64,000 nucleotides of DNA. Origin: Bacteroidota bacterium (lineage in GTDB: Bacteria > Bacteroidota > Bacteroidia > Chitinophagales > Chitinophagaceae). How positions within the stretch are numbered: position 1 is the stretch's first letter; each line of letters starts with the position of its first letter. The stretch spans positions 310,001-374,000 of the forward strand of contig VGFK01000002.1 of the NCBI GenBank assembly GCA_016868895.1, given 5' to 3'. The position numbers and the translations under genes were made by a program. Below the pieces are notes generated by a model. That model had not been told where the DNA came from. It saw only the letters and a list, made by a program, of their open reading frames with translations, and did not search any database. Below, piece by piece: positions 1 to 64,000 of this stretch.

Positions 1-2558
1 TGATGCAGCGGGGAGAGGATCAGGACTACGTCATCAATTACAATACCGCTGAGATTACATTCATGCCCAAGCAAATGATCACCAAGGATAAACGAATTCA
101 GGTTGAATTTGAATACGCCGACCGGAATTACCTCAATTCACAGCTCTTTGCCGTGAACCGCTATAGCGTGAATAAACGACTTGATGTGACCTTGGGCGTC
201 TATTCCAATACGGATGCCAAAAACTCTCCGATCAATCAGACCTTGAATGCGCCGCAAAAGAATTTTTTATCGGAATTGCCTGATGCAGTTACCAATGCAT
301 TGTATCCTTCTGCACTGCCCGACACATTTTCCAGATCTGCTATTTAGTACCGAAAAGTCGATACTCTCTTTGGAGCGGGACAACGCGATACCGTATATGT
401 ATATGCTTCTCAGCCAACAGGAGATGTCTATCGGGTCTCGTTTCAGGATGTAGGGGAGGGACAAGGGGATTATCTTCTCGATACCAGTCTTGCAGCGAAC
501 GGTAATGTATACAAGTGGATCGCTCCGGACCCAGCATCCGGAAAACGCAAAGGCAGATACCTGCCGGTGGTGTTGCTCGTTGCCCCTCGCTCTCAACAAA
601 TCGTCAACTTAAATGCCCGATGGCAAATGAGTCCGTCCACTCGCTTGGAGTCTGATATGGCCTGGAGTACATTCGACTTCAATACATTCTCATCGGCTAA
701 AGGTTCAAGGGAAAGTGGTGCTGCAGTCAAGTTAATGGTCCACCACGAGCAGGTGTTGAAAAAAGAAAAAGACCGACGATTGATTGCTGGTGCGGGTGTT
801 GAATGGACCGACTCTTCCTTTCGGCCCGTCGAGCGGTTGCGTTCGGTTGAATTTGCGCGTGATTGGGGACTGGATCTCTTGCCCTCACGGGCTACTGAAA
901 AAATTGCACAAGCGCAGATTGGTTTGCGTGAATCCGGTCATCGCATCAGTTATGGGCTCTCGCATTATGGTCGAAACAAGGATTTTAAAGGTTTTCGTCA
1001 TCGATTCGATCAGGAGCTCAATTCCCGGAATTGGATCATGGTCAATTCGCTCTCCATCACCCATTACACAGATGCACTGCGAAAAGGATCGTTTATTCGC
1101 CCTGTGGTCGATGCAATAAAAAAAATACCGAAGTGGAACAATCAAGAATTTCAAGTTCGCTATACGGTGGAGCGCAATGTAGCCTATCAATTGGACTCAT
1201 TGATTGCATCGAGTTTTTCATTTTCTACATTTCAGTTAGGAACACACTCCAATTCGCAGCGTGCCAATCGTTGGGGACTCAAGTACTTTACGCGTGCCGA
1301 CCAACTTCCCGGAAAAACAACAATGATCCGTGCTGACCGCAGCCATAACATCAACCTCAACGGTGAATGGATGGAGAATGCCCATCATCAGGTCCGCGCC
1401 AATGTCACGTTTCGTCAGTTGAATGTATTGAATGACATTTCCCCTGAAAATCCTGATCGTAGTTTATTGGGTCGAGTAGAATACTTTGCCGATGTTTGGA
1501 ATGGAGGCATTCAGGGCAACGTTTTATATGAATCGGGGAAAGGGCAGGAGCCAAGAAGAAATTTTACGTTTGTGGAAGTTCCCGCTGGCCAGGGTGAATA
1601 TGCCTGGATCGATTACAATAAGGATGGGATTCAGCAAATCAGTGAATTTGAAATTGCACGTTTCAGGGACCAGGCCAAGTACATCCGGATATTTACACCC
1701 ACAACTGATTTTATTCGAACCGACTATCTCCAATTCAACTACCAGTTAACTGTTGATCCTTCCGTTGCGTTGGGTGCACAAAACAAAGGCACATGGAAAG
1801 CATTTCTCACCAAGTTGTTTTGGCAATCTTCCTATCAAGGGTATCAGAAGCAAGTGTCAAGTGGATTGGGGCTGTATGATCCATTTGCACGGTCTTTTGA
1901 AGATTCACTGCTGATTGCCATGGATCGGATATTTAGCAATACGATGTCATTCAACAAATACAGCCAGCGTTGGGGCATTGATTTCAATGTATTGAACAGC
2001 GCGCAGCGTGCCTTCCTATCCTATGGAGTAGAATCGAGGCGCACTGTTGATCAATCTGCTCGTATCCGCGTCAACCTTGCAAAAAAATATACCCTTGAAT
2101 TGCTGATCAAAGAGGGAAGGAATCAGCTTGTCACACCCGCATTCAGCAATCGAAACTATAACATCTCTATTCGTTCCATTGAGCCACGATTTTCCTATGT
2201 GCACGAAACTGTTTTTCGCCTGCAGTCTGGTTTTCAATGGCAACAAAAAAAGAACAGCGCAGGAGAAGCCGCTCAAATCGGTCGTGTGCAACTGGATGCA
2301 AAATATAATTTGGTTGCCAACTCTTCAATTGGTGCACGATTTTCGTACAACCAAATTCAATTCAACGGAGATGTTTCCTCAACACTGGGGTATGTGATGC
2401 TGGAAGGATTGAATAAGGGAAAGAACTACTTATGGTCGTTTGATTTTACAAAGCGCCTTAGTTCGTTCATTGAACTCAGCATTCAATACGATGGTCGTGT
2501 ATCGGGGACAGGACCCGTTATTCATTTGGGACGCGCCCAAATCAGGGCCTTGCTGTAA
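1..2558 (+). pseudogene. Large outer-membrane beta-barrel-like protein, 5' truncated, interrupted by in-frame TAG
   Basis: Only the C-terminal part is in the window; coding sequence runs in from the left edge in frame 3. The frame stays protein-like from base 3 to 2558 except for one TAG at 345-347. Codons on both sides read as one coherent protein: upstream ...DTFSRSAI, then after the stop YRKVDTLFGAGQRDTVYVY. A motif rich in Gly, Asp and Tyr (GEGQGDY, residues after the stop) and the phrase NYNTAEITF upstream resemble large Bacteroidota surface/outer-membrane proteins, but I cannot name the family. The C-terminal 500 residues show alternating aromatic/polar strands typical of a beta-barrel, plus an EF-hand-like acidic loop (DYNKDGIQQISEFE). 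A GTG at 567 could only give a shortened product. The stop may be a real nonsense mutation (for example CAG to TAG) or a sequencing error. It ends exactly where the convergent neighbour ends. Confidence 0.6.
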
Positions 2559-3470
2559 TTATTTCAGAACTGCAATGCCTTCGCCGATCTTGAAACCATT
2601 TTGGTAGACCACTACTGCATAATTGCCCTTCACGTATTTATCACTTTGGCGCAGGTCGAAGCTGACTCCTTTTGATTCACCCTGCTTGTAATCCACATCA
2701 ATTTTTGTGGTGAAGTCGACCTGACCATCCTGGCGGGTAGTGATGGAGCCGGATGCAAGAGCTTGTTCTTTAATGGTCTTTCCACCGGGATCTTTGGCAA
2801 TGATGAACAATTGTTTAGGACCCGAAGTCGCAATTCTGTTCTCATCTAAGTTGAATGAAATCCGAAGTTTATCGGCGCGCTTTGCAGATGCAGTAGAGCG
2901 CTCTTTACCAGAACTTTTTTCATTGATGGGAACGATGCTGAATCCTGAGGCATGGAGGGTAGAACCCACGTCCACTTTGTTTTCTGCTTCTTTCTTGGCA
3001 GCCTCGGTGCTCGCTAAATTTGTTGAAAGGTTCTTGTTTTCGGTAGTCAGATTTTGTTTGTCAACATTCAACTGTTTATTTTCTGTTTGTAAACGCTCAA
3101 TTTCCATCACGTATTCAGCAATTTTTCCATTGAGTTCTCCAACGAGTTGTTTGGCCGCAGCGAGGTCTGCAGTGGTGGCATTTTGTTTGTTGACCAATGA
3201 CTTGAATTTGCCTTTCAGTATGCTCATTTCAGCATCACGGCGTTTCACGATGCTATCCAGCGAAGCATTGGACGCCGTCATATCTTGGAGACGAAGCAAG
3301 GCATCATCAAATTCTTTTTGAACGGCATTCTTGGTAGAATCCAATGAAGCATTCTCCATTGTTTTTTCTTCGATAACGGCATTGGATTGATTCCTTGAGT
3401 AGAAAAAGTATCCCCAGGAACCGACCAGTAGGACTGCCAGTAGGATGATGATGCTGTTCTTGTTGTTCAT
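2559..3470 (-). CDS. Membrane-anchored coiled-coil protein of unknown function
   Basis: About 303 residues when started at the ATG at 3470 (MNNKNSIIILLAVLL); the frame stays open further upstream, but this start gives an N-terminal hydrophobic anchor of about 18 residues followed by polar sequence. Residues ~40-170 are Glu/Lys/Asn/Leu rich with heptad-like spacing, consistent with a long coiled coil (repeated TENK/LNVDKQNL type segments). The last ~110 residues look beta-rich (KQLFIIAKDPGGKTIKEQ ... GNYAVVVYQNGFKIGEG) and probably form a small globular domain. I infer it sits in the inner membrane with the coiled coil projecting into the periplasm. Its stop codon starts on the base after the stop of the converging upstream gene. 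No function is assigned. Confidence 0.75.
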   Translation of the reverse strand: MNNKNSIIILLAVLLVGSWGYFFYSRNQSNAVIEEKTMENASLDSTKNAVQKEFDDALLRLQDMTASNASLDSIVKRRDAEMSILKGKFKSLVNKQNATTADLAAAKQLVGELNGKIAEYVMEIERLQTENKQLNVDKQNLTTENKNLSTNLASTEAAKKEAENKVDVGSTLHASGFSIVPINEKSSGKERSTASAKRADKLRISFNLDENRIATSGPKQLFIIAKDPGGKTIKEQALASGSITTRQDGQVDFTTKIDVDYKQGESKGVSFDLRQSDKYVKGNYAVVVYQNGFKIGEGIAVLK

Positions 3471-3507
3471 ATCGGTTGAATTAAGGTGATTTTTGTTCGG
3501 TAAATGA

Positions 3508-3515
3508 TACTTTTG
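3508..3515 (+). promoter_or_regulatory. Candidate -7 promoter element upstream of holA
   Basis: TACTTTTG matches the Bacteroidota -7 consensus TAnnTTTG exactly. It lies 76 bases upstream of the chosen holA start. No TTG at the usual spacing (about 17-23) is seen, so the -33 half is weak. Confidence 0.35.
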
Positions 3516-3590
3516 TCTTACAAAGGAAAAGAAAATCTCATCCTTCCTTCCTTTGCATATGTTAAAATAATTGATTTTTTGACAAAAGGC

Positions 3591-4601
3591 ATGCACATGG
3601 AGGCCCTGGACATTGTGTCGGATTGGAAAAAAGGAAAATTTCAGCCGGTCTACTGGTTGGAAGGAGAGGAACCGTATGCCATTGATAAGGTGACTGAATA
3701 TGCTGAGCAATTCTTATTGTCGGAAGATCAGCGGGCATTCAATTTATCTGTTTTTTATGGAAAGGATAGTCGCATTGAAGATGTGTTGAATGCCTGCCGC
3801 CGATATCCCATGTTTGCTGATCGGCAAGTGGTGATCATAAAAGAAGCGCAACTGCTTAAAGACCTGGATCGACTGGAAGGGTATATCACACAGCCCTTGG
3901 CTTCCACCATTTTTGTGGTGGCACACAAAGACAAGAAACTCGACGGCCGCAGCCGATTATCAAAGGTGCTCAAGACACATGCTGTGGTAGTGACCACCCG
4001 AAAGCTTTACGACAATGAACTGCCTGAATGGGTAGGCGAGTTGATACACTCCAAAGGTCTTGAAATCCGGTCCAAGGCCCTGCACATGCTGGTGAATCAC
4101 ATTGGAAACGACCTGCAGAGAATCGAAAACGAACTGGATAAGCTCCGCATTAATTTAGAAGGCAGAAAACAAATTGATGAAGACGATATTGAGCGGTTCA
4201 TAGGTATCAGTAAAGAGTTCAATGTGTTTGAATTGCAGTCGGCTATTGTCCAGCGAGATGCCAGCGCTGCATTGAATATCCTTAACTATTTTTCTTCGAA
4301 CCCCAAAGCAGGTCCCATTCAATTGATACTGCCAACGCTGTTTGGTTTTTTCAGTAAACTATATGTGGCTTTTGCCAGTCCTTCCCGCGATGAGCAGTCG
4401 CTAGGGGCATTGCTTGGCATACGACCTTTCATGACCCGTCAGTACATTCAGGCCATGCAGCGGTATGACTTTCGTGAAGTGGAAAAGGCGCTTATTTTGT
4501 TGGAACGTTATAACGTAATGAGCGTTGGAGTAGGAAGGGGAGATGCAGATGATGCAGCACTCATGAAAGAGTTACTCCTTAAAATGATGATCAAGGATTG
4601 A
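3591..4601 (+). CDS. holA: DNA polymerase III delta subunit
   Basis: 336 residues from ATG 3591 (MHMEALDIVSDW); a second ATG at 3597 is equally possible. HolA is the clamp-loader subunit that opens the beta sliding clamp during replication. Family signs are the N-terminal P-loop-like fold start (FQPVYWLEGEEPYAIDKV), the central RRYPMFADRQVVIIKEAQ region that precedes the clamp-contacting segment, and the long helical C-terminal collar domain (LDKLRINLEG ... FNVFELQSAIVQRD). The length matches bacterial HolA (~340). The open frame begins earlier (3504) but the start at 3591 fits the conserved N terminus and the AAAGG just upstream. Its last 11 bases overlap the end of the converging ribF. Confidence 0.9.
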   Translation: MHMEALDIVSDWKKGKFQPVYWLEGEEPYAIDKVTEYAEQFLLSEDQRAFNLSVFYGKDSRIEDVLNACRRYPMFADRQVVIIKEAQLLKDLDRLEGYITQPLASTIFVVAHKDKKLDGRSRLSKVLKTHAVVVTTRKLYDNELPEWVGELIHSKGLEIRSKALHMLVNHIGNDLQRIENELDKLRINLEGRKQIDEDDIERFIGISKEFNVFELQSAIVQRDASAALNILNYFSSNPKAGPIQLILPTLFGFFSKLYVAFASPSRDEQSLGALLGIRPFMTRQYIQAMQRYDFREVEKALILLERYNVMSVGVGRGDADDAALMKELLLKMMIKD

Positions 4602-5538
4602 GGCCATTGAAAAACTCAGAAATTGTTAGTTTATCCAACTTTAGCTGTTCTTTTAATGCCTCCAAACCTGAAAATTTCAATTCCTTTCGGGTATACTTGA
4701 TGAGGGTTACCTTTAAAATTTCACCATAAATATCGTCGTCAAAATTGAAGATGTGCACTTCAATTCTGCGTTCTTTTCCATTGACGGTTGGACGATAACC
4801 AATGTTCATCATTCCGATTTCATGTGTCACAATCGTATTCCTGAACAATTCGATTTTTACGGCGTATACACCCGATCCGGGAATGAGTTTGTCGCTGTCC
4901 ACCAGGGATAAGTTGGCTGTAGGAAATCCAAGGGTCCTTCCCAGCTTATCACCAGTGATGACAACCCCTCGGAGTTCATAGGGGTAGCCCAGCAATTGAT
5001 TGGCCTGAAGTATGTCACCCTGTAACAATGCATGCCGGATATGGGTTGAACTGATACGGGAAGCATTGAGAAGCTGTTCGTCCAGTTCTTTCACTTCAAA
5101 GTCCAATTCAGTACCCATTTTTTCGAGCATGGCGTAGTCGCCTGTGCGATCCTTTCCAAATCGATGGTCGTATCCAATCACAATCACTTTCGGACGAAAT
5201 AATTTGACCAGAAATTCATGCACATAGGCTTGTGCCGTCAGCTCGGCAAATTGAGGGTCAAAGGGTACCACCACCAAATGATGGATGCCAAGCGACTGAA
5301 ATCGTTCAATTCGTTCTTCCAGACTGGTCAGCAACGCAGGCGCATCTAGATTATTGAGTATTCTTCTGGGATGAGGATGAAACGTAATGACCACCGTCTC
5401 TCCTTCAAAACGAGCAGCCTCTTGCTTGAGCAATTCCAAAATGGCATAATGACCGCCATGGACCCCATCAAATGTTCCAATGGTGATGGCGGGGGATCGG
5501 AATGCTGGAAGTTGATCCAATTGAAAATGTACGTGCAT
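4591..5538 (-). CDS. ribF: Bifunctional riboflavin kinase / FAD synthetase
   Basis: 315 residues. It phosphorylates riboflavin to FMN and adenylates FMN to FAD in the cytoplasm. The N-terminal FAD synthetase domain has the nucleotidyltransferase signature GTFDGVHGGH at residues 21-30, and a second family segment VIVIGYDHRFGKDRTGD. The C-terminal kinase domain (from about residue 185) carries GDKLGRTLGFPTANL, the usual riboflavin kinase PTAN motif, and ends with the typical FSGLEALKEQLKLD region. Length is normal for the family. The ATG at 5538 is supported by a -7 element only 8 bases upstream. It is divergent from purM and convergent with holA, overlapping the latter's stop. Confidence 0.95.
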   Translation of the reverse strand: MHVHFQLDQLPAFRSPAITIGTFDGVHGGHYAILELLKQEAARFEGETVVITFHPHPRRILNNLDAPALLTSLEERIERFQSLGIHHLVVVPFDPQFAELTAQAYVHEFLVKLFRPKVIVIGYDHRFGKDRTGDYAMLEKMGTELDFEVKELDEQLLNASRISSTHIRHALLQGDILQANQLLGYPYELRGVVITGDKLGRTLGFPTANLSLVDSDKLIPGSGVYAVKIELFRNTIVTHEIGMMNIGYRPTVNGKERRIEVHIFNFDDDIYGEILKVTLIKYTRKELKFSGLEALKEQLKLDKLTISEFFNGLNP

Positions 5539-5545
5539 TGGGAGG

Positions 5546-5553
5546 CAAAATTA
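5546..5553 (-). promoter_or_regulatory. Candidate ribF -7 promoter element very close to the start codon
   Basis: On the minus strand the sequence reads TAATTTTG (TAnnTTTG consensus). A TTG is found at 5570-5572 with 16-base spacing. The G of the element is 8 bases from the A of the ribF ATG, leaving a predicted leader of only a few bases. Confidence 0.5.
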
Positions 5554-5601
5554 ATCCAAATCATGCAATCAACATGTTGTTGACAGAAATCGGATGCTGC
5601 C

Positions 5602-5631
5602 TTGTCATCTCATGGTTCTGGGTTAGCTTTG
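5602..5631 (+). promoter_or_regulatory. purM promoter (TTG-N19-TAGCTTTG)
   Basis: TTG at 5602-5604 and TAGCTTTG at 5624-5631 fit the Bacteroidota -33/-7 consensus with a 19-base spacer. This places transcription start near 5636, so translation cannot start at the upstream in-frame codon (5602) and supports the ATG at 5647. Confidence 0.6.
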
Positions 5632-5646
5632 CCCCAGTTTTATCGA

Positions 5647-6822
5647 ATGCATTTATACCAAAAAAGAGGAGTCTCTGCACAAAAGGAGGAAGTGCACGCA
5701 GCGGTACAAAACCTCTCCCAGGGATTGTATACCCATGCTTTCTGTAAAGTGTATCCGGATCATCTCGCCGGTGATGCAGACTTTGTCAATGTCATGCATG
5801 CCGATGGGGCCGGTACAAAAAGTATACTGGCATATTTGTATTGGAAAGAAACAGGAGATATCTCGGTCTGGCGTGGCATTGCTCAAGATGCAGTTGTCAT
5901 GAACCTGGACGACCTCTTGTGCATTGGCGTTTTCAAAGACATTGTATTCAATTCAACCATCGACCGAAACAAGCACCTGATACCCGGCGAAGTTTTAAAA
6001 GCCATTATCGATGGCACCAATGAGTTGTTTGCTGATTTGTCGACTAGGGGCATTACAATTTCTTATCTGGGGGGAGAGACGGCAGATGTTGGAGATGTGG
6101 TGCGCACCATCGCTGTGAATGGAACCATGGCTGCCCGGTGGCGCAAAGACAGATTGATCACTAATGATCGCATTTGTCCGGGTTTGGTGATTGTTGGATT
6201 TTCCAGTGCTGGTCAGTCGACCTATGAATCCGAATACAATAGCGGGATCGGCAGCAATGGGCTGACCAGTGCTCGGCACGATATGTTATCTTCGATTTAT
6301 GGAAAAAAATATCCTGAATCATTCGATCCGAATCTTCCATCGGATGTAGTGTATATTGGTCGGCATGCCCTTACAGATCCTATTTCAGTAGGAGATCAAC
6401 TCATTCCAGCGGGAAAGTTGGTGCTGAGCCCAACGCGCACCTATGCCCCTTTAGTCAAAGCCATGCTCACCGAACATTTTGATGCCATAAAGGGAATGAT
6501 TCATTGCAGCGGAGGAGGTCAGACCAAATGTTTGAAGTACCTGCCTTCTGCTATGAAAATTGTCAAGGATAATTTTTTTGACATCCCCCCCGTATTTGAT
6601 TTAATTCAAGAAGCCAGTGGAGCGACACTTCACGAGATGATTCAAGTCTTTAATATGGGGTGTCGGTTAGAAGTGTATACTGATGAGCAGCATGCCGACA
6701 GCCTAATTCAGATTGCTCGTGCATTCAACATTGAAGCGCGTGTAATTGGGAGAGTAGAGCCGGCGACTGAAAAATCAGTCGAAATATACATTAGGGAGCA
6801 ACGGATTTGCCACAAATTGTAA
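5647..6822 (+). CDS. purM: Phosphoribosylformylglycinamidine cyclo-ligase (AIR synthetase), Bacteroidota type
   Basis: 391 residues from ATG 5647 (MHLYQKRGVSAQKEEV). The enzyme closes FGAM to AIR with ATP in purine biosynthesis. Key segments are the N-terminal RGVSAQKEEV strand, MHADGAGTKSILAYLYW and GIAQDAVVMNLDDLLCIG (ATP/Mg-binding acidic motif), GGETADVGDVVR, NGLTSARHDML, and the C-terminal HCSGGGQTKCLKY and FNMGCRLEVY. This is the divergent PurM seen in Bacteroidota, noticeably different from the E. coli enzyme, and could be annotated merely as AIR synthase-related. The start is fixed by the promoter immediately upstream. ftsE follows after only 10 bases, so the two are probably cotranscribed. 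Confidence 0.88.
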   Translation: MHLYQKRGVSAQKEEVHAAVQNLSQGLYTHAFCKVYPDHLAGDADFVNVMHADGAGTKSILAYLYWKETGDISVWRGIAQDAVVMNLDDLLCIGVFKDIVFNSTIDRNKHLIPGEVLKAIIDGTNELFADLSTRGITISYLGGETADVGDVVRTIAVNGTMAARWRKDRLITNDRICPGLVIVGFSSAGQSTYESEYNSGIGSNGLTSARHDMLSSIYGKKYPESFDPNLPSDVVYIGRHALTDPISVGDQLIPAGKLVLSPTRTYAPLVKAMLTEHFDAIKGMIHCSGGGQTKCLKYLPSAMKIVKDNFFDIPPVFDLIQEASGATLHEMIQVFNMGCRLEVYTDEQHADSLIQIARAFNIEARVIGRVEPATEKSVEIYIREQRICHKL

Positions 6823-6832
6823 ATTGATTACC

Positions 6833-7519
6833 ATGGGAGAAGAAGTGTTAAAGATTGAACATGCCAACATCTATCAGGGAGATTCCCTGATTTTAAGTGA
6901 CGTGTGTATAACGGTGTCCAAAAGTGAATTTGTGTACCTGGTGGGTAAGACCGGAACCGGTAAGTCCAGTTTATTGAAAACTCTGTATGGTGAACTTCCC
7001 TTAAGAAAAGGCACAGCGCTTGTCGCCGGTTTTGACCTAAAAGGGATGACATGGAAAACAGTTCCCTATCTCAGAAGAAACATCGGAATCGTCTTTCAGG
7101 ATTTTCAATTGTTGACCGACAGAAATGTTCATGATAATCTTGAGTTTGTCCTCAGGGCTACTGGATGGACCAATGAAAAGGAAATGGAAGACAAGATCAA
7201 TGATGTATTGGGAAAAGTTGGACTTAAAACAAAGGGCTTTAAGTATCCGTATGAACTTTCCGGCGGAGAACAGCAACGTGTAGATATTGCCCGAGCGCTG
7301 TTGAATTCACCTCGACTCATTTTGGCCGATGAGCCTACCGGTAACCTGGATCCGGAAACCACCGATGAAATCATGCATCTGCTGATCCAGCTGGGCCGTG
7401 ATCTCGGAACAGCCATTGTAATGGCCACGCATGATTACATGGTGATCAATAAGTTTCCAGCCAGAGTGATTCGAACAGAAGGGGGGAAGGTCATTGACAA
7501 TGCGACCATACATGCTTGA
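6833..7519 (+). CDS. ftsE: Cell-division ABC transporter ATP-binding protein FtsE-like
   Basis: 228 residues from ATG 6833. The Walker A is GKTGTGKSS (near residue 40), the Q-loop lies in NIGIVFQDFQLL, the ABC signature is LSGGEQQRVDIARAL, and Walker B is LILADEPTGNLDPET, followed by the H-loop MATHD. The short length without any membrane domain and the VFQDFQLL/DEPTGNLD phrases match FtsE, which with FtsX activates peptidoglycan hydrolases at the septum. No ftsX is adjacent: the next gene runs in the opposite direction and overlaps by 29 bases, so the partner must be elsewhere. A LolD-type lipoprotein-export ATPase is the main alternative, but FtsE is preferred. Confidence 0.8.
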   Translation: MGEEVLKIEHANIYQGDSLILSDVCITVSKSEFVYLVGKTGTGKSSLLKTLYGELPLRKGTALVAGFDLKGMTWKTVPYLRRNIGIVFQDFQLLTDRNVHDNLEFVLRATGWTNEKEMEDKINDVLGKVGLKTKGFKYPYELSGGEQQRVDIARALLNSPRLILADEPTGNLDPETTDEIMHLLIQLGRDLGTAIVMATHDYMVINKFPARVIRTEGGKVIDNATIHA

Positions 7520-8534
7520 TGAGGGTATCAGCGACCGCATCATCACTGCACAAGTTCTGAATCACGGATTGTCGTTGCTGTTTTTCTTGTTCAGTCAATT
7601 CACAATCAAAAAGTGTTTGGGTCATTTCGATGAACGCCTCAGGAGTATCGGCAATATTCAGCACCGATCGAAGAAGAGGGTTGTCGCTGCTTTTTTTATT
7701 TCCAAGCAAGTGTCGTCCAAAGGATAAAAGATGAGAAAAGTCAAAACCGCTACCGGGCTCAAGAAAGGAAGGAGTCAAAATGACTTGCGATTTTTTAATC
7801 AATTCTTGCAGTTCCGTCAGTGATGGGTTGGCGACCAAGCAAGTGTTTGCCCGCACGTGTGCTGCATTTTCCAACTCGAGGGATGGATGGTCTCCAACAA
7901 TTACAAAGGGAATATCCAGCGTGTTGAATACATGTTCCAATAACCAGTATGCGGCAAACTCAGTATCTTTTTCAGCGAGGTTACCAGTAAAGATGCAAAA
8001 TGTGCCTTTTCCAGGTGTGTACTGCACAATTGGGTTTCCCACAAAAGCTGGCAGATGAATGGCCGCCTCTGCTTTGGTGCTGAACACGGAAATTCCTGAG
8101 GCAACAATTTCTTGTTGGATTTTACTCAACTCTGAAGATTTCCCGGTCAGCGAAATCTTTCTCCATCCCAGCGAATGAAGATCGGCAAGTTGACGATGAA
8201 AGATAGCTTCGTCGCGGAACTCTCGGATCCCGATGAACCGATTGGGTGCTTCCAGCTGTTGTTTATGATGCCCATAGGCGATGCCTCCAAAAAATAGCAC
8301 CGGTGTATCATTCTTTTTAATCCGTAACAGTTGTTCTGCATCAGTGTAGGTCAGCAGGTTAATGTGTTCAGCTGAAGTTTGCGACATGAATGCTGCTCCT
8401 TCAAGTGAAGTATGCAACGAAATGCGGACGCCTTTTTCCGAAAGGCTACGGATGCAAAACCATGCATCCGACTGGATACCGTTTGACAACCCGGGTGCAT
8501 AATCAAGGGCAACAATGTGCAGTTCTTTTGCCAT
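7491..8534 (-). CDS. Glycosyltransferase-like (GT-B fold) protein
   Basis: 347 residues starting MAKELHIVALDYAPG. The N terminus resembles the first strand/loop of GT-B enzymes, and the second half contains FCIFTGNLAEKDTEFAAYWLLEHVF, PFVIVGDHPS, and a VILTPSFLEPGSGFDFSHLLSFGRH segment similar to the donor-binding region of family 1/4 glycosyltransferases (the EPGSGF stretch replacing the usual E-x-F-G-x-x-x-x-E). Because the canonical second Glu motif is imperfect, the substrate and even activity are uncertain. The gene is convergent with ftsE and its last 29 bases overlap the ftsE coding region. It is divergent from the membrane-protein gene at 8596. Confidence 0.6.
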   Translation of the reverse strand: MAKELHIVALDYAPGLSNGIQSDAWFCIRSLSEKGVRISLHTSLEGAAFMSQTSAEHINLLTYTDAEQLLRIKKNDTPVLFFGGIAYGHHKQQLEAPNRFIGIREFRDEAIFHRQLADLHSLGWRKISLTGKSSELSKIQQEIVASGISVFSTKAEAAIHLPAFVGNPIVQYTPGKGTFCIFTGNLAEKDTEFAAYWLLEHVFNTLDIPFVIVGDHPSLELENAAHVRANTCLVANPSLTELQELIKKSQVILTPSFLEPGSGFDFSHLLSFGRHLLGNKKSSDNPLLRSVLNIADTPEAFIEMTQTLFDCELTEQEKQQRQSVIQNLCSDDAVADTLIKHVWSHCQ

Positions 8535-8595
8535 TATATCTACTAATGCATTTTAGACGTAAATTGTTCTTTTTACCTTCGTAAAAATTCTATCC

Positions 8596-9111
8596 ATGAC
8601 CGATTCTGGTGATCAACAACCTGCTGCTTTCAGCGTTCCCTGGTTCTTACGGCTATTGTGCTACCTGACCATCTTCGGGAGCACCTATTTCATGTTTTCC
8701 GCCATTTCCGGGTTGTTCAGCCCAGAAGAGGTGAGTAAAACCATGGACCAGGCCATGCAATCATGGATGACGATCTTTGAACCTGCCCTGAAATCCGACC
8801 CTAAAGCCGAAAAAGATTTTGAGGCCATATTGGAAGACATCTCATTTGCCAATTCGGTCTCCAATATCCGGGATTACAGTTTTTTTTCCCTGGTTGCAAA
8901 CGGATTGACCATGATCGGCGCGTTTTTAATGCTTCGGCTCCGTAAAAACGGGTTTCGGTTGTACTTACTGGGAACACTCATCGGGATCATTTCACCGTTG
9001 CTCGTCTTTGGAAGTGATAATTTTTTGGGTTTTTCCTATGCCTTCATGGGAGCCATCATGGGTATCCTGTTTGGTATCCTCTATGCATTGAAAATGAAGC
9101 ACATGCACTGA
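8596..9111 (+). CDS. Small integral membrane protein of unknown function, four predicted TM helices
   Basis: 171 residues. Hydrophobic segments lie at about residues 13-35 (FLRLLCYLTIFGSTYFMFSA), 95-115 (FFSLVANGLTMIGAFLML), 120-140 (FRLYLLGTLIGIISPLLVF) and 145-165 (YAFMGAIMGILFGILYAL). Between helices 1 and 2 is a ~50-residue acidic/amphipathic loop. The ATG at 8596 is preceded by TACCTTCG at 8574-8581, one mismatch from the Bacteroidota -7 element. I recognise no family and give no function. Confidence 0.7.
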   Translation: MTDSGDQQPAAFSVPWFLRLLCYLTIFGSTYFMFSAISGLFSPEEVSKTMDQAMQSWMTIFEPALKSDPKAEKDFEAILEDISFANSVSNIRDYSFFSLVANGLTMIGAFLMLRLRKNGFRLYLLGTLIGIISPLLVFGSDNFLGFSYAFMGAIMGILFGILYALKMKHMH

Positions 9112-9158
9112 AAATATGGGGGTAGGTACCTGGCTGCTCTCTTTAACAAAAAAACTGT

Positions 9159-9166
9159 TACCTTTG
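9159..9166 (+). promoter_or_regulatory. Candidate rpsO promoter -7 element
   Basis: TACCTTTG matches TAnnTTTG, 49 bases upstream of the rpsO ATG. The longer leader would leave room for S15 autoregulatory RNA structure, which I could not demonstrate. Confidence 0.45.
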
Positions 9167-9214
9167 CAGCGAAAATTTGGATGTAAATATTTTAGATGAA
9201 TTAAAAATTTTGAG

Positions 9215-9487
9215 ATGTCAAGCGTAACGAAAGAAAAAAAGTCCTCCATTGTTGCTGAATTCGGTGGCAACGCAAAAAACACCGGATCCATCGATGCACA
9301 AATTGCTTTGTTAACTGAGGAAATCAATGAAATTTCAAAGCACCTGCAAGTCAATAAAAAAGATTTTTCCACCCACAGGGGACTCATGAGAAAAGTAGGT
9401 CAGCGCAAGCGGTTGCTCACCTACATGAGCAAGCACAATCTAACCGGTTATCGTGCGCTCATTGAAAAACTCGGTTTAAGAAAATAA
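9215..9487 (+). CDS. rpsO: 30S ribosomal protein S15
   Basis: 90 residues, the normal S15 length. S15 binds the central domain of 16S rRNA (helices 20-22) and helps form bridge B4 with the 50S subunit. Characteristic features are GSIDAQIALLTEEINEISKHL (residues ~28-48), the basic STHRGLMRKVGQRKRLLTYM helix-loop with its conserved HRG, and the C-terminal RALIEKLGLRK. It is followed by a strong hairpin and then pnp, the same gene order as in many bacteria. Confidence 0.97.
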   Translation: MSSVTKEKKSSIVAEFGGNAKNTGSIDAQIALLTEEINEISKHLQVNKKDFSTHRGLMRKVGQRKRLLTYMSKHNLTGYRALIEKLGLRK

Positions 9488-9503
9488 TATTCACTGAACA
9501 GTT

Positions 9504-9537
9504 GTATTCCCAACACCGGTTGGGAATACTGCTTTTT
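9504..9537 (+). terminator. Hairpin between rpsO and pnp (terminator or RNase processing site)
   Basis: GTATTCCCAAC (9504-9514) pairs perfectly with GTTGGGAATAC (9519-9529) around a 4-base loop, followed three bases later by five T (9533-9537). This looks like an intrinsic terminator, perhaps partial. In E. coli the rpsO-pnp gap holds both a terminator and an RNase III site, so a processing/attenuation role is possible here by analogy. Confidence 0.75.
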
Positions 9538-9559
9538 GGTAAACTCCAAAAACGAATTC

Positions 9560-11692
9560 ATGCTACAACAACCTTTTCAATCAAGTTTTGATCTTGGTAA
9601 CGGCAGGACCGTTACCATTGAAACCGGTCGACTGGCCCGTCAAGCCGACGGCTCAGTGACTGTTCGCCAAGGCAATTGCATCTTGCTTGCCACTGTATGT
9701 GCCAACAAAGAACCCAAAGAGGGACAAGAGTTTTTCCCTTTGTCGGTCGATTATCAGGAAAAATTTGCATCTGCCGGTAGAATTCCGGGTTCATTTTTTA
9801 AGCGCGAAGGACGCCTCAGCGATTATGAAATTTTGGTGAGCCGTCTCATCGATCGTGCTCTTCGTCCTTTGTTTCCAGAGGATTATTTCTGCGACGTTCA
9901 GGTGTTGGTCACCTTGGTTTCCTCTGATCCTGAAATCATGCCCGACTCACTGGCATGCCTTGCCGCATCTGCTGCATTGGCCGTATCGGATATTCCCATC
10001 AAGGAAATCATTTCTGAAGTTCGCGTTGCCCGTGTGAATGGTCAATACATTGTCAATCCATCCCGTTCTGAATTGGCATTGGCCGACATGGATTTCATGA
10101 TTGGCGCCACCGAAAAAAATCTCATGATGGTGGAAGGAGAGTCAAAAGAATGCCTGGAGTCGGACGTAGTCAAAGCCCTGGGCATTGCCCATGATGCCAT
10201 CCGCGTTCAAATCAGCGCACAGGAAGAACTTAGACAAAAAGTAGGAGTGAAGGCAAAGCGCGATTATACCAAACCACCTCAGGACGATGCGATTCAGTCT
10301 TTCGTTACTGCTTTTGCTAAAGACCGGATTCATGCCATTTCTAAGGCAGCCAGCAGCAAAAATGACCGTAGCCTTGCGTATGACCAATTGAAAAAAGAGG
10401 TCGTCGCTTCATTGGGCGCGGATGCAACGGATGCTCAGGTAAAATTGGCAAAAAAATATTTTGAGGACTTGAAATGGGAGGTGGTGCGCAACATGATCCT
10501 GGATGAGCGTGTGCGCTTGGATGGAAGAGTATTGGATCAGGTGCGGCCGCTCAACATGGAAGTAGACGTGCTTCCTGGTCCACATGGTTCTGCCTTGTTT
10601 ACTCGCGGTGAGACGCAGTCGCTCACCACCATCACATTCGGAACACCGCTTGATGAATTATTGATTGAAAGTGCAGCCAAGTCTGATTACAATAAATTCA
10701 TCCTCCATTATAATTTCCCTGCTTTTTCAACTGGAGAAGTAAAGCCGATGCGTGGACCGGGAAGAAGAGAAGTAGGTCACGGAAACCTGGCCTTGCGTTC
10801 GCTGAAACAAATGATGCCGGGTAATGACTATGCCTACACCGTGCGTGTGGTTTCGGATATTCTTGAATCGAATGGATCATCGTCCATGGCTACTGTGTGT
10901 GCAGGTTCTCTTGCCTTAATGGATGCAGGTGTTCCCGTCCCTAAGCACGTAAGTGGGGTGGCCATGGGACTCATCACCCGCTCAACCGATGGAAAGAATG
11001 CAATTCTTACTGATATTTTGGGGGATGAAGATCATCTGGGCGATATGGATTTTAAAGTGACCGGCACGCGCGATGGCATTTGCGGTATTCAAATGGATAT
11101 CAAAATCGACGGACTCAGCATGGAGACCATGATGGAAGCACTGGAACAAGCCCGAAACGGCCGCTTACACATCCTGGATGAAATGTACAACTGCATAGAT
11201 GCTGCTCGTTCAGAAGTCAAAGCCCATGCTCCTCGGATGCAAAAGCTTTTCATCGACAAAGAATTCATTGGTGCAGTGATTGGTCCTCAAGGCAAAATCA
11301 TTCAGGAAATTCAGCGTACAACTGGAACGACTATTACCATTGAGGAAATTGGCAACCAGGGCGAAGTCAGCGTATTCAGTCCTGCTAAAGAAGGACTGGA
11401 CAAGGCTGTTGCCTGGATCAAAGGAATTGTGGCCATGCCAGAAGTGGGTGAGGAATACGATTCAACTGTCAAGTCCATCATGCCCTATGGCGCTTTTGTT
11501 GAGTTCATGCCCGGCAAACAAGGCTTGCTGCACATCAGTGAGGTAAGCTGGAAGCGCCTGGAGAACTTGGATGGAATCCTCAAAGAAGGAGATACCGTGC
11601 GGGTTAAATTGATAGGAATTGATCATAAAACCGGCAAGTTCAAGCTCAGCAGAAAGGCCTTGATACCTAAACCTGATTTTAAACAAGATTAA
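9560..11692 (+). CDS. pnp: Polyribonucleotide nucleotidyltransferase (PNPase)
   Basis: 710 residues from ATG 9560 (MLQQPFQSSFDLGNG). PNPase is a phosphate-dependent 3'-5' exoribonuclease and degradosome component. It shows two RNase PH domains: the first has GRLARQADGSV and RPLFPEDYFCDVQV; the second, around residues 325-560, has LFTRGETQSLTT, GPGRREVGHGNLALR, SNGSSSMATVCAGSLALMDAG and DHLGDMDFKVTGT, with the catalytic Asp residues. A KH domain follows (FIDKEFIGAVIGPQGKIIQ), then an S1 domain (YDSTVKSIMPYGAFVEFMPGKQGLLHISEV). Length is typical. The frame is open from a TTG at 9536 but that would overlap the hairpin, so ATG 9560 is chosen. Confidence 0.96.
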   Translation: MLQQPFQSSFDLGNGRTVTIETGRLARQADGSVTVRQGNCILLATVCANKEPKEGQEFFPLSVDYQEKFASAGRIPGSFFKREGRLSDYEILVSRLIDRALRPLFPEDYFCDVQVLVTLVSSDPEIMPDSLACLAASAALAVSDIPIKEIISEVRVARVNGQYIVNPSRSELALADMDFMIGATEKNLMMVEGESKECLESDVVKALGIAHDAIRVQISAQEELRQKVGVKAKRDYTKPPQDDAIQSFVTAFAKDRIHAISKAASSKNDRSLAYDQLKKEVVASLGADATDAQVKLAKKYFEDLKWEVVRNMILDERVRLDGRVLDQVRPLNMEVDVLPGPHGSALFTRGETQSLTTITFGTPLDELLIESAAKSDYNKFILHYNFPAFSTGEVKPMRGPGRREVGHGNLALRSLKQMMPGNDYAYTVRVVSDILESNGSSSMATVCAGSLALMDAGVPVPKHVSGVAMGLITRSTDGKNAILTDILGDEDHLGDMDFKVTGTRDGICGIQMDIKIDGLSMETMMEALEQARNGRLHILDEMYNCIDAARSEVKAHAPRMQKLFIDKEFIGAVIGPQGKIIQEIQRTTGTTITIEEIGNQGEVSVFSPAKEGLDKAVAWIKGIVAMPEVGEEYDSTVKSIMPYGAFVEFMPGKQGLLHISEVSWKRLENLDGILKEGDTVRVKLIGIDHKTGKFKLSRKALIPKPDFKQD

Positions 11693-11701
11693 AAACGATA
11701 G

Positions 11702-11727
11702 AGCCGGCTCAAGGGCCGGCTTTTTTT
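11702..11727 (+). terminator. Intrinsic terminator of pnp that abuts the prmA start codon
   Basis: AGCCGGC (11702-11708) pairs with GCCGGCT (11715-11721) around a 6-base loop, followed by seven T (11721-11727). The next base begins the ATG of prmA. Confidence 0.85.
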
Positions 11728-12543
11728 ATGCCCTACACGGCCTTTCATATCACCGTTGACGCCCATGACAACCGAGAGGCACTATTGGGACTACTTCCCG
11801 AATGGGGTATTGATGGAATAGAGGAAACAGACGATCGGATCATCGCATATGCCAAACGTGGAAGCATCAATTTGGAGCATTTTTCCGAACACATGGAGAG
11901 ATTGCATTTCCAGTATACCATAGAAGAAGTCGAAGACCAAAACTGGAATCAGGCTTGGGAATCAAATTTCGAGTCAGTACTCATTCCAGGTAAGATTCAG
12001 GTTCGTGCATCTTTTCATGCACAAGATGATTTCGTCCCTTTTTCAATTCTGATCACACCTAAAATGAGTTTTGGAACCGGTCATCATGCCACAACCCGAA
12101 TGATGCTCTCCCTGATGCTTGAGCACACCCTTCAGGATAAATCTGTGTTGGACTTCGGTACCGGTACGGGGGTTTTGGCCATTTTAGCAGAAAAAATGGG
12201 TGCACGCGAAATTGTGGCTATCGATAACGACGAATGGAGCATTACCAATGCTGCTGAGAATGTGCTCTATAACCATTGCACCCGTATCTCGGTGATGAAC
12301 GCCAATTCGGTCCATTTGCTTGGTATGTTTGATGCAGTTCTGGCCAACATCAATAAACATGTGCTGCTGGAACAAGCCGAGGCGCTGGCTCAACGGCTGG
12401 CATCAAAGGGTACTCTCATAATAAGTGGTTTATTATCAAGCGATTACGGTGAAATTTTGAAAAAATATTATCCGTTGATGGGTCATCCTGTGGTGCAAGT
12501 CGTGGAAAATGACTGGTTGGCTCTGGGTTTTTCCAAGCCCTGA
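11728..12543 (+). CDS. prmA: Ribosomal protein L11 methyltransferase
   Basis: 271 residues. PrmA trimethylates ribosomal protein L11 using S-adenosylmethionine. The SAM-binding core has FGTGHHATTRMML (the PrmA-specific loop before motif I), motif I VLDFGTGTGVLAILAEKMGA, the acidic end of strand 2 in IVAIDNDEWSITNA, and motif IV FDAVLANINKHVLLE (NxxK variant of NPP). The N-terminal ~110 residues form the L11-recognition domain (WNQAWESNFESVLI). The start ATG follows the T-tract of the pnp terminator with no gap, so no ribosome-binding site independent of that hairpin exists. plsY starts 56 bases downstream. Confidence 0.92.
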   Translation: MPYTAFHITVDAHDNREALLGLLPEWGIDGIEETDDRIIAYAKRGSINLEHFSEHMERLHFQYTIEEVEDQNWNQAWESNFESVLIPGKIQVRASFHAQDDFVPFSILITPKMSFGTGHHATTRMMLSLMLEHTLQDKSVLDFGTGTGVLAILAEKMGAREIVAIDNDEWSITNAAENVLYNHCTRISVMNANSVHLLGMFDAVLANINKHVLLEQAEALAQRLASKGTLIISGLLSSDYGEILKKYYPLMGHPVVQVVENDWLALGFSKP

Positions 12544-12599
12544 CCGTGCGGACTGTCTTTATTTTTTCATTAATTTTACTCCCTATCACACTTGATTCA

Positions 12600-13250
12600 A
12601 TGACCGAATTGTACCTCATCCTTTTAGCCTATTTAATTGGGTCGATACCCACCTCCCTCATTGTTAGTCGGATGCAGTTCAACATTGACATTCGCGACTA
12701 CGGCAGTGGGAATGCAGGTGCTACCAATACCTTCCGGGTGCTGGGTACTAAGTGGGGCTCTTTTGTGATGGTGGTAGATGTTCTGAAGGGGATGATGGCG
12801 GTCAAGTTGGCCCTTTTGCTTCCTGCATACAATGGAAATGAATTTGAACGGACCAATTTCCAGATTGGTCTGGGATTGGCTGCTGTGCTGGGGCACATCT
12901 TCCCCATTTGGGCTGAATTCAGGGGAGGCAAGGGGGTAGCCACACTTTTTGGATTGATAATTTCGATATCACCTTGGACGGCAATCAGTTGCGCAGGGGT
13001 ATTTGCATTGGTTCTTTATTTAACCCGATTCGTATCGCTGAGCTCTATCTTGGCCAGCCTCGCTTTCCCCGTATTCATACTCATCATCTTCAATGTAGAC
13101 AACATAGCCTACCGGATATTCGCCATTGCAGTTGCGCTGACGGTGATTTTGACCCATCAGAAGAATATCGGTCGCCTTTTGGCCGGTAGTGAGAATAAAG
13201 TTCCCATTTTTAAGAATAGAGACCGTAGAAAATCCAAGCGCCTCTTTTAA
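12600..13250 (+). CDS. plsY: Acyl phosphate:glycerol-3-phosphate acyltransferase
   Basis: 216 residues from ATG 12600 (MTELYLILLAYLIGSIPTS). PlsY is an inner-membrane enzyme that transfers an acyl group from acyl phosphate to glycerol 3-phosphate, the first step of phospholipid synthesis. Three conserved motifs are visible: GSIPTSLIVSR near the N terminus, DYGSGNAGATNTFRVLG, and the GHIFPIWAEFRGGKGVAT stretch. At least five hydrophobic helices are present. An earlier GTG at 12546 would add an extra hydrophobic segment not typical of the family, so ATG 12600 is preferred. The basic C-terminal tail (FKNRDRRKSKRLF) is presumably cytoplasmic. Confidence 0.93.
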   Translation: MTELYLILLAYLIGSIPTSLIVSRMQFNIDIRDYGSGNAGATNTFRVLGTKWGSFVMVVDVLKGMMAVKLALLLPAYNGNEFERTNFQIGLGLAAVLGHIFPIWAEFRGGKGVATLFGLIISISPWTAISCAGVFALVLYLTRFVSLSSILASLAFPVFILIIFNVDNIAYRIFAIAVALTVILTHQKNIGRLLAGSENKVPIFKNRDRRKSKRLF

Positions 13251-13328
13251 TTCTTTGTGTATTTTTTTACAGCAGGCATGATTTGCCTCAAATCTTCTAT
13301 CCATTTTAATTTTTTGTGGAAAAAATGT

Positions 13329-13336
13329 TAATTTTG
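13329..13336 (+). promoter_or_regulatory. Candidate -7 promoter element for the DUF3052-like gene
   Basis: TAATTTTG (TAnnTTTG) lies 25 bases from the ATG at 13361, inside the 110-base gap after plsY. The nearest TTG upstream is spaced only 12 bases away. Confidence 0.4.
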
Positions 13337-13360
13337 ACGTCCCGCCAAAACTAACCCATC

Positions 13361-13834
13361 ATGCTGATCAACATTCTTGAGAAATTGCAGCTTTCCGAAG
13401 AAAAAAATCTCCTGATTCAAGGCATCCCGTCAACACTGGAGAAGCATTTTTCAAAGTTATCATTTGCCAAGAATGTAACTCCTTTACTAAAAAGCCGAAA
13501 GATTGATTTTGCGCTGGTGTTCGCGTTGAACTATAAGCAGCTTTCAGGAATCATGAAGGATGTTCTCCCGGCACTTAAAGACAAAGGAAAATTATGGATT
13601 GCATATCCAAAACCAACCTCAAAAATTGTCAGTGACCTGAACCGGGATTGCAGCTGGGATTGTTTGCACACCAATGGATTTTCGAAATTTGAAGAGCTTG
13701 TTATTGACCACGTTTGGACGGCTCAACGGTTTTGTACATCAACTCCTAAGGGTTCATTTTCCACTATGGAAGTCAGTAATATGGAATTGGAAATTACTGT
13801 AAAAGACGTGAAGTTTAGAACGGCTGTTTCTTAA
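13361..13834 (+). CDS. DUF3052-like protein
   Basis: 157 residues. The sequence has a small Rossmann-like organisation: NLLIQGIPSTLEKHF at the N terminus, a central KIDFALVFALNYKQLSGIMKD, then PALKDKGKLWIAYPKPTSK and a DLNRDCSWD segment followed by VIDHVWTAQRF. This pattern (LWIAYPK..., then a WD...GF and DxxWTAxRF) is recalled from DUF3052-type proteins of unknown function; the assignment is by memory, not by search. Its promoter is separate from plsY. It converges on the MerR gene with one base between the stop codons. Confidence 0.55.
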   Translation: MLINILEKLQLSEEKNLLIQGIPSTLEKHFSKLSFAKNVTPLLKSRKIDFALVFALNYKQLSGIMKDVLPALKDKGKLWIAYPKPTSKIVSDLNRDCSWDCLHTNGFSKFEELVIDHVWTAQRFCTSTPKGSFSTMEVSNMELEITVKDVKFRTAVS

Positions 13835-13835
13835 A

Positions 13836-14717
13836 TCAGTACGTTAGCGTCTCGCAAAACTGAATCAATTTTGACAAGCTTCTGATCGCTGTTGTCTTTT
13901 CTGGAAGTGATTTTGCCTCGCCAAATCCGGGTCCGGCTACAACCAAGTTTGTTGGCTGACATGTTTTATGCATTTGATTCACCAGTTCAGTAGGGTTATT
14001 GTCGGTGAAATTTGTAATCAGGTAACACAATGCAACAGAAGGACGAGCGGCAGCAATTGTCTGTTCAATAGTATCTGTAGTAGCGTTGATACCCAAATAG
14101 ATTGTAGCAAATCTATTCTTCCTCAGTAAATAATGACAGAACAAAAGAGGCAGTTCGTGGTGTTCTTTGAGTGGACAGAACAAGAGTACCTGTGGACCCG
14201 TATAGCGTTTAATCCGTGGAAGTGCATCAATGGCAGATATGAGTTCATTTCGGACCATGTTGCTGGCGAAGTGTTCCTGGACAGGAGAGATGCTGTTGAT
14301 GGTCCACAATTGTCCCAGCTTGATCAAAAACGGAAACAACACATAGGTCACAAGATTTTTCTCGTCCATAGTCTCTTTAAGCTCCGAGACCAATTGTCTA
14401 AAACCGGATTCATTTAAATCAATGGTGAATTCAATAAGTCGGTTGATGAAGACTTCAAAATTTGATTTCTTTTCGATCTGTATGGTTGCTGCAATCATTT
14501 CCTCTACACTCATGTCTGCAATTTTTGAAATCTTAAAGCCGTAATGGTACAGCAATGAAATTCTTAAAATGTGTTTGAGGTCGTTGTTGTCGTAAATACG
14601 GTGTTTACCCGGAGGCGTTGGGGGAATGATGATGCCGTATCGCTTCTCCCATGTGCGCAGGGTATGCGCCTTGATTCCGGTAAGATTTTCAATGTCTCTA
14701 ATGCTGAATTTATTCAA
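13836..14717 (-). CDS. MerR-family regulator with cobalamin-binding-like domain (CarH/LitR type)
   Basis: About 293 residues if started at the TTG at 14717 (MNKFSIRDIENLTGIKAHTLRTW); an alternative TTG at 14747 would add ten residues, and no ATG is available. The N-terminal winged-helix MerR domain ends near residue 70 (KHRIYDNNDL). The C-terminal part resembles the helical plus Rossmann cobalamin-binding module of CarH: it keeps W-x9-EH (LWTINSISPVQEHF, W138/E148/H149) and E-x-H-x-x-P (KEHHELP, H187), where CarH has E-x-H-x-x-G with the axial His. In CarH-type proteins adenosylcobalamin binding permits DNA binding in the dark and light releases it. Here the regulated genes are unknown; lepB is divergent and no carotenoid gene is in the window. 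Confidence 0.75.
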   Translation of the reverse strand: MNKFSIRDIENLTGIKAHTLRTWEKRYGIIIPPTPPGKHRIYDNNDLKHILRISLLYHYGFKISKIADMSVEEMIAATIQIEKKSNFEVFINRLIEFTIDLNESGFRQLVSELKETMDEKNLVTYVLFPFLIKLGQLWTINSISPVQEHFASNMVRNELISAIDALPRIKRYTGPQVLLFCPLKEHHELPLLFCHYLLRKNRFATIYLGINATTDTIEQTIAAARPSVALCYLITNFTDNNPTELVNQMHKTCQPTNLVVAGPGFGEAKSLPEKTTAIRSLSKLIQFCETLTY

Positions 14718-14758
14718 CCAAATGAATTTGTCCTTGAATTTAACCAATCATATTTGAT

Positions 14759-14771
14759 TTTATTCGATAAA
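14759..14771. promoter_or_regulatory. Short inverted repeat in the MerR-lepB divergent gap
   Basis: TTTAT-TCG-ATAAA, five paired bases with a three-base centre, in the AT-rich gap between the divergent starts. It is a possible operator for the MerR protein but is short enough to arise by chance in AT-rich DNA. Confidence 0.2.
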
Positions 14772-14805
14772 CGCATACAAATATTTAAATCCTGCTTTAT
14801 TGTTA

Positions 14806-14813
14806 TATTTTTG
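14806..14813 (+). promoter_or_regulatory. Candidate lepB -7 promoter element
   Basis: TATTTTTG matches TAnnTTTG and lies 18 bases before the lepB ATG (14831). Confidence 0.4.
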
Positions 14814-14830
14814 ACGTAAAGTATTAAACA

Positions 14831-16357
14831 ATGCATATGGGATGGATGATTTTTATAGTGGCTACACTGCTTTTTCATATTGGATTGTATGGAATGTTTA
14901 AGAAAGCCAACATTGCATCATGGAAGGCGCTGGTCCCCTTTTATAATACCTGGGAGATGACCAATAAGATGGGACTCCCCATTCATTGGTTTCTCTTGCA
15001 ATTCATTCCCATCGTAGGACAGTTTATCAGCATTTGGTTGTGCATCAAATTCGTAGAACATTTTGGAAGGTTTTCAGTACTGCATCACGCAATGACCGTT
15101 TTTATTCCCTTCATTTATTTTCCTTACTTGGGTTTTTCTAACAATGAGCGATATGCTGGTACTGTCGTTGTAAAAAACTATAAAAAATCATCTTTCCGTG
15201 AATGGGTTGATGCTGCTGTTTTTGCAGTTGTCGCGGCCACCATCATCCGTACATTTATTTTTGAAGCCTATGTGATCCCCACAGGATCCATGGAAAAAAC
15301 ACTCTTGGTCAATGATTTTCTTTTTGTCAGCAAGACCAGCTATGGCCCACGCATACCCAATACTCCTTTGTCTTTTCCTTTTGTCCATCATACCCTGCCT
15401 TTTGGAAGTGCTAAATCCTATCTCGAGTGGATCAGCCTCCCATACCAGCGCATTTTTTCTTCTCCTGTAAAGAGAAATGATGTGGTGGTGTTCAATTATC
15501 CCGTTGGGGATACAGTTATTGCAGAGTTTCAATCAGAAATTAATTATTATGATTATTTCCGGGCCTATGAATCAAGGGGAGGAACCCGGGAAATGTTGAT
15601 GGCAGAGCGGGATGATATTTTAATTCGACCCGTCGATAAGCGCGAAAATTTTATCAAACGTTGTGTGGGAATACCGGGCGATACGTTGAAGCTGAGAGAT
15701 GGAATTTTGTATGTAAATAATTCCATTGCAGAAATTCCCGCTTTTTCAGAAATGCCGTATTGGATAAAACTCAATGGAAAGGGTTTCTTTTCCGATGCCT
15801 TCATTCGTGAAGAGCTCAATGTCGATCCTGAAGATCCAGAGCAACGTGATCTGCTTCAGTACCAGGACAGTTCAAATCTTTACCGGATTACATTGACTCC
15901 CCGACAAGTCGAATTGGTGAAATCATTTGATTTTGTTGAAAAAGCTGCTGTTCGTCCCGATCTTAATTCCGCAGGTTTTGGAAATACCTTCCCGTATGAT
16001 ACCACCTGGTTCAAGTGGAGTGAGGATAATTTTGGACCACTCTGGGTTCCCGGTAAAGGAACCAGTATAGAGCTGACTCCCCAGCACCAGGCACTGTACA
16101 GAAGAATAATAGAGGTATACGAAGGCAATACCTGGGAGTTGAAAGACGGAAAGGTGTACATCAATGGAGAGTTGTCTGATCGCTATACATTTAAAATGAA
16201 TTACTACTGGATGATGGGCGACAATCGCCATAACTCACAAGATTCCAGATTTTGGGGATTTGTTCCGGAAGATCATATTGTAGGGAAGGCAACACTGATT
16301 TGGTTCAGTTGGCAAAATGGTCCACGGTGGGATCGGATTTTTAAAGCTATCAACTAA
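14831..16357 (+). CDS. lepB: Signal peptidase I with N-terminal three-helix membrane domain
   Basis: 508 residues, much longer than the 250-320 of most SPase I. Residues 1-105 form a separate hydrophobic domain (three helices; KALVPFYNTWEM motif). The peptidase domain begins with a helix at ~127-145 (DAAVFAVVAATIIRTFIF), then the catalytic serine in PTGSMEKTL (S153) and the catalytic lysine in FIKRCVGIPGD (K276). The C-terminal box GDNRHNSQDSRFWGFVP is intact. Roughly 100 residues are inserted between the Lys box and this box (residues ~300-445), a feature of Bacteroidota SPases. It removes signal peptides from exported proteins at the inner membrane. cdd follows by 5 bases, indicating one transcript. 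Confidence 0.93.
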   Translation: MHMGWMIFIVATLLFHIGLYGMFKKANIASWKALVPFYNTWEMTNKMGLPIHWFLLQFIPIVGQFISIWLCIKFVEHFGRFSVLHHAMTVFIPFIYFPYLGFSNNERYAGTVVVKNYKKSSFREWVDAAVFAVVAATIIRTFIFEAYVIPTGSMEKTLLVNDFLFVSKTSYGPRIPNTPLSFPFVHHTLPFGSAKSYLEWISLPYQRIFSSPVKRNDVVVFNYPVGDTVIAEFQSEINYYDYFRAYESRGGTREMLMAERDDILIRPVDKRENFIKRCVGIPGDTLKLRDGILYVNNSIAEIPAFSEMPYWIKLNGKGFFSDAFIREELNVDPEDPEQRDLLQYQDSSNLYRITLTPRQVELVKSFDFVEKAAVRPDLNSAGFGNTFPYDTTWFKWSEDNFGPLWVPGKGTSIELTPQHQALYRRIIEVYEGNTWELKDGKVYINGELSDRYTFKMNYYWMMGDNRHNSQDSRFWGFVPEDHIVGKATLIWFSWQNGPRWDRIFKAIN

Positions 16358-16362
16358 CAACC

Positions 16363-16851
16363 ATGCACAACGATCGCATTACCATTGAATATACTTCATA
16401 CGCTGATGTTTCCGAATTGGATCCATCTGACCGGTCACTGATTGAACATGCCCGGACAATTGCGTCAACAGCCTATGCTCCCTATTCTCGTTTTAGGGTA
16501 GGTGCTGTAGCGGAATTAACCGACGGTTCGCGGGTTACCGGAACCAATCAGGAAAATGCTTCGTATCCAGTGGGACTCTGTGCTGAGCGGGTATTGCTGG
16601 CCGCGTTATCTTCCATTGCACCAAATGGTGCCATTTCCAAAATGGCAATTTCCTATGAAAGCGATGCGGTCGCCTCTAATGAGCCCGTTGCTCCTTGCGG
16701 AATTTGCCGTCAATCACTTGTTGAATACGAAACCAGAAATGGTTCACCCATGCGACTGATTTTATCGGGATCAGCCGGAACGGTGATGATTTTCAATAGT
16801 GCGTTGGAATTGTTGCCCTTGGCCTTTCATCCTGCCCACCTGGGCCGCTAG
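16363..16851 (+). CDS. cdd: Cytidine deaminase
   Basis: 162 residues, the size of the homotetrameric one-domain class. The enzyme deaminates cytidine/deoxycytidine to uridine/deoxyuridine in pyrimidine salvage. The zinc site is complete: GLCAERVLLAAL supplies Cys plus the catalytic Glu, and PCGICRQ supplies the other two Cys. N-terminal YAPYSRFRVGA and TNQENASYP are the substrate-binding stretches typical of the family. It is the second gene after lepB and converges with the efflux tolC gene with a ten-base gap. Confidence 0.94.
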   Translation: MHNDRITIEYTSYADVSELDPSDRSLIEHARTIASTAYAPYSRFRVGAVAELTDGSRVTGTNQENASYPVGLCAERVLLAALSSIAPNGAISKMAISYESDAVASNEPVAPCGICRQSLVEYETRNGSPMRLILSGSAGTVMIFNSALELLPLAFHPAHLGR

Positions 16852-16861
16852 GCCAGCAGAT

Positions 16862-18166
16862 TTATTTTGATATTTCTCCGCTCAGGAATTTTAAGGTGTT
16901 GACTGCCACTTGCGCTCGGAACTGAGCATTGATGTACCGGTTCTGTGCTTCAATCAGACTCAATTGTGCCTGCCGAAGCTCAATCGAGTTGCTGAATAAT
17001 TTTCTAAATCGCTCAATCGAAATGAAGTTATTCTCCTCTGCCAGCTTTACATTTTCTTTTTCTATATTAGTGACCACTAGGGCGTTTTTATAGTCCTGAT
17101 AGGCCATCATCATGTCACGCCTCAACGTATTGCGAAGCTGCTCGATTTGTAAATCTTGCCGTTTTTGCTGAATGGAATTAGCCTTGAGTTGTGTTTTATT
17201 GATGTTGCCATTGAAGATGGGTATGCCCACCGATAACCCAATGTTGGGTCCAAATGTCTGGTTGGTCAAGAAGAAGCCTGCAGTAGAACTGGAACGGTTC
17301 AGTACCGTGTTAGAATTCAAACTCAGAACGGGTAATCGCTGCGAATTGATGATCTTTCGTTCTTGGAGTAAATTATTTTTTTCCTGTTGTGCAATCAGCA
17401 GCTGATAGTTTTGGTTTTCTAGATTAGCAATGAGTTTGGCCAGATCTACTTCTACGATGTTAAAGTCCTGGTCGGTCACATGAATGATTTCTTCCGGACC
17501 TCTTTTTAAAATGGCATTGAGTTGTGCTTTTGCGTTTGCCAGCTGATTGAACGTGTTCTCCAGGTCTACTTCCTGTGCGTTGAGGTCGATTTCCGCTTGA
17601 AGTAAATCGGTTTTTGCACCACTTCCCACATTGAAACGGGTTTCTGCAATTTTTTGCCGCTCTTTTGAAAGGTTGATGATGGCTTCTGTGGCAATGATTT
17701 CTTTATTCAGGCGAACAATGTCGTAATAGAGGTTGGAAACATCAAATACTATCTGATCAATTTGTTGTTGCAGAGCGATGCTTCCCATTCGCTCCAAAAT
17801 TTCAAAGCGTTCTTTTGTCGATCGGATACGCATCCCATTGAAAATCCTCCAATTGATGCTTACATTTGAATTGATAGCATTGTTGGATACATTGTTCCGT
17901 TGAATTGTGTTTCCATTTACCAGTTTTTGGTTGATATTGGATACGGCTTCCGTATTGGAAAGATTTGCAGCAACTATTGGCAGCGCTCCGGTATTTCCCC
18001 AATTATTATTGATTTGTGCAATTTCAAGATCAGAGCTAGCCATTTGAATTTCGAGATTTTGAGCAATCGCCAAATCGATGGCCTGCTTCAGGGTGAAGCT
18101 CGTATCCTGAGCTGTTGCATACGTGAAAAGAAGCAGGAAAATTATGGAGAACCGACTAGCTTTCAT
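16862..18166 (-). CDS. TolC-family outer-membrane efflux channel
   Basis: 434 residues from ATG 18166 (MKASRFSIIFLLLFTYATAQ), with a clear signal peptide ending around AQ. The protein is a tandem of long helical hairpins with the TolC-type repeats: SFTLKQAIDLAIAQNLEIQMA near the N terminus, NVGSGAKTDLLQAEIDLNAQEVDLE around residue 200, and RFRKLFSNSIELRQAQLSLIEAQNRYINAQF near the C terminus. It forms the outer-membrane tunnel for the RND pump encoded immediately upstream, whose stop overlaps this start by 11 bases, indicating translational coupling. Substrates cannot be predicted from the sequence. Confidence 0.9.
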   Translation of the reverse strand: MKASRFSIIFLLLFTYATAQDTSFTLKQAIDLAIAQNLEIQMASSDLEIAQINNNWGNTGALPIVAANLSNTEAVSNINQKLVNGNTIQRNNVSNNAINSNVSINWRIFNGMRIRSTKERFEILERMGSIALQQQIDQIVFDVSNLYYDIVRLNKEIIATEAIINLSKERQKIAETRFNVGSGAKTDLLQAEIDLNAQEVDLENTFNQLANAKAQLNAILKRGPEEIIHVTDQDFNIVEVDLAKLIANLENQNYQLLIAQQEKNNLLQERKIINSQRLPVLSLNSNTVLNRSSSTAGFFLTNQTFGPNIGLSVGIPIFNGNINKTQLKANSIQQKRQDLQIEQLRNTLRRDMMMAYQDYKNALVVTNIEKENVKLAEENNFISIERFRKLFSNSIELRQAQLSLIEAQNRYINAQFRAQVAVNTLKFLSGEISK

Positions 18167-21100
18167 GAACCATCCTTTTTTTCCGGGAAATGTAGAGATA
18201 GAGAGAGGGGACAACAAACAGCGTCAGGATCAACGAGAACAGAAGTCCTCCTATAATGACCATGCCAAGGGGAATGCGACTTTTCCCTGCTGATCCCAGG
18301 GCCAGCGCAATGGGAAATGCACCCAAGGCGGTTGCCAGTGTCGTCATCAGAATAGGGCGAAGCCGGGCAACCGAAGCCTCCAGCACAGCTTCGAATTTTT
18401 GCAGTCCCTGTTCCCGTTTTTGATTTGCAAATTCAACAATGAGAATTCCGTTCTTGGTCACCAATCCTATGAGCATGATGATCCCAATCTGTGAAAAGAT
18501 ATTCAACGATTGATCAAAGAGGTATAAGCTGAGCACCGCACCGGCCAAGGCCAATGGCACGGTAATCATGATGATGAGTGGATCGACAAAACTTTCAAAC
18601 TGTGCAGCTAGAATGAGGAAAATCAATACCAGCGCAAGCAAGAATGCATTTTGAGTATTGGACGAACTTTCCGCAAAATCTCTTGAGGTGCCACTCAATC
18701 CGGTAGTGAATGTATCGTCTAGCAATGTTGATGATATCCGCTTCATTTCAGCGATGCCTTCTCCCAGTGTTTTTCCTGGGGCAAGTCCCGCAGAAATCGT
18801 AGCACTTTTCAGCCGATTGAAATGAAAAATAGTAGGGGGGTTGGCTGTTTCTACGATCGTAACCAAATTATCGAGTTGAATGAGCTGACCATCGCGGCTG
18901 CGCAAGTAAAACGATTTCAAATCCAACGGCGCGTCGCGGTCTTTTCGATCGACTTGTCCAATCACCTGGTATTGTTTCCCGTTACGGATAAAGTATCCAA
19001 ATCGTCTACCACTCAGTGCCAGTTGAAGTGTATTGGAGATATCCAGAATGGAGATACCCAATTCGCTCGCTTTTAGTCGGTCGATGCTGATCTGAATTTC
19101 CGGTTTATTGAACTTGAGGTTGACATCGTTTCCTTGAAAAACGGGACTTATCACGACCTCGTCCATGAACTGCGGGACTTTTTCCTTGAGTTTATCAAAG
19201 TTTATGTTCTGCAAAACAAACTGAACCGGTAATTGTCCCCTTCCTGCCATTCCTACCGAAATCGTCTGTTCCTGGAGCACCAGTACCCGGACATTGGTAT
19301 AGCTGCGGAACATCTTGTTTAGATTTTGGGCGATATCGTTCTGACTTCTTTTCCTGTCCGATGCATCTACCAGTCCCAAGCTCACCGATGCATTATTGGC
19401 GCCTCCAGCTCCTGCAAAATTGGGAGCAAATGAAAGCACCACATAGCGCTCCGGGACTGAATCCATAATGGTTTGTGTAATTTGATACACTGCCCGATCC
19501 ATATAGTCAAAGTCAGTGCCCTCCGGAGCCTGAATGCTGGCCCGGAGCCTGTTTCTGTCCTCCATAGGGGCCAATTCAGAAGGAAGCTGTTTCCCAACAA
19601 AATAAATGATGGACATGCACACGGCAACAATGACAAGCGCGATCCATTTGCGGTGCATGAATGCCTGCAAAATACGCTTGTACCCATTCTCCAGTCCAGC
19701 ATAAAATGGTTCTGTTTTGGTATAGAACCAGGAGTGCTTGTGGACATTCTTTTTGGTCATGTAAATATTCAGAACAGGTGTCAACGAAAGGGATACAAAA
19801 GCAGAAATCAAGACGGCGCCTGCTACAACAATTCCGAATTCCCGAAAGAGTCGGCCCACAAATCCTTCCAAAAATATAATGGGTAAGAATACTATAGCCA
19901 GGGTAAGCGAAGTGGAAATGACCGCAAAGAAGATCTCCTTTGATCCCTCTCTTGCAGCAGTCCATTTATCCATGCCCTGCTCAATCTTCTTGTAAATATT
20001 TTCGGTAACCACAATGCCATCATCCACGACCAATCCGGTTGCCAGCACCAGAGAGAGAAGTGTCAATACATTTATTGAAAACCCCGCCACATACATGATG
20101 AAAAAGGTACCCACTAACGCAACCGGAATATCGATGAGTGGGCGGAAGGCAATCGACCATTCCCGGAAGAACAAATAAATGATGATAACGACCAGCAGAA
20201 TTGCAATGATCAACGTTTCTTCTACCTCTTCTATGGCCTTTCTCACGAACAAGGTTTTGTCGAATCCGATCTCAAGTATAATATCCGGTGGAAGATCTTT
20301 CTTGATGATATCCAACCGTTTATAGATTTCATCGGCAATGGCAACTTGATTTGAACCCGGTTGAGCTACGATGCCCAGGTTGACGGACCGCACATTGTTT
20401 TTGCGGGTTGCCGATTCCTCATTTTCCGGTCCCAAAATCGCATACCCAATATCTTTTAGCCGGATGATATTCCCCTCTGTTTGCCGAACAATCAGGTTAT
20501 TGAAATCTTCCTCACTGGTTAGTTTACCGTATGCCTTAACAGTCATTTCTGTCGTGTTCCCCCTTACTTTACCTCCCGGAAGTTCAATGTTTTCTCTGTC
20601 CAGTGCCGATTTTACATCCTGGATGGTGAGTTGGTAAGCGGAGAGGCGCACCGGATCAAACCAGATGCGCATGGCCGGGCGTTGACCGAATACATTTACA
20701 CTGCTGACGCCTGTGATGGTTTGCAGTCGTTCCTGAACAATATTTTCAGCCAGATCCGACAAATCCAGGTACGTACGCCTATTGCTTTGCATCTGCATGA
20801 AGATGATCGGCTCAGAGTCAGAGTCCTGTTTTGCCACAGTAGGAGGGGCATCCAAATCCTGGGGAAGCTGACCACTGACCTGCGATACTTTTTCACGAAC
20901 ATCATTGGCTGCTCTTTCCAGGTCAACGCCGAGCTCAAATTCAACTGTAATGTTGCAGCTGCCCTGTGAGCTGGATGAGGTAACGTTTTTTACACCTTCT
21001 ACACCGTTGACGGCTTTTTCGAGGGGTTCGGTTAACTGCTGTTCGATGATTTCGGCATTGGCGCCCACATAAGAAGCGCGCACATTCACAACAGGAGGAT

Positions 21101-21221
21101 CGATGGCGGGATATTCGCGGACACCTAAAAAAGAAAAACCAATGGCTCCGAATATGATGATCACGATACTGCAGACCACTGCAAATACCGGTCGCTTTAT
21201 ACTGAGTTCTGATAGATTCAT
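18156..21221 (-). CDS. RND-family multidrug efflux permease (HAE1/AcrB-like)
   Basis: 1021 residues, typical of AcrB/MexB-type pumps. It shows the N-terminal SELSIKRPVFAVVCSIVIII, the first periplasmic PN/PC domains, and the transmembrane helix 4 proton-relay pair of aspartates in ATGLVVDDGIVVTENIYK; the IFFAVISTSLTLAIVFLPIIFLEG segment is the usual helix 5-6. The second half repeats the pattern, ending with PILMTTLATALGAFPIALALG and GLLFSLILTLFVVPSLY. It is a proton-driven pump exporting drugs, detergents or metabolites from periplasm or inner-membrane leaflet. It is translated between adaptor and TolC genes. Confidence 0.95.
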   Translation of the reverse strand: MNLSELSIKRPVFAVVCSIVIIIFGAIGFSFLGVREYPAIDPPVVNVRASYVGANAEIIEQQLTEPLEKAVNGVEGVKNVTSSSSQGSCNITVEFELGVDLERAANDVREKVSQVSGQLPQDLDAPPTVAKQDSDSEPIIFMQMQSNRRTYLDLSDLAENIVQERLQTITGVSSVNVFGQRPAMRIWFDPVRLSAYQLTIQDVKSALDRENIELPGGKVRGNTTEMTVKAYGKLTSEEDFNNLIVRQTEGNIIRLKDIGYAILGPENEESATRKNNVRSVNLGIVAQPGSNQVAIADEIYKRLDIIKKDLPPDIILEIGFDKTLFVRKAIEEVEETLIIAILLVVIIIYLFFREWSIAFRPLIDIPVALVGTFFIMYVAGFSINVLTLLSLVLATGLVVDDGIVVTENIYKKIEQGMDKWTAAREGSKEIFFAVISTSLTLAIVFLPIIFLEGFVGRLFREFGIVVAGAVLISAFVSLSLTPVLNIYMTKKNVHKHSWFYTKTEPFYAGLENGYKRILQAFMHRKWIALVIVAVCMSIIYFVGKQLPSELAPMEDRNRLRASIQAPEGTDFDYMDRAVYQITQTIMDSVPERYVVLSFAPNFAGAGGANNASVSLGLVDASDRKRSQNDIAQNLNKMFRSYTNVRVLVLQEQTISVGMAGRGQLPVQFVLQNINFDKLKEKVPQFMDEVVISPVFQGNDVNLKFNKPEIQISIDRLKASELGISILDISNTLQLALSGRRFGYFIRNGKQYQVIGQVDRKDRDAPLDLKSFYLRSRDGQLIQLDNLVTIVETANPPTIFHFNRLKSATISAGLAPGKTLGEGIAEMKRISSTLLDDTFTTGLSGTSRDFAESSSNTQNAFLLALVLIFLILAAQFESFVDPLIIMITVPLALAGAVLSLYLFDQSLNIFSQIGIIMLIGLVTKNGILIVEFANQKREQGLQKFEAVLEASVARLRPILMTTLATALGAFPIALALGSAGKSRIPLGMVIIGGLLFSLILTLFVVPSLYLYISRKKRMVHES

Positions 21222-21240
21222 TTTGCCGCTTGAATTTTGC

Positions 21241-22278
21241 TTATTGGATCTTGACCAACTTGAGTTTCGAGTCTTTTCGAATGAACAGCAACCCTGTTGT
21301 TACAAGTGTATCTCCAACATTGATTCCACTGGTGATTTGAACGTTGTCTTCATTTCGGATTCCGGTGGTGACATCCACAAAAACGGGAAGACTGTCTCGG
21401 TATAGAATGACCTGTTTGGAACGGGCACTGGGAATAATCGCCATGGAGGGGATGCTGACTGCCGCGTTGCTGGTTCCCATGATCAATTTGACCTTTGCAA
21501 AACTTCCCGGAACCAGCACATTGTTTCCATCACGGACAGTTGCCAGAACACGCAAATTTCGGGTCTCAGACTCAATGGTTGTTTCAGAGGCAAGCACACT
21601 CGCGGTAAACGTATCGTTGCTTCCGGCAATGGTGAACTCCACGTTCATGTTTGGACGAATTGACGAACTGTATTTTTCTGGAATGCTGAAGCTGATTTTC
21701 TTCATGCTCACCTGACTGATCGAAGTGATGATGTTCGATGGCGTGACATAGGCACCCAGGCTGATGTTCCTCAATCCAATTCTTCCACTGTAGGGAGCTC
21801 GAATTTCCGTTTTAGAAATGGCGACTTTCGTCAGTTCTATATCGGCTTTGATGTTGTTTACTTGCAGAAGACTGAGGTCATAGTCTTGCTGACTGATTCC
21901 ATTGATTTTGAGGAGTTCCCTTTCCCGTTCCTCTGTTTTTTCTGCAATTTGTAACTGCACTTCCAATTTTCTGAGCTGTGCCTGCAGATCCCCATCAAAC
22001 AGCTTTACCAACAACGTCTTGGCTTCTACCGATGATCCTTCCTTGAAGGGAATGGAGGTGACCCTTCCCGAGATTTCGGGTCTAATTTCTGTGAGCTCAA
22101 AGGGTAAAATATTTCCGGCAACTTCCACTACATCCGAGACCGTGGCAGGCTGAATCACCAATCCTTCAACATTGAGTGGGCCCATCTTTCCGGCCTCGGT
22201 CGTCTTTTGGTTGAATTTCTGCTCTTTACAGGAAAAAAAAGCGAGTAGAAAGGGGATCGCAACAACAATTTTCTTCAT
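21241..22278 (-). CDS. RND efflux periplasmic adaptor (membrane fusion protein), lipoprotein
   Basis: 345 residues. The N terminus MKKIVVAIPFLLAFFSC carries a lipobox with Cys17, so the protein is probably lipid-anchored. Family order is visible: beta/lipoyl half-motif around EISGRVTSIPFKEGSSVEAKTLLVKL, a helical hairpin (LRKLEVQLQIAEKTEER ... LLQVNNIKADIELTKVAISK), the second lipoyl half RAPYSGRIGLRNISLGAYVTP, then beta-barrel and membrane-proximal domains ending LVTTGLLFIRKDSKLKLVK. It links the RND pump to the TolC channel. It is the first gene of the three-gene efflux operon, 19 bases before the pump. Confidence 0.93.
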   Translation of the reverse strand: MKKIVVAIPFLLAFFSCKEQKFNQKTTEAGKMGPLNVEGLVIQPATVSDVVEVAGNILPFELTEIRPEISGRVTSIPFKEGSSVEAKTLLVKLFDGDLQAQLRKLEVQLQIAEKTEERERELLKINGISQQDYDLSLLQVNNIKADIELTKVAISKTEIRAPYSGRIGLRNISLGAYVTPSNIITSISQVSMKKISFSIPEKYSSSIRPNMNVEFTIAGSNDTFTASVLASETTIESETRNLRVLATVRDGNNVLVPGSFAKVKLIMGTSNAAVSIPSMAIIPSARSKQVILYRDSLPVFVDVTTGIRNEDNVQITSGINVGDTLVTTGLLFIRKDSKLKLVKIQ

Positions 22279-22347
22279 ACGGGGCTAAACTGAGCTGGGT
22301 TAGGGGTCAATTCTCAGCAATATAGATGATTTTAGCCGCAAAAACCT

Positions 22348-23217
22348 TCACCAACCGGTATCCAATGAACCTGCAATCCGAATTATTTCTTTTTGACAGA
22401 ATATCCGCTCCGCGGCCTTCTCTAATTTTGCAATTTCCAGCAACCAGTTTTTTACAAAATCCCGGGTGGGGGATGCCTTCATGGTCATGGGATGAGGGAT
22501 GTAATCAATCTTCTTCAAGTAGTTCTCAACATCCGTAACGGAATAGACTTGGCCGTTGAGCGGATCTACAAAAAAAATGATTGCATCTTCCCCGTCTTCG
22601 TTCAGAAATTGATCTTCATTTACATAACACAGCAGATTCTGTTTCGGGATCCGAGCGGGACGAATGGGAAGGCCCAGCATCTCACCCATGATCAAATAAA
22701 TTGAAGCCATGGGGAAGGTGTTCGCTTGCTTTACTTCCAATAACTGCATCGGATCGAAATGCGCAGCTTGCTCGTATTGTGTGTCTTCGCCCCGGAGTTT
22801 GTAATGTCCCAAGATGACCTTGTTGAAAATATTGATTTCCTCCAGAGGAGTCAGGTAATCATTCAGCTCCAGCCAAATGCTTTTTCGCATTTTTTCAATT
22901 TCACGTATGAATGCATCTTTCTCGTTTTCGCGATTCAGGTACTCCGCAACAATAATGGATGCTTCCAGCGTCGATTGTTCTTCAGCTGATTTCCAGTATT
23001 CCAGTGAACGTTCCAGTTTGGCAAGGGATATGCTGGATAAAATATGTGAAATTTTTTGAATCAGAACCTCATCGCTGGATACGTGGCGATAGTCCTCCAG
23101 TGCAGGCACTACCTCATCTCCGAAATCTATGAACTTTTTGGTGATCGATTCGAAAACCAATTGATCGGGATCTTCAATCAATTCCAGCAGTGCTTTGATC
23201 TCTGAGTGCTTGCTCAT
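22348..23217 (-). CDS. SirB1-like transglutaminase-like family protein
   Basis: 289 residues. The region from about residue 95 to the end reads like the SirB1/transglutaminase-like protein: an N-terminal helical repeat segment (LELIEDPDQLVFESITKKFIDFG), then IWLELNDYLTPLEEINIFNKVILGHYKLRG, and ANTFPMASIYLIMGEMLGLPIRPARIPKQN where real transglutaminases have a catalytic Cys; here that position is not Cys, so it is unlikely to be an active protease. The C terminus is normal for the family. It follows topA by 11 bases in the same direction and is probably cotranscribed. The function of such proteins is unknown. Confidence 0.7.
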   Translation of the reverse strand: MSKHSEIKALLELIEDPDQLVFESITKKFIDFGDEVVPALEDYRHVSSDEVLIQKISHILSSISLAKLERSLEYWKSAEEQSTLEASIIVAEYLNRENEKDAFIREIEKMRKSIWLELNDYLTPLEEINIFNKVILGHYKLRGEDTQYEQAAHFDPMQLLEVKQANTFPMASIYLIMGEMLGLPIRPARIPKQNLLCYVNEDQFLNEDGEDAIIFFVDPLNGQVYSVTDVENYLKKIDYIPHPMTMKASPTRDFVKNWLLEIAKLEKAAERIFCQKEIIRIAGSLDTGW

Positions 23218-23228
23218 GAGCAGTCAAC

Positions 23229-25574
23229 TTAAGCGGATTTTTTTGCTGGTCTTCTTCTTCCTTTAGAAGGGTTTGCAATGGCATGTTCAATCATGGCTTG
23301 TACTTCTTCAATGGTAAGTTCACCTACTCGCTCATGGTGTTCTTTGGGGATGGGGAAATTTCGCAATCCTTTCTTGATGTAGGGACCGTATGGCCCACGC
23401 AGCAATTGAATTTTTTCTTTTTCAAACACCTTGATGGTGCGTTCATTTTTTGCTTTGCGCTTTTCTTCAATAATGGGTATGGCCTGCTCCAAAAGAATTG
23501 CATAGGGGTCAAACTCTTTGGAAAGCGAATAGAAGCTTTTGCCATGAGCAATGTATGGGCCAAATCTACCGATGTTGACTTGCACGGATTCGGATTCAAA
23601 CTCACCCAAAACCCTGGGTAGTTTAAACAGTTCCATGGCCTCTTCCAAACCAATGGTTTCAATGCTTTGATCGGTTTTTAGTTTTGCATACCGTGGTTTG
23701 TCGTCTTCCGAAGCACCGCCAATTTGCACCATTGGACCGTAGCGGCCCATGCGTGCGATCACTTTTTTGCCAGACAGTGGATCGACTCCAAGATCTCGCT
23801 CTCCGCTGATGCGCTCAGCTTTCTCCATGGTCTCGTCTGCTCCTTTTTTAAAGGGAGAATAGAAGTTGCGCAACATTTCGCTCCAATCTTCGCTGCCTTC
23901 TGCTATTTCATCAAATTCGTTCTCGATGCTGGCCGTGAAACCGTAATCCAATATTTTATTGAAGTGCTGAATTAAAAAATCAGTAACAACCCCTCCAAGA
24001 TCGGTTGGAAAAAGTTTTGATTTTTCAGCACCGGTATTTTCCTGTTCTGTATTTCTGGATATCGCTCCTTGCTGAAGTGCAATTACAGTATAGGCGCGTT
24101 TTACTCCTTCCTTATTGCGTTTTTCAACATATCCGCGTTTCAGGATGGTACTGATCGTGGGCGCGTAGGTGGAGGGTCGACCAATACCCAGTTCCTCCAA
24201 TTTTTTTACAAGGGAAGCTTCTGTGTAGCGGGAAGGTGGTCGACTGAACCGTTCGGTAGCTAACAAACGGACCAGGTCCAATTCTTGCCCCTTCTCCAAA
24301 GGGGGAAGCATCCCCTCATGCTGTTCTTCTTCACTCTCTTCCTCGTCTTTGCCTTCGTTGTATACTTTTAAAAATCCTTCAAATTTCAATACTTCTCCCT
24401 CGGCCTTCAACAACTCCGAATGGGTGGAAATGGAAATCTCGGCGACTGTTTTTTCCAATTCTGCATCTGACATTTGAGATGCTATGGTTCTTTTCCAAAT
24501 AAGATCGTAAAGTTTTTGAGCATCAGCCGTTTCTACTTTGGTTTTATCCATATACGTAGGGCGAATGGCTTCGTGGGCTTCTTGTGCCGACTCATTTTTA
24601 TTTTTAAACTTCCGGGTTTGCAGAAATTCTTTTCCATAATTGGATACGATAGTAGCAGTGATGTCCTTGACGGCCGTCTCACTCAGGTTCACACTGTCGG
24701 TACGCATATAGGTGATGTGACCTGCTTCGTATAATTTCTGGGCCAACAACATGGTCTTGCTCACCCCGTATCCGAGTTTTCGACTGGCTTCTTGTTGAAG
24801 GGTAGAAGTGGTAAAAGGGGCAGCAGGGGTCTTTTTCGAAGGCTTTTTTTGAACATCATTCACCGTAAAAACAGCGTTCTTGCAGGCAATTAAAAATTGT
24901 TCTGCATCCTTATCGGTATTCTTCTTGCTTCCTTCGGCTTTGAATTGGGCTATTTTTCCAGTTGCATCCTTGACGGTGAATATGGCCTCAATTTTGTAAC
25001 TGGATACGCTATTGAATGCGTTGATTTCCCTTTCCCGCTCCACAATGATCCGCACGGCAACACTCTGTACGCGACCGGCACTGAGGTTGTTTTTCATGCT
25101 CATCTTTCTCCACAGAATAGGGGAGATTTCAAATCCAACGATTCTGTCCAATATTCTTCTGGCTTGTTGGGCATTCACCAGATCCATATTGACCGTTCTG
25201 GGTGATTCCACAGCAGAAAGAATAGCAGGTTTGGTGATCTCGTGAAAAACAATCCTCTTTGTATGAACCGGATCCAGTCCCAGCACTTCACATAAATGCC
25301 AACTGATGGCTTCACCCTCACGGTCCTCATCCGTTGCCAGCCAAACTTCATTTGATTTTTTGGCGAGTTGCTTAAGTTCTTTTACCACCTTTTCTTTCTC
25401 CTCGGGCACAATGTAACGGGGCGTAAATCCTTTCTTTACATCGATGCCCATCCCATTTTTTTCGAGATCGCGTATATGGCCATAACAGCTCTTCACCTCA
25501 AAGTCAGTACCAAGGATTTTCTCAATGGTTTTGGCTTTTGCCGGCGACTCAACAATCAATAAGTTTTTTGCCAT
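23229..25574 (-). CDS. topA: DNA topoisomerase I
   Basis: 781 residues. The type IA enzyme relaxes negative supercoils. The N-terminal TOPRIM domain has NLLIVESPAKAKTIEKILG and TDEDREGEAISWH (the acidic DxDxE-type metal site). The active-site region GHITYMRTDSVNLSE puts the catalytic tyrosine at residue 289. Further conserved stretches are NLSAGRVQSVAVRIIVERE and RPPSRYTEASLVKKLEELGIGRPSTYAP. The C-terminal ~180 residues contain repeated toprim-C-like strands (GRYGPMVQIG, GRFGPYIAHG, GPYGPYIKKGLRNFPIP) without zinc-finger cysteines, and end in a Lys/Arg-rich tail. An AT-rich gap of 110 bases precedes it and contains a poor -7-like match (TAATATTG). Confidence 0.97.
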   Translation of the reverse strand: MAKNLLIVESPAKAKTIEKILGTDFEVKSCYGHIRDLEKNGMGIDVKKGFTPRYIVPEEKEKVVKELKQLAKKSNEVWLATDEDREGEAISWHLCEVLGLDPVHTKRIVFHEITKPAILSAVESPRTVNMDLVNAQQARRILDRIVGFEISPILWRKMSMKNNLSAGRVQSVAVRIIVEREREINAFNSVSSYKIEAIFTVKDATGKIAQFKAEGSKKNTDKDAEQFLIACKNAVFTVNDVQKKPSKKTPAAPFTTSTLQQEASRKLGYGVSKTMLLAQKLYEAGHITYMRTDSVNLSETAVKDITATIVSNYGKEFLQTRKFKNKNESAQEAHEAIRPTYMDKTKVETADAQKLYDLIWKRTIASQMSDAELEKTVAEISISTHSELLKAEGEVLKFEGFLKVYNEGKDEEESEEEQHEGMLPPLEKGQELDLVRLLATERFSRPPSRYTEASLVKKLEELGIGRPSTYAPTISTILKRGYVEKRNKEGVKRAYTVIALQQGAISRNTEQENTGAEKSKLFPTDLGGVVTDFLIQHFNKILDYGFTASIENEFDEIAEGSEDWSEMLRNFYSPFKKGADETMEKAERISGERDLGVDPLSGKKVIARMGRYGPMVQIGGASEDDKPRYAKLKTDQSIETIGLEEAMELFKLPRVLGEFESESVQVNIGRFGPYIAHGKSFYSLSKEFDPYAILLEQAIPIIEEKRKAKNERTIKVFEKEKIQLLRGPYGPYIKKGLRNFPIPKEHHERVGELTIEEVQAMIEHAIANPSKGRRRPAKKSA

Positions 25575-25684
25575 GAATAAAAGAATTCAAGAAAATTTCG
25601 TTGCAATATTAAGGCAAACACAATGAATTTTACCAACAGTTTATCCCGAGAGCTGTTTTTGCTGTCACAAAAAAATCTTAAAAA

Positions 25685-26560
25685 TCATTTCTCAAGAAAA
25701 GAAATAACAGCCTCAACTGTGCTTTTTTCGCGGTAGATTCTGTTGTGTCCCAAACCTTTGGTGATGCGGATTTCAACGTTATTCAATGGAGCGGAGATCA
25801 GTGGTTCTACATCAGCAATTGGAGTTATGCTGTCGTCCTGATCGTGAATCCAAAAAATATTATTGGAAATTTTTTTCGCAATTCTGGTAATGGAATAATA
25901 ATTCAATGGTTTTCCTCCTCTTTGTTCCAGGTAACGAATCAACGCGGTTTTTTCTTGCTGGGTCAACGACAAACGGCTGCAGAAGATGTCCAACGCAGTA
26001 GTGGTTTCCGTCCCGGGGGCAATCAAGATCAAACGGCATTCGGGTTGGATATTCAATTCGCGGTACCAGCACAATGCAATCCCCCCAAATGAATGTGCTA
26101 TGCAGGCATAAAAAGTCCCCATCTTCTTTTCAAGTACATGGATCATTTCTGCATATTCATTAATAAGAATGGTCGAACCTTCACTCTCGCCATGGGCCTT
26201 GGCATCCATTGCAACAATTCCGTACCCTAGCTGCAATAAGGGCTGTACGTACATATAAAACTTGAATGAACGAGACTCAAAACCATGTAAGATGAGTATC
26301 TTTTTAGCTGAGGATGGATTCCACTCATAGCCCACCAGTTTGGTTTCGCCCACTTCAAGGATGAACCGACGGGCAGCATCAAATTCTTTTGGTTTTGGAT
26401 AGGCTTCTTTTCTCAGGGGAGTGGTGAACAGTTGAAACGCCTGTTTGGCTCCCAGTTGATGGGAGATGAAGAAAGCAAGGTTGATTCTTGCTTTCCAAAA
26501 TGCGTAGGTCAAAAGAAGCTGTACAGTCATCAGTGGTTTTGCTGCACAAAGATAGTTCAT
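25685..26560 (-). CDS. Alpha/beta hydrolase fold protein
   Basis: 291 residues. The core has the oxyanion-strand HG motif in KILILHGFESRSFKFY, and the nucleophile elbow CIAHSFGGIAL with Ser157. An acid lies in IFWIHDQDDSITPI and the histidine in ITKGLGHNRIYRE, completing a Ser-Asp-His triad by position. The N-terminal ~70 residues include a hydrophobic helical stretch (LLLTYAFWKARINLAFF) that may attach it to the membrane. Substrate is unknown; lysophospholipase or ester hydrolase activity would be a guess. It is divergent from the kdsC-like gene with a 42-base gap. Confidence 0.85.
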   Translation of the reverse strand: MNYLCAAKPLMTVQLLLTYAFWKARINLAFFISHQLGAKQAFQLFTTPLRKEAYPKPKEFDAARRFILEVGETKLVGYEWNPSSAKKILILHGFESRSFKFYMYVQPLLQLGYGIVAMDAKAHGESEGSTILINEYAEMIHVLEKKMGTFYACIAHSFGGIALCWYRELNIQPECRLILIAPGTETTTALDIFCSRLSLTQQEKTALIRYLEQRGGKPLNYYSITRIAKKISNNIFWIHDQDDSITPIADVEPLISAPLNNVEIRITKGLGHNRIYREKSTVEAVISFLEK

Positions 26561-26602
26561 CGACCAGCCATCTGAAAGATTCTCTGAAAGGGTTAGATTT
26601 GC

Positions 26603-27136
26603 ATGATGAACGCTGAATTTTTGCTGGATAAATTCGCTGCAATTCGATTGCTCATTTTTGACATGGATGGTGTGCTGACGGACGGTAGCCTGTTGTTAGT
26701 GGAAGGCGGAAGCTGGGTTCGAACTATGAATATCAAAGACGGATTTGCACTTCAATTAGCCGTTCAGTCTGGTTTTCATGTAGCGGTAGTATCTGGTTCA
26801 GGCTCGAAGGAGGTAGCAGACCGACTGCTTGCGTTGGGGGTAGATTGTTTTAAGCAATTTGTTTCTTCTAAGTCGACCGAGGTCAAACAGCTCATGGCAT
26901 CATTTTCTGTTGATCGGAATCAAACTTTATTCATGGGAGATGATCTTCCGGATTTAGAGGCATTTGATCAAGTTGGGTTGACAGCATGTCCCGCAGATGC
27001 TGTACAGGAGATACGTTCACAAAGCGACTATATTTCTCCCATATCCGGTGGTAGGGGGTGTGTTCGGGACGTAGTTGAAAAAACAATGCGTGCGCAACAC
27101 CAATGGCCAAATCGAACAGGTCTTCAAAGCATTTAA
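26603..27136 (+). CDS. HAD-family phosphatase, KDO-8-phosphate phosphatase (KdsC)-like
   Basis: 177 residues. HAD motif I is LLIFDMDGVLTDG, motif II is VVSGSGSKEVADR (Ser after the strand), and the motif III/IV region has FVSSKSTEVKQL and LFMGDDLPDLEAF. Lacking a cap domain, this class includes KdsC, which removes phosphate from KDO-8-phosphate for lipopolysaccharide core synthesis; the substrate is inferred. A TAGATTTG element ends 2 bases before the ATG, leaving no leader, so either the second ATG (26606) is used leaderlessly or the element is fortuitous. It starts a three-gene operon with ubiA-like and maf. Confidence 0.8.
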   Translation: MMNAEFLLDKFAAIRLLIFDMDGVLTDGSLLLVEGGSWVRTMNIKDGFALQLAVQSGFHVAVVSGSGSKEVADRLLALGVDCFKQFVSSKSTEVKQLMASFSVDRNQTLFMGDDLPDLEAFDQVGLTACPADAVQEIRSQSDYISPISGGRGCVRDVVEKTMRAQHQWPNRTGLQSI

Positions 27137-27140
27137 TTGA

Positions 27141-28094
27141 ATGAACAACTTACTGATTGGATTTTTTCGGTTGATCCGCGCCCCCAATCTGGTTTTCATT
27201 ATCGTAACTCAAGTCCTTTTCTATTTTTTGATTGTCATACCTGCTCACCAGCAGCACGACAATGAGCCTCCTCACTTGAATACCGCCTCATTTTTCCTTT
27301 TGGTCGGTGCATCTGTTCTCATTGCAGCTGCTGGATATATCATTAATGATTACTTTGATTTGAATATTGATCGCGTGAATAAACCGGACCAATTGGTCAT
27401 CGGCCAATGGGTCAGTCGAAGATGGGCCATGGTTTGGCATTTTCTGCTTTCCGGAATGGGGTTGATGATGACAGCCTATGTTTCTGCTGAAACAAAAAAC
27501 GGACTGCTGCTCCTGGCGAATGGAGCGACCGTCATCTTGTTATGGGTGTATTCAACTACGTATAAAAAAAAGATCCTTTCGGGCAATGTGATCATTTCTC
27601 TTCTAACGGCTTGGGTAGTAGGGGTCATTTTTGTAGCCGATACGGAATGGAGGTACAACGGTTTATTACCCATACGAAAAAAGTCGATGGTCGATCTGTA
27701 TACTGCTGCCGTGTTCTATGCAGGGTTTGCGTTTTTGGTTTCGATGATCCGAGAAATTGTCAAGGATTTGGAGGATCAGGAGGGTGACCGACGATACGGC
27801 TGTACAACAGTGCCAATCGCCTGGGGGGTGTTTACGACAAAAGTAATTGTTGCTGTCTTATTGGCTGTTTTGACCATATTGCTTGTTTTGGTTTGTTTAT
27901 ATTCATTGATCAGTGGCTGGTTTGCTATTCCTATTTATGGGTTCCTCTTGATGTTGATTCCGGTTTTTAAAGTGGGCAATCGACTGAAGTCGGCGCAAAC
28001 TGCCTCAGATTTCGGCGCATTGAGTCGATCCATCAAATTCATCATGCTCTGGGGTATCTTATCCATGGTGCTCTATAATTATTATCTGGTATGA
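27141..28094 (+). CDS. UbiA-family prenyltransferase
   Basis: 317 residues, about eight or nine hydrophobic helices. The two aspartate-rich motifs that bind the Mg-prenyl diphosphate are present: NDYFDLNIDRVNKPDQLV (NDxxD type) near residue 70, and DLEDQEGDRRYG near residue 210. Such enzymes attach an isoprenyl chain to an acceptor in the membrane (menaquinone, heme O or glyceryl phosphate). The acceptor cannot be read from the sequence; a menA-like or geranylgeranylglyceryl phosphate synthase-like role is possible. It is 4 bases after the HAD phosphatase and overlaps maf by 4 bases (ATGA), so translation is coupled. Confidence 0.85.
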   Translation: MNNLLIGFFRLIRAPNLVFIIVTQVLFYFLIVIPAHQQHDNEPPHLNTASFFLLVGASVLIAAAGYIINDYFDLNIDRVNKPDQLVIGQWVSRRWAMVWHFLLSGMGLMMTAYVSAETKNGLLLLANGATVILLWVYSTTYKKKILSGNVIISLLTAWVVGVIFVADTEWRYNGLLPIRKKSMVDLYTAAVFYAGFAFLVSMIREIVKDLEDQEGDRRYGCTTVPIAWGVFTTKVIVAVLLAVLTILLVLVCLYSLISGWFAIPIYGFLLMLIPVFKVGNRLKSAQTASDFGALSRSIKFIMLWGILSMVLYNYYLV

Positions 28095-28663
28095 AAAAGA
28101 TCATCCTGGCTTCGGGATCCCCTCGGAGAAAGATGTTGTTGCAGTGGGCGGAAATTGAATTTGAAGTCATTACCAGTGATGTCCAGGAAGATTTTGATCC
28201 AAGCATGTCGCCTCAAGAAGTCGCCATATCGTTGGCTGTTAGAAAAAATTCAGCTGTTTTTGGTGCATTGGGTAAGTTGCACGATACGGTTGTCATTGCT
28301 GCCGATACGTTGGTAGTATTGAATGGGGTGATTATCAATAAGCCAGTTGATCGCTCAGATGCAATTGCTATGCTATCGCGGCTATCTGGCGCTACACACG
28401 AAGTCATTACCGGCGTCAACATTCGATCCATTGATCACAATTGTGTGTTTTATGATCGCACCCGGGTAAGTTTTCATCCATTGACGTCAGATCAAATTGA
28501 GCACTACGTCGATACGTATCGGCCATATGATAAAGCAGGGGCCTATGCGATACAGGAATGGATTGGTGTAGTGGGGATTCGCTCCATTGAAGGTGATTTT
28601 TATAATGTAATGGGACTTCCCATCAGTCGCGTACTCCAAGAAATCCAACCATTTATTCAATAG
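28091..28663 (+). CDS. maf: Maf/Ham1-like nucleotide pyrophosphatase
   Basis: 190 residues. Members hydrolyse non-canonical or canonical nucleoside triphosphates (dTTP, UTP, m7GTP) and affect division. The signature SGSPRRKMLLQWA near the N terminus is the Maf triphosphate-binding loop, followed by VVIAADTLVVLNGVIINKP (conserved Asp-Thr pair), MLSRLSGATHEVITGV, and YRPYDKAGAYAIQEWIG with the catalytic Asp-Lys-Ala-Gly-Ala-Tyr. Length is normal. It overlaps the end of ubiA and ends before a 71-base gap leading to the damaged DUF2851 gene. Confidence 0.93.
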   Translation: MKKIILASGSPRRKMLLQWAEIEFEVITSDVQEDFDPSMSPQEVAISLAVRKNSAVFGALGKLHDTVVIAADTLVVLNGVIINKPVDRSDAIAMLSRLSGATHEVITGVNIRSIDHNCVFYDRTRVSFHPLTSDQIEHYVDTYRPYDKAGAYAIQEWIGVVGIRSIEGDFYNVMGLPISRVLQEIQPFIQ

Positions 28664-28734
28664 AAAGCATTTTTTTCACAGCAATCTTCGTTTTTTCCCT
28701 TTGTAGCCGTTTCGTGTATACGATAACTTGAGCT

Positions 28735-29918
28735 GTGGTAAACGAGTACCAGCTGCAGCAATTTTGGCAATCCGATTATTGTCGGCATTCCCATCTTCAA
28801 ACCCTATGCGGGCAATCGGTTCGTGTTGAACATCCGGGTATCCACAACCGAAATCAAGGACCTGATTTCATCAACGCGGACCTGAAAATAGACAGGATAC
28901 GTTGGGTGGGCAATATAGAAATACACTGTCGAACTTCTGATTGGTTTCGGCACCATCATCAATATGATACCCTTTATTCCTCAATTGTTTTGCATGTGGT
29001 GTGGGATAACGATGATCACCATTTCTATGGTGCTCCTGTGCTGGTCCTTTCTCATTTTTTTGCCCCCGAGGTAATCGTTCGGTACGGCGAACAGGCAGAA
29101 TGGAATCTCATGGATCGTTTATCGGGTGCCCATGTATCTGAATGGGCTCGGAAACGTCTAAAACGAAAGCTGGATCATTTTAATCAGGCGACTGACACCG
29201 AAACCATTCGCGCTGGAGCACTTTTTTGGTCTTCGTTGTTCAGGTCGATAGGAGGACCTGTAAATGCTGAATCGTTTTATGCTTTGCATGGCACAGTGCC
29301 ACAGGTATGTTTTCGTCCGAATGCGTTGTCGCATGAGGTCAAGGAATCCATGTTATTCGGACTGAGTCGTCTTTTGGTCCCCCTTGCAAAAGAGTTGTAT
29401 CCCCGCACCCTGAATCACCTCTATGGCATCTGCTCGCGTGAGTTCAAGCTGAAGCCTATTTTCGAGTCGATGTATTTTCTTCGAATGCAGCCCATGGGAT
29501 TTCCAACGGTCCGACTCGCTCAGTTATCTTCAGTGATGCATCACCATGTCTCTCTTCCTGATCAAGCAATTGAATCGCATCTCCACGAACTGGAATGGTT
29601 GTTTCATCGGGTGAAAATAACCGGGTATTGGGAAAATCATTTTCTGTTCGACAAACCCACAGAAAAAATACCAAAGGTTCTGGGGCCGGCAGTGATTCAT
29701 CGCATCATGGTGAATACTATTTTTCCCTGGCGGTGCATGATCAAATCCAACGGTATGTTGCCAAAACACTCAAGCTATGGGAAGATATGTTGGTGCAGTA
29801 TTCAGCCGAATCCAATGGAGTTATCGATTAGATGAACAAATGGGGCGCTCATCCGAATAATGCTTTTGAAAGTCAGGGACTCTTGGAAGTTTACCGTTCC
29901 TTTAGTTCTTCCAATTGA
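28735..29918 (+). pseudogene. DUF2851-family gene, frameshifted and with in-frame TAG
   Basis: The first 332 or so residues read as DUF2851: HPGIHNRNQGPDFINADLKI, WVGNIEIHCRTSDWFRHHHQYD, and SIVLHVVWDND are hallmarks of this Bacteroidota family of unknown function. At a run of five T (29720-29724) the frame shifts: after VNTIFP the original frame gives a short foreign tail ending at 29835, whereas frame 0 continues SLAVHDQIQRYVAKTLKLWEDMLVQYSAESNGVID. Adding one T to the run restores the protein. That frame then meets TAG at 29829-29831, followed by a further 28 codons that look like the family's usual end (NNAFESQGLLEVY) and stop at 29916-29918. The start GTG at 28735 is chosen for the frame. 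Two lesions suggest a real pseudogene, though a sequencing error at the T run cannot be excluded. Confidence 0.75.
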
Positions 29919-30327
29919 AATCGATTGTCAGTTCAATTTCAGGATGAATGCTCTCTTTCACCGGGCAGGTATATGCAATTTCTTCCAACAGTTGTTTTTC
30001 TTTTTCAGTAAACAGTGCTTCATCGGACCAATGGAAGTTGATTCGAATGCCTCCAATTTTCCTTCTGGGGTGGGAGGTCATTATTTTTTCCGTTGAAGTG
30101 GAACATCCTCTGATCCGGGGTTCAAGATCACGAGCCCGTATCGCCATAGTGGTCAGCATGCAGGCTGCCAGCGCCGTCCCGATCAAGTCTGTAGGAGAAA
30201 ATCGTTCGCCTTTTCCTTGGTTATCTGTTGGGGCATCGGTTTCAATGACAGAAGACGATTGCAAATGTGTTGCTAAAGTTCTCAGTTCGCCGGTATAGGT
30301 TACAGTAGAAGTCATCCTTTTTTTCAT
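29902..30327 (-). CDS. OsmC-family peroxide-detoxification protein
   Basis: 141 residues from ATG 30327 (MKKRMTSTVTYTGELRT); ATG 30315 is an alternative that begins at MTSTV. OsmC/Ohr proteins reduce organic peroxides using two cysteines. Both are present: LAACMLTTMAIRA and the second in YTCPVKESIHPEIEL. FSPTDLIGTALAACM is the typical helix. Whether this is OsmC-like or another OsmC-fold member (such as YhfA) cannot be separated by eye, and the substrate is inferred. The gene overlaps the tail of the damaged DUF2851 reading frame by about 17 bases and is divergent from the gene at 30352. Confidence 0.85.
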   Translation of the reverse strand: MKKRMTSTVTYTGELRTLATHLQSSSVIETDAPTDNQGKGERFSPTDLIGTALAACMLTTMAIRARDLEPRIRGCSTSTEKIMTSHPRRKIGGIRINFHWSDEALFTEKEKQLLEEIAYTCPVKESIHPEIELTIDFNWKN

Positions 30328-30351
30328 AAATTTACGCAACATACGTTCAAG

Positions 30352-31176
30352 ATGTTTAAATCTGCGGTCTTATCGGCAATGATTCTTTTGTGTTGCATGG
30401 GCGCTTTCGCCCAACGCAAAATTGGATCGCTTGACCGCAAGCGGGAAGAAAAGATTGAGCGGAGAAACCGCATCAACGAAATGATTCGCAATGAAGAAGA
30501 GGGTGTTCCTGCTTTTGCCAAACATTCCCTTTTCAGTATGAAGTTGCACCATGATGGATATGGATTCTTATACGAAAAAGGATGGATGAAGACGCCGTAT
30601 CGTTCCACGCTCTTGCAAATTGAACTTTCCGAAAAGCAGCACCGAAAAGAAGAGAAGCAAGGAAGTTCCAGTTTTTCAAATTCAGGGTTATTGATTTTTG
30701 GTCGTCCGTTCGTATACGGCAAGCAAAATATTTTTTATCAGGCAAAATTGGGGTTGGGCCGACAAGTGCTGATTGGCGGAAAGTCCAATAAAAATGGAGT
30801 AGGGGTCTATTGGGTTCTGGTAGGAGGGCTTTCTGCAGGATTGGTACGACCGTATTACATTGAGCTCAATTCCAATCCCGGAACGGAAAAAATTAAGTTT
30901 TCAGAAGATACTCGTCGACAATTTCTCAATTCTCAGCGCATCATTGGAGGAACAGGTTTACAGCTCGGATGGAATGAAATCAAGTTCAATCCTGGAGCCT
31001 ACATCAAAAGCGGCCTTCGGTTTGATTGGGCGCGCTTCAATCAATTGGTTTCTGCAGTTGAATTTGGATTTGGATGCGACTATTATAGTCAAAAAGTGGA
31101 CCAAATGGTAGATAACCCAGGTCGGTCTTTCTTCCCAAGCGGGTACATCGGACTTGTTTTTGGTAACCGCAAGTAG
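30352..31176 (+). CDS. Secreted outer-membrane beta-barrel-like protein of unknown function
   Basis: 274 residues. MFKSAVLSAMILLCCMGAFAQ is a signal peptide with likely cleavage after AQ, followed by a charged segment (RKREEKIERRNRINEMIRNEEE) that may be a periplasmic helix. The remainder shows alternating aromatic/hydrophobic strands (NIFYQAKLGLGRQVLIGG, GVYWVLVGGLSAGLVRPYYIE, SGYIGLVFGNRK) consistent with an outer-membrane barrel with a C-terminal strand. No known family is recognised. It precedes lipA, which has its own promoter overlapping this gene's last codons. Confidence 0.6.
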   Translation: MFKSAVLSAMILLCCMGAFAQRKIGSLDRKREEKIERRNRINEMIRNEEEGVPAFAKHSLFSMKLHHDGYGFLYEKGWMKTPYRSTLLQIELSEKQHRKEEKQGSSSFSNSGLLIFGRPFVYGKQNIFYQAKLGLGRQVLIGGKSNKNGVGVYWVLVGGLSAGLVRPYYIELNSNPGTEKIKFSEDTRRQFLNSQRIIGGTGLQLGWNEIKFNPGAYIKSGLRFDWARFNQLVSAVEFGFGCDYYSQKVDQMVDNPGRSFFPSGYIGLVFGNRK

Positions 31177-31186
31177 TGTACTTTTG
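31154..31186 (+). promoter_or_regulatory. lipA promoter (TTG-N22-TACTTTTG)
   Basis: TTG at 31154-31156 and TACTTTTG at 31179-31186 match the Bacteroidota consensus with a 22-base spacer; a second TTG at 31160 gives a 16-base spacer. The elements overlap the end of the preceding coding region, and the ATG of lipA is 18 bases downstream. Confidence 0.5.
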
Positions 31187-31203
31187 CCGTCAAGTTGACG
31201 AAT

Positions 31204-32121
31204 ATGAGTTGTGGAACAGAAGCCATTCTCCCTGAACACGAACAAAGGTTAAAAAAGCCTGATTGGTTGAGGGTGCGTTTGCCCATCGGAGAGGGATACA
31301 AGCATGTACGGTCTCTGGTAGATACCCATAAACTTCACACCATTTGTGAAAGCGGAAATTGTCCCAACATGGGAGAATGCTGGGGAGCAGGAACGGCCAC
31401 CTTCATGATTCTGGGGAATATATGTACCCGCAGTTGTGGGTTTTGCGCAGTGGCAACCGGACGACCTGAAGCAGTCGATTGGGACGAACCTCAGCGGGTT
31501 GCAGAAGCCATTCATTTGATGAAAGTAAAACACGCTGTCATTACCTCGGTAGATCGCGATGAACTCTCAGATGGGGGAAGCACTATCTGGCACAATACCA
31601 TCAAAGCCGTCAAGGCACTCAATCCCGACACCACCCTAGAATCGCTTATCCCTGATTTCAAGGGAAACGACGATCAGATCAAACGAATCGTAGACGCTGC
31701 ACCTGAAGTAGTGTCCCATAATATTGAAACGGTGGAGCGGCTCACCCGAAAGGTGCGCATTCAAGCCAAGTACTGGAGAAGCATGGAGGTCATCCGGAAA
31801 TTAAAAAATGGGGGCATGCGGACAAAATCCGGTATCATGCTGGGTTTGGGAGAAACCAAAGAAGAAGTGGTGCAAACCATGCAAGATCTTGCAGATAACG
31901 GAACAGATGTGGTGACCATCGGGCAATACCTGCAACCCACACGAAAACATTTACCGGTACAGCGGTTCGTACACCCGGATGAGTTCAAGGAATACCAGGA
32001 AATTGGTTATGGCTTAGGACTGGACTACGTTGAAAGTGGTCCCTTGGTTCGTTCTTCGTACCACAGTGAACGCCATGTGATTCCCGGTCTGGGCAGAGCG
32101 CAATGGCAAAAGAAGGGTTAG
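31204..32121 (+). CDS. lipA: Lipoyl synthase (radical SAM)
   Basis: 305 residues from ATG 31204 ([13 protein letters not shown]). LipA inserts two sulfur atoms into octanoyl groups on lipoyl carrier proteins, using two [4Fe-4S] clusters. The auxiliary-cluster motif [12 protein letters not shown] (C-x4-C-x5-C) and the radical SAM motif CTRSCGFC (C-x3-C-x2-C) are both complete. The GGG-like and substrate motifs continue through [14 protein letters not shown] and [15 protein letters not shown], and the C-terminal RSSYHSE contains the conserved serine ligand region. The ATG is placed just after its promoter; TTG 31195 is not needed. It overlaps the converging sugar kinase by 4 bases. Confidence 0.97.
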
Positions 32122-33089
32122 TTATTCTTCTCCCAAACCAACGCGCTAGCACCTAAGATGGCCGCATCGGATTCTTTGAGGTGGCTCACAAGAATCTTAA
32201 CCTTGTTTTGAAACACCTGTATCAGGTTTTCTTCCATGTGCTTGCGGGTCGGTTTAAGGATCAGGTCGCCGGATTTTGTGAGCCCACCAAAGAGTATTAT
32301 GGCCTCGGGACTGCTGAACATGACTGCATTGGCAAGTGCCAATCCAAGAATTTTACCCGTGAATTCAAATATTTCAAGGGCCAATTTATCACCTTTTATG
32401 GCCGCCTCGTACACCGCTTTGGAGTCGAGTTTATCTTTATCCACCTGACGCAAAAGGCTGTCCTCATTACTATTTTCCAAAACTTCTAGCGTAGTGAGTC
32501 GCATCCCTGTTGCCGATGCATAACTTTCCAGTGATCCTCGCTTACCTGTGCCTTCGTGCATTCTGCCATCAGGTATCACAATGGTATGCCCCAGTTCACC
32601 GGCAAATCCGTCATGCCCATAAATGAGTTGTCCGTTGGCCACAATTCCACTTCCCACTCCTGTACCAAGGGTAATCATGATGAAATCATTCATTCCTTTG
32701 GCGGCACCGTACATCATTTCCCCGATTGCAGCGGCATTGGCGTCATTGGTCAGCGTGACCGGCAACTTGAATTTATCACTGACCAGTTTAGCCAAGGGGA
32801 TGATCCCTTTCCAGGGAAGGTTGGGCGCATACTCAATCGTTCCACTGTAATAATTTCCGTTGGGCGCTCCCATGCCAATGCCCCGCATGCTTCCGATTCC
32901 CCCTACCTTTTCAATCAAGGGTTGAAGGCATTCATACAACTCCTCAATGAACGGTTCTATCTCTTTGTGCTTTTTGGTCGACATCTCACCGGAAAACAAC
33001 ACGTTACCGTTCCGGTCTACAATTCCAAATTTTGTTCCGGTTCCACCAATATCTATGCCAATCGCCAATGGCTCGTTCTTACTCATCAT
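32118..33089 (-). CDS. ROK-family sugar kinase (glucokinase-like) lacking zinc-binding cysteines
   Basis: 323 residues. The N-terminal phosphate-binding segment [15 protein letters not shown], the substrate-binding [10 protein letters not shown] (Asp116 likely catalytic base), [13 protein letters not shown] and GELGHTIV (Glu164/His168) are intact. ROK proteins usually then carry a CxCGxxGCxE zinc site; here the corresponding residues read [13 protein letters not shown] (positions ~178-190), so all three cysteines are replaced. It would phosphorylate glucose or a related hexose at C6. The gene overlaps lipA by 4 bases and follows the sugar transporter by a 7-base gap, so the two form an import-phosphorylation operon. 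Confidence 0.85.
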
Positions 33090-33096
33090 TTATTTT

Positions 33097-34719
33097 TTAA
33101 TGTGAAGCAGCAACCTGCGCGTCAACATCCAATCCCTGCTTTTTCAATACTGAACGTGTTTGTATCGCATGCCATGCAAGGTAAGCAAAGCACATCAACG
33201 GAACCAGATAGGAGAGTTGTGTATAGGTATGAATATTGGGGTCTGCCGTTAGTTCCATATCTATCACCGCTCCTTGCACGGGAGGGATGATGGCACCTCC
33301 CAGGATCATCATGATCAAAAAAGCAGAGCCCTGACTTTGGTATTTACCAATGCCATTCACCGCAAGAGCAAAAATGGCTGGCCACATCACTGAACAGCAC
33401 ATGCCCGTGCTGATGATTGCGTAGTTTGCCAACATCCCCGTGCTGGTCAATGCAATGATCATTCCCACACATCCCAAAACAGAAACCGTCAGCAACAATT
33501 TAACGGGCTTCTCCTCTGCATAGAGAAAGGCGATTACGGCAATGGCAATACAAATTGGATACATCTTCAAATCGCTGATGTCGTTTCCTTTGATGAGATT
33601 GACACCAATGATGACGCCATAGGCAACGAACGGAACCACAATGACCAAGAATCGCTTCACTTGCTTTCCAACATTGAATACGCTGATGGCACCTGTCCAT
33701 CTGCCGATCATCATCGATCCCCAGTAAAGGGAAATCAGATGAGAGATATGTGATTCATCGTATCCGCCAAAAGCATTTTTTTTCAGTAAGGCCCCGAAAT
33801 TATTATCTATGGTCACCTCTACTCCAACGTAAATGAAAATAGCAATCATGCCAAGAGCCAATTGAGGGTAAGCCATGGCGCCCCATCCTTCGGGATTCTT
33901 TTTGGCTTGTGCCAGTGCATAAAACAGCGTACCCAAAATGATCAACAAGCATGTGATGATGATGATGCTTTTTTTGATCCCGGTCACACCTTGCATCCAA
34001 TCGGAAAACAATACCGGTAAAAAGACCACGCCAATGATCAGCAATACATTCATGGCTTTTGGACTTTTATCCAGTTGTTCATCGGAAGTTGTCTTGGGTA
34101 AGTTTGCGTAGGCAAAAATCAGGGAAGCGACAATGAATAAACCAGCGAGAAAGAAATAGAGTTTCTGAATGCTTTCAATGGAGGCATCACTTGCGCTGGC
34201 CACACTTCCAAAAAGCAAGAAACTGACCACCAATGGTCCCAATAGGGTTCCAAATGAATTCACACTGCCTCCCATGTTGAGTCTGTGGGTTCCGGTTTCA
34301 GGACTACCCAAGGCTACTGCGAAAGGCTGTGCAGAAGTTTGTTGAAGGGAGAATCCCAGTGCAATGACAAAAAATGCGACCAACACCAAACCAAACGTGA
34401 CATTTGCGGATCCACTGATCATGGCAAGGGCAATGGCACCTACTACTGAAATCAGTAAACCGTAGACGATTCCTTTTTTGTACCCTACTTTATTCAAAAG
34501 GTCAGTTCTGGAAACCGCAGAATAGAGGTAAAGCAGGAGGGAACCATAGAAGTAAGCACCATAGAATGCAGAACCTACCAGCTGTGACTGAATTTGATCC
34601 AGGTTAAAAAACTTTTTGCAGAACGGAATAAAAATACTGTTGGATGCAGCGACAAAGCCCCAAAAGAAAAACACGGTGATCAATACTCCAAATTGGGACC
34701 ATTTGGTTTGCTGGTTCAT
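33097..34719 (-). CDS. MFS sugar transporter, glucose/galactose (FucP/GluP-like)
   Basis: 540 residues, longer than typical FucP (~430). It begins WSQFGVLITVFFFWGFVAASNSIFIPFCKKFFNL, a family-specific opening with the FGVLI-FFxWG motif, and has about 12-14 hydrophobic segments. GFSLQQTSAQPFAVALGSPETGTHRLNMGGSVNSFGTLLGP is the conserved sugar-recognition helix region. Extra hydrophobic length near residues 210-290 (an insertion around LLIIGVVFLPVLFSDW) accounts for the size. It is expected to import hexoses by proton symport; the sugar identity is inferred from the family and the adjacent kinase. It is divergent from glgA. Confidence 0.85.
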   Translation of the reverse strand: MNQQTKWSQFGVLITVFFFWGFVAASNSIFIPFCKKFFNLDQIQSQLVGSAFYGAYFYGSLLLYLYSAVSRTDLLNKVGYKKGIVYGLLISVVGAIALAMISGSANVTFGLVLVAFFVIALGFSLQQTSAQPFAVALGSPETGTHRLNMGGSVNSFGTLLGPLVVSFLLFGSVASASDASIESIQKLYFFLAGLFIVASLIFAYANLPKTTSDEQLDKSPKAMNVLLIIGVVFLPVLFSDWMQGVTGIKKSIIIITCLLIILGTLFYALAQAKKNPEGWGAMAYPQLALGMIAIFIYVGVEVTIDNNFGALLKKNAFGGYDESHISHLISLYWGSMMIGRWTGAISVFNVGKQVKRFLVIVVPFVAYGVIIGVNLIKGNDISDLKMYPICIAIAVIAFLYAEEKPVKLLLTVSVLGCVGMIIALTSTGMLANYAIISTGMCCSVMWPAIFALAVNGIGKYQSQGSAFLIMMILGGAIIPPVQGAVIDMELTADPNIHTYTQLSYLVPLMCFAYLAWHAIQTRSVLKKQGLDVDAQVAASH

Positions 34720-34802
34720 GTGCGGTTGTTTTGTTAATGCCTCAAAATAATTATATTTATGAATCTGTAAAACTTTTTGTTCCCACAGCCAATTCTCAAT
34801 CG

Positions 34803-36215
34803 ATGCATATCGTTCACATCAGTGCAGAATGTTATCCAATAGCCAAAGCCGGAGGCTTGGGCGATGTTGTGGGTTCATTGCCTCGTTTTCAAAATGAAAT
34901 GGGAAACCGGTCCGTGGTGATCATGCCCATGTACCGTACTCCTTATTTGTATACGCATGAGTGGGATGTGGTCCATAAATCGAGTGCCAACCTGGGCCAT
35001 TGGTTCTTTGAGTATACCATCATCAAAGAGAGCACCAGTGCTCAAGGATTTGAACTGTATCTGATTGACATCAATGGTTTATTGGATCGAGAGCGCGTTT
35101 ACGGTTATGAAGATGACACCGAGCGTTTTTGTGCTTTTCAAATCAGTGCTGTGCATTGGATGAATTCCTGGGAGCACTTACCCGGCGTTGTCCATGTGCA
35201 CGATCATCATGCCGGATTGGTACCCTTCATGATGCAGCATTGTTATGCGTTCAAACGACTTGCAAGTGTGCCATCGGTCCTGACGATTCATAATGCACAG
35301 TACCAGGGTCAATTCAGTTGGGATAAATCCATTTATGTTCCCCAATGGGATTCTTGGAAAAGAGGAATGCTGGAGTGGGAAGGCTCGATCAATCCCTTGG
35401 CCAGCGCAGTGAAATGTGCATGGAAAGTAACGACCGTCAGCACGACCTATCTGCATGAATTGTGCTCCATGAGCAATGGTCTCGAGCCCTTGTTTGAATA
35501 CGAGAAAGGAAAATGCATCGGAATCCTCAATGGCATCGATTATTCTGTTTGGGATCCTGAACACGATCGTTATCTGGATCACCGGTATGCTCCATCTTCC
35601 CTTGAAAAAGGAAAAGCAGAGAATAAAGCGCTTCTCTGTTCTCAATTTGGATTGAATCCTTCAAAACCACTCATGGTGTTCATTGGAAGACTCGTGGGGG
35701 AGAAAGGAGCCGATTTGCTTCCACAGGTCATTCGCGATAGTTTTGAATTTGTCGGTCGCCGGATGTCTTTTTTAGTACTAGGGAGTGGTGAATCTTCCAT
35801 TGAACATGAGCTGCGCTCTCTAAACGAAATTTCAATGGGGGACTATGCATCCTATATTGGGTACAACGAGCGACTGAGTCACCTGATGTATGCCGGAGCG
35901 GATTATCTGCTGATGCCCTCTCGAGTCGAACCCTGTGGACTCAACCAGCTGTATGCCATGCGATATGGAACCATTCCCATCGTGCGCAAAACTGGTGGGT
36001 TATACGACACAGTCATCGATTTGGGGGAATGCCATGGATACGGATTTTCGTTTCTTCACGCTGCAGTAGGCGACGTAACCCAAGCCATTTACCGGGCGGT
36101 AGAATTCTACCACGAGAAAGCGTTTTTTAATGCCATAAGGCAAAAGATCACAGGATTGGATTACAGTTGGGATCGAAGTGCGGCTGAATACATCCACTTG
36201 TACAAGAGTTTTTGA
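34803..36215 (+). CDS. glgA: Glycogen synthase (GT5)
   Basis: 470 residues from ATG 34803 (MHIVHISAECYPIAKAGGLGDVVG), the standard GlgA N terminus with the K-x-G-G-L ADP-glucose motif. It extends alpha-1,4-glucan chains using ADP-glucose. Further marks are VVHVHDHHAGLVPFMMQHCY, VTTVSTTYLHE, GILNGIDYSVWDPEHD and, in the C-terminal domain, the donor-binding VFIGRLVGEKGADLL and MPSRVEPCGLNQLYAMRYGTIPIVRKTGGLYDTV. The in-frame upstream codons (from 34731) are extra; the family start is at 34803. It is the first gene of an alpha-glucan operon, divergent from the sugar transporter. Confidence 0.95.
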   Translation: MHIVHISAECYPIAKAGGLGDVVGSLPRFQNEMGNRSVVIMPMYRTPYLYTHEWDVVHKSSANLGHWFFEYTIIKESTSAQGFELYLIDINGLLDRERVYGYEDDTERFCAFQISAVHWMNSWEHLPGVVHVHDHHAGLVPFMMQHCYAFKRLASVPSVLTIHNAQYQGQFSWDKSIYVPQWDSWKRGMLEWEGSINPLASAVKCAWKVTTVSTTYLHELCSMSNGLEPLFEYEKGKCIGILNGIDYSVWDPEHDRYLDHRYAPSSLEKGKAENKALLCSQFGLNPSKPLMVFIGRLVGEKGADLLPQVIRDSFEFVGRRMSFLVLGSGESSIEHELRSLNEISMGDYASYIGYNERLSHLMYAGADYLLMPSRVEPCGLNQLYAMRYGTIPIVRKTGGLYDTVIDLGECHGYGFSFLHAAVGDVTQAIYRAVEFYHEKAFFNAIRQKITGLDYSWDRSAAEYIHLYKSF

Positions 36216-36239
36216 GTATATTGGAACAACTTTGGAACT

Positions 36240-37514
36240 ATGAACAAAAACGTCATAGCAGTGATCCTGGGAGGAGGCGCCGGAACCCGACTTTCTCCAC
36301 TAACTTCCACGCGCAGCAAGCCGGCAGTTCCTATTGCAGGAAAATACCGCTTGGTCGATATTCCCATTTCCAATTGTTTGAACTCCAATTTAGGGCGCAT
36401 GTATGTGCTGACCCAATTCAACTCTGCTTCGCTCAATAAGCACATCAAAAACACCTACCACTTCAGTGCATTCAGTTCTGCATTTGTGGATATTATCGCA
36501 GCTGAACAAACTCCGGATAATCCTGCATGGTTTCAGGGAACTGCAGATGCGGTCAGGCAGTCGCTTCGCCATATCGCACAGCAGGATTTCACCCATGTTC
36601 TGATTTTATCCGGTGATCAACTCTATCAAATGGATTTCCAGGAGATGATTGACAACCATGTTGATTCCAAAGCAGATATTTCCATTGCCACCATTCCGGT
36701 TAATGCCCGAGAAGCAACAGAATTCGGCATCATGAAAAAAGGCGAAGGAGGAATCATTGAGTCCTTCATTGAAAAACCCAAAAAGGATGTGTTGGATCAA
36801 TGGGAAAGCGATACCGGGGAGACCATGCAGCGCCAAGGCAGGAACTACCTGGCCAGTATGGGTATTTATATTTTTAGTCGACGCGTATTGTTTGACTTGT
36901 TGCAGGACGAAGTAAAAGATGCTACTGATTTTGGAAAAGAAATCATCCCGTATTCCATAAGCAAGTATTCCGTAGTCAGTTTCCAGTATGAGGGCTATTG
37001 GACCGATATCGGAAACATTCATTCATTTTTTGAAGCCAATCTCGCCCTCACTCAGGATATTCCTGAATTCAATCTGTTCGATAATTCAAAAGCCATCTAT
37101 ACGCGTGCACGCATGCTCCCGCCCGCTAAAATCATTGGCACGACCTTGGAGAAAACCATAATTGCAGAAGGCTGCATCATCAATGCATCCCGGGTTGAAA
37201 ATTCTGTGATCGGCATTCGAACCCGAATAGGATATGGAACAACCATCGTGAGTTGCTACATCATGGGAACTGATTTTTATGAAACGATGGAGGAAATGAA
37301 TATTTCAATCGATAGCGGACTTCCTCGATTGGGCATTGGAGAACGGTGCAATATAAAAAACGCAATCATCGATAAAAATTGCAAAATTGGAAACGACGTA
37401 CGCATCAATGGGGATAAACACCTGGCCAATTCTGATCATGCACTCTACACCATTAAGGAAGGAATCGTTGTTGTAAAAAAAGGTGCAGTTATTCCGGATG
37501 GTTTTGTCATTTGA
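36240..37514 (+). CDS. glgC: Glucose-1-phosphate adenylyltransferase
   Basis: 424 residues. GlgC makes ADP-glucose from ATP and glucose 1-phosphate, the donor for GlgA. The N-terminal nucleotide-binding motif LGGGAGTRLSPLTSTRSKPAVP is typical, as are GTADAVRQSLRHI, ILSGDQLYQMDFQEM, the substrate site EFGIMKKGEGGIIESFIEKPK, and the left-handed beta-helix in the C terminus (NTIAEGCII-type turns and GERCNIKNAIIDKNCKIGNDVRING). Length is normal for bacteria. It follows glgA by 24 bases on the same strand and presumably shares its transcript. Confidence 0.96.
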   Translation: MNKNVIAVILGGGAGTRLSPLTSTRSKPAVPIAGKYRLVDIPISNCLNSNLGRMYVLTQFNSASLNKHIKNTYHFSAFSSAFVDIIAAEQTPDNPAWFQGTADAVRQSLRHIAQQDFTHVLILSGDQLYQMDFQEMIDNHVDSKADISIATIPVNAREATEFGIMKKGEGGIIESFIEKPKKDVLDQWESDTGETMQRQGRNYLASMGIYIFSRRVLFDLLQDEVKDATDFGKEIIPYSISKYSVVSFQYEGYWTDIGNIHSFFEANLALTQDIPEFNLFDNSKAIYTRARMLPPAKIIGTTLEKTIIAEGCIINASRVENSVIGIRTRIGYGTTIVSCYIMGTDFYETMEEMNISIDSGLPRLGIGERCNIKNAIIDKNCKIGNDVRINGDKHLANSDHALYTIKEGIVVVKKGAVIPDGFVI

Positions 37515-37558
37515 TAACAAAATGTGTATTTATTACACTTTAACTGAAACCCCCTAGT

Positions 37559-38923
37559 ATGTCGATGCAGTCACCAGCCGGAACGGTTCAGAAACCCCGA
37601 CTCTCGCTCTCGCAGATTTTTTTGATGAGTACAGGTTTTCTGGGAATTCAATTTGGCTTCGCATTGCAAAACGGAAATGCCAGTCGCATCTTACGTTCCT
37701 ATGGTGCAGATGTAGAGCATTTGCCCATGTTTTGGATAGTGGCCCCGTTGGTGGGCATGATTGTTCAACCCATTATTGGTCATTACAGCGATAAAACATG
37801 GAACCGCATTGGAAGAAGAAAGCCCTATTTTTTAGTCGGCGCCATCTTATCCAGTATTGCCCTTGTTTTATTACCCAATTCCGGACATTTTACTGCGGTT
37901 CTTCCAGCTTTGTGGATCGGAGCAGGAATCGTGATGATCATGGATGCATCTTTCAATGTGGCCATGGAGCCCTTTCGTGCTTTAGTGGCGGACAATCTTC
38001 CGGTCGACCAAAGCACAACCGGTTTTAGCATTCAGACTTTTCTAATTGGACTGGGGGCCGTTGTAGGATCAGCTTTACCCGAACTTCTTGCATCAAATGG
38101 TTTCAGCATGGAAGCTGGCCCAGATGGAATTGCCGATAACATTCGCTATTCGTTTTATGCGGGTGCGGCAGTTTTCATTATAGCTATTCTGATTACAGTT
38201 GTATTTTCTAAAGAATATCCACCTGCTGAGTACGAACGTTATCATGGTAAACAAGCGGAAGCCACTTCCTCGGGACTGACAGAAATTTTTAGTGATTTTG
38301 GAAAAATGCCCAAAACCATGCGTCAGTTGGGACTGGTTCAATTTTTCAGTTGGTTTGCTCTCTTTAGCATGTGGGTCTTCACCACCGACGCGGTAGCCAC
38401 TCATGTTTATGGACTGACAGGTGATTATACCGATTCGGTTGAGTACAATGAAGCGGGAAATAAAGTGAGCTCTGCATTTGGCATCTACAACCTGGTTGCC
38501 ATGGTGTATGCATTGTGTCTCCCTTTTATTGCAAAATGGGTGGGAAGAAGACTCACGCATGCGATATCGCTTATTGCAGGTGGGGTTGGACTCATCTCCA
38601 TCTACTTCATAAAAGATCCAGCCATGCTCAACTATTCCATGATTGGAGTGGGACTGGCATGGGCTTCGATATTGGCCATGCCGTATGTGATTTTATCCGC
38701 ATCCATCCCTGCAGGTAAGCTGGGTATTTACATGGGAATCTTTAATTTCTTCATCACCCTTCCGCAGATCATCAACGGTTTCATAGGCGGCTCCATCGTC
38801 AAACATTTATATGCCGGACAATCCATCTATGCAATTGTCTTGGCCGGTATATTCATGCTGTGTGCAGCTGTCAGTGTCATCTATGTATACGATCCTGGCG
38901 CAAACAAGAAATCTTCTTTATGA
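37559..38923 (+). CDS. MFS transporter of the maltose/glycoside cation-symporter type
   Basis: 454 residues, 12 hydrophobic segments. The N-terminal SLSQIFLMSTGFLGIQFGFALQNGNASRIL and the acidic-glycine GHYSDKTWNRIGRRKPYFLVGA loop are characteristic of the GPH-like MFS group that imports maltose or sucrose (SLC45-like). The second-half motif GWFALFSMWVFTTDAVATHVYG region and AKWVGRRLTHAISLIAGG are also consistent. Substrate (maltose or maltodextrins) is inferred from its position between glgC and a GH13 amylase. Its stop and the start of the amylase overlap in ATGA at 38920-38923, so translation is coupled. Confidence 0.8.
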   Translation: MSMQSPAGTVQKPRLSLSQIFLMSTGFLGIQFGFALQNGNASRILRSYGADVEHLPMFWIVAPLVGMIVQPIIGHYSDKTWNRIGRRKPYFLVGAILSSIALVLLPNSGHFTAVLPALWIGAGIVMIMDASFNVAMEPFRALVADNLPVDQSTTGFSIQTFLIGLGAVVGSALPELLASNGFSMEAGPDGIADNIRYSFYAGAAVFIIAILITVVFSKEYPPAEYERYHGKQAEATSSGLTEIFSDFGKMPKTMRQLGLVQFFSWFALFSMWVFTTDAVATHVYGLTGDYTDSVEYNEAGNKVSSAFGIYNLVAMVYALCLPFIAKWVGRRLTHAISLIAGGVGLISIYFIKDPAMLNYSMIGVGLAWASILAMPYVILSASIPAGKLGIYMGIFNFFITLPQIINGFIGGSIVKHLYAGQSIYAIVLAGIFMLCAAVSVIYVYDPGANKKSSL

Positions 38924-40776
38924 GAATCAGCTTACTCATCTTGTGTTTGTTCTTGGTCCGATTGGCCCACTCCGCTATTCATCCTTATCCCACACATTGG
39001 TGGACAGGCATGAAAAATCCACACCTGCAAATCATGCTGCACTCCAATTCTGATTTGTCCAGTAAAGTAACATTGAATTATCCCGGGGTTACCATCAAAA
39101 AAATTTATCAGCCTGAAAACAAGCACTACTTGTTCATCGATATTCAGATCAGCCCTGCAGCACAACCAGGAGAATTGAAGTTTCTCTTTACCGATGGTAC
39201 ACGCGTTCCCTATTTATTAAAAAAGCGCCAACGCCCACAAACTGAAAAAATTCATCATGGTGTTCGATCTGAAGATCTCATTTACCTGATCATGCCGGAC
39301 CGTTTTTCCAATGGCGATCCGACCAATGACAGTTTTCAGGACTTGCGCGATACTGAAGTCAATCGGAACAATCCCTATGCCCGCCATGGAGGTGATATCG
39401 CCGGTATTATACAGCGATTGGATTATCTAAAAGAATTGGGAATAACTGCTTTGTGGATGACTCCACTGCTGGAAAACGATATGCCCAAGATGCAGGAAGG
39501 TCCCTGGTCGATGAGCGGCTATCATGGCTACTGGACTACCAATCATTACATCATCGACAAACGGCATGGAGGCAACGATGCATATCGCAACCTTGTTAAA
39601 ACGGCGCACGAGAAGGGACTAAAAATTATTCAGGATGCTGTGTATAACCATGTGGGATCGTATCACCATACAGTGCTGGATCTTCCCATGCGCGACTGGT
39701 TGAATCAATGGCCAACCTATACCGGTCCCAGTCACCGCGAAGAATTATTTACAGACCCCTATGCGTCTGAACAGGAAAAGAAGGTCATGCTGGGAGGTTG
39801 GTTTGTTCCACATTTGCCCGATTTGAATCTTGCTAATCCCTACTGCGCCACATTTATCATTCAAAGCAACATATGGTCCACAGAAGAGTTTGGAATTGAT
39901 GGCTGGAGAGTGGACACTTATAAGTACTGCGATGAAAAATTCCTCAACGCCATCAATACCGCCTTGCGCAGCGAATTTCCCAAGCTGACCATTTTTGGTG
40001 AAGCCTGGACCAACACCGTTCCTGCCAGTGCTTATTTCACTGAAAATAATTTATCGGTGCCCTTTAAGCACACCATTCAAGGCGTCACCGATTTTCCATT
40101 GAACAGTGCCATCTATAACGCATTGAATGATCCTTTTGGATGGACTGACGGAGTAACACGGTTATACATGACGCTTTCCCAAGATTTTTTATATGCCAAT
40201 CCTCAGACCAATTGCACGTTTCTGGATAACCATGATATGAATCGTTTTTTTTCGATGGTAGGCGAGAACCTGCAGAAGTATAAAATGGGATTGGGTCTTT
40301 TATTCACCTTGCGCGGAATTCCACAAGTTTATTATGGTACGGAAGTATTGATGAAGAACTACAAAGATCCTAACGATGCCGCTGTTCGAAAAGATTTTCC
40401 AGGGGGGTGGAAAGACGATAGCATCAATAAGTTTACTCCGGAGGGACGTACGGCTCAGGAAAAAGATGCGTTTTTGTATTTCTCGCAACTGGCCCGGTTG
40501 AGAAAAAATACTCCGACCATATCAAAAGGGCGTACCATTCAATTTATTCCACAAAATGGGCTCTATGTGTATTTCAAGCTTTACAATGACCAAGTAATCA
40601 TGTGTGTGCTCAATACTGCTGCTCAAACCAATCAACTGGATCCAATGAGGTATGCAGAAGTGGTGAAAGGAAAATTGTCGGCCCACGAATTATTGAACGG
40701 ATCCACCATTGATTTGACAAAGAAAGTTGACATAGCTCCTCATTCGTTTTATATTTACGCTTTGAACAACCAGTAG
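38920..40776 (+). CDS. GH13 alpha-amylase/neopullulanase-like (SusA type), secreted
   Basis: 618 residues from ATG 38920. A signal peptide (MRISLLILCLFLVRLAHS) suggests export to the periplasm. An N-terminal beta-rich domain (residues ~20-105) like cyclomaltodextrinase N-domains precedes the GH13 catalytic barrel. Its conserved regions are DAVYNHVG (region I), GIDGWRVDTYKY with nucleophile D332, IFGEAWTN with acid E361, and FLDNHD with D439. A C-terminal beta domain ends IAPHSFYIYALNN. It would cleave maltodextrins for the adjacent transporter. The start overlaps the end of the MFS gene (ATGA), and the end overlaps the glgB start by one base. Confidence 0.9.
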   Translation: MRISLLILCLFLVRLAHSAIHPYPTHWWTGMKNPHLQIMLHSNSDLSSKVTLNYPGVTIKKIYQPENKHYLFIDIQISPAAQPGELKFLFTDGTRVPYLLKKRQRPQTEKIHHGVRSEDLIYLIMPDRFSNGDPTNDSFQDLRDTEVNRNNPYARHGGDIAGIIQRLDYLKELGITALWMTPLLENDMPKMQEGPWSMSGYHGYWTTNHYIIDKRHGGNDAYRNLVKTAHEKGLKIIQDAVYNHVGSYHHTVLDLPMRDWLNQWPTYTGPSHREELFTDPYASEQEKKVMLGGWFVPHLPDLNLANPYCATFIIQSNIWSTEEFGIDGWRVDTYKYCDEKFLNAINTALRSEFPKLTIFGEAWTNTVPASAYFTENNLSVPFKHTIQGVTDFPLNSAIYNALNDPFGWTDGVTRLYMTLSQDFLYANPQTNCTFLDNHDMNRFFSMVGENLQKYKMGLGLLFTLRGIPQVYYGTEVLMKNYKDPNDAAVRKDFPGGWKDDSINKFTPEGRTAQEKDAFLYFSQLARLRKNTPTISKGRTIQFIPQNGLYVYFKLYNDQVIMCVLNTAAQTNQLDPMRYAEVVKGKLSAHELLNGSTIDLTKKVDIAPHSFYIYALNNQ

Positions 40777-42704
40777 TGTCCCATTCCATTGAAACCTCAG
40801 GTCCGGTTTGGAGCTTTTCTCTTTTCACGGAAGAAGTCATTCAACATTTTCAGAAGGGAACGCTTTATTCAGCTTACCAGTATTTTGGAAATAAACAATG
40901 CGTAGTTGAGGGAACTACGGGAACCTATTTTGCTGTTTGGGCTCCCAATGCAACGAGGGTGAGTGTAGTCGGGAATTTCAATGATTGGAAAGACGGAAAA
41001 CATCCCTTGTTTGTTCGCTTGGATCGAAGCGGAATCTGGGAAGGATTCATTCCTGGATGCAAGCGTGGAGAAGTCTATAAATATTCCATTCATGGGTTTG
41101 AAAGGCGAATCATTCAGAAAGGGGATCCCTATGCACATTATTGGGAAAAGAAGCCACTGACTGCCAGCATTACCTGGAATTTTGAATTCAATTGGAACGA
41201 CGAGCACTGGATGCGAACACGAGAGCGGCACAATTCGTTGGAATCGCCTTACTCAATTTATGAGGTTCACTTAGCAAGCTGGATGCGACCCGATCCCTTT
41301 GACGAAGACTGTTATTTTACTTATTGGGAAATTGCTGAACGATTAGTCCCCTACGTAACTGAAATGGGGTTCACCCACGTTGAATTCATGCCGGTAATGG
41401 AATATCCGTTTGATGGGAGTTGGGGGTACCAGGGAACTGGATATTTCGCACCCACTTCACGTTTCGGACATCCGGAAGAATTCATGGCATTGGTGGATGC
41501 CTTGCATCAAAAAGGGATTGGCGTGATTTTGGATTGGGTGCCTTCTCATTTTCCATACGATAGCCATGGTCTGTTCATGTTTGATGGGACGCATACCTAT
41601 GAGTATGCCGATATGCGAAAAGGGTATCACCCCGATTGGAACAGTTACATCTTTAATTACAAAAGAGGGGAGGTACGCTCTTTTTTAATCAGCAACGCAC
41701 GTTTTTGGTTTGATCAATTTCATATCGATGGAATTCGCGTTGATGCTGTTTCGTCCATGCTTAAACTCGATTATTCCAGAAAAGAGGGGGAGTGGGAGCC
41801 GAATGAATTTGGCGGGAACGGAAACCTGGAGGCCATTGCATTCATAAAAGATATGAATGAGATGGTTTACCGAGATTTTAACGGCGTGCAAACCATAGCA
41901 GAAGAGGCAACTGATTGGCCGGGGGTATCACGTCCTACCTATGCGGGGGGATTAGGATTTGGAATGAAATGGATGATGGGGTGGATGCACGATACCTTGC
42001 GTTTTTTCAAACAGGATGCCTATTTCCGGCAGTTCCAGCAGGATCAGTTGACCTTCAGCATGATGTACTTCTATGATGAAAACTTTGCTTTACCCTTGAG
42101 TCACGATGAAGTGGTGCACGGTAAATCTCCCATGATTTATAAAATGCCTGGCGATGAGTGGCAGAAATTTGCCAATCTCCGGTTACTATATACGTATATG
42201 TTTACGCATCCAGGGGCCAAGTTGCTGTTCATGGGCAATGAATTCGCACAAACTGAAGAGTGGAAGTATTCAACTGCGTTGCGGTGGGACTTACTTCAAT
42301 TCGATAGTCATAAAGGCATGAAACAGTGTGTTGCAGCGTTGAATAAACTATTGACTTCCGAAGCATCGCTGCATCAGCATCAGTTTGATCCATCCGGATT
42401 TGAGTGGGTAGACCTCAACCATCGGCAGGAGTCGGTGGTATCGTATCGTCGACGCAACGCTAACGATGAGCTGATCATTATTTTGAATTTCACTCCTGTA
42501 GAACGAAAGTCATGGTGGTTGCCTGTTGAGGTAACATCCACCTATACGGAACTGTTCAACAGCGATCATCTCCAATTCTGGGGAACGGGTGAATACCTGA
42601 ATCCAGGTAAATTAATTGCTAAAAAAGAAAAAGGACAATCTCAGTTTAGTCTAAGGTTGGATCTGCCGCCTTTAGGAGGCGTGGTACTGAAGCGTGTGAA
42701 GTAA
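40776..42704 (+). CDS. glgB: 1,4-alpha-glucan branching enzyme
   Basis: 642 residues from GTG 40776. GlgB introduces alpha-1,6 branches into glycogen. An N-terminal CBM48 domain (GTYFAVWAPNATRVSVVGNFNDW) precedes the GH13 barrel: FDGSWGYQGTGYFAPTSRFG, ILDWVPSHFP, HIDGIRVDAVSSML with nucleophile D323, and TIAEEATDWPGV with acid E376. LPLSHDEVVHGK is the region IV motif with the catalytic Asp. The C-terminal beta domain ends PPLGGVVLKRV. The GTG shares its G with the TAG stop of the preceding gene, a one-base overlap. It is the last gene of the operon and converges with argS, four bases apart. Confidence 0.95.
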   Translation: MSHSIETSGPVWSFSLFTEEVIQHFQKGTLYSAYQYFGNKQCVVEGTTGTYFAVWAPNATRVSVVGNFNDWKDGKHPLFVRLDRSGIWEGFIPGCKRGEVYKYSIHGFERRIIQKGDPYAHYWEKKPLTASITWNFEFNWNDEHWMRTRERHNSLESPYSIYEVHLASWMRPDPFDEDCYFTYWEIAERLVPYVTEMGFTHVEFMPVMEYPFDGSWGYQGTGYFAPTSRFGHPEEFMALVDALHQKGIGVILDWVPSHFPYDSHGLFMFDGTHTYEYADMRKGYHPDWNSYIFNYKRGEVRSFLISNARFWFDQFHIDGIRVDAVSSMLKLDYSRKEGEWEPNEFGGNGNLEAIAFIKDMNEMVYRDFNGVQTIAEEATDWPGVSRPTYAGGLGFGMKWMMGWMHDTLRFFKQDAYFRQFQQDQLTFSMMYFYDENFALPLSHDEVVHGKSPMIYKMPGDEWQKFANLRLLYTYMFTHPGAKLLFMGNEFAQTEEWKYSTALRWDLLQFDSHKGMKQCVAALNKLLTSEASLHQHQFDPSGFEWVDLNHRQESVVSYRRRNANDELIIILNFTPVERKSWWLPVEVTSTYTELFNSDHLQFWGTGEYLNPGKLIAKKEKGQSQFSLRLDLPPLGGVVLKRVK

Positions 42705-42708
42705 CGGA

Positions 42709-44481
42709 TCACATTTTGTCCGGCACGGCGATGCCCAACATCTCCATTCCTGATTTCAGTATGGTCGCTACAAGTGAGGAAAGTTTGAGCCGCAGGTCTT
42801 TTTTCTCCTCTGATTCAGCATAGGTGATGCTCAATTCCGTATAAAAGGAGTTAAATGCTTGAGCCAGTTGAAATAAATAGGTGGCCAGTGTTGAGGGATC
42901 GAGGGCATCACAGGATTGCTTCAGTGATACACCAAATTGTTCTGCAAGCACTAGCAGTTTTTTTTCAGTGGGCAGCAGTTGGGCAGTGTAGGGAAAATCT
43001 GACTGCGGACTTGCTTTTCTGAGCACGGATCGAATTCGGGCATGGGTATATTGTATAAACGGTCCCGTGAATCCGTGAAAGTCAATTGATTCTTTTGGAT
43101 TGAAGACCATTTTCTTTTTTGGATCGACCCGCAACAAGAAAAATTTCAATGCCCCAAGTCCGATTGTTTCACAAAGTACATTGAATTCCTCCTCGGTGAA
43201 ATCTTTTACTTTTCCCAGTTCTTGGGTGTGGGTTGCTGCAATAGTGACCATTTCATCGATGAGGTCATCGGCATCGACAACAGTCCCTTCTCTGCTTTTC
43301 ATTTTTCCGGTAGGTAGTTCCACCATGCCGTAAGAAAGGTGGAAAATTCCATCTGCATAGGGAAGTCCCAATCGCTTGCAGATGAGCTGTAATACTTTTA
43401 GATGATAGTTTTGTTCGTCACCGACCACATAGATACTTTTATCCATGCCGAACTCTTCGTACTTTTTTTGTGCAAGGCCGATATCCTGAGTGATGTAAAC
43501 GCTGGTGCCGTCTTTTCTGAGTACCAGTTTTTCATCCAGTCCGTCGGACGTAAGATCAATCCACACACTTCCATCCTCTTTTTTGAAAAACACATGCTTC
43601 TGCAGCCCGGTTTCGATGGTTTCCTTTCCCAACAAATAGGTATTGCTCTCGTAATAGGTTTTTGCAAAATCACTTCCAATGCGCTTGTACGTTGTATCAA
43701 AGCCTTCGTATACCCAGCTATTCATGGTTTTCCATAAGGACAGAACCTCTTCATTCCCGTTTTCCCATTCCACCAGCATTTGCTGGGTTGCTTTCATGAT
43801 CGGGGCCTCTTTTTCTGCTTTGTCTTTGTCCATTCCTGAGGCAATCAGATCACGAACCTCTTGGGTATATGCTTCATTGAATTTAACGTAGTAGTCGCCA
43901 ACAAAATGATCGCCTTTTGTTTGGGTAGATTGTGGAGTAACACCATTTGCATACCGTTGCCAGGCTACCATGCTTTTGCATATGTGGATACCTCTGTCAT
44001 TGACAATACAGGTTTTCATCACCTCATATCCATTTGCTTTCATGATTTCAGCGATGCTTCTTCCCAGGAAATTATTTCTCAGGTGGCCCAGGTGCAAGGG
44101 TTTATTGGTGTTGGGAGAGGAGTACTCTACCATTACTTTTTGTCCATTCATAGGAGCTTTACCAAAGCAACTGTCTTGGTAGTGGCGATTCAGCAGATCA
44201 ATCAAAAGCTGCCCGTTAATTGAAAAATTTAGAAACCCTTTGATGACATTATAGTCAGTAAATAAATTGTTATGGTGTTCAACCAGCCATTTTCCCAATT
44301 GGTCGCCTAAGGTTGCAGGATCGGATTTGAGTACTTTGATCAGTGAAAAAAGAACAATGGTATAGTCGCCCTCAAACTCCGGTTTAGTCGTATTGACCTG
44401 AAAATCTCGTTCTGTCAGGACTAAACCAAAGACGGACTGGATGGCTTCAATTGCTTTTTCTCGTACAATCGTATGCAGCAT
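42709..44481 (-). CDS. argS: Arginyl-tRNA synthetase
   Basis: 590 residues, normal for class I ArgRS. The N-terminal Add-1 domain is followed by the HIGH-like motif VEYSSPNTNKPLHLGHLRNN (HLGH) and the KMSKS-like region KMKSREGTVVDADDLIDE. Between them lie the Rossmann nucleotide-binding segments VYITQDIGLAQKKYEEFGMDK and DEQNYHLKVLQLICKRLG. The C-terminal anticodon-binding domain includes FIQYTHARIRSVLRKA. It charges tRNA-Arg. Its promoter element lies in a 46-base divergent gap shared with the GDPD gene. Confidence 0.97.
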   Translation of the reverse strand: MLHTIVREKAIEAIQSVFGLVLTERDFQVNTTKPEFEGDYTIVLFSLIKVLKSDPATLGDQLGKWLVEHHNNLFTDYNVIKGFLNFSINGQLLIDLLNRHYQDSCFGKAPMNGQKVMVEYSSPNTNKPLHLGHLRNNFLGRSIAEIMKANGYEVMKTCIVNDRGIHICKSMVAWQRYANGVTPQSTQTKGDHFVGDYYVKFNEAYTQEVRDLIASGMDKDKAEKEAPIMKATQQMLVEWENGNEEVLSLWKTMNSWVYEGFDTTYKRIGSDFAKTYYESNTYLLGKETIETGLQKHVFFKKEDGSVWIDLTSDGLDEKLVLRKDGTSVYITQDIGLAQKKYEEFGMDKSIYVVGDEQNYHLKVLQLICKRLGLPYADGIFHLSYGMVELPTGKMKSREGTVVDADDLIDEMVTIAATHTQELGKVKDFTEEEFNVLCETIGLGALKFFLLRVDPKKKMVFNPKESIDFHGFTGPFIQYTHARIRSVLRKASPQSDFPYTAQLLPTEKKLLVLAEQFGVSLKQSCDALDPSTLATYLFQLAQAFNSFYTELSITYAESEEKKDLRLKLSSLVATILKSGMEMLGIAVPDKM

Positions 44482-44492
44482 GTAAGGTAGAG

Positions 44493-44523
44493 TTGCCGCA
44501 AAGGTACGATTCCCCTAATTTTA
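44493..44523 (+). promoter_or_regulatory. Candidate GDPD promoter (TTG-N20-TAATTTTA)
   Basis: TTG at 44493-44495 and TAATTTTA at 44516-44523 fit the Bacteroidota promoter with a 20-base spacer and one mismatch in the last -7 base. The element ends five bases before the ATG. Confidence 0.35.
44499..44506 (-). promoter_or_regulatory. Candidate argS -7 promoter element
   Basis: On the minus strand the sequence reads TACCTTTG (TAnnTTTG); its G is 18 bases from the argS start. It overlaps the divergent GDPD promoter, so the two genes may compete for polymerase. Confidence 0.45.
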
Positions 44524-44527
44524 GCAC

Positions 44528-45406
44528 ATGATCATCCGAATTCTATGTATTTTTTTTCAATTGGGTATGATGAATACACTTGTTGGACAATCTGCTGCGT
44601 TAGACTTACAAGGGCACCGCGGGTGCAGGGGACTCATGCCGGAGAATACCATTCCTGCCATGCTGGAAGCCTTGCGAATAGGAGTCACTACGCTGGAAAT
44701 GGATGTGGTGATTACGCGCGATAAACGCGTGGTGCTTTCGCATGAACCGTTTATGAACCCCGACATCGCTACGCCTCTTTCAGCAGACGCATTGAACAAT
44801 ATTTATCAATTGACCTATGATCAGGTTCGGCAATGGGATGTGGGACTCAAACCGCATCCGCGGTTTCCGCAGCAAACCAAAATGGCAGTTCATAAGCCGT
44901 TGCTGTCGGATGTTATTGACGCAGTTGAACATTATGTTCAGGAACACCACCTCCCGCCAGTTCACTACAACATTGAAACCAAGATCGATCCCAAAAACGA
45001 TGACGTTTTTCATCCAAATCCCGGAGAATTTGTGGCTTTATTGATGGAGGTGGTTCAGAAAAAAACGATTGCCAATCGAACCATTATTCAATCCTTTGAT
45101 CCCCGAACACTGCGTCTGTTAAAGCAACGACCTGGAGGGATTCGGATTTCCTATTTGGTGGAGCGCAAGAGCAGTGGTGATCCATCCACATGGATTGCAC
45201 AACTGGGATTTAAGCCCGACATCATCAGTCCCGAGTTTTCATTGGTAGACGCTGACCTGATCGGAATGTTTCATGAACAGGGAGTAAAAGTGATCGTATG
45301 GACCGTTAATCAGATTCCCGATCTGTTTCGGATGCATGCATTGGGTGTAGATGGCATCATATCGGATTATCCTGATCGGTTTGATGTATTGCCGCGTGAT
45401 CGGTAA
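44528..45406 (+). CDS. Glycerophosphodiester phosphodiesterase
   Basis: 292 residues with a hydrophobic N-terminal signal-like stretch (IIRILCIFFQLGMMNTLVGQ), so probably periplasmic. The GDPD signature is clear: QGHRGCRGLMPENTIPAMLEALRIGVTTLEMDVVITRD (His-Arg catalytic pair plus the metal-binding Glu-Asp), followed by HEPFMNPDIATP. A later conserved stretch is RTIIQSFDPRTLRLLKQRPGG and the C-terminal GVKVIVWTVNQ...GVDGIISDYPDR. The enzyme releases glycerol 3-phosphate from deacylated phospholipids such as glycerophosphoethanolamine. It precedes the GNAT gene by 14 bases. Confidence 0.93.
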   Translation: MIIRILCIFFQLGMMNTLVGQSAALDLQGHRGCRGLMPENTIPAMLEALRIGVTTLEMDVVITRDKRVVLSHEPFMNPDIATPLSADALNNIYQLTYDQVRQWDVGLKPHPRFPQQTKMAVHKPLLSDVIDAVEHYVQEHHLPPVHYNIETKIDPKNDDVFHPNPGEFVALLMEVVQKKTIANRTIIQSFDPRTLRLLKQRPGGIRISYLVERKSSGDPSTWIAQLGFKPDIISPEFSLVDADLIGMFHEQGVKVIVWTVNQIPDLFRMHALGVDGIISDYPDRFDVLPRDR

Positions 45407-45411
45407 CTTTG
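45404..45411 (+). promoter_or_regulatory. Candidate GNAT-gene -7 promoter element near its start
   Basis: TAACTTTG matches TAnnTTTG; its G is 10 bases before the ATG at 45421, which also argues against using the upstream TTG at 45409 as start. Confidence 0.45.
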
Positions 45412-45420
45412 TCGTTATCC

Positions 45421-46551
45421 ATGCACATCCAAGAAGTATCCCATAAGGCTCAGGTTGACGCATTCCATCAATTGCCGTTTTTTATATATGCGAACGATCC
45501 TCAGTGGGTATGTCCGTTGCTCAACAATATAGAATCTGTTTTTGATCCCAAACGAAATAATTTTTTCAGTTTTGGCTCTTGCACTCGCTGGATCCTGGTT
45601 GATGAACAAGGTAAAACAATTGGACGCATTGCTGCTTTCGTCAATGAAAAAAAAGCATTTAAAGAATCTGTTCCTACTGGAGGATGTGGTTTTTTTGAAT
45701 GCATTGATGATCAGTCGGCTGCAAACATGTTGTTTGATCAGGCGCGTACCTGGCTGAAGTCAAAAGGCATGGAGGCGATGAATGGTCCCATTAATTTTGG
45801 AGAAAACGATATGTGGTGGGGATTGTTGGTCGATGGATTCTCTGCTCCGTTTTATGGCATGAATTATAATCCACCGTATTATAAAAAGTTGTTTGAGCAG
45901 TATGGATTTGTCACGCGTTACGAGCAAATCAGCAATCGAATTGATGTGCCCCGCGGACTACCTGAAAAAGTGATGAAGATTTCGAAATGGGTGATTGAAC
46001 GGCGTGGCTTTACGTTCAGGCACCTGAATACTTCAAACCTAGCTAAGTTTTCAAAAGATTTCAAAGAGATTTACAACGACGCCTGGAAAGATTTTGAAAA
46101 TTTTACTCCTGTAACCGATCTCACCATCCAGGAAACACTTCAGAAAGTCAAGCCCATCATGGACCCTCAACTGATATGGTTTGCTTATTCATCAGACAAT
46201 GAACCATTGGCATTTGTGATGATTTTGCCGGATACCAACGAATTGATACGTGGGCTGAACGGTAAGCTCAATCTGCTTGGAAAACTTCGTTTTGTTTGGA
46301 ATAAATTGACGGTCAAGCATAAACGGATGCGCGCTGTCATCATGGGGACCAAAGAAAAATACCGGAATCAGGGACTGGAGTCCTGTTTATTCATGAAACT
46401 TCAGGAATATGCGCATACGCTGGGCCATTACCAAGAGCTTGAACTTTCATGGGTGGGGGACTTCAACAATAAGATGCTGGCATTGCATGAAGGAATCGGA
46501 GCCGTGTATGCCAAAAAACACACGACCTATCTGTATCATTTCAACCGATAA
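45421..46551 (+). CDS. GNAT-superfamily-like protein (YghO-type)
   Basis: 376 residues from ATG 45421. The N-terminal ~200 residues contain FINYANDPQWVCPL-like and MNGPINFGENDMWWGLLVDGF stretches, and the C-terminal half has RMRAVIMGTKEKYRNQGLESCLFMKLQEYA, the CoA-loop region of GNAT acetyltransferases, then the LELSWVGDFNNKMLALHEGIGA N-M-xx-xx-G-like helix. I recognise it as the large GNAT-like group related to E. coli YghO; the acceptor is unknown. In operon order it lies between GDPD and GtrA genes (9 bases apart from the latter), hinting at a lipid or surface-glycan role, but this is only context. Confidence 0.6.
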   Translation: MHIQEVSHKAQVDAFHQLPFFIYANDPQWVCPLLNNIESVFDPKRNNFFSFGSCTRWILVDEQGKTIGRIAAFVNEKKAFKESVPTGGCGFFECIDDQSAANMLFDQARTWLKSKGMEAMNGPINFGENDMWWGLLVDGFSAPFYGMNYNPPYYKKLFEQYGFVTRYEQISNRIDVPRGLPEKVMKISKWVIERRGFTFRHLNTSNLAKFSKDFKEIYNDAWKDFENFTPVTDLTIQETLQKVKPIMDPQLIWFAYSSDNEPLAFVMILPDTNELIRGLNGKLNLLGKLRFVWNKLTVKHKRMRAVIMGTKEKYRNQGLESCLFMKLQEYAHTLGHYQELELSWVGDFNNKMLALHEGIGAVYAKKHTTYLYHFNR

Positions 46552-46560
46552 TAACTGGCG

Positions 46561-47052
46561 TTGAAAAAACTCATTGAATTCATACTTGACTTTTTTTATC
46601 CTTTTTTTCAACGAATAATGGATAAGAAAACATTTCGCTATGCAGCCTGCGGGGGAGCCAATACCGCTTTTGATATTGTCCTATTTTTTATCTTTTATAA
46701 TTTTATTCTGGAGAAAGATTTTCTTCGCTTGCCGTTTGTGGTGATCAGTCCACACATTGCCTCATTCTTGCTTTCTTTTTTGATCAGTTTTCCTACCGGT
46801 TTTTTACTGATGCGCTACATTGTATTTCAGGATTCCTACCTCCGGGGAAGGGTACAGCTAATTCGCTATTTTATGTCGGTGTGCATCAGCCTATTGATGA
46901 ATTATTTTTTCCTCAAACTGCTGGTGGATCGTCTTCATGTATACCCGACACCCGCTAAATTGATGATCACCTGTCTGGTTGTGGGATTCAGCTATATGGC
47001 ACAACGGTATTTCAGTTTTAAGACCCAATCGGTTCCACCCGCTGGTGAGTGA
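46561..47052 (+). CDS. GtrA-family membrane protein
   Basis: 163 residues, started at TTG 46561 (MKKLIEFILDFFYPFFQRI) because the aligned family start (an amphipathic helix before the TFRYAACGG core) lies upstream of the first ATG (46618). Four hydrophobic helices are evident, with the GtrA hallmark FRYAACGGANTAFDIVLFFIFYNF and the C-terminal pattern CLVVGFSYMAQRYFSFK. GtrA-like proteins are thought to flip polyprenyl-linked sugars across the inner membrane; the sugar here is unknown. Confidence 0.88.
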   Translation: MKKLIEFILDFFYPFFQRIMDKKTFRYAACGGANTAFDIVLFFIFYNFILEKDFLRLPFVVISPHIASFLLSFLISFPTGFLLMRYIVFQDSYLRGRVQLIRYFMSVCISLLMNYFFLKLLVDRLHVYPTPAKLMITCLVVGFSYMAQRYFSFKTQSVPPAGE

Positions 47053-47153
47053 AATATGAAGATTTTACACGTTTTGACTGATTTGTCTTGAAATCAATGG
47101 CTTAAATGACAGCCTTCTTTAGAAAAACTGACACAATTTCCTGATTTTCATGG

Positions 47154-47169
47154 CGGCATAGGGCTTGCA
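47154..47169 (+). promoter_or_regulatory. Possible sigma-54-like -24/-12 element before dnaK
   Basis: CGGCATA, GGGC, TTGCA resembles the sigma-54 consensus TGGCACG-N4-TTGCA, with GG and GC in the -24/-12 boxes separated by exactly ten bases and three mismatches. No TAnnTTTG element or CIRCE repeat is visible in the 144-base gap upstream of dnaK. Weak evidence. Confidence 0.25.
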
Positions 47170-47196
47170 CACTTAAGTTATCAAAATAGGAAAACT

Positions 47197-49089
47197 ATGG
47201 CAAAGATCATTGGAATCGACCTTGGAACTACCAACAGTTGCGTTTCAGTTATGGAAGGAAACGAACCTGTAGTAATTGCCAACGACGAAGGCAGAAGGAC
47301 AACCCCCAGTATAGTCGCTTTTTTAAAGAATGGAGAGCGGAAGGTAGGAGAACCTGCAAAACGGCAGGCCATTACCAATCCCATTAACACCATTACCAGC
47401 GTAAAGCGTTTCATGGGCAGAAGATACGATGAGGTAACCGAGGAAATTAAACATTGGAGTTATAAGGTTGCAAAAGGCGATAACAATACTGTTCGTATTG
47501 ATATTGATGGCAGGCTGTATACTCCCCAGGAGATCAGTGCAATGGTTCTTCAAAAAATGAAGAAAGTCGCCGAAGACTACCTGGGTTATGAAGTCAACGA
47601 AGCAGTTGTTACGGTTCCGGCTTATTTCAACGACGCGCAGCGTCAGGCAACGAAAGAGGCAGGTGAGATTGCAGGCTTGAATGTTCGCCGCATCATCAAC
47701 GAACCTACCGCAGCAGCACTCGCGTATGGATTGGACAAAAAAAATGCAGACAGCAAGATTGCCGTATTTGACTTAGGTGGTGGTACGTTTGATATCTCTG
47801 TACTCGAACTGGGTGATGGAGTATTCGAAGTAAAGTCGACAAACGGCGATACCCACTTGGGCGGTGATGATTTTGATAAGGTGATCATGGACTGGCTAGC
47901 AGAAGAGTTTCAAAAAGAGGAAAATGTTGATTTGCGCAAGGATCCTATGGCTCTTCAACGGTTAAAAGAAGCTGCAGAAAAAGCCAAGATCGAACTTTCC
48001 TCTTCAGCAGAGACTGAAATCAATCTCCCATATGTTACAGCGATTGATGGGGTGCCTAAGCACCTGGTGAAAAAGCTCTCAAAGGCCAAGTTTGAGCAAA
48101 TTGCCGATAAGCTTTTTGAGCGTTGTTTAAAACCGTGTGAGCAGGCCTTAAAAGATGCCGGTATGCGGTCATCCGATATCGATGAGGTGATTCTGGTTGG
48201 TGGGTCTACTCGCATTCCAAAGGTTCAAGAAATTGTAGAAAAATTCTTTGGCAAAAAGCCCAATAAGAGTGTAAACCCGGACGAAGCCGTCGCGATCGGC
48301 GCTGGTGTTCAAGGAGCGGTATTGACTGGTGAAGTAAAGGATGTGCTGCTGCTGGACGTTACTCCGCTGAGTCTGGGCATTGAAACCCTCGGAGGTGTGA
48401 TGACGGCCTTGATTCCTTCCAATACCACCATTCCGACAAAAAAATCGGAGACCTTTTCAACAGCTGCGGATAACCAGCCCGGTGTTCAAATACATGTATT
48501 GCAAGGTGAGCGCCCCATGGCCAATCAAAATAAAACATTGGGTATTTTCAATCTTGACAATATTCCTCCGGCTCCACGCGGTGTACCACAAATCGAGGTG
48601 ACATTTGATATCGATGCCAATGGTATCTTGAATGTAAGTGCAAAGGATAAAGGAACAGGCAAAGAGCAAAAAATCAGAATCGAAGCGGGAAGCGGATTGA
48701 CCAAGGAGGAGATTGAAAAAATGAAGGCGGAGGCCAAGGCCAATGAGGCAACCGACAAAGAAGCACGGGAACGCATCGAGAAGTTGAATGCTGCGGACGG
48801 ACTGATTTTCCAAACCGAAAAACAACTCAAGGAGTTTGGTGAAAAAATTCCAGCGGAGAAGAAATCCGTGATCGAAGCATCCATGGCCAAATTAAAAGAA
48901 GCCCATAAGTCGCAAGACCTTGCTTCCATCGAAGCGGCAACCAAAGAACTCAATGATGCGTGGATGGCGGCCAGTCAAGACATGTACAATTCAACACAAG
49001 GTGCACAACCCGGAGCTGAACCAGCAGATGCTGAGCCAAAAGCTGGAGCAGAGAACGTGACCGATGCTGAATTTGAAGAAGTAAAGTAA
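47197..49089 (+). CDS. dnaK: Chaperone protein DnaK (Hsp70)
   Basis: 630 residues. The ATPase domain has the phosphate-binding loops [18 protein letters not shown] and [20 protein letters not shown], with [17 protein letters not shown] and [11 protein letters not shown] in between, and the interdomain linker [18 protein letters not shown]. The substrate-binding beta domain includes [29 protein letters not shown], and the helical lid and acidic C terminus ([23 protein letters not shown]) follow. It refolds and holds unfolded proteins with DnaJ/GrpE. The 144-base gap before it is AT rich; its transcript ends in a strong hairpin. Confidence 0.99.
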
Positions 49090-49106
49090 AGTTCTATTTT
49101 CTCAAT

Positions 49107-49132
49107 AAAAGGGCCCAAAAAGGGCCCTTTTT
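49107..49132 (+). terminator. Intrinsic terminator downstream of dnaK
   Basis: AAAAGGGCCC (49107-49116), a 5-base A loop, then GGGCCCTTTT (49122-49131) and a final T. The A-flanked and T-flanked halves make it able to act in both directions. Confidence 0.85.
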
Positions 49133-49171
49133 ATTTTGTACTGCCTTATTTTGTTTTTCCAATCGATGGTT

Positions 49172-50109
49172 ATGCATAAACTAAATGTTATTTGCTTTGC
49201 TCTGCCGTTCATTTTCTCTACTCACTTTATTTCTGCTCAAGACGCTTCGTTGATATCCATGAGAGAGGAGTCTTCAAAAATTGAAAAAAAGCTTGTAGTG
49301 GATACGGGCTCCAGACGCTGGGGAAAAGGCGTCATGTACAGCCTTAATTTTTCTCAGGCTTCATTGAGTAACTGGTCGGCAGGGGGCGATAAGTTTTCAC
49401 TGTCAGTCAACTCCATTTTAAATACCTATGCGAATTATAAAAAGGGTAGAAATAGCTGGGACAATAGCTTTGAATTTTTATTTGGCTACGTCAATTCAAC
49501 AAGTCTTGGCAGCAGAAAAAATGATGATCGTTTTGATTTTGTATCCAAATATGGGTATAGCTTGAATAAGCGCTTAAATATTGCTTCATTATTCAATCTT
49601 AGATCACAATTTTTCAAGGGATATACGTATGATGGGGTATCAAGAATTTTGCATCCAATTTCATGTCGCCTGGCTACGTCTTACAAAGCTTTGGGTTTGA
49701 TTACAAGCCGCATACCTCTTTATCTTTATATGGATCGCCTTTAACGGGTAGATGGGTTTTTGTTACAGATCCCCTTTTATCAGCAAGAGGTCTTTATGGC
49801 GTGAAACCTGGCAGTAATAGTGTTTTTGAAATTGGGGCGTTTGCTAACTTGAATTTTATGAAAGAGGTTGCTCCAAATGTTACCTTGAAATCGAGGTTGG
49901 ATTTATTTTCTAATTATAAAAACAATCCTAAAAATATTGATGTGTTTATGACCAATTTGCTCACTGTTAAATTATCTAAACTGTTAAATATTACCTGGGG
50001 TGTAGATTTGATCTATGATGATGATGCAAAATTGTTTGGCCCTAACGGAAATTCTCCTTCCTTGCAGTTCAAGTCTTTGATTGGGATCGGCGTTCAATTC
50101 AAAAAATAG
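49172..50109 (+). pseudogene. DUF3078-family gene with a single-base deletion
   Basis: From ATG 49172 (MHKLNVICFALPFIFSTHFISAQ) there is a clear signal peptide, then WGKGVMYSLNFSQASLSNWSAGGD, a DUF3078 hallmark of Bacteroidota outer-membrane-associated proteins of unknown function. At a run of four G (49634-49637) the frame changes: the original frame runs on to a stop at 49744 as unrelated sequence, while the -1 frame continues KNFASNFMSPGYVLQSFGFDYKPH... to 50109, ending SLIGIGVQFKK. Adding one G restores a single 312-residue protein. Treat as a pseudogene unless resequencing shows five G. It follows the dnaK terminator and converges with the DUF2452 gene one base away. Confidence 0.7.
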
Positions 50110-50110
50110 C

Positions 50111-50911
50111 TCAGTTCACTTCCATCCAGGTGTGATCGGCTAATAATTTTACGGTGGCAACAGTGGATTTAAATGGTTTGCTGGTGCCCCATTCTTTTGG
50201 ACTCACCATGGAAAGAAAATAGTTTCCATCTTTTTTCTCATACAGATAATATACTTGTCCAATTACAGGTGTAAAATTCAATTTTGCTCCGTAAATCAAC
50301 AGCGATAAATCCTTTCTTCTTTGTATTTCTTGAGCCTGTAATGCAAGCAATTCTATTTGCTGCCTGATTTGTGAAAGTTGCATATTGGTTTGCTCTTCCA
50401 TTGCCGTCAGGGCCTTGTGCCGAATCATCCCTTCCTCGGTGGGTTTGATGAGTGCTCCGGACACCGAACTGGCATAGGGGAGCACACTCATCTGTTTATG
50501 GTAAACGGAGGTATTCGTATAGGATGTTCCGTCGTCGAGAACCCCTTCTTCAGAAATACGCATATAGCCATTGGGTAAAATCTCGTGGACGATTCTCATT
50601 GTGGGCTGATCATCTTTTTTGAACAGCACTGCAAAGCTGATGCTATCAATGAAATTGACACAACCGGATAACTGCGTTTCGTCGGCCTCCAGACGGTTGT
50701 AGTCGCCATTGGCCTCCAGTCGGTATTCTGATGAAAAAGCCTGGTTTTCCAGTGTAACCCAGTTCATCTCAAAAAAAAGGTTGTTCCGGTCTTCGGTACT
50801 GCTGATTTTATAGGTTCCTGATTTGGGGCGATCTCCTTTTTCATAGGTTCCCTTTTCAGGAAAGAGTTGCCACGAAAAAAGGAAGTTATACGCTTGGATC
50901 ATGATAATCAA
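50111..50911 (-). CDS. DUF2452-domain protein with N-terminal lipocalin-like extension
   Basis: 266 residues; ATG 50911 is used, ATG 50902 is equally possible. The C-terminal ~95 residues (LLALQAQEIQRRKDLSLLIYGAKLNF... YYLYEKKDGNYFLSMVSPKEWG) match DUF2452, a domain also found in the eukaryotic protein C1orf50; helix plus beta-sheet with the invariant SPKEWG end. The N-terminal ~130 residues (FPEKGTYEKGDRPKSGTYKI ... ETQLSGCVNFIDSISFAVLF) look like an independent beta-rich, perhaps lipocalin-like module. No function is known. It is divergent from prfB and convergent with the DUF3078 gene. Confidence 0.65.
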   Translation of the reverse strand: MIIMIQAYNFLFSWQLFPEKGTYEKGDRPKSGTYKISSTEDRNNLFFEMNWVTLENQAFSSEYRLEANGDYNRLEADETQLSGCVNFIDSISFAVLFKKDDQPTMRIVHEILPNGYMRISEEGVLDDGTSYTNTSVYHKQMSVLPYASSVSGALIKPTEEGMIRHKALTAMEEQTNMQLSQIRQQIELLALQAQEIQRRKDLSLLIYGAKLNFTPVIGQVYYLYEKKDGNYFLSMVSPKEWGTSKPFKSTVATVKLLADHTWMEVN

Positions 50912-50975
50912 ACAATTCTAACGAATTAAGGTTCTGTAATTCAATGATTTTCATCCAACATTGTCCCATTTGGGC

Positions 50976-50983
50976 TAATTTTG
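50976..50983 (+). promoter_or_regulatory. prfB -7 promoter element close to its start
   Basis: TAATTTTG matches TAnnTTTG; the G is nine bases upstream of the prfB ATG (50992), implying a leader of only a few bases. Confidence 0.45.
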
Positions 50984-50991
50984 CACCTGCT

Positions 50992-52081
50992 ATGACTACA
51001 GAACAGATAAAAAATATGAGAGACCGTCTTTCTGTCTTGAGGAGGTTTCTTTGACGTCGAGAACCGGCAACATAAAGTAGTTGAGGATAAGCAAAAGTCG
51101 CTTTCTCCCGGTTTTTGGGATGACAACAAGCGTGCAACTGAAATCCTTAAGAATATCAAGCTGAACGAGTATTGGTTGAATATGTTCACATCCACTACTA
51201 CTGCGGTGGATGATTTTGCTGTTCTATTTGATTTTTGGAAAGAGGGGGCTTGTGAAGAGGAGGAAGTCAAGGCATCGTATGATAAAGCCAATCAGTCGCT
51301 TGACGAAGCTGAATTCAAGAGCACCCTCAATCAGCCCGAAGATGAATTGCCCGCCGTATTGCAGGTCAATAGCGGAGCAGGGGGAACAGAAAGTCAGGAC
51401 TGGGCTGAGATGCTGGTACGCATGTACCGGATGTACGGTGAGCGACAAGGATGGACTGTTACCGAATTGGATTGGCAGGATGGGGATGGTGCCGGAATCA
51501 AATCTGCCGTATTGCAGTTTGAGGGCCCATTCGCTTACGGGTTTTTAAAAGCGGAAAACGGGGTACATCGATTGGTTCGTATTTCGCCATTCGACAGCAA
51601 TGCACGCCGTCATACTTCGTTTGCATCTGTGTATGTTTATCCTTTGGTGGACGACTCTATTGAAATAGAGGTTAGTCCTGCAGATCTGGAATGGGAATTC
51701 TATCGTTCAGGCGGTAAGGGTGGACAGAACGTAAATAAGGTGGAAACGGCAGTCCGACTCAAGCACATTCCGAGTGGAATCATTGTGGAATGCCAGCAGG
51801 CACGAACCCAGGGAGAAAACCGGGAGAAAGCCTTAAAGATGTTGAAGAGCAAACTCTATGAAGAGGAGATGCGCAAACGCGAGGAACTGAAAAATGCCAA
51901 CAATGCCTCCAAGAAAAAGATTGAATGGGGTAGCCAGATTCGCAGCTATGTATTCCACCCCTACAAAATGATCAAAGATCACCGTACCGATTATGAAGTA
52001 GGAAATGTTCAACCCGTGATGGATGGAGAACTGGATGGATTCATAAAGGCTTTTTTAATGAATGAAAAAGAAACCAATTGA
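50992..52081 (+). CDS. prfB: Peptide chain release factor 2 with programmed +1 frameshift
   Basis: The first 20 codons (ATG 50992: [20 protein letters not shown]) end at an in-frame TGA (51052-51054). The reading frame is restored by a +1 shift at CTT-T-GAC: CTT at 51049-51051 is read, base 51052 is skipped, and the long frame begins with GAC at 51053. An AGGAGG (51040-51045) lies three bases before CTT, and TGA follows, exactly the RF2 autoregulatory site known in E. coli. The complete product is 362 residues. RF2 features are the UGA-specific SPF tripeptide ([15 protein letters not shown]) and the GGQ catalytic motif ([16 protein letters not shown]). RF2 hydrolyses peptidyl-tRNA at UAA/UGA. 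Confidence 0.95.
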
Positions 52082-52095
52082 TAAAATAAGTTACC

Positions 52096-53727
52096 ATGAA
52101 CAACGGACACTACAGCTTGCCCATTCCCGTCAACGAAACGGTATTGAGTTATGTTCCCGGTTCTGCAGAACGCATACGCCTGCAATCGGTTTTACAAGAA
52201 TTGAAATCGACCGTCATGGATATTCCCATGTACATCGGCTCTAAGGAAGTCAGAACCGGTAAAACACAATCCATTCACCCCCCGCATGAACGTGCTCATG
52301 TACTGGGTCATTTTCATCAGGGGAATGCCTCCCATGTGAAAGCCGCGATTGATGCCGCTCTGAAAGCAAAGAAAAGTTGGGAGGAAATGTCCTGGTCTTC
52401 CCGGGCAGCAATTTTTTTGAAGGCTGCTGATTTAATTGCCGGAAAGTATCGTCCATACATGAATGGCACCACCATGTTGGGGCAGAGTAAAACCGTTTTT
52501 CAGGCCGAGATTGATGCTGCATGTGAGCTGATTGATTTTTTGCGGTTCAATGTTCATTTTCTCAGCGAAATTTATCAGCAACAACCCATCAGCAGTCCAG
52601 GCATGCACAATCGCTTAGAGTATCGTGCTTTAGAAGGATTTGTCTTGGCAGTGACCCCGTTTAATTTCACCGCAATTGGCGGAAATCTTCCAGCATCAGC
52701 CGCATTGTGCGGCAATACTGTTATTTGGAAATGCGCCAATACGCAGGTGTATTCAGCCAACATGTTCATGCGCATCCTGAAAGAGGCGGGCTTGCCCGAC
52801 GGGGTCATCAATTTGATCTATGTGGATGGCCCAACATTGGGTGAAGTGTGTTTCAAGCATCCGCAATTTGCGGGCGTACATTTTACGGGTTCAACAGGGG
52901 TCTTCAATCAGATGTGGAAGACGATTGGAGAGAACATTTCCATGTACCGCTCCTATCCACGAATAGTGGGAGAGACGGGGGGCAAGGACTTCGTGATGGT
53001 GCATCCCAGCGCGGATCCAGATGTGGTAGTAACGGCATTGCTGCGCGGTGCCTTTGAATTCCAGGGACAGAAATGTTCTGCTGCTTCTCGAGCCTACATC
53101 CCGTCTAATTTAGCAGATGTTGTGAGGAAAAAGTTGGTCAGCGGCATCAAAGGTTTCAAAATGGGAACGGTAGAGGATTTTACCAATTTCATAACAGCGG
53201 TCATTGATGAAAAATCATTTGACAAAATCAAGTCCTATATCGACAACGCAAAAAAATCTTCTGCATCCAAAGTGCTGGCTGGCGGTAAATGTGATAAATT
53301 GACCGGGTATTTTATTAAGCCTACTTTAATTGAGACGACCGATCCTCACTACGTCACTATGTGTGAAGAGATTTTTGGTCCCGTACTCAGTTTTTATGTT
53401 TACCCGGAAAATAAATTTTCTGCCACGCTCAAATTGGTTGATGAAACTTCACCTTATGCATTGACCGGTTCCATTATTTCTCGCGACCGTTCAGCCATTG
53501 AGGAAGCTTCTCGGGTATTGCGACATGCTGCTGGAAATTTTTACATCAACGATAAGCCGACTGGAGCAGTGGTTGGGCAACAGCCATTTGGTGGAGCACG
53601 TGCCTCGGGAACCAACGATAAAGCCGGCTCTCAATTGAACTTGTATCGCTGGCTCAGTGTGCGCACGGTTAAAGAGACGTTTGAGCCGCCGCGGGATTAT
53701 CGGTATCCGTTTATGCAGGCCGACTAG
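52096..53727 (+). CDS. pruA: 1-pyrroline-5-carboxylate dehydrogenase
   Basis: 543 residues from ATG 52096. It oxidises P5C/glutamate semialdehyde to glutamate with NAD+, completing proline degradation. Family segments: FVLAVTPFNFTAIGGNLPASAALCGNTVIWK (NAD-binding), GVHFTGSTGVFNQMW, the general-base Glu in VGETGGKDFVMVHPSAD, and the catalytic cysteine in FEFQGQKCSAASRAYIP. The C-terminal QQPFGGARASGTNDKAG and LNLYRWLSVRTVKETF support the P5CDH subgroup (GGARxSG, and the R-T-V-K ending). It lies 14 bases after prfB and 36 bases before pyrR, without a partner putA in the window. Confidence 0.9.
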   Translation: MNNGHYSLPIPVNETVLSYVPGSAERIRLQSVLQELKSTVMDIPMYIGSKEVRTGKTQSIHPPHERAHVLGHFHQGNASHVKAAIDAALKAKKSWEEMSWSSRAAIFLKAADLIAGKYRPYMNGTTMLGQSKTVFQAEIDAACELIDFLRFNVHFLSEIYQQQPISSPGMHNRLEYRALEGFVLAVTPFNFTAIGGNLPASAALCGNTVIWKCANTQVYSANMFMRILKEAGLPDGVINLIYVDGPTLGEVCFKHPQFAGVHFTGSTGVFNQMWKTIGENISMYRSYPRIVGETGGKDFVMVHPSADPDVVVTALLRGAFEFQGQKCSAASRAYIPSNLADVVRKKLVSGIKGFKMGTVEDFTNFITAVIDEKSFDKIKSYIDNAKKSSASKVLAGGKCDKLTGYFIKPTLIETTDPHYVTMCEEIFGPVLSFYVYPENKFSATLKLVDETSPYALTGSIISRDRSAIEEASRVLRHAAGNFYINDKPTGAVVGQQPFGGARASGTNDKAGSQLNLYRWLSVRTVKETFEPPRDYRYPFMQAD

Positions 53728-53747
53728 AAGAAGAGTATTGAAATGCT

Positions 53748-53755
53748 TACTTTTG
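53748..53755 (+). promoter_or_regulatory. Candidate pyrR -7 promoter element near its start
   Basis: TACTTTTG matches TAnnTTTG; its G is nine bases before the chosen pyrR ATG (53764). Confidence 0.35.
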
Positions 53756-53763
53756 AAACAAAT

Positions 53764-54300
53764 ATGAAAGGATTGAATACCATAATGGACGATGAACAGT
53801 TCAAGTTGACCTTGAAACGGTTGGCACACGAGCTGATTGAAAACCATTATCCTTTTTCAGATACTTGTCTCATCGGAATTCAGCCCCGGGGAATCGTCAT
53901 CAGCGATTTTATTCATGCTTACATCAAGCAGGCGCATCCTGAAGTACAATTTCATTATGGGAAATTGGACATCACCTTTTATCGCGATGATTTCAAGGGC
54001 CAAATCCATATGCCCAACATCACCGATCTGGATTTTTCCATTGAGGGCAAAAAAGTGGTGTTGATTGATGATGTGCTGTATACGGGAAGGACCATTCGCG
54101 CGGCGATGGACGCCCTGTTGGATCATGGACGTGCTAAAAAAGTGGAGTTGTGCATTTTAGTCGATCGCAAATTCAGCCGCGAGCTTCCCATTCAACCGGA
54201 CTATGTGGGTAAATCGATCGATTCAATTGTAACGCAGAAGGTAAAAGTCTTTTGGGAGGAAGATAGGAAGGGAGTTGTTTTATATGATAGCATCAATTAA
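53764..54300 (+). CDS. pyrR: PyrR-like uracil phosphoribosyltransferase / pyrimidine regulator
   Basis: 178 residues from ATG 53764 (MKGLNTIMDDEQFKL); the internal MDDEQF start is an alternative. PyrR binds UMP and in some bacteria an attenuator RNA; it also has uracil phosphoribosyltransferase activity. The PRPP-binding loop VVLIDDVLYTGRTIRAAMDALLDHGRAK and the YGKLDITFYRDDF segment are diagnostic, with the N-terminal DTCLIGIQPRGIVISDFI strand. It precedes pyrB, as in pyrimidine operons. I see no classic pyrR antiterminator in the very short leader, so regulation may be by another route. Confidence 0.9.
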   Translation: MKGLNTIMDDEQFKLTLKRLAHELIENHYPFSDTCLIGIQPRGIVISDFIHAYIKQAHPEVQFHYGKLDITFYRDDFKGQIHMPNITDLDFSIEGKKVVLIDDVLYTGRTIRAAMDALLDHGRAKKVELCILVDRKFSRELPIQPDYVGKSIDSIVTQKVKVFWEEDRKGVVLYDSIN

Positions 54301-54305
54301 CTTTG
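54275..54305 (+). promoter_or_regulatory. pyrB promoter (TTG-N20-TAACTTTG)
   Basis: TTG (54275-54277) and TAACTTTG (54298-54305) match the Bacteroidota -33/-7 consensus with ideal 20-base spacing. The -7 element overlaps the TAA of pyrR, and the pyrB ATG follows 8 bases after its G. Confidence 0.6.
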
Positions 54306-54312
54306 CATTCTA

Positions 54313-55248
54313 ATGCACTTGGCTACCAAACATCTGCTTGGCATTAGGGACCTCCGGTCGGAGGATATCCAAATCATTCTCGATACCGCTCAGCAATTCA
54401 AAGACGTTTTACAGCGACCGATTAAAAAAGTTCCGTCACTCAGGGATGTAACCATTGTCAACCTCTTTTACGAAAACTCTACTCGGACCCGTATTTCGTT
54501 CGAACTGGCCGAAAAACGGTTAAGTGCAGATACCATCAATTTTTCCGCAAGCGGTTCTTCTGTTTCAAAAGGGGAAACGTTGTTGGATACGGTCAACAAT
54601 ATCTTGTCCATGAAGGTCGACATGGTGGTAATGCGCCACAGCGCAACAGGTGCTCCTCATTTTTTAGCGCAGCACATTCCTGCTGCCATCATCAATGCAG
54701 GCGATGGGATCAATGAACATCCGACACAGGCGCTTTTGGATGCCATGACCATTTCTGAGAAATTTGGATCCCTTAAAGGAGTCAAGGTGGCCATCGTTGG
54801 GGATATCATGCATTCACGCGTAGCCTTGAGCAATATTTACCTGCTGACAAAAATGGGAGCGCAGGTAACGCTGGCGGGACCGCCTACGTTGATTCCAAAA
54901 CACATCACATCGGCCTTCCCCGTGCAAGTGACTTACAACGTTCGGGAAGCCATTGAGTGGTGCGATGTGGCAAATGTTTTGCGCATTCAATTGGAGCGGC
55001 AAAATCAGGTCTTGTTTTCGTCCTTGCGGGAGTATAACCAGGCGTATGGGATCTCAAAAACTCTTTTACAGTCCCTGAACAAAGAAGTCATGATTATGCA
55101 TCCTGGACCAATCAATAGGGGTGTGGAGCTGGATTCCGACGTAGCCGATAGTGGTCAATCGGTTATTCTGGATCAGGTAGAAAACGGAGTTGCTGTTCGA
55201 ATGGCGGTGTTGTTTCTGTTGTCAGGTCGCAAAGACCCCTCCGCTTAA
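54313..55248 (+). CDS. pyrB: Aspartate carbamoyltransferase catalytic subunit
   Basis: 311 residues, the size of the catalytic chain. It joins carbamoyl phosphate and aspartate, the second step of pyrimidine synthesis. Carbamoyl-phosphate motif FYENSTRTRISFELAEKRL and DGINEHPTQALLDAMTI (HPxQ) are present, as are VAIVGDIMHSRVALSNI and the aspartate-loop and C-terminal IMHPGPINRGVELDSDVAD motif. It has its own promoter right before the ATG. coaD follows by 9 bases. No pyrI regulatory gene is nearby. Confidence 0.97.
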   Translation: MHLATKHLLGIRDLRSEDIQIILDTAQQFKDVLQRPIKKVPSLRDVTIVNLFYENSTRTRISFELAEKRLSADTINFSASGSSVSKGETLLDTVNNILSMKVDMVVMRHSATGAPHFLAQHIPAAIINAGDGINEHPTQALLDAMTISEKFGSLKGVKVAIVGDIMHSRVALSNIYLLTKMGAQVTLAGPPTLIPKHITSAFPVQVTYNVREAIEWCDVANVLRIQLERQNQVLFSSLREYNQAYGISKTLLQSLNKEVMIMHPGPINRGVELDSDVADSGQSVILDQVENGVAVRMAVLFLLSGRKDPSA

Positions 55249-55257
55249 CCATCGCAT

Positions 55258-55728
55258 ATGAAAAAAATTTGCGTTTTTCCCGGCACGTTTGATCCCATTA
55301 CATTGGGGCATGTCGATATCATTCAGCGTGCGTTGCCCTTATTTGACCAGATCATCGTCGCAGTAGGAAAAAATGCTGTTAAATCTCCTATGTTCAGTGC
55401 AGAGCAGCGCCAGTTATGGATAGAAGAGATTTTTAGTGGAAATGAAAAAGTGCAGGCAGCTGTTTTTGATGGATTGACGGTTAATTTTTGCCGGGAAGTT
55501 GGCGCCCGCTACATTTTAAGGGGCATCCGATACGTCAGTGATTTTGAATACGAAAAAGCCATAGCGGATGCCAATCGCACGCTCGATCCCGGTTTAGAGA
55601 CGTTCTTCCTGACCTGTGAGCCAAAGTATACGTCTGTTGCCTCAACAATTGTTCGCGACATCATTCGAAACGGCGGAGACGCATCCTTGTTTTTACCCAG
55701 CATTGTTTCTGAATCCCTAAAGAAGTAA
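55258..55728 (+). CDS. coaD: Phosphopantetheine adenylyltransferase
   Basis: 156 residues, normal for CoaD. It transfers AMP to 4'-phosphopantetheine, the penultimate step in coenzyme A synthesis. The nucleotidyltransferase motif CVFPGTFDPITLGHVDII (T/HxGH) is at the N terminus, RYILRGIRYVSDFEYE carries the conserved arginine region, and TSVASTIVRDIIRNGG contains the second (ISS-like, here VAST) motif. It is nine bases after pyrB and overlaps the converging NUDIX gene by 12 bases. Confidence 0.95.
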   Translation: MKKICVFPGTFDPITLGHVDIIQRALPLFDQIIVAVGKNAVKSPMFSAEQRQLWIEEIFSGNEKVQAAVFDGLTVNFCREVGARYILRGIRYVSDFEYEKAIADANRTLDPGLETFFLTCEPKYTSVASTIVRDIIRNGGDASLFLPSIVSESLKK

Positions 55729-56196
55729 ACGCTGCAGGATTTCCTGAATGGTGCCAAATGCTGATGTGGATTGTTCGGCCAGTTGTTGTTTTGAAAACCA
55801 TCCAATTTCGGTAATATCTTCTTCGTATTGTGGCTGGAAGGCTTCATTTCCTTGATGGTGCATGACGTACCAGTGAGAGGGCTTCAGTACATGGGTATTG
55901 TCGATCCAGTAACTGTGATAGGTTGTCGCAAAGAAATGCGATAGGGAGAGTGTGGTGAGTCCCGTTTCCTCTTTTACCTCTCGCAAGGCACATTGTTCCA
56001 GGGATTCCCCTGGATCTCGTTTTCCCTTGGGTAGGTCCCAATGACCTCTTCGAAAGATCATCAATAGTTCTCCTTCCGGGTTGAAAACAATTCCTCCGGC
56101 TGCTTCGATGATGGCTTTGTCGCGGCAATACAAAGAAAATGATTCTGGTGTAGTGAACGACAGTTTGCCGGAGGGTTCGTGTACCAAAATGTTCAT
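55717..56196 (-). CDS. NUDIX hydrolase
   Basis: 159 residues. The Nudix box GKRDPGESLEQCALREVKEETGL matches G-x5-E-x7-R-E-U-x-E-E-x-G-U; the residues following (RGHWDLPKGK before it) resemble ADP-ribose or nucleotide diphosphatase types. The exact substrate cannot be assigned. It overlaps coaD at its 3' end and is divergent from pyrE with a 43-base gap. Confidence 0.85.
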   Translation of the reverse strand: MNILVHEPSGKLSFTTPESFSLYCRDKAIIEAAGGIVFNPEGELLMIFRRGHWDLPKGKRDPGESLEQCALREVKEETGLTTLSLSHFFATTYHSYWIDNTHVLKPSHWYVMHHQGNEAFQPQYEEDITEIGWFSKQQLAEQSTSAFGTIQEILQRLLL

Positions 56197-56239
56197 AAAA
56201 TGGTTTTCGGATCACAGCGTCTTTTATGAAATTTGTGAG

Positions 56240-56869
56240 ATGACGAATGAAAAGACCGTTGCTGAGAAACTGCTTCAAGTTAATGCAGTCAAACTGAATC
56301 CCCAAGACCCCTTCACCTGGGCATCCGGCTGGAAGAGTCCCATTTACTGCGATAATCGAAAGGTGCTGGGATTTCCCTATGTCAGGGATTTTATCAAAAG
56401 CGAATTGTGCAATGTGATTTTTGAGCAGTTTCCGGAAGCAGAATTACTGGCAGGGGTAGCTACTGCCGGCATCGCATGGGGGGCCATGGCGGCTGATCAG
56501 TTGAAACTTCCATATATCTATGTTCGTCCCAAGCCAAAAGAACATGGACTGGGAAACCAGATTGAGGGCTATTACGATAAAGGGATGAAGGTCCTGATCA
56601 TTGAAGACTTGATTTCAACCGGAAAAAGTTCTCTTCAGGTGGTGGATGTGGTCCGAGCAGCGGAGTTGGAGGTTGTGGGCATGGTGTCCATTTTTACTTA
56701 TGGATTCGGCGTAGCACAGCAGGCCTGTGAAGCAGCTGGCGTAAAAACCGTCTCCTTGACCAATTATCCTACGCTGATTGAACTGGCCATAGAGCGGGGA
56801 CTGGTAAAGCCGGAGGAGCAGAATACCTTGTTAAATTGGAGTCAAAACCCTTCAGAATGGGGGAAATGA
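56240..56869 (+). CDS. pyrE: Orotate phosphoribosyltransferase
   Basis: 209 residues from ATG 56240 (MTNEKTVAEKLLQVNAVKLN). It converts orotate and PRPP to orotidine 5'-phosphate in pyrimidine synthesis. The PRPP loop VLIIEDLISTGKSSLQVV is complete, with LLAGVATAGIAWGAMAADQ and PYIYVRPKPKEHG as the other conserved strands. The frame is open from 56081 but that portion is antisense to the NUDIX gene, so ATG 56240 is preferred. Together with pyrR-pyrB, this window holds part of a pyrimidine locus. Confidence 0.95.
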   Translation: MTNEKTVAEKLLQVNAVKLNPQDPFTWASGWKSPIYCDNRKVLGFPYVRDFIKSELCNVIFEQFPEAELLAGVATAGIAWGAMAADQLKLPYIYVRPKPKEHGLGNQIEGYYDKGMKVLIIEDLISTGKSSLQVVDVVRAAELEVVGMVSIFTYGFGVAQQACEAAGVKTVSLTNYPTLIELAIERGLVKPEEQNTLLNWSQNPSEWGK

Positions 56870-56895
56870 TGGTATTTTAGTAAAAAGAGTCGGCC

Positions 56896-57237
56896 ATGAA
56901 ATATTTCAGCGTATTTGTCCTGTCTTTTGTGTTTTGCCTCCATGGATATGCTCAACAGCAAAAGCCCATCACCGTGAACATTTCTACACCCACGGTTCAA
57001 TGCGACATGTGCAAGAGAAAAATTGAGGATCATCTAAAGTACGAAGAGGGGGTCACCAAAGTAATGGTCTATCCTAAACAGAAAAAAACGACTGTCACCT
57101 ACCTTACCGATCGAACAAATTTGGAAACCATTAAGACCGCTATTGCAAATGCGGGATACGACGCGGAGGAGGTAAAAGCAGCCAAAGATGCATACGATAA
57201 GCTTCCCTCGTGTTGCAAAAAGCCAGGTGGAAAATAA
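56896..57237 (+). CDS. Periplasmic heavy-metal-associated (HMA) domain protein
   Basis: 113 residues. The first ~20 residues are a signal peptide (MKYFSVFVLSFVFCLHGYAQQ). The rest is one HMA (ferredoxin-like) domain, with VQCDMCKRKIEDHLKY providing the metal-binding CxxC and the typical TVTYLTDRTNLETIKTAIANAGYDAE ending. The tail is KLPSCCKKPGGK, adding an adjacent Cys-Cys pair. It probably binds copper or another soft metal ion outside the inner membrane; metal choice cannot be read. It follows pyrE by 26 bases and overlaps nothing after the WbqC start chosen here. Confidence 0.85.
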   Translation: MKYFSVFVLSFVFCLHGYAQQQKPITVNISTPTVQCDMCKRKIEDHLKYEEGVTKVMVYPKQKKTTVTYLTDRTNLETIKTAIANAGYDAEEVKAAKDAYDKLPSCCKKPGGK

Positions 57238-57242
57238 AAAAA

Positions 57243-57860
57243 GTGAATCAGATAACTGATTTACAGTATTTTCCGTGCATCAATTCATTTATTGATTTAG
57301 GTAAAATTTCCCCCATTAACGTGGTTGCTGTGCGTCCCTTTCGGAAATCCGGGTTTACCAATCGGACGATTATAGTCGGCTCAGCAGGTCCACTTTCGCT
57401 TTCGATCCCTTTAAAAGGAGGAAGGGGAATACGGTGTAGATTGGATGAAGTTGAAATTGATTATTCAGCTGATTGGCAATTGAACCATTATCGGACGTTA
57501 TCGACCTGTTATGGGAAATCTCCATTTTTTTATCAGTTTGCCGATGAACTGTCCGCCCTTTACTCCAAAAAGCCAACTCGACTCGTGGATTGGAACCTAG
57601 ATTGTTACAATTGGTCGGCTGAAAAATTTGGTTTTCCAGCTGCTGAAATGGGTAAAGGGTCAGATACTGGGGGTAATTTAGCAACACCTTCCATTCTAAG
57701 GGATTATCGTCCAACAAATTATGGTTCTCCCGAAATGGGACCTTTTTTGAAATATGTTCAAGTTTTTGAGTCCAGCATTGGGTTTTTCCCAAACGTTTCA
57801 ATCCTTGATTTTATGTTTTGTGAGGGGCCTTCGGTAGGTTTTCCGTTCGGTGAAGCCTAA
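57243..57860 (+). CDS. WbqC-family protein
   Basis: 205 residues from GTG 57243 (MNQITDLQYFPCINSFIDL). The frame is open from 57210, but that would add a few lysine-rich codons overlapping the HMA gene; the family normally begins at the strand before QYFPP-like Q-Y-F-P. Recognisable are ITDLQYFPCINSF, FRKSGFTNRTIIVGSAGPLSLSIPLKGGRG, and WQLNHYRTLSTCYGKSPFFYQFADELSALY, hallmarks of WbqC, found in O-antigen and surface-polysaccharide regions. Function is uncertain. The neighbouring gene is the large T9SS cargo, after a gap of 63 bases. Confidence 0.85.
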   Translation: MNQITDLQYFPCINSFIDLGKISPINVVAVRPFRKSGFTNRTIIVGSAGPLSLSIPLKGGRGIRCRLDEVEIDYSADWQLNHYRTLSTCYGKSPFFYQFADELSALYSKKPTRLVDWNLDCYNWSAEKFGFPAAEMGKGSDTGGNLATPSILRDYRPTNYGSPEMGPFLKYVQVFESSIGFFPNVSILDFMFCEGPSVGFPFGEA

Positions 57861-57923
57861 ACCAAATCACTTCTGAAACGTCTAATTTGTGTCTTTTTTT
57901 TAATAAATTGAGTGTTCGCATCA

Positions 57924-60900
57924 ATGATTAAAACACGGGTATTCATATCACTGGTTTTTACTGGCTTATGCTCTATGGCATTTGCTCAAAATTTATCGAA
58001 TAAGGGGAAGGAATTTTGGGTAGGGTATGGAGCACACGTTGCGATGTGGGAGGAAGATCAGATAGGTAACCCACCACGAGTCAACCCCTTGGCAGGTCAG
58101 CCAAGAACCAATGGGGGTGCACAAGAGATGGTTTTATATTTTACTTCTGATAAAAACTCAGTCGTCACCGTTGATATCCCCTCAATTGGATGGACACGAA
58201 CCTACGCTGTAACAGCGAATGCGGTGACCACATCTGATCCTATTCCCAAAAGCACAGCAACCGGCGGTGATGTTCGATTGGTGGAGGAAGGGTTGAGCAA
58301 TAAAGGAATTCACATTACGGCAACTATACCCATCATTGCCTATGCTCATATTTTTAACCAAAGTGTTTCGGGTGCAACATTACTTTTTCCTGTTAGTACT
58401 TTATCCCGTGAGTATTATTCATTGAATTTCACACAGGTTTCCAACCAGAATTACTCCTATTGCTTTGCATATGTTGTTGCAACGGAAGATAATACAACGA
58501 TTGAAATTGAGCCCAGTGCCAATACAATCCGATTGACACCCAGTGCGACGCCTTTTAGGATTGTGTTGAACAAAGGAGAAATCTATAATATTTTCGGAAG
58601 ACTCAATGGTTCCGTAGGCGGACCTTTCACCGGGGAAGATCTTACAGGTACCATCATTCGGTCAGTGGCAACCGCGACAAGTCCATGTAAGAAAATTGCA
58701 GTCTTTTCTGGTTCAGGTAAGCTCAGTATTTCTTGCAGAAACAATGCTGGGAGTTCGGATAACTACATGCAGCAGGCATTTCCAACCAATGCGTGGGGTA
58801 AAAAATATCTAACAGCACCTACGAGCAATCTTCCATCTAATTTTTTTCGAGTTGCCGTTAAGGATCCTACGACGGTGGTGAGGAGAAATGGTGTTCCTGT
58901 TCCTGGTCTGATTCGAAATTTTTATTATGAATTTCAGTCTTCTTCTCCGGAGATCATTGAGGCCGATAAGCCTATCATGGTGGCCCAATATATTTCTACT
59001 GCTCCTCAAAACAGTGTATGCAATTTCGGGGCTACGGGTAATTTGGGAGACCCTGAAATGATTTATTTGAGTCCAATTGAGCAAACCATCAATAAGGTTA
59101 CGATTAACTCAACTGGAAGCTTTGCTATTTCCCAACATTTTTTAAATCTGGTGATTCATAAGGAAGGAATAGTGCCTGGAAGAAAATTCTTGTTGGATGG
59201 TGCTCCGGTTCCAGGAACACCTATCGTTCATCCAGGAGATCCAAATTATGTTTATTTCCAAATTCCGCTTGTAACAGGATCGCATACCATCGATTCGGAT
59301 TCTGGATTCAATGCGATTGCCTACGGGTATGGAGCGTTTGAGTCGTATGGATACAACGCTGGAACAAATGTTATTGATTTGAACCAATTTGTGTCTCTAC
59401 AAAATGAGTTTGCAACTGTCCCATTTCCATCTACTTGTCGAAATTCTCCTTTTAAGTTTTCAATAACTCTTCCTTTTCAGCCGCTTAAGATCCAATGGAA
59501 ATTCAACAATACCAATAATGTATTATTGAATAATCTAGGTAATCCTGCTACCGATCCTAACCCAATAACGAATACCGCTGTACCAGGAGATCCAATTCCG
59601 TCTAACGCAACAATTCCAAGTCCAACAGACCCTAATAAGTTGTTATATGTTTATGAACTACCTGCTACTTATAAGTTTAGTGTTAACGGCGACTTTCCAA
59701 TTAAACTTTTGTTGACAAATACTACCGGAACAGGATGTACAGGTGAACAAGAAGTCGATTATAATGTGCGAATTTTTGATCCCCCTATCACAAGGTTAGT
59801 TGCAAATTCTTCGGGGTGTCTACCTGATAGGGTACAGTTGAACGCCCTCAACGTGTTAGAACCTGACATAACTCCTTTAAAATATGTCTGGGACATTGAT
59901 GGTACCCTTATTGAACGAACGGTTTCCAATTATTTACTCAGCCCGTTTACAACGGAAGGTCCCAAGCAAATAAAGCTCAGGCTCATTACTAATATTGGTT
60001 GTGTAAGTGATATCATGGATACCACGATTGTTTTATCGGCACGACCAAAACCTGAATTTACCCCAGATGCAATTCGCTGCTTACAAAAAGATTTTGCCGT
60101 CAAGGATGCCTCGCAGCCAGGGTCTACAACTTCTTTTTCAGTAATTCAGAAGTGGAAATGGCAGCTTAACGGTATTTACCAGGCAGAGACAGCTGCTCCG
60201 ACTGATTTAACGCTCAATTCAAATAATCCAACTTCCACACTCAAGATGATTCTCACATCTTCTACCGGATGCGTGGATTCTACTGATCGAACCATTGATA
60301 TTTGGCCTAATCCTGTAATCAATTTACCGTTGCCGGAGTCGTGTGTAAAGGATATTCCTACGTTTACCAGTGGCGCAGTAGTTGACCGAGGAAGAAATTT
60401 AGTTAAATACGATTGGAATTTCGGTGATCCGGGTACAACTGGGAATATTCAGTCTGTTGCTTTTGCGGGTCCTGTTAGACATTTTTATGCATTACCGGGA
60501 AGCTATTCCATTAAACACACAGTTACTTCCCAGGATGGGTGCGAAACTATAAAAGATACAACTTTCGACGTGAATGGTGCAGATCCTGTAGCTCAATTTA
60601 CGGTCCTCAATGATGCGGCATTGTGCAGCAATACACTGGTTAACCTGCAGAATAGATCTTTCATGCCAACTCCACCCTTGTCGTTTGGTAAAATAACACG
60701 CACTGAAATAAATTGGGATCTGGAAGCAAGTCCGGTACCGGATGTTCGGGATGAAACTTCTACTCCTGATTCAGTCTATGAATTCAAATATGCCAATTTT
60801 AATACCAGTGCGAGCAAAACGTTTCGTATTAAATTGCGCGCCTATTCAGGTCAGCTTTGTTTTACCGATTTTGAAAAAGTCATCACCGTAAATGGAAGTC

Positions 60901-62471
60901 CTACTGTTTCCTATTTACCCATTCCAGGAATTTGTTTGGAAGCAATACCCAGAAGTGTAGATGATCCTTTGACTGGTTTTGTTCCGGTTGCAGGGCTTGC
61001 TCCAGGTTCATTTTTACCGGGTATAAAATCCTTCAGTGGACCTGGAGTAAATTCAACCGGTATTTTTGATCCTTCACAGACAGGTGCAGGAGATTTTCCA
61101 ATTTTGTATACGTACACTTCTTCAAACGGATGCTTTGATACGCTGACACGGTTCATAAAGGTATGGCCAACTCCAAAATCAGATTTTTCTTTTTCTTCTT
61201 TGAATTGCGAAAAGAATGATATAGTGTTTACCAGCACCTCCGACCCTGTTTTTCCTGGATCAACGTTTGCTAGTTATAAATGGTTTTTCAGTGACAATCC
61301 AAGTGCGCTCTCCTCTGGAAGTACCACGACCAAGCAGTTCGACGTAACCAATTCATACAATGCTACCCTAGAAGTGGTTACCGATAACGGGTGTTTTCAT
61401 ACGCTTACAAAACCCATTTTTATCAATCCGCTACCTAAAGTTGACTTCAAATTGATTCGGCCTATTTGCCTACCCTCGGGATTGGCTGAATTTGAAAACT
61501 TGTCCAATGCACCGGATAACAAATCCATGTCCTATACGTGGAACTTTGGCGATCTGGGTTCGGCAGGGAATATCCAAACAAGTATCCGTGGTCAACATAC
61601 TTTTTCAAGTTTTAAATCATATGATGTTAAGCTGATCACCAAAACAGATCCAACGGGATGTATCGACTCCATAACTATACCGGTACAACCCGATCGAGAT
61701 ATCTTTCAGCAACCCGATGCCAGCATTCAAAGCGTAGATTTCGTTTGTTTGGGTACACCCATCGACTTCACTAGTGTAGTAGACACCCGTTCAACTGGAG
61801 CTGCATTGGCTGAGAAATGGAGTTGGGATTTTATTCAGGGAAAATCAACAGATCAAAACCCCAGTTTTGTATTCAGGTCACCGGGGACTTATGAGGTGCG
61901 CATGATTTCGACAAGCGACAAAGGGTGTCCCTCTAACCTGGCCACTAAAACAGTGACCGTTCATCCTTATCCGGACATAAGCGCAGGACCGGACCTCAAC
62001 GTGTTGGACAATGGACAAAAGCAATTGCAAGCTACTGCCAAAGGAACAAATCTGACCTATCTCTGGAGTCCGGGTACTTACCTTAGCCAGGTGGATATTT
62101 TAAACCCCATCGTTCAAACACCTGCAGAAGACATTGTATATACATTAAGCGTTACAGGTATTGGAGGATGCACTCGAACAGATAAAGTAGCCATACGGGC
62201 GCTAAAATCGATTCTTCCACCCAACACGTTTACACCCAATGGCGATGGTATCAATGATTTTTGGGAGATCAAGAACTTGAAATTATACGACGGTTCGGTC
62301 TTGGAGATTTACAGTTCTCAAGGGCAAATTGTATACAGAACTGTCAACTATTCACGCCCCTGGGATGGTACCATGAATGGTAAACCATTGCCTGTGGGCA
62401 CCTACTATTATGTAATTAATTCAAATTCTGAACGACGCTTGTTGTCGGGATATGTAACAATACTGCGATGA
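57924..62471 (+). CDS. Giant secreted PKD-domain protein with T9SS type B C-terminal domain
   Basis: 1515 residues from ATG 57924 (signal peptide MIKTRVFISLVFTGLCSMAFAQ). The N-terminal ~450 residues (NKGKEFWVGYGAHVAMWEED, then GGDVRLVEEGLSNKGIHITATIPIIAYAHIFNQ) resemble the IgGFc-binding/VWA-like N domain often found in such proteins. Then come several PKD-like Ig domains with the repeated W-[ND]-F-G-D-[PL]-G-x-x-G-N-I motif (DWNFGDPGTTGNIQ, TWNFGDLGSAGNIQ) and a WDFIQG/SWD-type end. The C terminus, TFTPNGDGINDFWEIKNLKLYDG ... GKPLPVGTYYYVIN, is the gliding-motility-associated (CHU_C, type B) sorting domain exported by T9SS. It is stop/start-coupled (ATGA) to the PorP/SprF gene. Confidence 0.92.
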   Translation: MIKTRVFISLVFTGLCSMAFAQNLSNKGKEFWVGYGAHVAMWEEDQIGNPPRVNPLAGQPRTNGGAQEMVLYFTSDKNSVVTVDIPSIGWTRTYAVTANAVTTSDPIPKSTATGGDVRLVEEGLSNKGIHITATIPIIAYAHIFNQSVSGATLLFPVSTLSREYYSLNFTQVSNQNYSYCFAYVVATEDNTTIEIEPSANTIRLTPSATPFRIVLNKGEIYNIFGRLNGSVGGPFTGEDLTGTIIRSVATATSPCKKIAVFSGSGKLSISCRNNAGSSDNYMQQAFPTNAWGKKYLTAPTSNLPSNFFRVAVKDPTTVVRRNGVPVPGLIRNFYYEFQSSSPEIIEADKPIMVAQYISTAPQNSVCNFGATGNLGDPEMIYLSPIEQTINKVTINSTGSFAISQHFLNLVIHKEGIVPGRKFLLDGAPVPGTPIVHPGDPNYVYFQIPLVTGSHTIDSDSGFNAIAYGYGAFESYGYNAGTNVIDLNQFVSLQNEFATVPFPSTCRNSPFKFSITLPFQPLKIQWKFNNTNNVLLNNLGNPATDPNPITNTAVPGDPIPSNATIPSPTDPNKLLYVYELPATYKFSVNGDFPIKLLLTNTTGTGCTGEQEVDYNVRIFDPPITRLVANSSGCLPDRVQLNALNVLEPDITPLKYVWDIDGTLIERTVSNYLLSPFTTEGPKQIKLRLITNIGCVSDIMDTTIVLSARPKPEFTPDAIRCLQKDFAVKDASQPGSTTSFSVIQKWKWQLNGIYQAETAAPTDLTLNSNNPTSTLKMILTSSTGCVDSTDRTIDIWPNPVINLPLPESCVKDIPTFTSGAVVDRGRNLVKYDWNFGDPGTTGNIQSVAFAGPVRHFYALPGSYSIKHTVTSQDGCETIKDTTFDVNGADPVAQFTVLNDAALCSNTLVNLQNRSFMPTPPLSFGKITRTEINWDLEASPVPDVRDETSTPDSVYEFKYANFNTSASKTFRIKLRAYSGQLCFTDFEKVITVNGSPTVSYLPIPGICLEAIPRSVDDPLTGFVPVAGLAPGSFLPGIKSFSGPGVNSTGIFDPSQTGAGDFPILYTYTSSNGCFDTLTRFIKVWPTPKSDFSFSSLNCEKNDIVFTSTSDPVFPGSTFASYKWFFSDNPSALSSGSTTTKQFDVTNSYNATLEVVTDNGCFHTLTKPIFINPLPKVDFKLIRPICLPSGLAEFENLSNAPDNKSMSYTWNFGDLGSAGNIQTSIRGQHTFSSFKSYDVKLITKTDPTGCIDSITIPVQPDRDIFQQPDASIQSVDFVCLGTPIDFTSVVDTRSTGAALAEKWSWDFIQGKSTDQNPSFVFRSPGTYEVRMISTSDKGCPSNLATKTVTVHPYPDISAGPDLNVLDNGQKQLQATAKGTNLTYLWSPGTYLSQVDILNPIVQTPAEDIVYTLSVTGIGGCTRTDKVAIRALKSILPPNTFTPNGDGINDFWEIKNLKLYDGSVLEIYSSQGQIVYRTVNYSRPWDGTMNGKPLPVGTYYYVINSNSERRLLSGYVTILR

Positions 62472-63472
62472 TAAAACGGTATATTTTAAACTTTGTTTTC
62501 CTTTACTTCGGTACGTTGGCCAGTGCACAACTTCGGCCGCACTATACCCAATACATCTTGAATAATTACGTGATCAATCCTGCAGTAACCGGAATAGAGA
62601 ATTATGTGGATATAAAATTAAGTGCACGAAACCAGTGGGTAGGAGTGGAAGGGGCACCAAGAACGTATTACCTGACTGCGCATATGCCACTGGGCAAAGG
62701 TGATTATCGCCAAACGTCCACTTCTTTTGATTTGGTTGGACAAAATACCCGGGGCAATGAGTTTGTCCAGAGTTATACTGCTGCCAGTCCTCACCACGGC
62801 GTTGGGATTACCGCGTTTAATTATTCTACAGGATACATCAATCGCATCACTTCCTATGCTACCTACGCGTATCATATTGGCTTAAACGCCTCTACTTCTT
62901 TGTCGGCCGGATTTGGAGCAGGTTTCACATCGTTCTCCATTGACAGAAGCAAGGTGACACTTGCTACCGATCAGGATCCGGCAGTGGATCAATCATTGGC
63001 TGCCTTTAAACGGTTTAAGCCCGAATTGAATGCAGGAATCTGGTTATATTCCAATCGCTATTTTGTTGGAATCTCTGCTCAACAAATCATCCCCAGTAAA
63101 CTTACTTTGATGGATAATGCTGCCAGCCAATCGTCCATGGTCCCTCATATCTTTACCACCGCCGGATACCGAACACGGGTAAGTTTTGATGTTACGCTTT
63201 TGCCTTCCATCATGTTCCGTTATGTAGCAGGTTTACCCATGAGTGTGGACGTAAATCTCAAAGCGCAATTCCTAGATGTTTTCTGGGTAGGCGGCAGCTA
63301 CCGAAATGGAGATGGATTTGCCGGAATGTGCGGTCTCAATCTTTCTCGAAAGTTTCATGTCAGTTATTCTTACGATCTCAACAAAGGGAAATACCTGCTG
63401 AGTACCATGAATAGGGGTACGCATGAAATCGTCTTAGGGTTTATGTTGAACAATCGATTCGATGAACTTTAA
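62468..63472 (+). CDS. PorP/SprF-family type IX secretion partner
   Basis: 334 residues. Signal peptide MIKRYILNFVFLYFGTLASA; then HYTQYILNNYVINPAVTGIENYVDIKLSARNQWVGVEGAPRTYYLTAH, the characteristic PorP/SprF opening with NPAxxG and RxQWxG. The remainder is a beta-barrel rich in aromatic/glycine strands (GLNASTSLSAGFGAGFTSFSID) ending FMLNNRFDEL. Such proteins are outer-membrane partners of type B T9SS cargo (as SprF for SprB) and probably help anchor the preceding giant protein at the surface. The start overlaps the stop of the cargo gene, so they form a cargo-partner pair. Confidence 0.92.
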   Translation: MIKRYILNFVFLYFGTLASAQLRPHYTQYILNNYVINPAVTGIENYVDIKLSARNQWVGVEGAPRTYYLTAHMPLGKGDYRQTSTSFDLVGQNTRGNEFVQSYTAASPHHGVGITAFNYSTGYINRITSYATYAYHIGLNASTSLSAGFGAGFTSFSIDRSKVTLATDQDPAVDQSLAAFKRFKPELNAGIWLYSNRYFVGISAQQIIPSKLTLMDNAASQSSMVPHIFTTAGYRTRVSFDVTLLPSIMFRYVAGLPMSVDVNLKAQFLDVFWVGGSYRNGDGFAGMCGLNLSRKFHVSYSYDLNKGKYLLSTMNRGTHEIVLGFMLNNRFDEL

Positions 63473-63529
63473 AATCCTAAACGGATATCTTGAATTCTTT
63501 TTTTATTACTTTTACGTAAATCAGATGTT

Positions 63530-63949
63530 ATGTTAAAGCGTTTATTCCTGTCCTCCATCGTGTTTTTAGTCTTTGCAATCGCTGGTTGCGAGAAAGGTGG
63601 TGATGGCGGTACACCTCCACCTCCCCCTACTCCAGAAGAAAGCATTGCTTTTTCTTTTGACCCGGACCCTGGATCTGCCAGTGCAGTTTCGACGGTTGAT
63701 AATTATCCCTATACGGTGAAAGTGTCATCAAAACTGCCAGCGAGTGGAGTGCATGTAGATCATGCCACTCAATTGGATACAGATAATTCTACTCCCACTT
63801 ACACGCGAGTCAGCTCAACAAGCTCTTCCATTGCGCTCACTACTGCTAAACTTGATCCAGGGAAGTTATACAGGGTAACAGTGGTGGTGACCAGTCAAAA
63901 CAAATCGTCAAATTCCGTATCGAAGACGTTTAAAGTCGCCAAGAAATAA
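63530..63949 (+). CDS. Small lipoprotein of unknown function
   Basis: 139 residues. The lipoprotein signal is MLKRLFLSSIVFLVFAIAGC, with Cys20 as the lipidated residue. It is followed by a Gly/Pro linker (GGDGGTPPPPPTPEE) and a ~100-residue beta-rich, Ser/Thr-rich domain (YPYTVKVSSKLPASGVHVDH ... YRVTVVVTSQNKSSNSVSK) resembling a fibronectin-type or Ig-like surface module. Family not recognised. A near -7 element (TACTTTTA, one mismatch) at 63507-63514 precedes it. It ends just before a strong terminator and could be anchored at the surface. Confidence 0.7.
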   Translation: MLKRLFLSSIVFLVFAIAGCEKGGDGGTPPPPPTPEESIAFSFDPDPGSASAVSTVDNYPYTVKVSSKLPASGVHVDHATQLDTDNSTPTYTRVSSTSSSIALTTAKLDPGKLYRVTVVVTSQNKSSNSVSKTFKVAKK

Positions 63950-63972
63950 GTTCCATTAATCACATTATCACG

Positions 63973-63998
63973 AAGGGAAGCTTAGCTTCCCTTTTTTT
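63973..63998 (+). terminator. Intrinsic terminator after the lipoprotein gene
   Basis: AAGGGAAGC (63973-63981) pairs with GCTTCCCTT (63985-63993) around a 3-base loop, followed by T through 63998. Confidence 0.9.
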
Positions 63999-64000
63999 AT

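Follow-up and report, generated by a model that had tools for sequence, protein, structure and literature searches.

Directly upstream of prmA, a transcription terminator runs straight into the start codon, and this raises the question of how the gene receives its RNA. In the window, the whole 64,000-nucleotide stretch of DNA analysed here, pnp (polynucleotide phosphorylase; 9560..11692, forward strand; NCBIfam TIGR03591, 901 bits; start ATG 9560 picked by position in relatives) precedes prmA (ribosomal protein L11 methyltransferase; 11728..12543, forward strand), whose open reading frame matches NCBIfam NF001785 at 274.5 bits against a cut-off of 188. The next gene is plsY (glycerol-3-phosphate acyltransferase; 12600..13250, forward strand; TIGR00023, 190 bits), which probably starts at ATG 12600 rather than GTG 12546, the ATG being the start that agrees with the relatives and with a promoter-like motif at 12571-12578.

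Anatomy of the pnp-prmA junction

Direct reading of the sequence places the pnp stop codon TAA at 11690-11692, a hairpin at 11700..11723 on the forward strand, with its GC core starting 10 nt past the stop, and a T7 tract at 11721..11727 on the same strand, the last T of which adjoins the prmA ATG at 11728-11730 with 0 nt between them; the letters between the TAA and the T7 are GAGCCGGCTCAAGGGCCGGCTTTTTTT. An earlier note on this DNA had claimed a G/C hairpin and seven T ending at 11727, followed at 11728 by the prmA ATG, and this proved exact; its observation that no leader lies between the terminator and the ATG is likewise borne out. The hairpin folds at -16.5 kcal/mol, compared with -7.6 +/- 2.5 for shuffled sequences (z -3.5), and of eight terminator-like matches between 9000 and 14000 it is the one immediately 5' of prmA, with 10 pairs. 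The junction thus has the GC-rich stem and immediately 3' U-run of an intrinsic terminator. The pnp stop lies 35 nt from the prmA start, a distance that leaves none of the stop-start overlap of classical translational coupling, and no riboswitch or ribosomal-protein leader from Rfam scored above its gathering threshold there (best overlap L20_leader, 20.7 bits against 58.7).

Conservation of the junction in related genomes

A search for PrmA covered 60 genomes, among them the source genome and 36 of the same genus, five of which gave no match; one of the 32 genus loci (L028) ends before pnp and was left out, giving 31 examinable loci. In all 31, pnp lies directly 5' of prmA, and the space between these co-directional genes holds a stem and five or more T, as expected of an intercistronic attenuator. 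The comparison of gene order and spacing suggested in the earlier note therefore upholds the order pnp, hairpin, T-tract, prmA. The exact spacing is kept in part: the first in-frame ATG follows the T-tract at 0 nt in 16 of the 31 loci, at 1-6 nt in 12 and further off in three (L019, L023 and L029), so that exact zero spacing is not required at pnp-prmA. Conservation by itself is compatible both with selection for zero spacing and with compactness that was inherited.

The prmA ATG has a common position in the relatives and the first residues of the proteins align. No conserved later start, an alternative raised in the earlier note, is therefore apparent, and a wrongly chosen prmA start codon is ruled out.

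The stem sequences themselves vary between loci, and the changes are compensatory. In 24 of the 31 loci, with near-duplicates and long-gap loci left out, 34 cells are altered on both sides of a pair, compared with 8.1 +/- 3.2 in shuffles; none of 500 shuffles reached this number, and slid alignments gave at most 15.

Among the best 80 of 172 loci from named genomes, five have pnp upstream inside the examined flank, with a spacing of 0 nt in three, 4 nt in one and 211 nt in one. The junction is also present at the Chitinophagaceae-type loci L041, L048 and L059. In other families of the order pnp was upstream of prmA in 0 of 18 loci, several of which carry instead what we take, from its motif, to be a putative end of tpiA. 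One other-family locus (L124, genome G051) has a hairpin and T-rich tail a few bases 5' of the prmA ATG; the region upstream of prmA there is unlike the pnp-prmA case.

prmA as a proposed attenuated distal gene

We consider it most likely, from sequence comparison, that the merger of terminator and start attenuates prmA. In the model that we favour, with moderate confidence, pnp ends at an intrinsic terminator made up of the hairpin and T7, and prmA, a distal member of the rpsO-pnp transcription unit, is attenuated. Polymerases would mostly halt just 5' of the prmA start codon, and those that read through would yield prmA mRNA, on which a folded hairpin would stand a few nucleotides from the AUG in place of the A-rich stretch at -10 to -13. 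Output of prmA would be low and set by pnp transcription together with the leakiness of the terminator, while plsY would be transcribed from a separate promoter. That polymerases read through in the cell, how often they do so and what purpose this serves are inferences from the sequence.

The predicted position of this hairpin bears on translation. One study describes the ribosomes of Bacteroidia as not using the Shine-Dalgarno sequence and as depending on adenines upstream of the start and on little structure (PMC9976891). The earlier note was correct that prmA has no ribosome-binding site; because Bacteroidia ribosomes do without one, its absence is ordinary and carries no weight. We sampled 464 kb of the source genome (20 stretches plus the window), comprising 290 genes of at least 200 aa, and found adenine enriched at -10 to -13 of their starts. 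The prmA start lacks both the A-rich stretch and low structure, its -30..+15 region being the most stable among the 290 genes. Since both features are missing, initiation on prmA is expected to be weak.

Terminator-start fusions elsewhere in the genome

Six T directly 5' of an ATG occur in 2 of the 290 sampled genes, prmA and xerC. A genome-wide search for the fusion pattern gave 91 matches, compared with 66 for a reversed control, and the sites were then screened; outside the sampled stretches, the enumerated sites were those with G or C at both bases before N-T6. Requiring 0 nt spacing, a stem of -15 kcal/mol or lower and a full-length gene, the screen yields three fusions: pnp|prmA, rpsU|xerC and rplY|pth, where rpsU, rplY, xerC and pth are names that we presume from reading the protein sequences, without a family search. 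Six other rows with 0 nt spacing (L136, L138, L154, L162, L190 and L212) were set aside for weaker or absent stems or doubtful frames. The fusion at pnp-prmA is thus real, conserved and recurrent, and the two further examples rule out a unique oddity.

Both sister junctions hold their spacing within the genus. At rpsU|xerC it is exactly 0 nt in 16 of the 18 loci where rpsU was found, the exceptions being L230, at 2 nt, and L233, which lacks a T-tract (L234 and L235 have no usable junction). Of 22 rplY|pth loci, 16 have a spacing of exactly 0 nt and one more has 1 nt; L263 gave no rplY match. In other families, 0 nt spacing is seen at none of six xerC loci, one of which (L237) carries its T6 at a distance of 2 nt, and at none of four pth loci. 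No such fusion exists at the rpsO-pnp hairpin next door, where the final T-run and the ATG are 22-24 nt apart in most loci, and zero spacing is therefore specific to some junctions.

Two observations were made in passing at these and similar sites. At the rpsU|xerC junction (L132:14915-14956) the primary sequence of the hairpin, GTAGTCAT..TAACTTTATGACTAC, is kept in most genus loci; a strict pattern finds it, once each, in 10 of 37 genomes, a -7-like box lies within its 3' arm, and terminating transcription may not be its sole role. At L133:5978-5990 a strong terminator comes after an apparent rpoB end, and the ATG 4 nt beyond its T-tract belongs to a lipoprotein-like gene, not to rpoC.

The recurrence of these junctions bears on the best-surviving alternative to the attenuation model, a neutral compaction in which deletions removed the spacer between terminator and ATG and left an ordinary leaky terminator of no regulatory meaning. 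This we regard as plausible, at a confidence well short of that given to attenuation. The spacer would be dispensable because Bacteroidia need no Shine-Dalgarno sequence (PMC9976891), and the range of 0-6 nt in 28 of the 31 loci is what such a process could leave behind; the persistence of 22-24 nt at most rpsO-pnp junctions would then reflect a general stability of spacers. However, compaction has not been uniform, since at rpsU|xerC and rplY|pth the stem still stands about 20-30 nt away from the stop, and the parallel maintenance of three fusions also argues against it.

Consideration of this stop-to-stem distance leads to a second possibility, which would refine the attenuation model rather than replace it. 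A ribosome finishing pnp could cover the 5' arm of the stem, block the hairpin and let the polymerase pass into prmA, so that PrmA would be made in step with PNPase translation. We hold this refinement to be tentative. The argument for it is that the distance is short at pnp, about 6-12 nt, with a median of 10 nt and at most 12 nt in 23 of the 31 loci, whereas the medians are 26 nt at rpsU and 21 nt at rplY, with 0 of 17 and 0 of 19 loci, respectively, at 12 nt or less; these counts drop rplY rows L260, L264 and L265 and rpsU row L233. The 32 terminator candidates in the sample of the source genome have a median of 23.5 nt, with the clean ones mostly at about 19-28 nt, although these are few and some of them are weak. 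Coupled ribosomes can antiterminate intrinsic terminators (PMC7858274); by the same source, a short stop-to-stem distance can equally mean uncoupled ('runaway') transcription.

A broader proposal, which we think unlikely, is that the fusions form a distinct conserved regulatory junction of this Bacteroidota lineage, in which the terminator would act as a barrier at the start codon, opened at pnp by the finishing ribosome, with PrmA proportional to PNPase translation. Such a barrier would be possible since Bacteroidia initiate without Shine-Dalgarno sequences, and the upstream genes belong to translation or RNA decay.

Promoter motifs and the source of prmA RNA

The attenuation model expects prmA to lack a promoter of its own. 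The -7 promoter motif of Bacteroidota is TAnnTTTG, and a sigma-70 promoter scan is ill-suited to this phylum. We sought the strict motif TANNTTTG within 150 nt upstream of start codons, and a relaxed form, TANNTTT[AG], at -60..-15. The strict motif was found at 0 of 31 genus loci for prmA, compared with 17 of 18 for rpsU and 25 of 31 for plsY, which served as positive controls. The relaxed motif at -60..-15 was likewise absent from all 31 prmA loci and present at all 31 for plsY (6.1 in shuffles), mostly at -28..-37. In the window, the -7-type promoter-like motif of plsY, TAATTTTA, lies at 12571..12578 on the forward strand, 29 nt before ATG 12600, and a further positive control, TACCTTTG, stands before rpsO at 9159..9166 on the forward strand, at the head of the rpsO-pnp unit; the roughly 1.4 kb of pnp examined in the source genome contains no promoter motif.

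prmA thus seems to be hemmed in, with the terminator of pnp on one side and the promoter of plsY on the other. The earlier note had offered read-through, an internal promoter at the end of pnp and a leaderless start as sources of prmA RNA. Because the motif is absent at prmA and present at rpsU and plsY, read-through from pnp is the best-supported and probably the likeliest of these, and an internal promoter finds no motif support. Read-through need not be invoked for plsY, which has its own promoter-like motif.

A promoter within pnp that escaped the scan, through use of another sigma factor or a degenerate box, would be a rival here. The scan, which is blind to other promoter types, can miss promoters, as four pnp-prmA loci with long gaps (L019, L023, L029 and L038) are also without a motif, and weak relaxed matches occur at about -112 of prmA in 5 of the 31 loci. 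Against this, the -60..-15 region is empty throughout, and the -112 matches fall inside the pnp coding sequence, do not occur in the source genome and number about what chance would give (relaxed matches at -150..-1 in 6 of 31 loci, compared with 4.6 in shuffles). We judge a hidden promoter improbable. A leaderless prmA mRNA with its 5' end at the ATG, for which the zero spacing speaks, is very improbable. Its -7 box could only sit in the 3' arm of the hairpin and the T-tract, where the source genome has no TANNTTT[AG], and the stem sequence varies between relatives. Against it, too, 5' UTRs shorter than 10 nt amount to roughly 3.7% in B. thetaiotaomicron (PMC7366714).

The sister fusions behave differently. 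A TAnnTTTA box lies at about -22 of xerC, inside the hairpin, with a relaxed motif within 150 nt in 15 of 18 loci, and another at about -40 of pth, with a relaxed motif at -60..-15 in 12 of 22. With promoter-like boxes in or beside the hairpin, xerC and pth may be transcribed on their own, and a single promoter rule for all three fusions is unsupported. This weighs against the attenuation model, as do the long-gap loci that lack a motif and the variable spacing at pnp-prmA.

Relation to known intercistronic terminators

In the macromolecular synthesis operon of E. coli the intercistronic terminator T1 lies between rpsU and dnaG. The arrangement described here would be similar, with a terminator that follows a highly expressed ribosomal gene and reduces expression of a downstream gene in low demand; it differs in that the U-tract touches the start codon, a Shine-Dalgarno sequence is not needed and other gene pairs are involved. 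E. coli also has the rplL-rpoB attenuator and the rpsO-pnp t1 terminator, with which the present case would share partial termination, inferred here, within a unit of ribosomal and RNA-enzyme genes. The spacing to the next start is different from these, and the gene attenuated would be prmA, 3' of pnp. In its presumed working the junction therefore resembles known intercistronic attenuators, and what sets it apart is the absent spacer before the start codon. Leaderless and short-leader genes offer another likeness, since no leader separates the upstream signal from the ATG, but no promoter motif is placed here for a start at the ATG. Our literature search, with subscription journals mostly outside its reach, returned no terminators abutting start codons in Bacteroidota and no pnp-prmA unit.

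If the attenuation model is correct, a lineage that ignores the Shine-Dalgarno sequence can join the signal that ends transcription to the one that starts translation. The signature of hairpin, T6-7 and ATG would then flag genes dependent on terminator read-through, and the L11 methyltransferase would be tied to PNPase output.

The rpsO-pnp spacer

The spacer at the other end of pnp (9488-9559) holds a hairpin at 9504-9529, reading TATTCCCAAC..GTTGGGAATA and then CTTTTTGG..CCAAAAA. It has no match in Rfam. Its primary sequence is kept in the genus and in Chitinophagaceae-type loci, and its core pattern occurs in 27 of the 60 genomes, nearly always once, which makes it a candidate cis-regulatory RNA of pnp.
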